Source of the DNA: an uncultured Thalassotalea sp.
GTDB taxonomy: Bacteria > Pseudomonadota > Gammaproteobacteria > Enterobacterales > Alteromonadaceae
Assembly: GCA_938075435.1 (NCBI GenBank)
Contig: CALJHL010000065.1
Span: forward strand, 1-38,333
Length of the DNA: 38,333 nt
Direction of reading: 5' to 3'
The translations under genes were made by a program, and so were the position numbers. The first letter of the stretch is position 1, and each line of letters starts with the position of its first letter. Positions 1-38,333 of this stretch are shown here, piece by piece. The notes under the pieces were generated by a model that was not told the DNA's origin, ran no database searches, and saw nothing but the letters and a program-made list of their open reading frames with translations.

Positions 1-102
1 AACGTGAGTAATAACAACATCATAGTAAAAATGGCTACCATGGTGTTTTTAAAAGGCGAGCGGCTAAATACGGTCATGCAACATCCTTGTTTTATTATTT
101 TT

Positions 103-133
103 ATGTGACAATAGTTGTATAACTATTGCACAT
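103..133. repeat. Imperfect inverted repeat ATGTG-A-CAATAGTT-GTAT-AACTATTG-CACAT (operator or hairpin)
   Basis: 8-bp arms CAATAGTT/AACTATTG flanked by ATGTG/CACAT, read directly from the sequence. Confidence 0.5.
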
Positions 134-242
134 AAACACAAAAACACTCAATAGTATAGTTGGAAACCCTTCCAGTACCACGACCATCTTTAATTCGTTT
201 GATAATTTACTTTTCAGTTAGAACGTACTTTGACTTTTCCAT

Positions 243-272
243 AAAAAAATCCGGTTAACTTTAACCGGATTT
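243..272 (-). terminator. Rho-independent terminator downstream of glmS
   Basis: AAATCCGGTTA-ACTT-TAACCGGATTT, 11-bp perfect stem; followed by a T-run on the minus strand. Confidence 0.8.
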
Positions 273-274
273 AA

Positions 275-310
275 AAAGTTTTCAACTTTAATGTGTAAGT
301 TGAAAACTTT
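275..310. repeat. Perfect 14-bp inverted repeat (second hairpin between glmS and its terminator)
   Basis: AAAGTTTTCAACTT-TAATGTGT-AAGTTGAAAACTTT. Confidence 0.7.
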
Positions 311-369
311 ATTGTTTAGTTCTAATCTTTATTGTCTACCGACAAAAACCGCATTTACGGTTTAGGTAA

Positions 370-2217
370 TTACTCAACCGTTACCGATTTTGCCAAGTTG
401 CGTGGTTGGTCAACATCGGTACCCTTAATAATTGCCACGTAATAGGACAATAATTGTAATGGTAGGGTGTAAACAATTGGTGCAATTACATCATCACAAT
501 GCGGCACATTGATAACCTTCATGGTGTCGTCACTGTCAAAGTGGGCGTCAACATCGGCAAATACATACATTAAGCCACCACGGGCGCGTACTTCTTCAAC
601 GTTAGACTTTAACTTCTCAATTAAATCGTTGCGCGGCGCGACTACGATCACCGGCATATCGGCATCAATTAATGCTAATGGGCCATGTTTTAATTCACCG
701 GCGGCATAAGCTTCAGCATGAATATAAGAAATTTCTTTTAGTTTTAAAGCGCCTTCCATTGCAATGGGATATTGATCGCCGCGGCCTAAAAATAACGAAT
801 GGTGCTTGTCGGCAAAATCTTCGGCTAATGCTTCAATGTCAGGTGCTAGGGTTAATACTTCTTCTAGTTTACTTGGCAAACTCATTAATGACGCAATGAT
901 TGATTCTTGTTCGGCTTCAGTCATGGCTTTATGTTGACCAATCGCTAGAGTCATCATCATTAATCCGACTAATTGAGTCGTGAAGGCTTTAGTTGAAGCC
1001 ACGCCAATTTCAACACCGGCTTTGGTCATAAAGGCTAAGTCTGACTCGCGCACTAATGATGAGCCGGGTACATTACAAATACTTAAACTGGCACTGTAGC
1101 CTATCTCTTTGGCTAAACGCAGCGCCGCCAAGGTATCGGCGGTTTCACCAGATTGTGAAATGGTAACAATGAGTGAATTTTTAGGCACAAATGATTTGCG
1201 GTATCTAAATTCACTGGCAATTTCAATGTTACAACTCACTCCAGCGTGTTGCTCTAACCAATAACGAGCCACCATACCAGAGTGATAACTAGTACCACAG
1301 GCGATTATTTGCACGTGTTCGATATTTTTAAAGATATCATCGGCGCAAACGCCTTTATCGCTTGTACCAAACGCGTCGCTGCTGATTTTACCATCACTAA
1401 AGCGACCTTCTAACGTGTTGCGAATCGCAGTAGGTTGCTCATAGGTTTCTTTTAACATGAAGTGGCGATATTCACCTTTATCGCCGGCATCATGGCTAGC
1501 TTGTGCTTCGCTTATTTCACGTTCGACGCTATTGCCGTCGGTATCAAAGATGTTAACTTCATGGCGAGTGATTTCGGCGACATCACCTTCTTCTAAAAAG
1601 GCAAAACGACGAGTTACTGGCAATAAAGCCATCATGTCAGAGGCTAAAAAGTTTTCGCCTAAACCGTAGCCAATAACTAATGGGCTACCTGAACGGGCGA
1701 CTACAACTCGATCTTTATCACGGCTATCCATAATAACGGTGCCGAAAGCTCCTTCAAATTGCTTGGTTGATTTTTGCACTGCTGCTAATAAAGTGTCGCA
1801 GGTTTTTAGCTCGTGGTGGACTAAGTGAGCAATTACTTCGGTATCGGTTTGTGAAGTAAAAACATAACCAAGATCTTGCAAACGAGTGCGCAGTAGCTGA
1901 TGATTCTCAATGATGCCGTTATGGACAACGGTGATGTAGTCACTCGATATGTGCGGGTGAGCATTCGCTTCGCTAGGTACGCCATGCGTAGCCCAACGAG
2001 TGTGGGCAATACCAGTGCCGCCAGGTAATGGTTGCTCGGTTAACGCGTTTGCAAGCTCTTGCACTTTTCCTAAACGACGCAGGCGTTGTAACTGGTTGTC
2101 ATTGCTAATAATGGCAACACCAGCCGAATCATAACCACGGTACTCAAGGCGTTTTAAGCCCTCTATTAAAATATCTGCTACATCACGTTGTGCTACTGCA
2201 CCAACTATTCCGCACAT
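370..2217 (-). CDS. glmS: Glutamine--fructose-6-phosphate aminotransferase (isomerizing)
   Basis: 615 aa; N-terminal [13 protein letters not shown] class II glutaminase motif; SIS domains ([14 protein letters not shown]); C-terminal [11 protein letters not shown]. Confidence 0.98.
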
Positions 2218-2236
2218 AATAAAAACCTTGTTAAAT

Positions 2237-3010
2237 TTATTGATCTATTTGAGCACAAATTAATGTAATGCCCAATTGAGTAATTTTGTTTTGTAATTCA
2301 ACCGATAAATTATTATCGGTAATTAGTGTATCTATTGCCAGCCAGGGCAATTCTAAATTTGGAATTCGCCGGCCAATTTTATCCGATTCCACCACGACTA
2401 TTACTTCGCGAGCAACTTCGCTCATTACTTGCGACAAGCCGATTAATTCATTAAAGGTGGTGGTGCCGCGGTCTATATCTATGCCATCAGCGCCAATAAA
2501 CAGTTGATCGAAGTCATACGATCTTAAAACTAACTCGGCTATTTTACCTTGAAAAGCTTCTGAACTCGCATCCCAGGTGCCACCGGTCATTAGTATGGTG
2601 GGTTCGTTTTCCAACTCATGTAAGTTATTGGCAATAGATAAGGAATTGGTCATGACCACTAAGCCTTTCTTTTGGCTTAATTGCGGTACAATGGCTGCCG
2701 TTGTTCGGCCACTATCAATAATTATACGATTATGATCGCGAACATGACGGCCTGCTTCTTTGGCTATCGCCAACTTTTGCAACGAAACTTTTTCGGCTTG
2801 GTTGGTATTAATAATTTCTTTCGGTAATGGAATTGCACCTCCATAACGACGTAATAATAGGCCACTTTTTTCCAGTGCCGCTAAATCTTTACGTATGGTA
2901 ACTTCCGAGGTCGAAAATTGCGTCGACAAGCTGTCTACGCTCACTTCACCTTGGTCAGTTAATTGACTCAAAATGGTATGACGGCGCTGTTGAGTATTAC
3001 GTTTTGACAT
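2237..3010 (-). CDS. DeoR/GlpR-family transcriptional regulator
   Basis: 257 aa; N-terminal HTH ([51 protein letters not shown]) plus DeoR C-terminal sensor domain. Confidence 0.93.
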
Positions 3011-3189
3011 AAGTTTCGTTGTAAGTTAGCTAAGTTTCGTTTCGAAAGAAATGGGATTAAAGCAAAACTTGCCGCTAAATGCAAATTCTAATCGATAAAA
3101 TTTTGCCTAACTGGTGTTAAAATGATAAATTAGCACTACTGCAAATTTGTATATACAACTTGCTATTAACTAGGATCTACCTGAAAATT

Positions 3190-3981
3190 ATGACCGAGCC
3201 AACTTATACCCTACATAAAGGTAAAATTCCGTTACTGATCAGCATGCCTCATAATGGCGAAGAAATTCCTGCTGATATAAAGGCAATGATGACTGCCTCC
3301 GGGTTAGCGGTGAAAGACACCGATTGGTATATGGATCGCCTGTATGACTTTGCCCGCGAATTAGGAGCCTACATATTAATACCGCGCTATAGTCGTTTTG
3401 TTATTGATCTAAATCGTGACCCCGCAGGGATTAATTTATATCCAGGTGAAAATACCACCGAATTGTGCCCAACCACGAGTTTTGATAGCCAACCGTTATA
3501 CCTAGCCGGACAATTACCCGATGGCGAAGAAAACCAGCGCCGGGTAGCACTTTATTGGCAACCGTATCATCAAGCAATTGTTGACACCTTAGCAGAGCTA
3601 AAGCAACAATTTGGCAAAGCGGTGTTATTAGAAGCGCATTCCATTGCATCCGTGGTGCCGCGATTTTTTGCCGGGCAATTACCCGATTTTAATTTTGGTA
3701 CTAACAATGGTTCGAGTTGTGCAACAGGGCTAATTAATGCGGTTGCAGCTTTAGACTATGGCCCCTATTCAAAAGTAATTAATGGCCGTTTTAAAGGCGG
3801 TTATATCACCCGTGCTTATGCCGATGTAGACAATAATATTCATACCCTACAACTAGAATTGTCACAAGCAACCTACTTAAATGAAGATACCCTTAGCTAT
3901 AATGCTGACAAAGCTCAGCAAGTGAAACCTAAATTACAGCAATTAGTGCAAGCCATGATTGAATTTGCCTTGCATAAGTAA
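3190..3981 (+). CDS. hutG: N-formylglutamate deformylase
   Basis: FGase family sequence (PLLISMPHNGEEIP, DLNRDP, LLEAHSIASVVPRFF); ATG at 3190 preferred over 3160 because homology-like sequence begins at MTEPTYTLHKG. Confidence 0.9.
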   Translation: MTEPTYTLHKGKIPLLISMPHNGEEIPADIKAMMTASGLAVKDTDWYMDRLYDFARELGAYILIPRYSRFVIDLNRDPAGINLYPGENTTELCPTTSFDSQPLYLAGQLPDGEENQRRVALYWQPYHQAIVDTLAELKQQFGKAVLLEAHSIASVVPRFFAGQLPDFNFGTNNGSSCATGLINAVAALDYGPYSKVINGRFKGGYITRAYADVDNNIHTLQLELSQATYLNEDTLSYNADKAQQVKPKLQQLVQAMIEFALHK

Positions 3982-4024
3982 CCTAAGTAGATAAATAAGC
4001 TAACCACAAAAGTAAGATAAACCT

Positions 4025-5398
4025 ATGATGAAACTATTCGCCGAAAACATATTACTTGCCGATGGCTGGCAACAAAACATCACCTTGCATATTGAGCAAG
4101 GCGTTATTGTCAATATTACTGAAGGTCAGGATAACGATGCCTACATAGCCGATGGAGCGGTGATCCCAGGAATGATTAATTGTCATTCGCATGCCTTTCA
4201 GCGCGGTTTCGCCGGCTTTTCCGAACAAGGTAGCGAAAGCCAAGACAGTTTTTGGACTTGGCGCAAGATCATGTATCAATTTTTGGATAATATCTCTAGC
4301 TCGCAAGCCGAAATTATTGCCCAACAATTGTATATAGAAATGCTTAAAGCCGGTTATACCCGAGTGGCTGAATTCCATTATTTACATCATGATAAAGATG
4401 GCGAAAATCACTCAAGCTTGGCGACTATGGCACAGGCCATTTTTACCGCTGCCAAAACGTCTGGTATCGGCTTGACCTTGTTACCGGTAATGTATCGTTT
4501 TAGTGGCTTTGGTAATCAATCAGCAACGACCGGGCAAAAGCGCTTTATTAACTCCATTGCCCAGTTCAACCAATTGGTAAGTGATTGTTTTGCTATTGCC
4601 GAAAATCAAGATAATTGTAACCTTGGTATTGCGCCGCATTCGTTGCGAGCCGTAGATAAAGAATCGTTACTCTCGGCAGTAAAGCATGTCCGCAGTTTAG
4701 ACGCCAAAGCACCAATCCATATTCATATTAGTGAACAACAAAAAGAAGTGGATGACTGTTTACAGCATTGCGGTAAACGCCCGGTGCAATGGCTGCTTGA
4801 TAATGCTGAATTAGATCAAAACTGGTGTTTAATCCATGCAACCCATATTGATAAAAGTGAAGTGGCAGGCATTATAAAATCGCAAGCAGTAGCGGGTATT
4901 TGTCCAACGACAGAAGCTAATCTGGGTGATGGTATTTTTCCAACCACAGAATTTATGGCGCAAGGCGGTCAGGTAGCAATTGGTTCAGACAGCCATATTA
5001 GTGTGTCAGCCATTGAAGAATTACGATTACTTGAGTACGCGCAGCGCTTACAAAAACAGCAAAGAGCTATTTTGGCTGATGGTAAAACCCCATCAGTTGG
5101 GCAAAACCTTTGGCAGCATAGTGCTCGTGCTGGCGCGTTAACAACCAACAGCAATACCGGTGAGCTAATGGTAGGGAAGCAAGCAGATTTATTGGTATTA
5201 GACCCCCAACAAACGCGTTTATTTGCCAATAATAATAAATTTATGCTCGACAGTATGATTTTCGCTAGCCAACAAAATCCAATTAAGGACGTGATGGTAA
5301 ATGGTCATTGGGTTGTTGTCGCGGGACAGCATCAACAGCAAACTATGGCGGCAGATGAGTTTGCTGAGGTGTTGCAGCAGTTGGGTGGCAATCAATAA
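4025..5398 (+). CDS. hutF: Formimidoylglutamate deiminase
   Basis: 457 aa amidohydrolase; INCHSHAFQRGFAG metal site, HIHISEQQKEVDDC, GSDSHISVSAIEELRLLEYAQRL typical of HutF. Confidence 0.93.
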   Translation: MMKLFAENILLADGWQQNITLHIEQGVIVNITEGQDNDAYIADGAVIPGMINCHSHAFQRGFAGFSEQGSESQDSFWTWRKIMYQFLDNISSSQAEIIAQQLYIEMLKAGYTRVAEFHYLHHDKDGENHSSLATMAQAIFTAAKTSGIGLTLLPVMYRFSGFGNQSATTGQKRFINSIAQFNQLVSDCFAIAENQDNCNLGIAPHSLRAVDKESLLSAVKHVRSLDAKAPIHIHISEQQKEVDDCLQHCGKRPVQWLLDNAELDQNWCLIHATHIDKSEVAGIIKSQAVAGICPTTEANLGDGIFPTTEFMAQGGQVAIGSDSHISVSAIEELRLLEYAQRLQKQQRAILADGKTPSVGQNLWQHSARAGALTTNSNTGELMVGKQADLLVLDPQQTRLFANNNKFMLDSMIFASQQNPIKDVMVNGHWVVVAGQHQQQTMAADEFAEVLQQLGGNQ

Positions 5399-5434
5399 CA
5401 ACTCGACGATTGTTATTGTCTTATCTGCGAATAA

Positions 5435-5459
5435 TTCCAGTGATGTTTAGTCACTGGAA
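5435..5459. terminator. Hairpin between convergent genes, possible bidirectional terminator
   Basis: TTCCAGTGA-TGTTTAG-TCACTGGAA; weak U-tract. Confidence 0.4.
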
Positions 5460-5494
5460 AATTTAGTCGTTAGCAGGCTTAATCGCGAATACGC

Positions 5495-5848
5495 TTACAA
5501 TATTCGGTACTGTTCTAGTTTATTACAAACCAAAATGAGATGGTCGCGTCGTAAGCGAATATTGTCTTTAGTAACTTCGCAGTATTCTTTATGAAAAGCG
5601 CGTAAGTTATCTCGAGACTCTGCTAATTGCTCAACATAAGCGACTTCTTTTTTGGAAAACGTCTTAAAATCTTGCTGTAAACCAGAGATCAGTTTAGTTG
5701 GGCTAACTCGAGCTTTGGTATCGGCGATATCAGAAAATTTTGTTTTAGCCTGTTGCTTGGTCTTGTCATACCATGCATTCAATTCTTCATTTGGGTAAAA
5801 ATGTAAATATACGGCGATGGCAACAATTATGATTAATAATTTCTTCAT
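5495..5848 (-). CDS. Hypothetical small protein with N-terminal membrane anchor/signal
   Basis: 117 aa ORF, MKKLLIIIVAIAVYLHFYP hydrophobic N-terminus; fits the intergenic space. Confidence 0.65.
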   Translation of the reverse strand: MKKLLIIIVAIAVYLHFYPNEELNAWYDKTKQQAKTKFSDIADTKARVSPTKLISGLQQDFKTFSKKEVAYVEQLAESRDNLRAFHKEYCEVTKDNIRLRRDHLILVCNKLEQYRIL

Positions 5849-6020
5849 AAAGACCTTTTATTAAGTGCATTTGCTATAAGTGATAAGTTAATCATAACCA
5901 ATTTCTTACAAATTATTCATTTATTTCACAAAACTTAATGCAAATCATATTTTTACTGGCGTATATAGGTATAATTACCGTGTTCATATTCTTTATGTAG
6001 CTAACGTTAGGAAAGTAACA

Positions 6021-7463
6021 ATGGCAGTCGACCAGGAAAAACCTCAGCACACCCAAACCATCCCGGTTAAAAATATTAAAGTCCACCAACCGAAAGATAC
6101 TGGTGTCGAACACTATAAGCCTCGTGATCAAATTTACGTACGTAAAGTAAAGGGTTACTTTCAAAACATCCGTCGTAAGATGAATTTCGTTTTCTTAGCT
6201 GCTTTCGCGTTATTGCCTTGGTTACAATTTAATGGTCAGCAAGCGATTTTATTTGATTTGTCTGAACAGCGTTTTAATATTTTTGGCTTAACTCTATGGC
6301 CACAAGATCTGACGTTATTGGCGTGGATGTTTATTATTGGCGCATTTTTACTGTTTTTTGTGACTACGTTTCTTGGCCGGGTGTGGTGTGGTTATTTATG
6401 CCCGCAAACAGTATGGACGTTTATCTTTATTTGGTTTGAAGAAAAATTGGAAGGTAGTGCAAATCAACGCAAAAGACTCGACCAACAAAAACTAGATTTC
6501 AATAAATTTTGGCGAAAAGCGGCTAAACACAGTTGTTGGATGTTTTTCTCCATTTTAACGGCATTAACCTTTGTTGGCTACTTTGTACCCATGCAAGAAC
6601 TGACCCTAGATTTCTTTAGTTTTAATGCGTCTATTGCCGCAACAGCCTGGATACTTTTCTTTGCGTTTTGTACCTACGGCAATGCTGGTTGGATGCGAGA
6701 AATTATGTGTTTGCATATGTGTCCATATGCACGTTTTCAATCGGCAATGTTTGACCAAGACACCCTCACCGTGTCGTATGATACGGCTCGTGGTGAAAAT
6801 AGGGGGCGCCGCGCCCGTAAAGCCGATCCAGTTGAATTAGGACTTGGCGATTGTATTGATTGTAGCTTGTGTGTGCAAGTGTGTCCTACCGGTATTGATA
6901 TTCGTAACGGCTTACAATATGAGTGCATTAATTGTGGCGCCTGTGCCGATGCCTGTGACGATGTCATGGATAAAATGGGTTATCGCAAAGGCTTAATCCG
7001 TTATACCACCGAAACCGCATTAGAAGGGCGAAAGGTTCATATTTTAAGGCCAAAACTATTTGTCTATGCGTTGGTATTGCTGGTTATGACTGGGTTTTTC
7101 GTCGCCGATATTGCGACTCGAGTACCGTTGCAGTTAGATATTATTCGTGACCGAAATACCCTCGCTCGCGAAAATATAGATGGCTTGGTTGAAAACGTTT
7201 ATACCTTAAAAATACTGAATAAGTCCCAATTTAAAAGCCGCTATAAAATCCATCTTGAAGGCTTAAATGGTTATATTTGGCAAGGTGAGCAAGAAATAAC
7301 GGTTGCTGGCGCTGATATAGCGACCTTGGCAATCAGTATTGCCATAGATCCATACGAACTTGAGGCATATATGACAGATGTTGCCTTTGTTATTCAACAA
7401 GTAGAGCCAAAGGATAGCGCCGTGATTTTAAAACAAAGCAGTGTCTTTTTTAATAAACGCTAA
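6021..7463 (+). CDS. ccoG: Cytochrome c oxidase accessory protein CcoG (FixG/RdxA family)
   Basis: 480 aa; RVWCGYLCPQTVWTFIF, two ferredoxin clusters CIDCSLCVQVCPTGIDIRNGLQYECINCGACADACD, FixG C-terminal domain. Confidence 0.96.
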   Translation: MAVDQEKPQHTQTIPVKNIKVHQPKDTGVEHYKPRDQIYVRKVKGYFQNIRRKMNFVFLAAFALLPWLQFNGQQAILFDLSEQRFNIFGLTLWPQDLTLLAWMFIIGAFLLFFVTTFLGRVWCGYLCPQTVWTFIFIWFEEKLEGSANQRKRLDQQKLDFNKFWRKAAKHSCWMFFSILTALTFVGYFVPMQELTLDFFSFNASIAATAWILFFAFCTYGNAGWMREIMCLHMCPYARFQSAMFDQDTLTVSYDTARGENRGRRARKADPVELGLGDCIDCSLCVQVCPTGIDIRNGLQYECINCGACADACDDVMDKMGYRKGLIRYTTETALEGRKVHILRPKLFVYALVLLVMTGFFVADIATRVPLQLDIIRDRNTLARENIDGLVENVYTLKILNKSQFKSRYKIHLEGLNGYIWQGEQEITVAGADIATLAISIAIDPYELEAYMTDVAFVIQQVEPKDSAVILKQSSVFFNKR

Positions 7464-8443
7464 TGACCGACTTTAGCTTCGCGAGTTTATCGCCAGAAAC
7501 AATTATTGATGGTTTAGAGAGTGTCGGTTTTTCAGTGGCTAGTGGTTTATTGGCTTTGAACAGTTATGAAAACCGTGTTTATCAATTTCATGATGATGAC
7601 ATGCAAAAATTTGTCACTAAGTTTTATCGACCCAACCGTTGGTCTTTGCCGCAAATTCAAGAAGAGCATGACTTTGCCCTTGAATTAGAAGCAGAAGAAC
7701 TACCTTTAGTGGCACCCCTTGTTCGAGATGGACAAAGCCTGTTTCATTTTAAGGGTTTTTGTTTTGCGGTATTCCCTTGCCGTGGCGGAAGAACTTTTGA
7801 GGTGGATAATCTTGACCATTTGGAATGGATGGGACGCTTTATTGGTCGTATTCATGCTGTGGCGGCGAAAAAACCATTTATTCATCGGCCAGTCATCAGT
7901 TGTGACGAAAGTTTGCATCAAGCACGAGATATTTTAATCAACACCCCGGATACGGTAACTAAAGGCTTACAACTGCCATTTTTCACCGTGCTTGATCAGG
8001 TGATAGAATTGACTGAACAACAGTATAAACCACAAAAGTTAATGCGCTTACACGGCGACTGTCATGCTGGCAATATTCTTTGGACCGATGCTGGACCACA
8101 CTTTGTTGATTTAGATGATTGTCGCACTGGTCCGGCGGTGCAAGACCTGTGGATGATGCTTTGCGGTGACCGCCAACAAATGTTGTTACAATTAGATACA
8201 CTATTAATGGGCTATGAAGACTTTTTTTCATTTGAACATAGTGAACTAAGACTGATAGAATCATTGCGGTCGATGAGATTAATTAACTATATGGCTTGGT
8301 TAACAAAGCGCTGGCAAGACCCGGCCTTCCCGAGAAACTTTCCGTGGTTTAATACCGAGAAGTATTGGGAGCAGCAAATATTAATATTGAAAGAGCAGTT
8401 TGCAATCTTACAAGAGCCTGCGTTAAGCTTAACGCCGCAATAA
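7463..8443 (+). CDS. srkA: Stress response serine/threonine protein kinase SrkA (YihE/RdoA)
   Basis: 326 aa; RLHGDCHAGNILWTDAGPHFVDLDDCRTGPAVQDLWM; ends LQEPALSLTPQ; adjacent to dsbA, a familiar arrangement. Confidence 0.94.
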   Translation: MTDFSFASLSPETIIDGLESVGFSVASGLLALNSYENRVYQFHDDDMQKFVTKFYRPNRWSLPQIQEEHDFALELEAEELPLVAPLVRDGQSLFHFKGFCFAVFPCRGGRTFEVDNLDHLEWMGRFIGRIHAVAAKKPFIHRPVISCDESLHQARDILINTPDTVTKGLQLPFFTVLDQVIELTEQQYKPQKLMRLHGDCHAGNILWTDAGPHFVDLDDCRTGPAVQDLWMMLCGDRQQMLLQLDTLLMGYEDFFSFEHSELRLIESLRSMRLINYMAWLTKRWQDPAFPRNFPWFNTEKYWEQQILILKEQFAILQEPALSLTPQ

Positions 8444-8579
8444 CGCTGCAATTACCCAAAAATAACTCAAGAAAATGTGTGTGGTTTAATACCGAGAGAG
8501 CAGCAAATATTAATATTGAAAGAGCAATTTGCAATCATACAAGAGCCTGCGTTAAGCTTAACGCCGCAATCACCGAAAA
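8344..8579 (+). repeat. Imperfect direct tandem duplication (about 137-bp period) of the srkA 3' end
   Basis: gtggtttaataccgag...gagcagcaaatattaatattgaaagagca.tttgcaatc.tacaagagcctgcgttaagcttaacgccgcaat begins at 8344 and again at 8481. Confidence 0.9.
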
Positions 8580-8623
8580 ATAATTCACAAATAGCGTAAA
8601 AATTAGTAAGGATTTAAACACGA

Positions 8624-9259
8624 ATGAAAAAATTTATCAGCATGTTCCTAGTGGCATTGATGTTACCTTTAGCGGCCACTGCTGCAGATTATAAAGCAGG
8701 TACTCATTACAAAGTGGTAAACGAAAGCATCACAGCAAAAGCTGAAGTGCGTGAGTACTTCTCTTTTTATTGTCCACATTGTTTGAAATTTGAACCTTTC
8801 ATGAAAGACTTAGCTGCAGCATTACCTGCGGACACTACCTTTGAAAAAAACCACGTTGATTTCCTTCGTGCCGCTAGCCCACAAGTGCAATTTGAAATTA
8901 CTAAAGCACTTGTTGTTGCTATGCAGTTACCACAAAAAGAACAATTAATATCATCAATTTTTGATGCCATTCAAGTACAACGTAATCCTTTAGCGTCAAT
9001 GGCTGAACTGCGTAAAGTATTTGAAAAAAATGGTGTTGATGGCGATCAGTTTGAAAAACATATGAAAAGCTTTGGTGTAAATTCGAAAGCCAAGCAAATG
9101 AAAAAATTCCAAGATGATATGACTGCCAAAGGTGCTATTACCGGCGTACCAACAATTATTGTGAATGGTAAATATAAAGTAAATGCCGATAAATTAAGTC
9201 GTAGTGATTTTTTAAATGACTACAAAAATATAGTATTATATTTATTAACGCTTAAATAA
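8624..9259 (+). CDS. dsbA: Thiol:disulfide interchange protein DsbA
   Basis: 211 aa; signal peptide, FSFYCPHCLKFEPF (CPHC active site), GVPTIIVNGKY cis-Pro loop. Confidence 0.96.
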   Translation: MKKFISMFLVALMLPLAATAADYKAGTHYKVVNESITAKAEVREYFSFYCPHCLKFEPFMKDLAAALPADTTFEKNHVDFLRAASPQVQFEITKALVVAMQLPQKEQLISSIFDAIQVQRNPLASMAELRKVFEKNGVDGDQFEKHMKSFGVNSKAKQMKKFQDDMTAKGAITGVPTIIVNGKYKVNADKLSRSDFLNDYKNIVLYLLTLK

Positions 9260-9279
9260 TTAGATTTGAATATCGATTG

Positions 9280-9307
9280 AAGGCGCTCATAGAGCGCCTT
9301 TTTTTTA
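9280..9307 (+). terminator. Rho-independent terminator of dsbA
   Basis: AAGGCGCTC-ATA-GAGCGCCTT followed by a T-run. Confidence 0.93.
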
Positions 9308-9431
9308 TACAGGGATTGTCTCGTTTTGGAATAAGTATCCTCGACAGGCAGGGATTGCCTGAAGAGAGGGTTTATAACTAAAATTTAGATACTGCTAGCA
9401 TAGGCTTAGCGAACATTTAATTTTAATGCTC

Positions 9432-10013
9432 TTAGCTAGCAATGTCCTGGTATAGCTGGCTGGCTAATTGTTCTAACACTTTTGCTTCCGGGTGGGTATG
9501 GGCGAAGGTTCTTAAGCCATATATGCCCATCAAAAAATAGCGAGCTAAATGGTCACTGTCTTTGTCACTAGGTATGCTTTTTTCAGCAATTGCGAGGGCA
9601 AACTTTTCTGCTAATGCCTGTTGCAACATTGACAAATTGTCACTAATAATCTGTTGAATTTCGTCATCTTGCTCTGCGATTTCATTCAATGCTTTCGTCA
9701 ATAAACAAGCTTGTGAACTATCGCAACTTACACACTCAGCCACAACATTATCAAGATACGCTTTTAAATTAACTAGGGTAGGCTGCGAGCCAGAAAAAAA
9801 TTGTTCAAACTCGGTTGTTCGATCGAGGCGATATTGCTCAAGCGCCGCCAACAATAATCCGCGTTTATTTTCAAAAGCACAGTATATCGACCCCGGATGT
9901 AATCCCGTTGCCGTTTTAAGATCTTGCATACTGGTTTTAGCATAACCTTTATGCATAAAGGCGTTCATCGCCGATCTTAGTACTTTTTCTTTATTAAATT
10001 CTGCATTACGCAT
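9432..10013 (-). CDS. TetR/AcrR-family transcriptional regulator
   Basis: 193 aa; N-terminal HTH AMNAFMHKGYAKTSMQDLKTATGLHPGSIYCAFENKRGLL; divergent to the ene-reductase. Confidence 0.92.
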   Translation of the reverse strand: MRNAEFNKEKVLRSAMNAFMHKGYAKTSMQDLKTATGLHPGSIYCAFENKRGLLLAALEQYRLDRTTEFEQFFSGSQPTLVNLKAYLDNVVAECVSCDSSQACLLTKALNEIAEQDDEIQQIISDNLSMLQQALAEKFALAIAEKSIPSDKDSDHLARYFLMGIYGLRTFAHTHPEAKVLEQLASQLYQDIAS

Positions 10014-10058
10014 TATTTTTCATTCTATTTGCACTGGATTTATTGATTGTATCCAATT

Positions 10059-10126
10059 TTGAACGAACATTCAAAAATAATTCTTGAATGTTTATTCAAG
10101 AAAAGGTATCTTGAACGCATATTCAA
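10059..10126. promoter_or_regulatory. Three 16-bp near-palindromic sites, likely operator array for the divergent TetR regulator
   Basis: TTGAACGAACATTCAA (10059-10074), TTGAATGTTTATTCAA (10084-10099), TTGAACGCATATTCAA (10111-10126). Confidence 0.75.
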
Positions 10127-10141
10127 TAACGAGATGCCGAA

Positions 10142-11197
10142 ATGACTGATAATTTACTTAAGCCTTATGCCCTAAATAATACAATTAATTTAAATAACCG
10201 TATATTAATGGCGCCATTAACACGTTGTATGGCCGACGATGAATTAGTGCCAACGCAAGCTATGGCCGATTATTATGCCCGTCGAGCTGAAGCGGGTTTG
10301 ATTATTTCAGAAGCTGTGATTATTCGTCCTGACGGCCAAGGTTACCCCAACACACCTGGATTATTTAGTCAGCCACAAATCGAAGCGTGGCAAAGAGTTA
10401 CTTCAGCAGTACATAACAATGGCGGTAAAATATTTGCCCAGCTTTGGCATACTGGCCGGGTAGCTCATCCATATTTTTATGGTAAAGGTGATGATAATGC
10501 CGCGGTAATGGCACCATCAGCCATTGCTGTTGAAGGTAGCGTACCAAGAATGCGTGAACTGACCTATAAAACGCCAAAAGCAGTTACCGTTGAGGAAATT
10601 AACTTATTAGTCTCTGATTATGCACAAGCTGCCAAAAACGCGATTGCTGCTGGTTTTGATGGGGTCGAAATTCATGGCGCTAATGGCTATCTTATTGATC
10701 AGTTTTTACATCATGACAGTAACCGTCGTACTGATGATTATGGCGGTAGTAGCGAAAACATGAGTCGTTTTGCTTTGCAGGTAGTTGATGCCATTATTGA
10801 TCAAGTCGGTAATGATAGAACTGCGTTAAGAGTGTCACCTGGAGCCTATTTTAATATCGCTGGTGATAGCCGAGACCGTGAGGTATTTGATTATCTACTA
10901 CCAGAGTTAGAAAAGCGTAATTTGGCATTTCTTCATATTGGTATATTTGACGATAGTATGGAGTTTGATTATTTAGGCGGTCGTGCTTCAAGTTATGTTC
11001 GAGCGAACTATAATAAAACCTTAGTGGGTGTTGGAAGTTACAGTGCAGAAACCGCAAGTAGTGCGATAGATAACAACAAGTTTGATCTTATCGCAATTGG
11101 TAGACCATTTATTGCTAACCCAGATTATGTCGCGAAAATTCGAAATAATGAGCCATTAGTCAACTACTCTGAAGACATGTTAGCTATCCTAGTTTAA
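10142..11197 (+). CDS. Old yellow enzyme family alkene reductase (NADH:flavin oxidoreductase, NemA-like)
   Basis: 351 aa; NRILMAPLTRCMAD, FAQLWHTGRVAHP, GFDGVEIHGANGYLIDQFLHHDSNRRTDDYGGS, IAIGRPFIANPD. Confidence 0.95.
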   Translation: MTDNLLKPYALNNTINLNNRILMAPLTRCMADDELVPTQAMADYYARRAEAGLIISEAVIIRPDGQGYPNTPGLFSQPQIEAWQRVTSAVHNNGGKIFAQLWHTGRVAHPYFYGKGDDNAAVMAPSAIAVEGSVPRMRELTYKTPKAVTVEEINLLVSDYAQAAKNAIAAGFDGVEIHGANGYLIDQFLHHDSNRRTDDYGGSSENMSRFALQVVDAIIDQVGNDRTALRVSPGAYFNIAGDSRDREVFDYLLPELEKRNLAFLHIGIFDDSMEFDYLGGRASSYVRANYNKTLVGVGSYSAETASSAIDNNKFDLIAIGRPFIANPDYVAKIRNNEPLVNYSEDMLAILV

Positions 11198-11285
11198 CTC
11201 AGTTTAATTCAGCGGGTTAGTGAAAACCGGAGGCTGGCAAACGGCCGGCTTCTGGTTTTACGGTTAGCTACTTTGCTATCAATAA

Positions 11286-12062
11286 CTATTTCATACTATC
11301 TGCATATTTCATCAAATTTATATATGAATCTACATGATAGCTATCGCGATTATTCGTTAAAAAAGTTAACAACTCGGCATGAGCCTCGGACGTAACGGAT
11401 AAATAATCCCCACCCACACCATGGAAAATAATATTGACTAACAATATGTCAGAGGGAATATTGTTAATATACTCGATTAATTGCTTGCCGGTTGAATTGC
11501 TTGGATCCCATATAAGTGAAAATCTTTTATCAGCCCCATGCCCTTTAATTGCTGTAAAAAGATTATTGACTGTACTGAGATACTCTTCACCACCGACCAG
11601 CAAATCTCCGCAGGGAACGGTATAAGTACGTTCGGTTTTACCATCAATAGCTTTGAGAAAGGTATTCGCAGTCGTTAGCTCCTCAATCATTTGTGTGACG
11701 CTGTAATTATCAAGATCGTGATGTTTTGGCACCCACTGTCTATCTGGAAGAGAGGCTCGGCACGGATGATAGATACTATGATTGCCTAGTTCATGGCCAT
11801 TTTTTGCTGCCGCTCGCCACTCTGCCATTCGTGCATTCATTACTGAGGAATTTGAAGTGATATAAAAGGATGCCTTTAGATTATGTTTATCCAGCTCGGG
11901 AATGGCATTGTCTAATTGACTGTTGAGGGCATCATCATAGGAAAGACTTACCGCTAATTTTCCTCCTCCAGGCCATGTGAATTCCTTGCTTTGTTCTTGT
12001 GAGCTGCTAGATACTGAAAACAGTATGGCTAACAACAACAAGATGGTTTTTATAAAAATCAT
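11286..12062 (-). CDS. Secreted polysaccharide deacetylase family protein
   Basis: 258 aa; signal peptide; KLAVSLSYDDALNSQLDNAIPELDKHNLKASFYITSNS, HELGNHSIYHPC NodB-type motifs. Confidence 0.85.
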   Translation of the reverse strand: MIFIKTILLLLAILFSVSSSSQEQSKEFTWPGGGKLAVSLSYDDALNSQLDNAIPELDKHNLKASFYITSNSSVMNARMAEWRAAAKNGHELGNHSIYHPCRASLPDRQWVPKHHDLDNYSVTQMIEELTTANTFLKAIDGKTERTYTVPCGDLLVGGEEYLSTVNNLFTAIKGHGADKRFSLIWDPSNSTGKQLIEYINNIPSDILLVNIIFHGVGGDYLSVTSEAHAELLTFLTNNRDSYHVDSYINLMKYADSMK

Positions 12063-12203
12063 TTGAATTTCGCTCCAAGCTCTGCAGTTTAAAAGGCAAA
12101 ACTCTTAGTCTTAGTAGTTTACCTTGATAAACTCTAACTTACCTTAATAGTCTTAAATTTCAAAATATTAACATAGGGCTGACGGATGTCGTAGGCAAAG
12201 CAC

Positions 12204-12905
12204 CTAGGTAATATCTGGCCGTTTTAGTTCTTGTTGGTATTGCCTATGCAACCGATAACTGAGCCCCGTGGCAATAACACATAGCATTGCGCTTGCCCCT
12301 ATTTGCCAATAAGACATCATTTGTATACCACTGCCCGCTAAAGCAAATATTGCCATTTGTGGAAAGAAGCCTAAATAGGATGCGAAGATAAACTTATTCG
12401 CATCAATCGCGCCAACACCCGAGCATAGGTTTAATAAAAAATTATTACCGGCAGGAATAAGGCGGATGATAAAGGTCTTTTGAAAAGTATCTTTTTGCAG
12501 AAAGTTATTAAATATAGCAACCTTGTCACTTAAGCGTGTTAACACTAATGGTCGGACAATAAACCTTGCCGTGTAAAAGGTGATACTACAGCCGATTGCG
12601 GCCGCCAACGTGGCAATAAAGGTACCTTGCCACATACCAAAGGCATAGCCCGCAGTAAAGGCAGCCACTTGCCTTGGCAAGCCACAACTCGTTGCTAACG
12701 CGATGATAGCGAAGAAATAAATAATGCCGCTAAGACCATTATGCTTAATGGTGCCATTTACCCATTGTTGATCAAAATGAGTAAACAGTCCGGAAAAGTG
12801 CAGCAGCAATGCAATTAAGGTACTGGCGACAAGAAACAATAATACCACTTGTGTTTTGGGCCAATTGTTTTTAATAAAATTTCTCATCAAGGCGCTGCTT
12901 AACAC
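12204..12905 (-). CDS. VTT-domain (TVP38/TMEM64, DedA-like) membrane protein
   Basis: 233 aa; multiple TM segments; GYAFGMWQGTFIATLAAAIGCSITFYTARF and IRLIPAGNNFLLNLCSGVGAI typical of VTT proteins. Confidence 0.85.
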   Translation of the reverse strand: MLSSALMRNFIKNNWPKTQVVLLFLVASTLIALLLHFSGLFTHFDQQWVNGTIKHNGLSGIIYFFAIIALATSCGLPRQVAAFTAGYAFGMWQGTFIATLAAAIGCSITFYTARFIVRPLVLTRLSDKVAIFNNFLQKDTFQKTFIIRLIPAGNNFLLNLCSGVGAIDANKFIFASYLGFFPQMAIFALAGSGIQMMSYWQIGASAMLCVIATGLSYRLHRQYQQELKRPDIT

Positions 12906-13345
12906 CAGCTACGGCGTTTGCCGCCAGCGTAGATATAGCCATGACCATGTTGTATTAATAACTCGGCTAGATTTTCCCCATCAATATAAACATCAGCCAG
13001 TAAGCGAAAATATTTGCCCCGTTCAATGTTTTTTAATTCAATGATTTCGGCATCGGCAAGTTTTTGTTGAGTAAAGGTTTTAGCGCTCAGAGCGAGTTTT
13101 TTTTCTATCGAACATTGACTACGCAGCTCGGGAGTATCAACCCCTTTAATACGGATTGAGGTATTAGCACCTATGATACTAGGCCAATCCTTAATGTTTA
13201 CTTTAAACGTGTCGCCATCGTAAACACTGGCAATATCATAAACACGAATATCGCCATAGTTACTGGCATTGCTGGCGTAACTGGGAATAAAAAATAACAA
13301 ACAGATTAATGCTAGGGCAAACTTCATAGGACTACTTAACGGCAT
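12899..13345 (-). CDS. Thermonuclease (SNc) family protein with signal peptide
   Basis: 148 aa; VYDGDTFKVNIKDWPSIIGANTSIRIKGVDTPELRSQC, ENLAELLIQHGHGYIYAGGKR; start codon overlaps the VTT gene by 7 bp. Confidence 0.88.
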   Translation of the reverse strand: MPLSSPMKFALALICLLFFIPSYASNASNYGDIRVYDIASVYDGDTFKVNIKDWPSIIGANTSIRIKGVDTPELRSQCSIEKKLALSAKTFTQQKLADAEIIELKNIERGKYFRLLADVYIDGENLAELLIQHGHGYIYAGGKRRSWC

Positions 13346-13391
13346 GGGAAAATACGAACAGCTAACTCACTAAAGATAAATTAAAGCGAGT

Positions 13392-14066
13392 TTATTTAGT
13401 TGGGCAAATAATAACTTTTTTGGCTTCAATAAACTGTTGTTTTTTGTTATTACCCACATAGCTAACGCTGCCTTCAATCAGGACCTGTTGATGTAATTGG
13501 GCTTTCTTGGCAAAGTACTCGGCGGTTTTCCCCCACAGGTGCACTAAACGTTGAATTTTTTGGCCTTTAAAATGATGATTAGCCTCACTAAAACCGGGTT
13601 CATTTATGGTGACGGTAAATTCTGCCAAGCTGACGTTATTTTCGGTTTTCACCAATTTTATCTCTGAGTCGACGGTGGCGTTGCAAATGAGTTGGTTAAC
13701 GCCATTATGAACGCCTTTACCTAACACCGATAAACTTTCAACTTGAATAACATCTTTGCTTTGGCTTTTACTGGTTGCCAGAGCACCATGTAACATAATT
13801 AATTGGCCTTTGTCGGCAAAGAGAAAATGTTGCTCTACATTTTGCCCTTCAAAATGACATTGATGGTAGCTGGTCCAGTCTTTAAAAGAGTTGGATTTTT
13901 TATCAAACCAAGAGTGATTGGTGGCGATAACAAATTCTGCAATTGGCACAACAGGGTTTGCCCGGTAGCGGATTTCAGGTTTAGCAACTAAGTTACCGGC
14001 CAGAATAACATGGCATTGTTGTTTGCTTTCTTGAGGTTCTGGCACGCTGCGAGTTTTATCGGTCAT
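13392..14066 (-). CDS. Single-stranded DNA-binding (SSB-like) protein with two apparent OB-fold segments
   Basis: 224 aa; CHVILAGNLVAKPEIRYRANPVVPIAEFVIATN and NQLICNATVDSEIKLVKTENNVSLAEFTVTINE both resemble SSB N-terminal strands; no acidic DDDIPF-like tail. Confidence 0.7.
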   Translation of the reverse strand: MTDKTRSVPEPQESKQQCHVILAGNLVAKPEIRYRANPVVPIAEFVIATNHSWFDKKSNSFKDWTSYHQCHFEGQNVEQHFLFADKGQLIMLHGALATSKSQSKDVIQVESLSVLGKGVHNGVNQLICNATVDSEIKLVKTENNVSLAEFTVTINEPGFSEANHHFKGQKIQRLVHLWGKTAEYFAKKAQLHQQVLIEGSVSYVGNNKKQQFIEAKKVIICPTK

Positions 14067-14159
14067 GGTAAATTTAATTAGTTAGCAAGTGGCTAATATA
14101 ATAGGAAATTTGGCGTTGGAATAAAACACATTTTTATGATCTGCTTGATCATTATTTTT

Positions 14160-15560
14160 TTAGGGTTTAACTCGGCCGGCCCAAGCAATAATAAATGCTA
14201 ATGTGAATGGAATAATTCGCTCTAAATAATCACCTGGTGCAGAAGGGAATAAACTTAAAATTACCGACAACGCAAAGCCAGTAAAAATAGCGGTAAAAGC
14301 ATACCTTCCATCGACAGACTTACTGATCACTTTTATGATCAATAATGGTCCAAATGCGGCGCCAAGAGCATTCCAAGCAAATAACACTCTCGAGAAAATG
14401 TCATCGGGCGCGTACAGGGCAATAAGCATCGAAATAACACACATAATAACAACCGTTAACCGTGAATATAACAGGCTATTTTTGTTGTTTTTATTTTCAC
14501 TAATATCATAAGAAATAGCCGATGCTGAAACCAATAACTGACTATCTGCGGTCGACATGATGGCGGATAAAATTGCGGCAATAATAATACCGGCAACAAC
14601 CGGAGGGAACAGTAAATTAGTGACTTCAAGTAAAGCTTGTTCACTATTTGCTATCGGCTCGATTAGCACCTTGGCACACCAGCCAACAATCAGCATGCCG
14701 ATTATGACAATCGCCGACCAACCAATAGCAATGGCTTTAGCTTGTTGTACCGATTTTTCATCGCGTAATGCCATCATTCTGTTTACTACATGCGGTTGTC
14801 CTGGGTGGCCAAGACCTATTCCGCCAAGTCCAAACACGAACCCTATTGCCATAATGCCGGTATGCTCACCGGTGAAACTCATCTGTGTTTCTGTGTAGGC
14901 AATATGCATTTGTTGCCATAATTCTATTGGTCCACCAATGGCAATTAAGCCAGCAATTGGTAGTAAAAGACCGGCTGCTGCCATCAATAAGCCTTGTAAG
15001 GTATCGGTTATGCTCACCGCCCAAAAACCGCCAAGCAAGGTATACACAAGTATGATAGTTGTGCCTAATAATATGCTGCCTTCCATTGATACATCAAAGG
15101 TACTAGCAAACGTTGTGCCAGCGGCTTGAAATTGTGCGGCAATATAAAAGGTAAAGGCAATAACGATACAAAGAGAAGCCAATACGGTGATTGGTTTAGT
15201 GAGGTTGCCACTGCCTTTAGCGAGTAGCTCAGTTAAGGTAACCGACTGCTCTGCTGCAGCTTTTTTTTGTAATTTTGGCGCAAGCCATAGCCAGTTAAAC
15301 ATGTAACCACCGACAACAGCGAAGACAATCCAAATGGCAGACAAGCCCATTACATAAGCAGCGCCACTCATACCCAGTAAGGTCCATGCTGAAGACGCAC
15401 TGGCGGCAGAGCTAATTGCCGCAACCCAAGGACCTAAACCACGACCACCAATAAAGTAATCTTCAGTAGAGCTGGTTTTTTGGTTGGCATAAAAGCCAAT
15501 GCCAATAAGAATAAGTTTATAAACGACAAGGGTAATGAGAACGGTAGTGGTGTAATCCAT
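14160..15560 (-). CDS. Sodium:solute symporter (SSS) family, proline/PutP-like
   Basis: SSS motifs TSSTEDYFIGGRGLGPWVAAISSAASASSAWTLLGMSGAAY, GGIGLGHPGQPHVVNRMMALRD, ILSAIMSTADSQLLVSASAISYDI; start at MDYTTTV (15560) more plausible than 15611. Confidence 0.92.
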   Translation of the reverse strand: MDYTTTVLITLVVYKLILIGIGFYANQKTSSTEDYFIGGRGLGPWVAAISSAASASSAWTLLGMSGAAYVMGLSAIWIVFAVVGGYMFNWLWLAPKLQKKAAAEQSVTLTELLAKGSGNLTKPITVLASLCIVIAFTFYIAAQFQAAGTTFASTFDVSMEGSILLGTTIILVYTLLGGFWAVSITDTLQGLLMAAAGLLLPIAGLIAIGGPIELWQQMHIAYTETQMSFTGEHTGIMAIGFVFGLGGIGLGHPGQPHVVNRMMALRDEKSVQQAKAIAIGWSAIVIIGMLIVGWCAKVLIEPIANSEQALLEVTNLLFPPVVAGIIIAAILSAIMSTADSQLLVSASAISYDISENKNNKNSLLYSRLTVVIMCVISMLIALYAPDDIFSRVLFAWNALGAAFGPLLIIKVISKSVDGRYAFTAIFTGFALSVILSLFPSAPGDYLERIIPFTLAFIIAWAGRVKP

Positions 15561-15847
15561 GATATTTTTATTTTTATTATTGGAGTTGATTCGAGGATAA
15601 CAATTTAACAAGGCAATTACATCAAACGTGGTTGCTAAATGGCAAAAGTATGCCTCTTAAGTGCTTAGTGATTTTGCGCTTAAAAATGGGCCGTTTATTT
15701 AGCATGTTTGTCTTTGCCTCAAGCCTATAGAACCTTTGAAATCATAACAATGGTAACTGCAAGTCGTCCATAAGATCACAACAATACTTTTAGTTGATAA
15801 AATTTAAAATTTTATGCATGTTATTAAAAACAATAAGAAATACAGCG

Positions 15848-17572
15848 ATGGATAAGCAATTACCTAAACCATTTATGTTCACCTTGTCTTTGATTCAAGG
15901 GATATTACTCACTCTTATATATCGAAGTGTTGATAGTCAATCTTAGCCGGGTTCAGAGTCTATTTGGCTAATGGCATTGGCCACCTTTACCCTTAGTTTT
16001 CCATTGCTAACCTTGTTATCGATAAAAACGGATAATATTAAAGCCACCATAAAATTCCTGCTGCCCTTCACGTTATTAATTTCAATACTCGCCGGTTACG
16101 TGGGTTTTCAACAAGAGCCTAAAGAATTTGTAAATAATGACTTTGCCGCTTTGGTATTTGGCTTAACGGCATTAATTGCCTCTTTTAAAGGGTTAATGTA
16201 CATCCAACAGATGAATAGTAATGAAGCCATTAGTTACAGCTCTTTATTCAAACATTCATGGCGTAATTTTATTATTTTTGGTGAGAGTTGGCTGTTTACT
16301 CTGATCTTATGGGGAATTTTAAATTTAGGGGCAAGCCTTTTTGCCATTTTAGACATCGATTTTTTCAAAGAATTATTACAAAAAGACTGGTTTGTGATCC
16401 CGACACTTACCTTAGCTTTTGGCTTTGCAGTGGTTATTTTTCGTAACATCACTCATACCGTAGATACCATAGCGAAAATATTACAAACGTTAATTAAATT
16501 TCTACTTCCTATCATTACCATTGTCTCTATTGGTTTTCTTGCTACCTTACCTTTTAAAGGCTTAGACAAGCTTTGGGATACCGGCAGTGGCAGCCTTTTG
16601 GTTTTATGGTTGCAGGCATTAACGTTATTTTTTATTAATGCTGTATACCAAGAATCATCTCATCAGCGGCCATACCATAAGGTACTACACCGAATAATCT
16701 TTGTTGGCGTTGCTTTATTACCAATTTACACCTTAATTTCAGCTTATGGTTTGTGGTTGCGAGTCGACCAATATGGATTAACCGTTGCTCGTTGTTGGGG
16801 AATATTAGTATGTGCGTTATTGGGAGTTTTTGCGTTTGGTTATTTAATCGGAATAGTCAGAAAAAAAGATGCCTGGTTAGAAACCTTAAGCACAGTAAAC
16901 ATTCGCATGGGTGTTGTGGTATTAGTCGCCATGCTGCTAGTTAACTCACCACTTTTAAATTTTCAAGCCATTTCAACCGCCAGTCACTTGGCTAAACTAA
17001 CCAATAACGAAATTGATATTGAAGACTTAGACTTAGATTATTTTAGACAGGAACTTGGCCGTCATGGCTACTTAGCATTACAAGACTTGAAACAAGACAT
17101 CGCTAGCCAATACCCTGAAAAAGTTGTGTATATAGACAGAATGTATGCACAGCCAAATTATCGCTCAAGAACAGCTCAACCTGAAGAAATTAATGAAATA
17201 GAATTTGAACAATTAATTACTTATTGGCCAAATAAAACTGAGTTTCCGAACGCCCTAACAACAGCCGTTTTTAAAAAAGTGACCAAGCACCAATGGAACT
17301 CAGTTAAAAGTAATAATTATTATTTATTAACCATTGATTTAAACCAAGATGAAATCAATGAATTTATCGTTATAACCGAAGGTAACAACTCAACTTCTGC
17401 AAATTTATGGTACGCAGACGGTGAGGGCTGGAAGGCAAGGTACATGACAACTTCTAACCCCAATGATGAGCACTTTCTAAAAGCATTGATTGAACAACAG
17501 AACATAAAAACAATTGAGCCCAAATGGCAAGATTTAAGTATTGGTGGTTTAACACTTAGAGTTGCAATTTAA
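15848..17572 (+). pseudogene. DUF4153 multi-pass membrane protein with in-frame amber stop at codon 33 (downstream ORF restarts at 15971)
   Basis: ATG at 15848 reads MDKQLPKPFMFTLSLIQGILLTLIYRSVDSQS-TAG-PGSESIWLMALATFTLSFPLLTLL in one frame, joining ORF 15971..17572; TAG at 15944-15946. Confidence 0.75.
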
Positions 17573-17899
17573 ATGACGATAAGAGCGGTTTGTAGTCGGG
17601 AATAAAGATAAAATTTTAACATGTTGTTATTTTCTAGGTAAAACAGGGATTGTTTTCACGTTAAATTTGGCAGTAAATACTGGTAGGTAAATTTAAAACC
17701 AGCGCTTGCCAAATCGTACATTCCCTTTTTCTATCTTTTTAAGTACAGTATTCATTAACTTAAATTCTATGGTTACCAATGCGTTATGACCAATAAATTG
17801 GCGAAATAGTGTTTTTAAATTGCTTATTAGCAAAATAATTTCAGTCCTATAGTTAGGCGTTAATAATTTATGATTAGTATTTCAACTTCGGAGAACAAA

Positions 17900-18508
17900 A
17901 TGAAAAAAATAATAATACTAGCTCTTCCACTAATGGTATTAACAGGGTGTATATCTTCTAAAACATATATAGATCCAAACTTTGAAAAAGCAACTTATGA
18001 AGATGTTAAGAGTGTTGCTAAAAAATATGATACCCAGATATTCGTTGAGTTCCAAAGAAACGGAGAAACGTTAGAAGCTGTAAATAAAGAGGTTCTAAAT
18101 CACGTTGAGCGAACTTTACGAGCTACAAGTATTGTAACTCCTTCTCAAGGTGGAGCTGATTACTCAATTAAAGTGATAGTAAATAATATTGCTGATATCG
18201 GAGAGGCTGCAGCTAAAGGCTTTGGTACCGGGTTGACATTTGGCGCTGCTGGTTCAACAGTCACAGATTATTATGAAGTGAAAATTGAGTATACCGATAA
18301 AAGTGGTATAAATTTAACTAAAGATTATAAGCATGCTTTACATACGACAATAGGCAACGAAGATGCCCCTTTTGAAGGTGCAATCCCGACAACTCCAGCA
18401 GATGGTTTTGGTACTGTAGTAGAGCAAGTTTTACTTAACTTCGTAGTTGAAATGCAAAAAGAAGGCAAACTATCTTTAATCGCTAGTCCTTTTTACGGCA
18501 ATTCATAA
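17900..18508 (+). CDS. Putative lipoprotein (DUF4410-like appearance, family not certain)
   Basis: MKKIIILALPLMVLTGCISS lipobox; ATG at 17900 has an upstream GGAG; about 202 aa. Confidence 0.75.
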   Translation: MKKIIILALPLMVLTGCISSKTYIDPNFEKATYEDVKSVAKKYDTQIFVEFQRNGETLEAVNKEVLNHVERTLRATSIVTPSQGGADYSIKVIVNNIADIGEAAAKGFGTGLTFGAAGSTVTDYYEVKIEYTDKSGINLTKDYKHALHTTIGNEDAPFEGAIPTTPADGFGTVVEQVLLNFVVEMQKEGKLSLIASPFYGNS

Positions 18509-18592
18509 GGGACCGTGCAAGTGGGTTTATATCGGTTTACTGGGCCCACATACATAAGCTGTTAAAGCTATTAATCTACATCGAGTATATTT

Positions 18593-19270
18593 ATGAAATT
18601 ACAAACTATCTTTCTGCTATTTTTAAGTGTGTTAGTTGTATCTTGTGCTTCAACTAGACCTAAAGAATTAACAAATTATGATAAAGAACTTCTCGCCCCT
18701 GCGGTTATAGATGAATATGCTCTGAAAAAGAAAGAGGTATTTGAAGAGCCAAGCTTAGGTGCGATGCTTAGATATGAGAATAGAGATTTCCCGGAAGATA
18801 ATATCACTGTTTATATTTACCCAATAAGCGCTGTTAGCTGGGAAGATCAAGGTTCAGTTTTAGCAAGTGAATTGTCAAATGCAGTAACTGAAATCGATGC
18901 TGCAGTTAAATATGGCTACTATCAATCTAGAACAGCCGAATTACTTTCTGATTATTCTTTTGGATCAAAAGGTAAAGAATTCAAAGGTAAAAAGGCTGAA
19001 CTCACATTAACAGCAAAAAATGGAACTTTGTTTTATTCAGGTGTATATATTTTTCTTGCTGAAGATAAATATATAAAATTTAGAACAAGCTTTGACAGTC
19101 GCTCAGCTAAGAGTTCAATGGGCGATGCTGTTGTTAAAAATTTACTCCCACAATTAAAAGTTCCTTCGGAGTCTATTTATATGAAAAAATTAAGAGCGGC
19201 TCACGAAGAGAAAATGCAGCAAGACTTAATGAAGCTAATGCTACAAGCGATGGAAAATAATACAGAGTAA
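18593..19270 (+). CDS. Putative lipoprotein of unknown function
   Basis: 225 aa; LFLSVLVVSCASTRP lipobox; no family recognised. Confidence 0.75.
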   Translation: MKLQTIFLLFLSVLVVSCASTRPKELTNYDKELLAPAVIDEYALKKKEVFEEPSLGAMLRYENRDFPEDNITVYIYPISAVSWEDQGSVLASELSNAVTEIDAAVKYGYYQSRTAELLSDYSFGSKGKEFKGKKAELTLTAKNGTLFYSGVYIFLAEDKYIKFRTSFDSRSAKSSMGDAVVKNLLPQLKVPSESIYMKKLRAAHEEKMQQDLMKLMLQAMENNTE

Positions 19271-19408
19271 AATAGCTATAAGTGACTTAATCAGGGTAAA
19301 AAAATTGTTGGCTTTTGCCCCTTCGTCGCTTATTTTAACTAACTTTTCTTTACCTCTTAGTAAGGCTTTGGTAAAACCTCAATAGCATGAAGCTGTATTA
19401 AGATGTAA

Positions 19409-19476
19409 TGATTCTAGTATCGGTAATTTTATTTACTGGCGAAACCTTTTGTTACCAGTCGTAATCACTAGAATCA
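19409..19476. repeat. Long-range inverted repeat TGATTCTAGT...ACTAGAATCA enclosing a weaker ACTGG/CCAGT hairpin
   Basis: 10-bp perfect arms at 19409-19418 and 19467-19476. Confidence 0.5.
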
Positions 19477-19637
19477 ACAACTTGATCTTCAATATTTTAG
19501 ATTAAAAAAAAGTCTGCTATTTTTGTAAGCCTTCTTCGTATAAAATCCGGCTTATAAATTTTACTTCTTAAATACTTCGCAATATTAAAGTTTAACTAGT
19601 GACACCTTCTATCTCTTTCTAAAATGACACAAAATAA

Positions 19638-20507
19638 ATGAATGATAAAACTATAGCAACGCACAACGGTAATTTTCATGCAGATGATGTTTTTAGTGTT
19701 GCTGCACTGAAGCAAATTTACCCTTCTTTTAATCTTATTCGCACACGTGATTTAGAACTTATCAACAAGGCTGACATTGTGATTGATGTCGGTGGTGAAT
19801 ATGATGCAGATGCAGGTCGATTTGATCATCATCAACGTGGCGGAGCAGGTGAGCGCGAAAATGGTATTCCTTATTCTTCATTTGGTTTAATTTGGCAGAA
19901 ATATGGCTTAACAATATGTGAGGGCAATCAAGAGGTGGCAAATTCTGTTGATGCGGGTTTGGTATCAACGATTGATGCAATTGATTGTGGTCATGTTGAA
20001 GGTGTTTCTAAAGGTATTAGCCTTAGCCAAACTATTTCAATGTTTAACCCAACTTGGCAAGAAGATGGCAACTTTGATAGCTGTTTTGATGAAGCTGTAG
20101 ACTTTGCATCGCTTGTTTTATCTCGATTCATTGCAACTGCTAACGGTGGCATCAGTGCCAAGGAAATTGTAGCTAAAGCGATTGCTGATGCCGAAGATCC
20201 GCGAGTGATTGTGTTAGATAAATACACCCCGTGGAAAAGAACGGTTCATGCTTTGTCTGAAGTGGCTTTATATATGGTTTACCCATCGCCGTCTGGCCAA
20301 TGGCGAATTCAAACAGTCCCGGTTGAACCTGGTTCATTTGAAGACAGAAAACCCTTGCCTAAACCATGGGCCGGCTTGTCGGATAACGCGCTGAAAGATG
20401 CAACAGGTATCGATGATGCCATGTTCTGTCATAATGGTTTGTTTATTGCTGGTGCAGAATCATTTGCAAGCACTATGAAAATGGCAGCCATGGCACTGCA
20501 AGAATAA
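19638..20507 (+). CDS. MYG1 family protein (UPF0160, DHH-type phosphoesterase-like)
   Basis: 289 aa; IATHNGNFHADDVFSVAALKQIYP, DIVIDVGGEYDADAGRFDHHQRGGAGERENGIPYSSFGLIW, CHNGLFIAGAESFASTMKMA. Confidence 0.93.
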   Translation: MNDKTIATHNGNFHADDVFSVAALKQIYPSFNLIRTRDLELINKADIVIDVGGEYDADAGRFDHHQRGGAGERENGIPYSSFGLIWQKYGLTICEGNQEVANSVDAGLVSTIDAIDCGHVEGVSKGISLSQTISMFNPTWQEDGNFDSCFDEAVDFASLVLSRFIATANGGISAKEIVAKAIADAEDPRVIVLDKYTPWKRTVHALSEVALYMVYPSPSGQWRIQTVPVEPGSFEDRKPLPKPWAGLSDNALKDATGIDDAMFCHNGLFIAGAESFASTMKMAAMALQE

Positions 20508-20554
20508 TAAAATTGCTCTCAAAAATTAAAATATAACCATGCAAATTAACATAA

Positions 20555-20585
20555 GAATTTTGTTACGCTAGAGGTAACAAAATTC
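20555..20585. repeat. Perfect 12-bp inverted repeat downstream of the MYG1 gene
   Basis: GAATTTTGTTAC-GCTAGAG-GTAACAAAATTC. Confidence 0.65.
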
Positions 20586-20674
20586 CAGTTGTTGAGGTTT
20601 TTCTGGCCCATTATTCATGGTACTGTAGTGTTTTCTGAATTGACTTAACACCTTTATTTACCCTAGGACAACCA

Positions 20675-20964
20675 ATACTAAAACTAATTGCAGGGATTGC
20701 ATTATTTACTTTCCCTTTATCTTCTTTTACTGAGCCAATAATATTTTCAGAAATTTTGATTGGTCAATCCCAACATAAAATTAATGTGGCAATGATCTCT
20801 ATTATTCTTTGGGCTCGGAGTATCAATTCACTGAAGATGTTTATGTCGGATTAGAGTATTCGTTGTTTGAAGTTGAGACGAAAGAGCGTTATGAGATGGG
20901 AAATCACGGTTATTACCAGCATGAAGTAGCAGATTTTTCTGTTGTATTAGGATGGGTATTTTAG
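20675..20964 (+). pseudogene. Remnant of a small outer-membrane beta-barrel (OmpA/OmpW-like) gene
   Basis: One frame gives a signal-peptide-like ILKLIAGIALFTFPLSSFTEPIIFSEILIGQSQHKINV without ATG; another frame (20812-20964) gives GSEYQFTEDVYVGLEYSLFEVETKERYEMGNHGYYQHEVADFSVVLGWVF* with a C-terminal Phe. Confidence 0.65.
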
Positions 20965-21046
20965 TTATCAACTTCGCGGGTCAAACAAAAACGGCGCCAT
21001 TGCTGGCACCGTTAGTGAGTAAAGTAGCTTTAGAGATAAAATTCGC

Positions 21047-24028
21047 TTACAAGCTTTCTAAAAAGCTCAATATTTTTGCCCGTTCATCGCTTGTTAACGC
21101 ATTGTAGGCATCGGTAATCGCTTGTGCTTCACCGCCATGCCAACGTATCGCTTCGTCAATAGTTCGCGCCCGTCCATCATGCAAATATGCATGGTGCGGT
21201 GTACATACTTCACCGCCTTCTGCCCCCGTTGGGTTGATTACACCACCCGTTACACACGCAGCTAAGCCAAGACCCCATAAGGGCGTGGTGCGCCATTCGC
21301 TGCCGCTGGCCAATCCTTCACCTAAGGTATCTGCAAGCCCTTCTCCCATATCGTGCAAGAGCATATCTGAATACGGGTGAATGGTTTGGTTACGAACTTC
21401 CGCCAGAGGATGGAACTCACTGGTTTGGAACGTTTCGGTGTGGCAGTCAACACAGCCAATGTTTCTGAATAGTGAAGCACCGGCAAGCACTTCTTGATCT
21501 TCTAAACCAGTTTTCCAAACCCGCTGAGGTCGTACACCAAGGGTGGAGATATAAGTGATCAGATTATTTAAATTTTCCTCAGACATCAATGGGTTGCTAC
21601 CACCACAATTTTCTTGGGCCGAACCACAATCAAGATTTGGCAGCACCGAGGTACGGACCCCAATATCGGTATTTAGCGCTGCGGCCACCTGATGGCGCAC
21701 GCTAATTGTGCTGGCTTTCCAACCAAAACGACCGAGATTAGTTACGGCACCGTTTTCTGGATTTACGGTTTTATTTGCCACACCCGAAATTCCGTTGCCA
21801 TCGGCATCCGTAGGATCTTCTAACGCAAGTATAGCGGTTTCTGGAATTGCATCGAGCAATCCCAAACCGACTAGGCGTGGCGCAATACGAGCCGAAAATG
21901 TGGCTGGCGTTGCTTCGCTAAATCGATAATTAGGTATACGTAAACCGTCAGCTAGTTCGGTCCAGGATGCTATAGAAATATGACCCTCACCGCCACTGCC
22001 ATTCGGCTGTAATACTCGACCAATTGCTGGGTCGGGATTACCGTTTGCATCGCCTACTTTGAATACCCAGCGATCCAGTAAATCACCATTCTCGGCAACT
22101 GGTGCGCCACCATTACGCTCGTGACAATCGGTACAACGTTCGTTTACATAACGCACTGCAGACAGACCAACGTTATCTGCAAATATACCGTTATCCGGAT
22201 CTTCGTCGTGAGTACCGTCAACAAATGACGAGTGGTGAACGCGACGACCTAATAAAAACGTCTGGCCATTGTCGTAGCCTAGGTTAGTGGCCATTTGCAT
22301 GAAGTGGTCATTCGGTTCATTGGTATATTGGTAGTGCAAGCTAGTCGCGCCACCTGACCAATATTCTTGGGGTATTTTAGCGCTGTCTTCGCGGTACGTG
22401 CTGCCGGCTGCTTCTGCATACCAAGGCACAATGCCTTCACCAACAATATAAAGGTAAGTCGTACCATAGTAGTTGGCTTGGCCGCGCGGTATACCTGATG
22501 CGCTGAACTGGCTGATTTCAAATTCCATTTTGTCACCAATTCGAATTTCTCGACCGAGACGGGTGTTTTCATTACTGATTTTTTGGTACTTGTAGTAAGT
22601 GCCATCAAAACCAATATAGTTCATGGTGCCATTACTCGCGTATTGTGCGACGGTGGTAATACCTTGATACCACCAACGGTTTTCAGCTTCTATATCGCTT
22701 AGCGGGAAAATGGTGCGTACATTCATTTCAATGGTGTCACCGCCTTTGGCAACGTAATCGATAATTTCAATGTTACTTGAGCGATTCTCGAAATAAAATT
22801 TAACGTAATGGTCATAAGATTGAAACTCATCTTCACGAGCGTGACGGGTACGCGGTCGATCAGAAAAACGGGTGACTAAGGCATCATCTGTTTCAAATTG
22901 ACTGTCCGGTTCAAGTAAGGTTGTTTCATCGTATAGCGTGCTTATATTCCCCAGCACACCATAAGGCACGAGCCACCAGGTACCACCGGCGCCATCGCCA
23001 TTGGTGTCACCGGCATTGATATCACCAACATAAAAATACAATGGACGGCCATTATGAGCCGCTTGGATAAGACCATCCGCGCGTACGATAGTAGTTAAGC
23101 CATTGACGCCAGATGCGACTGAGTCTGCTACTAAAACTGGCGGCCAAGTTATTGCACAGCCGTCATTACAGACACTGCTTTCGGGGGCAGCTAAATCGTT
23201 ATCAAATACATAAAGAGAAAAGCCAGGAAAGGCGGAGTTAGGGCCGCCAGTTAGGCGTTCATTGGCGAATGATACTTCGGTATCTACAGAAATAATTTCG
23301 CAACCATTAGTATCGACAATCGCACCCTCAGCAGTGTTTGGGCATTGATCGACAGAATCGGCAACACCATCTGCATCGTCATCGGAATCTGGGGTAAATT
23401 CAATCCAGTTAATGTTAAAATCGTTGCCGGTTACATCCAAACGCAAGGTCTGGACGGTTGGATCTTGAGCAACGACGATGGTGCCGATAGTGTGCGTTTC
23501 GAATGCTTGCCAGCCGCCGGTGCCGACGCTATCGGTGCCTATTAATATGCCATCAAGTTTTAGGGTATAACGACCGCTAGATACTTGTGAGGCAACACGT
23601 GTGGTCACTGAATACAAACCAGCGCTTAAATTCACTTGATACTCAAGCCACTCACCTGCCACAGTCCAACCAACATTGCGGCCGCCGCCAACATCTGTGG
23701 TGTTTTCGATATCAACATTGTCACCATTGCCGCTACCACCGTTATCACCGGCATCGGAGTCACTGAACCTTAGATAGTCTTCAGCTTCAACTTTTACACT
23801 TTCAGCTGGAGTAGGCGTCGGAGTCGGAATTGGAGCCGGAGTCGGAGTAGGCGTCGGAGCTGGAGTAGGCGTCGGAGCCGGAGTTGGAGCCGGAGTTGGG
23901 GCCGGAGTTGGGGCCGGAGTTGGGGCCGGAGTAGCAGGTGGCGTGCTTTCACCAGACCCGCCACCGCAGGCACTTAAGCTTGTGGCGGCAACCAAACACA
24001 GCGCCAAAATATATTTATTGGAATTCAT
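21047..24028 (-). CDS. Multidomain di-haem lipoprotein: lipobox, Pro/Thr repeat linker, CBM6-like, COG4315-like repeat, C-terminal di-haem oxidoreductase (DHOR/MauG-like)
   Basis: 993 aa; TSLSACGGG lipobox; [21 protein letters not shown]...[30 protein letters not shown] (CBM6-like); [30 protein letters not shown] (COG4315-like); CTDCH and CVDCH haem c sites; [22 protein letters not shown]. Confidence 0.88.
23812..23937 (-). repeat. Minisatellite encoding the (T-P-A-P)n linker
   Basis: Tandem GGAGT(T/C)GG(A/G)GC(C/T)-type 6/12-bp units; translates to [18 protein letters not shown]. Confidence 0.92.
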
Positions 24029-24143
24029 TATTACTTAGCCTCAAATGTATCAAAAGTGCGAGCTCTCTCGCATATGAAGGTCGACAATACATCCTCGGAT
24101 TTATATTTTGTCTAAAGAAACTAGGTTAACTTTACATAATAAT

Positions 24144-24650
24144 TTAGGTTTTTCCTTTGTATTGGGACCGCTCCCAGAGAATATATCTGATAATGTCTTT
24201 AACTGCAAGTAAATTTGTAAATGTACCTTCTATCTTGGCGCGGGTTGTAACAATACATTTGTTGGTTGATACCGGTGCAGGTTGATAAATCACCGTCTGT
24301 TTTTTGTATGCGGATAACGCTGATGTATAGGTTTTCAATAAATTTTTATACATTGCTAAGGTAAAGCTCTGGCGCTGTTGTTTTGATGATTTTTTTAGAT
24401 TTTTACCCAGTATTTTGAACGAGACATACCGGTGATCAATGTGTGGCATCAGTTCTTGTTATACAAGGGTTCGCATAACGCTTTTGTCGTTACGTTGTTG
24501 GTCAGATAAATTAGCAATTTTGCGAAACAAATTTTTGGTAATATCTTCGATTAATACATAAGGAGATTGTTCTTGTGCAGCAGTAATAGCAGGTAAAAAA
24601 AGACCGAGTATTAACAAGGGTAAAATCATAGTTACTTTAATTGCAGTCAT
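24144..24650 (-). pseudogene. mlaC: MlaC/Ttg2D-like ABC transporter auxiliary protein with in-frame ochre stop
   Basis: ORFs 24459..24650 and 24144..24449 are in one frame separated by TAA (24459-24461): SDQQRNDKSVMRTLV*QELMPHIDHRYVSFKILGKNLKKSSKQQRQSFTLAMYKNLLKTYTSALSAYKKQ resembles MlaC; C-terminus short. Confidence 0.7.
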
Positions 24651-24792
24651 CGTATTAATTTTCTTGTAGTTATTTATTATGCAGATAACTATCGATGAAA
24701 ATTAAAATGATTACTTTAGAATTAGCTAATGTTTTTCTTAGGAAAGTTTATGTGTTCTTATATCAACAACTTAGATGGAGTTTCGGTGAAAG

Positions 24793-25880
24793 TTAGTCTT
24801 TATTATAATCCGGCAAACCTGTCGACAACCAATATTTTTGCAGTCCAAGCGTTTCAACCAAATGCTTAAATTCATCTGATTTTCTAAACCCCTTAGCCTC
24901 AACTGAAAACAAAAACTCGATATCTAACTCATATTTCTTTTGCAGAAGGCTTTCAAAAGCCGAAGCCGCCTTTTGGTACTGTTGCAGGTAAATCCAAATT
25001 CCGGGCTGAAAGTGAGGAGGAACCTGATTTTTTGCAATGGCGGTTTGCAGACTGGTAATCGCCAAAGCTCGTTTGTTGGTGTCGTAAAAACCATTGGTAA
25101 GTTCGAGTAAATCATCAAAGTCGATAAACATTGAGTCGCGTTTAGTGCGTTTAAGGTAAGCATTTAAAAACGAGGTTGTTGCTGCATTTACCATATACAG
25201 CGCATCGGTTTGTGGTGGATTTTCTTTTTCAGGTCTACAAATTAAATTGCCAAGGTAGTGATCTGCTCCTTGGGTAACAAGTGCGTATTTATTGTTTGGC
25301 TTGGCGCTATCAAACGACATTTTATGCATTTGCCATTCGGTGAAAAACTGGCTGTCCATATCCCAAGTACCCGTGGTTAGCATCACCGGCTTGGTTAAGT
25401 TGTTCCAACTGTCTTTAGTTATAACGTCAAACATTGGTCTCGGTGGATATAAGGCAACTATGGATTTGATACGGTCATTATTAATATAGTGAAACTGCTC
25501 AGTATCGGGCTCATATAATCCAGCGCCGCCGTATTGTTGTGCCGAAAATGCACCGAACGAGTGGCCAGTTGCGGCGATATTGTTAAAATCGGCTTTATCT
25601 TTAAACGCCGGATGTTGCTGTTCAATTCTCACTAAGTTGCCTAACAAAAAATCGAAATCAATCATTCGCTGTTCTACCAAGCCAAAGTTGCCATACCATA
25701 GACTATTGAAAATACCGCTGACCATGCCACAACAGTCTTGATGATTGGGAGCCACTACCACATAGCCATGACTTACCCAGTGTTCAATGACCATGTCGTA
25801 TTTGTCTTTGCTGGAAAGTTACCGTGCGAAAATAATACTAATGGAAAATTGTCACCAGTTTTTGGGTAGAACACACTCAA
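24793..25880 (-). pseudogene. Alpha/beta hydrolase (PAF-acetylhydrolase/dienelactone hydrolase-like), frameshifted and 5'-truncated
   Basis: ORF 24793..25794 carries GHSFGAF nucleophile elbow; upstream in another frame RDLELSVFYPKTGDNFPLVLFSHGNF continues the fold, joining at KDKYDMVIEHWVSHGY after a shift near 25810-25814. Confidence 0.7.
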
Positions 25881-25962
25881 CTCAAGATCTCTAGATGTTA
25901 ATTAAGTGATTTTTATGTATTAGCTTACAAATGAAACGATAAATGTAGGAGGATTTAAGAAA

Positions 25963-26039
25963 TGGTCCACCCGACAGGAGTCGAACCTGTGACCTATGCC
26001 TCCGGAGGGCATCGCTCTATCCAGCTGAGCTACGGGTGG
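25963..26039 (-). tRNA. tRNA-Arg, anticodon CCG
   Basis: CCACCCGTAGCTCAGCTGGATAGAGCGATGCCCTCCGGAGGCATAGGTCACAGGTTCGACTCCTGTCGGGTGGACCA; cloverleaf arms present, encoded CCA, CTCCGGA anticodon loop. Confidence 0.95.
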
Positions 26040-26074
26040 TTATTGAAAAAACTTGTCTGGGATAAGTTTACGCC

Positions 26075-26102
26075 ATTTTATACAGACAACAGCCAGTGTC
26101 AA
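26075..26102 (-). promoter_or_regulatory. Sigma-70-type promoter for tRNA-Arg
   Basis: Minus strand TTGACA-N16-TAAAAT, about 35 bp upstream of the tRNA 5' end. Confidence 0.6.
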
Positions 26103-26247
26103 CTACTGTCTTAGCCATTGGCTTTAATTGCTTGTTTATTCTTCAATCAACAAACCTAAGTCATGCAAACGACAAAGTAATATTTATCAACTATGCTTAT
26201 ATCAAGTCTATTAACCGATTGATTTAAAATAATAACTAGAGCGATAC

Positions 26248-28323
26248 ATGGAAATATTGGGTTTAATTGGCTATAGCACGGCAGCGATAGCATATTTAAT
26301 TTTTTTATTGCTGATTTTTGTCGGCAAACAGCAGGGCTTCACCAACCGATTAATGATGCTTGCATGCTTAGGCTCTTTTGCTGCGGCGTTAATCAGTACC
26401 CTGCAAATGTATTACTCATTTTCTTTACCTTTCACGTTGCTAATCGAAGCGATAAAAATTTGCTGTTGGTCGGTATTGTTGCTTAGCCTTAATAATGGCG
26501 TAGGCAGCTTAAGTGAATTTTTGTCACAACCACAACTAAAAAAATATCTAATAATTTGTGGGCTAGGGATCGCAATTGCCGCCATAGAAATTATCCAATT
26601 CCAGCAATACTCTTGGGTGTTTATTATTCTACTGGCGTTTAATCTTACGGCTTTAGTGCTGTTGGAGCAACTATATCGAAATCATAAAAATAAATTTAAA
26701 TGGGCAATTTGGCCATTAATTGCTGGTTTAGGTGGTGTGTTTGTTTTTGATTTTATTATTTATGCGCAAGCGTCACTATTGACCCGCATTGATTTTGACT
26801 TTTGGTATGGCCGTGGTTATATAGCGATTTTTGCCTTGCCATTTATCGTGCTAAGTTCGAAACGAATAAAAGGCTTATCACCAGACTTATTTATTTCAAG
26901 AGATGTGGTCTTTTATAGCAGCATCTTAGTGCTAAGTGGTCTGTATTTAATATTATTAGCTTTTTCAGGCTATGTTATTCGCTATATTGGCGGTCAATGG
27001 AGTGACTTATTAAGCATTATTTTTATGGCGCTAGGCAGCTTAGTGCTATTTTCGTTACTGATAACCAGCAGTTTACGAAATAAAGTTAAGGTATTTATTA
27101 GTAAACACTTTTTTGCCAATAAATACGATTATCGGCTAGAGTGGTTAAACGTTATTTCAGCAATAGAAGGGCAAGGCTCGGTCGATTTCTATAAAACAGC
27201 AACTCGGGCAATGGCTGCTTGCTTACAAGTAAACTATTGTGGCTTTGTGAAGAGTACCCATCGCCAATTAGAAGTGGCTTATCGAGATGGGTTGAATTTT
27301 CCTGATCCTGTTATTGAACAATTGCAGTTAATTGATAATTTTTGTCAGCAGCAACATTGGATTATTGATGTCAGAGAATATCAAGCCAAAAATAGTATTT
27401 ACCAAGGCTTAGTCATAGACGCGCCGTTATTAATAAGCCATTTTATTGAAATAATCGTCCCTACCTATAATCAACAGCAATTACTCGGTTATTTTGTTTC
27501 CCCTGGACCAGTAGAAAAACCCATTCTTAACTGGGAAGACAGAGATTATTTATTTGCTGTGTCAAAGCAACTAGGTAGTTACCTGTCATTGCAGCAAGCG
27601 CAATTAAAGTTGGCACAAAATCAGCAGTTATCGGCATTTCATCGGATGTCTGCTTTTGTCTTACACGATCTGAAAAATATCCAAGCTCAGCTTGCTCTGA
27701 TTAATACAAATGCCGAAAAGCACCAACAAAATCCTGAATTTATTGATGATGTTTTTACCACAGTCGCATCGGCAGGCGAGCGTTTGGATAAAGTGGTAAA
27801 ACAGTTACAAGTTAAAAGCGGTAAAAGCTTAGATAAAACAACGCAAGCGCATGGTTTAGTTGAATTGCCCATTGATCCAATAAATTTAGGAGATGTATTT
27901 AAAGACGTTCTACAAAACTGCAGGCACCGCCAACCGGTAGTGAGCGTAAACGGCGCAGATGATCTATTCTTAGAGGTAGATAAAGAACGTTTACTCGATG
28001 TATTAATTCACTTAGTGCAAAATGCACAAGAAGCTTGTCAAGCCGATGGGTGGGTAAAAATCAATGCCAAGCAGTCGCAGCAGCGTCTCATCATTACTAT
28101 TAGCGATAATGGTTGTGGTATGTGTGAGGAGTTTATTGCTACTAAGTTGTTTAAACCTTTCAATACCACTAAAGGTAATGCTGGTATGGGTATTGGCGTT
28201 TTTGAAGCAAAACAATTTATTGAAGACAATAATGGCGTGTTGTCAGTGGTAAGTGAAATAGACAAAGGCTGTGAAGTTACGTTGAACCTGCCGGTGTCAT
28301 TAACCAAATTAAGGACGGCTTAA
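26248..28323 (+). CDS. prsK: XrtA/PEP-CTERM system histidine kinase PrsK
   Basis: 691 aa; N-terminal multi-TM region, GAF-like middle, HATPase (VLIHLVQNAQEACQADG, GNAGMGIGVFEAKQFIEDNNG); followed by PrsR. Confidence 0.9.
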   Translation: MEILGLIGYSTAAIAYLIFLLLIFVGKQQGFTNRLMMLACLGSFAAALISTLQMYYSFSLPFTLLIEAIKICCWSVLLLSLNNGVGSLSEFLSQPQLKKYLIICGLGIAIAAIEIIQFQQYSWVFIILLAFNLTALVLLEQLYRNHKNKFKWAIWPLIAGLGGVFVFDFIIYAQASLLTRIDFDFWYGRGYIAIFALPFIVLSSKRIKGLSPDLFISRDVVFYSSILVLSGLYLILLAFSGYVIRYIGGQWSDLLSIIFMALGSLVLFSLLITSSLRNKVKVFISKHFFANKYDYRLEWLNVISAIEGQGSVDFYKTATRAMAACLQVNYCGFVKSTHRQLEVAYRDGLNFPDPVIEQLQLIDNFCQQQHWIIDVREYQAKNSIYQGLVIDAPLLISHFIEIIVPTYNQQQLLGYFVSPGPVEKPILNWEDRDYLFAVSKQLGSYLSLQQAQLKLAQNQQLSAFHRMSAFVLHDLKNIQAQLALINTNAEKHQQNPEFIDDVFTTVASAGERLDKVVKQLQVKSGKSLDKTTQAHGLVELPIDPINLGDVFKDVLQNCRHRQPVVSVNGADDLFLEVDKERLLDVLIHLVQNAQEACQADGWVKINAKQSQQRLIITISDNGCGMCEEFIATKLFKPFNTTKGNAGMGIGVFEAKQFIEDNNGVLSVVSEIDKGCEVTLNLPVSLTKLRTA

Positions 28324-28326
28324 ATT

Positions 28327-29685
28327 ATGGACAAACTGTTAATTGTTGATGACGATATTGGCATTCAGAAGCAACTAAAATGGAGTTTAGCAGACTACAG
28401 CGTGGTATTTGCTAGTGACCGTGAGCAAGCCATTTCGGCGTTGCGCTTACATGAGCCTAAGGTAATATTACTTGACCTTGGCTTGCCACCAGATGCTGCC
28501 AATGCCAGCGAAGGCTTGCAAGCGTTAGAGCAAATGTTAGCACTCTCGCCGTTTGTTAAAGTGATTGTGATCACCGGCAACGATGATCATCAAGTTTCCT
28601 TAGATGCTATTGCTAAAGGCGCCTATGATTTTTATCAAAAACCAATAGATGCCGAAGTCATCAATATTATTGTCGCCAGAGCGTTTGGTTTAGCAACTAT
28701 TGAACAAGAAAATCGTGATATTCGTGAACTTGGTGGTGTTGATTCAGGCATTATTGGTAACAGTGAGATCATGGATAAATTGCGTAATATGGTTAAAAGA
28801 ATTGCGCCTACTGAAATTACCGCATTATTATTAGGCGAAAGCGGCACCGGTAAAGAGGTTATTGCCAATGCTATTCATCAACAAAGCAATCGCCACAATA
28901 AACCCTTTATAGCGATTAATTGTGCTTCAATTCCAGAAACCTTGTTAGAAAGTGAATTGTTTGGTTTTGAAAAAGGCGCTTTTACCGGCGCTCATAAAAC
29001 CACCAAAGGTAAAATAGAAATGGCCCAAAATGGCACGCTTTTTTTGGATGAAATAGGAGACATGCCATTTAATTTGCAAGCTAAATTACTTCGATTTTTA
29101 CAAGAGCGAATTATTGAACGCATCGGCGGGCGACAAGAAATTGCCGTAGATGTGCGGGTGATCTGCGCCACCAATCAAAATTTACTGCAAATGGTGACTG
29201 AAAAAAGCTTTCGGGAAGACTTATATTATCGAATTAGCGAGATTGTTATTCCTATCGCACCACTAAAAGACAGAGAGTATGATGTGCTGATTTTGGCACA
29301 ATATTTTTTATTGCAATACGCCCAAGACTACAACTTAAAACTTAAAGGCTTTAGTGATGAGGCGGTTAGTGCCTTAAAAAGTTACAGTTGGCCAGGAAAT
29401 ATTCGTGAATTGCAAAATAAAATTAAATCGGCAGTAATAATGGCAACAAGCGCACAAATTAATGCCGATGATTTGGGCTTTTATGAGGAGCTAGATGGGG
29501 AACTTTGCCTAGACTTTAATTTAAGAACGATAAGAGAAAAAGCAGAATCAAAAGCAATACAACAAGCGTTTGCTTTAGCCGAAGGAAATATGAGTAAAAC
29601 TGCGCAGATGTTAGGTATTACACGGCCAACATTGTATGGTTTAGTCGATAAGTATGGATTGCAATTTAAACCGATAGAAAATTAA
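28327..29685 (+). CDS. prsR: PEP-CTERM-box sigma-54-dependent response regulator PrsR
   Basis: 452 aa; receiver domain, AAA+ with GESGTGKEVIANAIH and GAFTGA, Fis-type C-terminal HTH. Confidence 0.93.
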   Translation: MDKLLIVDDDIGIQKQLKWSLADYSVVFASDREQAISALRLHEPKVILLDLGLPPDAANASEGLQALEQMLALSPFVKVIVITGNDDHQVSLDAIAKGAYDFYQKPIDAEVINIIVARAFGLATIEQENRDIRELGGVDSGIIGNSEIMDKLRNMVKRIAPTEITALLLGESGTGKEVIANAIHQQSNRHNKPFIAINCASIPETLLESELFGFEKGAFTGAHKTTKGKIEMAQNGTLFLDEIGDMPFNLQAKLLRFLQERIIERIGGRQEIAVDVRVICATNQNLLQMVTEKSFREDLYYRISEIVIPIAPLKDREYDVLILAQYFLLQYAQDYNLKLKGFSDEAVSALKSYSWPGNIRELQNKIKSAVIMATSAQINADDLGFYEELDGELCLDFNLRTIREKAESKAIQQAFALAEGNMSKTAQMLGITRPTLYGLVDKYGLQFKPIEN

Positions 29686-29693
29686 TTTCTGTC

Positions 29694-30854
29694 TTATTTT
29701 TTGTCTTTAATTTGCCGTAAATATTCTTCTGCTTCGGCCATTGCTTCATTTTTAGTCGCTAATATATGGGCTTCAGATTCAGCGATTATAATATTTTGAG
29801 TCTTAATAAACTCTTCCTCCGCTTGTGCTAAAGCTAACTTTTTTTGTTTGCTTACTTTATCTAAATAGCGGTTCATTTTTATTTTTTGTGCGACATTTTC
29901 TTGTAAAAATTCATCAATGATCTTTATTTTTTCTAAAATGCTGGCGTTTATTATTGCTGAATGCTGCAATCTGTCCTGATCATCTACAGGGGTTGCATTG
30001 GTTACTGTAGTGGCTTGCTCATTTTCCAGATGAATAGTTGAGCTGAGTTCTTCGGCAAGCTCTAAGATAACCGACTTTACATCTTCTAGGCCGAATTTTT
30101 TAATGTCATTTAAAAATCCATAAAGCAAAATTCTATCCATTAATAAATTAATCTTTCGTGGCACTCCCAGAGTCTGACTTTCAATTAATGGGTAACAATC
30201 AGTGCTAAATATATTTACGTCGGGAATATTAACTAAACTGAGTCGGTGGCTTATATATTGAACAATTTCAGTAAGTGCCAGCGGTTTAAGGTGGCAAGAG
30301 GCAATGATACGTTGCCGAAACTGTTCCATCGCCGGGCTTTGAATTATCGCTTTTAACTCTTCTTGTCCTAATAGGAAACTTTGCAATAACGGCTTGTTAT
30401 TTATTTGAAAATTAGACAACATGCGCAGCTCTTCTACCGTATCAGCGGGTAAGTTTTGTGCTTCATCGACAATTAATAGAGCTCGTTTTTGCTGCTTGGA
30501 CAAGCTAATTAGATGTTGTTCAATAGTTTTCAATAACTGCGCTTTATTGGATACTGGTGTGGCTATTCCAAACTCATTAGCGATAACGGCAAGTAGATCT
30601 TCGGGAGAAAGCTTACTGGTGACAATTTGTATGGCTTCGACATTGGTATTTTCAATATGAGTTAGCAAATTTTGCGCTAAAGTGGTTTTTCCGGTGCCGA
30701 TTGGACCCGTGATCACAATAAATCCTTCACCTTGCTCTAAGCCATATTTTAAATAAGACAGCGCTTGCTGATGTTTGTCTGAGGCAAAGAAAAACTTTGC
30801 ATCTGGGGTTAATTGAAACGGTTTAGCGGTGATCCCATAATGCTGTTCATACAT
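29694..30854 (-). CDS. XrtA/PEP-CTERM system-associated ATPase (ExeA/GspA-like AAA)
   Basis: 386 aa; MYEQHYGITAKPFQLTPDAKFFFASDKHQQALSYLKYGLEQGEGFIVITGPIGTGKTTLAQNLL, LLIVDEAQNLP. Confidence 0.92.
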   Translation of the reverse strand: MYEQHYGITAKPFQLTPDAKFFFASDKHQQALSYLKYGLEQGEGFIVITGPIGTGKTTLAQNLLTHIENTNVEAIQIVTSKLSPEDLLAVIANEFGIATPVSNKAQLLKTIEQHLISLSKQQKRALLIVDEAQNLPADTVEELRMLSNFQINNKPLLQSFLLGQEELKAIIQSPAMEQFRQRIIASCHLKPLALTEIVQYISHRLSLVNIPDVNIFSTDCYPLIESQTLGVPRKINLLMDRILLYGFLNDIKKFGLEDVKSVILELAEELSSTIHLENEQATTVTNATPVDDQDRLQHSAIINASILEKIKIIDEFLQENVAQKIKMNRYLDKVSKQKKLALAQAEEEFIKTQNIIIAESEAHILATKNEAMAEAEEYLRQIKDKK

Positions 30855-30855
30855 A

Positions 30856-32472
30856 TTAAAATTCTTTTGCTAGTTTTACTGCAAGCCGATTTTCGGTGTA
30901 GTCGTAATAAAATCGATTCGAGCTTCTATTTAAATGTTGACCCGAAAATGTCGCAGTTAGGCTCCTGCTGAGTCGTTGCTCCCAACTAAGTTTGTAGATA
31001 CGGTAATGGTCTATTTGATCTAAGCTATCGGGATTATTTTTATTAATATGGTTTTTATTAAAGCTATAACTAAATTTTAAGTCGGTGGTTCTGGAAGTCT
31101 GACGATTTATTGAAAATTTGGCGTTCTCATAAATATCATAATCACCGATCTCAAGATTTTTGCGTTCCGATTTTCTCAGGGTTAATTTATAACTAGTTCG
31201 CTGTAAATTTAGGCTAGAAGTAACGTTTAGAGTTTTGTTGAGACTAAAATGGTCGGCTTGTTGCGGTGCATAATCAGAGCTGCTACCAATCAGGGTATAA
31301 TCACTTAAATCGACACCTTCACCGGGTGAAAATAAACAACTGCTAATATCCGTCGGCGCTGCGGTTAAACACCACAAACTTTGCGAATTTACCGGCACAA
31401 ATTCTAGACGATCGAACGCTTGTATTGATTCATTATAGTTAATGGCGGTAGTTAAGCGTTTGCTGCGATGGCGGTAAGAAAACTGATAGGCATCACCAAA
31501 AAAGCGTTGATAGTATTTAGCCAATAAGCTTGTTCTCGAGGAGGGTTGCCATTCTATCAAGGCGCTTACATAATCATCTTGCTCCTCAGCATCATCGCCC
31601 ACCGAGGATGTATCATCGTCGGCGCTGTTATAAGCCATATCAATAATTAAATGCGGGCTTGCTAACCACCTAATTCCAGCGCCAATTGACGAGGAACCTT
31701 GGATGCTACCGTCATTAATATTGCCACTGAACCCTTCGTCATAATAACGAATAAACGGATTTAGTTTAAAGTCGCTAATATAGCCAGTTTTGAGCTCTGC
31801 GGTATAAAATCGACCATCTCGATTACTATTGTCGTAATCACTGTATTGACTGTTGATATTCCAAAAAACTACTCGGGAATTACTGCCGCTGGCACTCGCA
31901 AAAGAAGCGATGTATCCATCTCTTTCGCCGACTTTATCTTCGGCTTCATCGAGTAGCAAAGTAATTGCTGAGCCAATTGTAAAACTTGATGATTGAACAT
32001 TATAAGCTAAGCCAAGTCGGTAATTGTTGTATTCGACGGTGTCGCCAGAAACAATATCGGCCAAGGCATTACGAGTATCGTTTTCACTGACATTACGTAT
32101 CGTTGCTGAAGCATTTAATGACAAACCATTTGGTAATAAATCGATACGGCCAGTTGCTGATAAGTTATGAAAGTTATCATCTAAGTCATGGTCATGGGTA
32201 TACCAAGCCTGAGTTAATTCATAGTCTAATTCTAAACTGGCACCTGCCTCTAAGTATTCTAAATTGAGACCTGGGGAAAGCATAGAAACAAAACTGTCTA
32301 TTTCATTAATGCTATTGAGTTCAACATTATCTGTAAAGGTTTCTTCAAAACTTACTCGTGGAGTAACCCGCCAATCATTAGCAAAGCTTGGTAACGAATA
32401 AAGAGCAAGTACGACGAAAACAATGGAATAATTTCGTTTAGTTTTTTCCGTACCCATATCCGTAATATCCAT
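30856..32472 (-). CDS. PEP-CTERM system-associated outer-membrane beta-barrel protein (TIGR03016-like)
   Basis: 538 aa; signal peptide then RVTPRVSFEETFTDNVELNSINEIDSFVSMLSPGLNLEYLEAGASLELDYELTQAWY; C-terminal AVKLAKEF; neighbours. Confidence 0.85.
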   Translation of the reverse strand: MDITDMGTEKTKRNYSIVFVVLALYSLPSFANDWRVTPRVSFEETFTDNVELNSINEIDSFVSMLSPGLNLEYLEAGASLELDYELTQAWYTHDHDLDDNFHNLSATGRIDLLPNGLSLNASATIRNVSENDTRNALADIVSGDTVEYNNYRLGLAYNVQSSSFTIGSAITLLLDEAEDKVGERDGYIASFASASGSNSRVVFWNINSQYSDYDNSNRDGRFYTAELKTGYISDFKLNPFIRYYDEGFSGNINDGSIQGSSSIGAGIRWLASPHLIIDMAYNSADDDTSSVGDDAEEQDDYVSALIEWQPSSRTSLLAKYYQRFFGDAYQFSYRHRSKRLTTAINYNESIQAFDRLEFVPVNSQSLWCLTAAPTDISSCLFSPGEGVDLSDYTLIGSSSDYAPQQADHFSLNKTLNVTSSLNLQRTSYKLTLRKSERKNLEIGDYDIYENAKFSINRQTSRTTDLKFSYSFNKNHINKNNPDSLDQIDHYRIYKLSWEQRLSRSLTATFSGQHLNRSSNRFYYDYTENRLAVKLAKEF

Positions 32473-33379
32473 AAAGTTCCTTTTGAGAATGAATGGCTTT
32501 ATTTAAAATTAGCCCTTTAGCTAATTCATCATGCAATAATGCATTAGCCTGATATACATCGTTTAGAGAGGTTTTGTTTTCTTCGACGGCAATTAATGCC
32601 TGGCCCATAAGCCTAGCTAAAACTGGGGTTTCTGTTACGCCTAATAACGGCGGAGAATCGAAAATAACTATCCGGTCTGGGTATCTGGTTGATAACTCGC
32701 TTGCTAATATCGCCATTCGTTCGCTGGCTAATAATTCATTCGATAAATGATGCGGGCTACCGGCAGGTATGATTTTTAAATTATCAATATTGGTATGGTA
32801 AATAATGTCGCTGACACTTTTATTTTTACTCAACAAATATTCAATTAATCCTGAGCGTTGCTTTGCCCCAAATTCGCGCAATATACTTGGTTTTAATACG
32901 TCGCTATCAACCAACAGCACGGTTTTATCTTGTTCTAAAGCAATACTTAGGGCCAAATTAATAGCAATGTAAGTTTTACCCTCATCAGGCCTAGCGCTGG
33001 TGATCATAATTAAATTTGGATGAGTTAGGGTAGATGCTACCGCGCCAAAAGCATTATTAAGCAGTTTTCTTTTAACTTGTCGAAACTCTTCTTTTAATAT
33101 TCGGTTATCTTCGATATTTTCGGGGACGATATAATCGTTTTGAGCCAGTTTTTTTAAATCTAAATTGATAACGTTAGCTTCGCCTTTGGGGTGCTCAACT
33201 TTTGAAATAACGGCGGCTTTTTCAGGAGCACTAGCTAATATATCACCCGGATCAGTCATAGGTTCACTTGGTTCTGGCTTAACGGCTATTTCAATAGCTG
33301 ATTTTGGTTTTTCAGTGGCCTGCTGCTCAGATTGTTTACTCGCTTGATTTTTGGCTAGCGCTTGTTCAATGGTAGACAT
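32438..33379 (-). CDS. XrtA-associated BY-type tyrosine-protein kinase / CpsD-like autokinase
   Basis: 313 aa; ITSARPDEGKTYIAINLALSIALEQDKTVLLVDSDVLKPS Walker motifs; Tyr-rich tail KELYGYYGYGYGKN. Confidence 0.92.
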   Translation of the reverse strand: MSTIEQALAKNQASKQSEQQATEKPKSAIEIAVKPEPSEPMTDPGDILASAPEKAAVISKVEHPKGEANVINLDLKKLAQNDYIVPENIEDNRILKEEFRQVKRKLLNNAFGAVASTLTHPNLIMITSARPDEGKTYIAINLALSIALEQDKTVLLVDSDVLKPSILREFGAKQRSGLIEYLLSKNKSVSDIIYHTNIDNLKIIPAGSPHHLSNELLASERMAILASELSTRYPDRIVIFDSPPLLGVTETPVLARLMGQALIAVEENKTSLNDVYQANALLHDELAKGLILNKAIHSQKELYGYYGYGYGKN

Positions 33380-33381
33380 AA

Positions 33382-34968
33382 TTAAAAGATCCTTCTTAAC
33401 TGCGGCTGAAGAACGTCAGGGGCTAAAAAATAGCCGATAAAAGCTATGAAGATAAGTAAAATAACCATATTCGAGAGATAAAATAGTCGAGTTTTATTCT
33501 TGTAGCTGGCTCTAAGGTGCAAATTATCTGATGCCGCAATAACACCAAATATTGGTAAACCAATTGCTCTATGTAGTTGTGTTGCAGAAATTACTACTGG
33601 GTTGATTTTGATCATTAAAATGGCTGAACTTACCCCAACCGCAATGCCAATAATGAGCACTGCCAATGATAACAATAGCCGGTAAGGACCCGATGGCTCA
33701 GCTGGCGAACGTGGCGGGTCAATTACCCGAAATTGAATTTTATCTGATGTTGCATCTGCTTGTTTGGCTAGCAATGCCGTTTCACTTCTTCCTAGCAACT
33801 GTTCATATTTGGCTTTGGTAATTTCATAACCACGATTTAATGCCACCATCTCAGCTTCAATTTCAGGCAGTACATGTATTTTGGCATTAAGTTCATTTAC
33901 TTGATTTTGATAATCGATACTTCTTACTTTTAATGAAGCAACTTCACTCTCCAGCTGATTCATTTGTATTTTCATTGCTTGGTAGACCGGGTTTTTAATC
34001 GCCGAATCACTTTCTGCACCAGCAACACCATTATTACTGTAATAATTCTCTATTTCGGTTCTTCTTAAATCTTTTAATTCACTAATCCTGCGGGTCAACT
34101 CCCTGACGTCGGGGTGGTTTTCGGTATAGCTGATTTTTAAATTATCGAGATTGGTTTGCAGGTTAACTATGCTTTCATCATAGGTTGTCGCAATGCTGTT
34201 TTGCTCAATAACATTGTCTGAAATTCTATTATTCGGACTATTTTCTTTGGCCAGTTGGGCTTTTGCCGATATTAACCGGGTTTGGGTTTCCAGTAATTGT
34301 AATTTAGTGGCTTTTAATAAGCGTTTAACGTTATCCAGAGCAGCATAGAAGCCGTTTGAGTCGCTGGGCATAATACCACTATATTTTTGTTTAAATTCGG
34401 TGAGTCGTCTTTCTGCTTCAATCAGGCGTAATTCATAATCACTAATTTGTTGCTTTAAAAATTGCTGGGCGGTGTCGGTGTCACTTCGCGTTTCACCTAA
34501 GGTGTTTTCAATAAAAACAGTCAAGGCTGCTTGCACTATATTTTTTGCTAATTGTGGGCTTTCTTCTTCAATCGACAAGGTATAAATATTTTCTCGGCCA
34601 GCACTATCTATCTTAATGTTTTTTTTAAGTGCTTCAATAATAGCATCAAATTCTTCATTATCTTGGGCTTTTAAATCTAGGTCGGTCATCCGCGCAATAC
34701 GCTCAAGGTTAGGCCGACTTAATAAAGTTTTGACCATTAACCTAATTTGCATATTGGCATCGGTTTCTACCATTATGCCTTTCATTAAAGGCCTAAGGAG
34801 TGATTGAGTATCAACATATACCCGAGCAGATGCTTGGTATTGATCAGGTAGGCTAGATACGCCTAGCCAACCTAACGGGCAAATTAACCAGGTGGAAATA
34901 ATTATGTAGTGTTTCTTACTCCAAACACCTAGTAACGTTTCCTTAATTTTCTCTATTTGTTCATGCAT
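33382..34968 (-). CDS. XrtA-system polysaccharide chain length determinant protein (Wzz/GumC-like)
   Basis: 528 aa; Wzz N-terminus (DQYQASARVYVDTQSLLRPLMKGIMVETD), coiled coils, C-terminal TM. Confidence 0.92.
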   Translation of the reverse strand: MHEQIEKIKETLLGVWSKKHYIIISTWLICPLGWLGVSSLPDQYQASARVYVDTQSLLRPLMKGIMVETDANMQIRLMVKTLLSRPNLERIARMTDLDLKAQDNEEFDAIIEALKKNIKIDSAGRENIYTLSIEEESPQLAKNIVQAALTVFIENTLGETRSDTDTAQQFLKQQISDYELRLIEAERRLTEFKQKYSGIMPSDSNGFYAALDNVKRLLKATKLQLLETQTRLISAKAQLAKENSPNNRISDNVIEQNSIATTYDESIVNLQTNLDNLKISYTENHPDVRELTRRISELKDLRRTEIENYYSNNGVAGAESDSAIKNPVYQAMKIQMNQLESEVASLKVRSIDYQNQVNELNAKIHVLPEIEAEMVALNRGYEITKAKYEQLLGRSETALLAKQADATSDKIQFRVIDPPRSPAEPSGPYRLLLSLAVLIIGIAVGVSSAILMIKINPVVISATQLHRAIGLPIFGVIAASDNLHLRASYKNKTRLFYLSNMVILLIFIAFIGYFLAPDVLQPQLRRIF

Positions 34969-34997
34969 GATAGGGATTCTTTATAAGTATTTTTAGT

Positions 34998-35636
34998 TTA
35001 AAACCATGCTTCAGGGATGACAATAATATCGCCAGGCAAGACATCAACATTACCTTTGATATCACCATATTTAACTAAATCTTCAATCAATAGTTGATAT
35101 TGTTTCTGTTGACCGTTTTCAATTCTAACCAGAATGGCATCGTTACCATCGGCATACTCAGTTAAGCCGCCAACCGCAATCATCACATCCAGTAAAGTCA
35201 TATTTTGTCGATAGCTAACCGCTTTCGGTTGGGCAGCCTCTCCAATTATTCTGATTTGTTCATGATAAGGGCCAACAAAACCATTTACCGTAACGGTGAC
35301 AATAGGCTCTCTTAAATAGGTAGCCAACCGCTCTTCAATGCTTCGAGCTAACTGGGTGGGCGTTATTCCTGAGGCGGGAATATCTTCCACTAAAGAGGTG
35401 GTTATTTTTCCGTCTGGACGAACAATAAAACTGCCAGATACCTCTGGATTACGCCAAACAAATATATTTAAGGTATCACCAGGGCCGATTAAATAATTGT
35501 AGTTGGCAGCACTGTCGGTTTTCGCTGGGTGTAGGGTTGCAGTTGGTAAGGTTGGGCTAGAGCTACAGCTTGCTAAAAAAGTAAGAGCAGTCACTAGGAC
35601 CAATGCTGATTTAAGAGACAAAAATCCTTTCGTCAT
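34998..35636 (-). CDS. XrtA-system polysaccharide export lipoprotein (Wza-like, SLBB)
   Basis: 212 aa; LASCSSSP lipobox; YLIGPGDTLNIFVWRNPEVSGSFIVRPDGKITTSLVEDIPASGITPTQLA. Confidence 0.93.
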   Translation of the reverse strand: MTKGFLSLKSALVLVTALTFLASCSSSPTLPTATLHPAKTDSAANYNYLIGPGDTLNIFVWRNPEVSGSFIVRPDGKITTSLVEDIPASGITPTQLARSIEERLATYLREPIVTVTVNGFVGPYHEQIRIIGEAAQPKAVSYRQNMTLLDVMIAVGGLTEYADGNDAILVRIENGQQKQYQLLIEDLVKYGDIKGNVDVLPGDIIVIPEAWF

Positions 35637-35813
35637 AACTAACGCCTTTTGTTTATTAAATTATTATTACTAAATTAGAGATTAGTCGATAAGCAAAAAA
35701 ATGCATAAATTTTACACAAAAATCTTTTTATCTAGTTGATTGGTCTATTATTAAATTCAAACCCTCAATGACTGTTAATTTTTCTTAGTCTGTTTTTGAT
35801 AAGGTAATGAAGT

Positions 35814-37196
35814 TTGAATAATAATAATCAAAATTACTCATCGTTAATGTTAAAGCTTTTATTATTATGCGATGCCGTGCTATTTTTTAGCGCATTTTAT
35901 GTCGCTAGCACCGAGACTTTGCAACAAACAACTGGCTTTAATTTTATTATTAATGGTTTGTTTTTTGCTTTTGTAATGCAGCTGAGCTGTTTAGGCTTAG
36001 GCCTGTATAAATCGAAATTGCGAGAAAAAATAAGTGGTGTTTTTAGACGATTAATGTTGGTTTGTGGTATCAGCTATATTTTTCTAGCCATGCTTGAACA
36101 ATTTACAAGTAATCCGAGTTTAAACAATGACTTTCTGATCAAAGCTTGTATTTTGGCGTTTGTGTTTAGCGCGGGATTTCGTTTCTTACTTTATAAATTT
36201 AATATTCTAGGTTTTGCTAAGCGCAATGTGTTGGTACTTGGGGCGGGCCAGCGAGCATTAATTATTGATACCCGGATGCGGCGCGAAGTTGATCGACAAG
36301 GTTTTAATTTGCTCGGTTTTATTCTCATGGATGGTGATTTGCCTGCCGATATAGAACCAAGTCACATTATCGATTTGAAAACCCAGTTAATAGATTATGT
36401 AGTTAAAAATCAAGTGCATGAAATTGTGGTTGCCACTGATGAAAGGCGCACCAACTTACCCGTTGATGAGCTGTTTGCGTGTAAATTAAGAGGGGTTGTC
36501 GTTTCTGAAATATTAGATTTTATTGAAAATGAAACCGGTCAAATTGCGGTAAATTTAATTTATCCGAGTTGGATTATTTATTCAAAAGGATTTCATTCGA
36601 GCAATGATTTAAGGAATACTTTTGATTGGGGACTTAATGCGAGTTTAGCCGTATTTCTGTTTATACTTAGTTGGCCATTTATGCTTTTAGCGATTTTGGC
36701 GATTAAAATGGAAGATGGTTTTAATGCCCCGGTGCTTTATTGGCAAGAGCGAGTTGGCTTAAATGGTAAAATTTTTCGTATCGTTAAATTTCGCTCTATG
36801 ACCGTGGATGCCGAACAAAATGGAGCCCAGTGGGCAAAACCGCAAGATAGCAGAGTAACTTGGGTAGGTCGTTTTATTCGTAAATACCGTATTGATGAGC
36901 TCCCGCAAATTTATAACGTATTTACTGGTGATATGGGCTTTGTTGGGCCAAGACCTGAGCGCCCAGAGTTTGTTGAAAAATTGAAGGGAATTATCCCTTA
37001 TTACAGTGAAAGACATAACGTTAAATCGGGCTTAACGGGCTGGGCGCAACTTAAATACCCTTATGGCGCAACCCAAGAAGATTCTCTTGAAAAACTAAAG
37101 TTTGATCTCTATTACATTAAACATCGCAGTATCTTATTGGATTTATTGATATTAATACAAACCGCAGAGGTGGTGTTATTTGGTAAAGGCAGGTAA
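35814..37196 (+). CDS. XrtA-system sugar transferase (polyprenyl glycosylphosphotransferase), TTG start
   Basis: 460 aa; KMEDGFNAPVLYWQERVGLNGKIFRIVKFRSMTVDAEQNGAQWA, GPRPERPEFVEKL; start codon TTG at 35814. Confidence 0.93.
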   Translation: MNNNNQNYSSLMLKLLLLCDAVLFFSAFYVASTETLQQTTGFNFIINGLFFAFVMQLSCLGLGLYKSKLREKISGVFRRLMLVCGISYIFLAMLEQFTSNPSLNNDFLIKACILAFVFSAGFRFLLYKFNILGFAKRNVLVLGAGQRALIIDTRMRREVDRQGFNLLGFILMDGDLPADIEPSHIIDLKTQLIDYVVKNQVHEIVVATDERRTNLPVDELFACKLRGVVVSEILDFIENETGQIAVNLIYPSWIIYSKGFHSSNDLRNTFDWGLNASLAVFLFILSWPFMLLAILAIKMEDGFNAPVLYWQERVGLNGKIFRIVKFRSMTVDAEQNGAQWAKPQDSRVTWVGRFIRKYRIDELPQIYNVFTGDMGFVGPRPERPEFVEKLKGIIPYYSERHNVKSGLTGWAQLKYPYGATQEDSLEKLKFDLYYIKHRSILLDLLILIQTAEVVLFGKGR

Positions 37197-37204
37197 ATAT
37201 TATT

Positions 37205-38092
37205 TTGTCTAACCAGCCTGTCAGAAAATCTATTCTTACTGTCGATGTTGAAGATTATTTTCAAGTATCAGCCTTTGAAAATATTATCGAACATCGGCAA
37301 TGGGATAATCTTGAGCATCGAGTAGAGGCCAATACCCAGCGAATATTAGATTTGTTTGCTAACCATAACGCTACTGCTACTTTCTTTGTTTTAGGTTGGG
37401 TCGCAGAGCGTTATCCGGCGCTTATTAAGCGCATTGTTGATGACGGCCATGAATTGGCAAGCCATGGCTATGGTCATCAACGACTGACTAATTTAACACC
37501 GGCCCAAGTGTTGGAAGATATCAAAAAAAGCAAAGATATCTTGGAGGACCTTGCGGGTAAGGAAGTCGTTGGCTACCGAGCTCCCAGTTTTTCAATTAAT
37601 AAATCTAATCTTTGGGTATATCAAATATTAAAGGATTTGGGCTTTAAATATAGCTCAAGTACCTACCCCATCCATCATGATTTATATGGTGAGCCAGATT
37701 GGCCACGGCATGCCTACACAACCGATGCCGGCATCTTAGAAATTCCCTTATCGACTTTAAAGTTAGCCAATAAAAATTTCCCTATCGCTGGTGGTGGTTA
37801 TTATCGCTTACTGCCTTATTGGCTAAATAAGCGAGCGATTAAACGCTTTATGGACACAGAAAGTGCCCCTTATATGTTTTATTTTCATCCCTGGGAAATC
37901 GACGTAGAACAGCCAAGAATAAAGGGCGCTGCAATTAAGTCTATTGTTCGTCATTACACCAATTTAAACCACATGGAAGCGAAAATTGTTAAGTTATTAA
38001 CAACTAATCAGTGGCAAAGTATCCGACAAAGTTATCAACAGCAGTGGCTAAATACCGATGATTGCAGCCCTAAAGGTCACAACAGTGTCTGA
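37205..38092 (+). CDS. XrtA-system polysaccharide deacetylase (DUF3473), TTG start
   Basis: 295 aa; ILTVDVEDYFQVSAFENIIEHRQWDNLEHRVEANTQRILDLFANHNATATFFVLGWVAERYP, YFHPWEIDVEQPRI. Confidence 0.94.
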   Translation: MSNQPVRKSILTVDVEDYFQVSAFENIIEHRQWDNLEHRVEANTQRILDLFANHNATATFFVLGWVAERYPALIKRIVDDGHELASHGYGHQRLTNLTPAQVLEDIKKSKDILEDLAGKEVVGYRAPSFSINKSNLWVYQILKDLGFKYSSSTYPIHHDLYGEPDWPRHAYTTDAGILEIPLSTLKLANKNFPIAGGGYYRLLPYWLNKRAIKRFMDTESAPYMFYFHPWEIDVEQPRIKGAAIKSIVRHYTNLNHMEAKIVKLLTTNQWQSIRQSYQQQWLNTDDCSPKGHNSV

Positions 38093-38333
38093 TTTTTTGT
38101 TAAAAACTAAAGCCATTATTAAGGGCAATTCACTGCTGCTGTTATTGGTGACTTTAACCATTATGTTGTGGTTGTTAAGTTTTTCTAGCGGTTTGCAATC
38201 GGCTGCATCGGTGTGGTGGGGCTCAGAGATATTTCATCACTGTGCTTTTGTTGTGCCCATTAGTATTTGGCTAATTTATGACAAAAGAAATCAGTTATTA
38301 ACCAGCAAAGCCAAGCCAAATTATCTGGCGTTA
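38085..38333 (+). CDS. xrtA: Exosortase A (XrtA), N-terminal part, truncated by the window edge
   Basis: GTG start overlapping the deacetylase stop by 8 bp; VSDFLLKTKAIIKGNSLLLLLVTLTIMLWLL...SAASVWWGSEIFHHCAFVVPISIWLIYDKRNQL; position in locus. Confidence 0.8.
   Translation, partial: MSDFLLKTKAIIKGNSLLLLLVTLTIMLWLLSFSSGLQSAASVWWGSEIFHHCAFVVPISIWLIYDKRNQLLTSKAKPNYLAL

Follow-up and report, generated by a model that had tools for sequence, protein, structure and literature searches.

Several described systems come close to the protein presented here. RoxA and RoxB are bCcP-like di-haem oxygenases which cleave an extracellular polymer at their N-terminal haem (PMC6311187, PMC6797691), and Cbp2D is a CBM-cytochrome, the X183 domain of which can slowly reduce an LPMO (PMC8981238, PMC10916295). 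Among hydrolases, GH81 enzymes are helped by CBM6 and CBM56 to hydrolyse insoluble curdlan (PMC9609564). Laminarin itself is a major molecule of the marine carbon cycle (PMC7104365). A polysaccharide-targeted haem redox protein is as such a known kind of protein; for the variant described here, several lines of evidence support beta-1,3-glucan as the substrate.

The window, i.e. the whole stretch of 38,333 nucleotides from an uncultured Thalassotalea sp. that was analysed, carries on its minus strand the multidomain open reading frame reported in a preliminary description of this DNA. The frame proved to be real and showed the following features:

21047..24028, minus strand: whole open reading frame of the DHOR-core lipoprotein, 993 aa, intact from ATG to stop
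23966..24028, minus strand: signal peptide with lipobox LSAC; the acylated Cys is aa 21, with Gly at +2 (from sequence)
23804..23944, minus strand: Pro/Thr-rich stalk, about aa 29-75 (from sequence)
23390..23773, minus strand: CBM6 module, aa 86-213 (PF03422, 1.5e-18; PDB CBM6 matches)
23279..23389, minus strand: TSP3-like Asp-rich linker, probably Ca-binding, aa 214-250 (PF02412 below threshold here, strong in relatives)
22961..23275, minus strand: COG4315 / PF03640 repeat pair, aa 252-356 (PF03640, 4.3e-17; partial match to NF040526)
22349..22948, minus strand: beta-sandwich domain, aa 361-560, kept across the whole clade (alignments and models; no PDB or Pfam match)
21050..22348, minus strand: DHOR di-haem domain in its full length, aa 561-993 (Pfam covers only the C-terminal two thirds)
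22202..22249, minus strand: clade-specific motif GRRxxHx7HxE (His599, His607, Glu609), absent from ordinary DHORs
22121..22135, minus strand: first CXXCH, aa 632-636 (from sequence)
21440..21454, minus strand: second CXXCH, aa 859-863 (from sequence)
21167..21187, minus strand: MauG-type motif YLHDGRA, aa 948-954 (profile alignment to bCcP/MauG)
21128..21142, minus strand: WHGGE, aa 963-967, with invariant His964 (sequence comparison)

The lipobox, the Thr/Pro linker, the CBM6-like and COG4315-like blocks and the YLHDGRA...WHGGEA ending, all named in the preliminary description, were recovered, the ending being conserved in relatives. Pfam assigned CBM6 (PF03422) to aa 102-212 with 67.7 bits (cut-off 28.9) and PF03640 'Lipoprotein_15', i.e. 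COG4315, to two stretches with 61.8 bits (cut-off 24.4). The stretch described as TSP3-like is indeed Asp-rich, but its PF02412 score in the window protein is sub-threshold (16.3 versus a cut-off of 25), while relatives exceed the cut-off with up to 74 bits. Both CXXCH sites exist, the first of them one base away from the position reported before (22121-22135 instead of 22122-22136), and their number is exactly two in the window protein as well as in the full-length relatives examined. Upstream of the gene, a minus-strand open reading frame of 101 aa (window 24144-24449) matches the middle of MlaC and is truncated or has an unusual start. Two surface proteins of 717-725 aa from related genomes (L095:18-2171 and L097:240-2417) also contain a COG4315 pair similar to the one in the window protein, amid what appear by eye to be fasciclin (FAS1) repeats. 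As COG4315 sits in such fasciclin-repeat proteins without a redox domain, we rejected it as a dedicated haem-partner module.

An alignment with 35 relatives revealed unbroken conservation from about aa 361 to 993, and aa 561-993 align with ordinary DHORs over their whole length, also in the segment that precedes haem 1. We therefore regard the beta domain together with the DHOR domain as the functional unit, designated here as the core (aa 361-993). Pfam recognises DHOR (PF06537) at aa 712-993 with 205.5 bits (cut-off 22), which corresponds to profile positions 213-499 only. The central beta-rich region, which the preliminary description could not assign, is a real domain of about 200 aa, for which structural models predict a beta-sandwich fold. 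A Pfam scan of the window protein gave no match for this domain, its profile found only chance interleukin-1 matches in the PDB, and neither whole-core nor domain-only models produced a Foldseek match at E<=0.001. Weak Foldseek matches to CBM21/CBM34-like, CuZn-SOD-chaperone and NEAT folds were not trusted. Structure prediction, proposed earlier as a means to locate the haem ligands, delivered the beta-sandwich but leaves the ligands as candidates, because AlphaFold models some parts of the haem region with low confidence only.

When a tree was built from 56 core proteins together with 15 ordinary DHORs from related genomes, the core proteins formed a single clade apart from the ordinary DHORs (support 100/100, stem length 0.96). 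Core proteins and ordinary DHOR / DUF1111 (PF06537) proteins have in common the full di-haem domain and the motifs LLHDMG, EWRT.PLWG, LHDGRA and WHGGE, whereas the additional beta-sandwich, the carbohydrate modules and the motif GRRxxHx7HxE before haem 1 distinguish the core proteins. This motif, located about 23-33 residues ahead of the first CXXCH, is nearly invariant inside the clade, while in ordinary DHORs its three marked positions are mostly occupied by R/E, A/S and T. If the clade has an active-site feature of its own, this motif appears to be the best candidate. The CXXCH sites and the catalytic-type residues His892, Trp912, His950 and His964 are invariant or nearly so in the 56 sequences. 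Comparison of sampled ordinary DHORs with CCP_MauG proteins by hhalign (97.5%) indicated homology of the C-terminal haem domain of DHOR to bCcP/MauG, with LHDG aligned to MHxG. A His/Met axial ligand deduced from bCcP was considered and dropped, as the Met of the motif is not the listed axial ligand in RoxB (PMC6311187). Public records label such genes only as 'di-heme oxidoredictase family protein' or 'thiol oxidoreductase'.

RoxA/RoxB and FadCcp, too, are secreted, belong to the bCcP kind of di-haem enzymes and have a MauG-type motif, and they provide a precedent for extracellular polymer cleavage; however, a direct sequence relation was undetectable at the thresholds used, and their substrates are polyisoprene or fatty acid. 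Proteins of the Cbp2D / TERTU_3803 type (X158, X183, X132) resemble the window family as extracellular multi-domain proteins with carbohydrate-binding and c-haem parts. They combine CBMs with single-haem X183 or X132 domains (in Cbp2D additionally with the YceI-like X158), whereas the window family has one di-haem DHOR unit together with CBM6, CBM56 or GH16. An X183 domain did not occur among the PDB matches. The GH81-CBM6-CBM56 laminarinase BH026 (PMC9609564) shares with core relatives the combination of CBM6 and CBM56 for insoluble beta-1,3-glucan, but has a hydrolase where these relatives have the di-haem core.

Besides the window's own genome, the beta domain was detected in 2 genomes of a class-wide sample (369 genomes) and in 9 of a phylum-wide sample (399), the latter including distant branches with lectin modules, F5/8C modules or none. 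Plasmid records contained four long matches. Three of them come from a distant branch with an identity of about 37%, and the one of these that was inspected carries ricin-type lectin repeats. The fourth is encoded by plasmid pPBSW1 of Pseudoalteromonas sp. Bsw20308 (L102:12589-16968) and unites GH16, CBM6, CBM56 and the core in a single chain of 1459 aa. The adjoining gene (L102:17474-19651) encodes a discoidin/alginate-lyase-2 protein. Teredinibacter sp. ISS155 shows an unusual expansion with at least seven core loci (L029-L031, L043, L046, L047, L049) which differ in their binding modules. In Paraglaciecola sp. MB-3u-78, a 343-aa DHOR-core paralogue lacking part of DHOR (L013:7383-8414) lies directly upstream of the full-length gene and is probably a decaying duplicate. 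A member from another class of the same phylum (L088:967-3270) consists of lipobox, COG4315 pair and core only, without a CBM. The open-access papers that were searched did not describe the architecture.

The N-terminal modules ahead of the core swap freely among relatives and comprise CBM6, CBM56, GH16, F5/8C, PA14 and CBM5/12-like modules, most of which seem to point one way, to beta-1,3-glucan. Among the 39 loci that have long flanks (L013-L051), 26 carry GH16, either fused to the core or encoded at a distance of up to about 8 kb, with the catalytic EXDXXE intact in each case. On the same chain as the core, GH16 was found in fifteen loci (Gilvimarinus, Exilibacterium, Teredinibacter and Rheinheimera) and in the Pseudoalteromonas protein; EXDXXE is intact in all fused loci but L007, which is cut by the locus end. 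For the fused and neighbouring GH16s tested, the closest solved structures are laminarinases or endo-1,3-beta-glucanases, and on account of these matches an agarase or carrageenase context was rejected. Other neighbours of core genes in relatives encode GH3, TonB receptors, MFS_2 sugar transporters and tryptophan-halogenase-like proteins, which together with GH16 are the usual content of laminarin-type loci, and two loci (L099, L100) show the gene order GH16, TonB receptor, ..., core gene. Out of 61 related genomes, five have a CBM56 that scores above its cut-off, four times inside a core gene and once in a GH81 beta-1,3-glucanase; CBM6 of the window type also rides on GH16 enzymes. Given that the CBM6 and CBM56 pairing is known for insoluble beta-1,3-glucan in GH81 enzymes, our guess is that the target may be an insoluble or recalcitrant glucan.

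In one and the same genome set, 8 of 11 core genes had GH16 fused to them or at most 12 kb away, whereas none of the 13 genes for ordinary DHORs did (p = 2e-4, several of the species being close kin). Four of the eight GH16-linked core genes come from one genus and the effective number is thus smaller; the other four, along with the Microbulbifer, Gilvimarinus, Colwellia and Exilibacterium loci, represent separate lineages. A role of the family in beta-1,3-glucan use appears well supported by these genomic data. The co-occurrence of CBMs and GH16 is evidence for targeting and not for sugar oxidation.

The branch of the window copy also holds proteins from Colwellia echini, C. piezophila and Colwellia sp. 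12G3, the genes for which lie near GH16 (L014, L015, L019). Over the DHOR part, the window copy is 80% identical to the C. piezophila protein. The earlier remark that no CAZyme gene lies beside it holds for this contig, where none was found among the scanned neighbours within 38 kb, but not for the family, since GH16 is fused or adjacent in most relatives. A close Paraglaciecola homologue (75% identity) has no GH16 within 8 kb either. The window's own draft genome contains this DHOR only and four GH16 hits, all on other contigs. The glucan link of the window copy therefore rests on kinship and on its CBM6, the specificity of which is not settled by sequence; the most likely substrate of the protein is beta-1,3-glucan.

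Our best explanation, in which we place about even confidence, is that the window protein is a surface di-haem oxidase or oxygenase of a gammaproteobacterial clade dedicated to beta-1,3-glucan (laminarin and insoluble relatives) and working with laminarinases. The di-haem core can share one chain with a glucan hydrolase and glucan-binding modules, which favours action on the glucan itself; direct oxidation therefore takes the first rank, followed by electron transfer and then by peroxidase or protective roles. Direct glucan oxidation would follow the model of RoxA and similar di-haem polymer oxygenases. The protein would be tied to the outer membrane and stand on its flexible stalk, and CBM6 (in relatives CBM6, CBM56 and GH16) would keep it on the glucan. 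The N-terminal haem, with proximal His636 and a pocket that may include His599, His607 and Glu609, would activate O2 or H2O2; electrons would be relayed by the C-terminal haem, in the way known from RoxA or bCcP. This would oxidise the glucan, or something attached to it, and loosen it for hydrolysis by GH16 and GH3 and for TonB-dependent uptake. Tentatively, one can go further and speculate that the core represents a novel class of c-type di-haem enzymes which directly oxidise, and perhaps cleave, beta-1,3-glucan, i.e. a haem counterpart of LPMOs for laminarin- and curdlan-type glucans with the beta-sandwich as part of the substrate site.

Electron delivery in the manner of Cbp2D, where the haems would pass electrons on to a partner such as an LPMO or a different extracellular oxidase, or take them up from it, and the CBM would serve co-localisation only, seems rather unlikely to us. 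The combination of CBM and c-haem does resemble Cbp2D, whose X183 can reduce an LPMO (PMC8981238, PMC10916295), and an AA10 gene is present in four of ten core-bearing relatives. This frequency is not significantly different from the 8/50 it was compared with (p = 0.10), and the missing X183 match among the PDB hits might also speak against such a role. No AA10 LPMO was found in the window's own draft genome (78% complete) or in six of the ten core-bearing relative genomes, five of these six being 99-100% complete. An AA10 partner is therefore not obligatory, and the LPMO-like role suggested in the preliminary description is weakened as far as it would require electron delivery to an LPMO; room is left for other redox partners. 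Moreover, the GH16, CBM56 and GH81 context points to beta-1,3-glucan, which to our knowledge is no known AA10 substrate.

That the protein is a peroxidase or a thiol/iron-redox enzyme, which protects the cell or deals at the surface of algae with phenolics or iron, and is only positioned by its glucan modules, we regard as improbable. The label 'putative peroxidase' for DHOR, its bCcP-like character and the occurrence of COG4315 modules in fasciclin-type surface proteins without a redox domain agree with this idea, which however leaves the fusion to laminarinase and beta-1,3-glucan modules and the laminarin-type loci unexplained. A non-catalytic glucan-binding surface protein or sensor with a structural di-haem part is very improbable, as CBMs and stalk would be enough for adhesion but the CXXCH sites and the four residues His892, Trp912, His950 and His964 are so strictly kept.

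The broader proposal of the preliminary description, a surface-anchored di-haem redox protein which docks on polysaccharide and participates in its breakdown, is supported by these comparisons: its CBM6 and COG4315 modules were matched, and the open-access papers searched assign no other function to the architecture. The clade to which the window protein belongs is probably an unrecognised family of redox enzymes for beta-1,3-glucan breakdown. As far as we know, the known breakdown of laminarin is hydrolytic. If the direct oxidation favoured here is true, a conserved haem enzyme in or beside the laminarinases of many marine bacteria would add an oxidative step which is missed by current CAZyme annotation.
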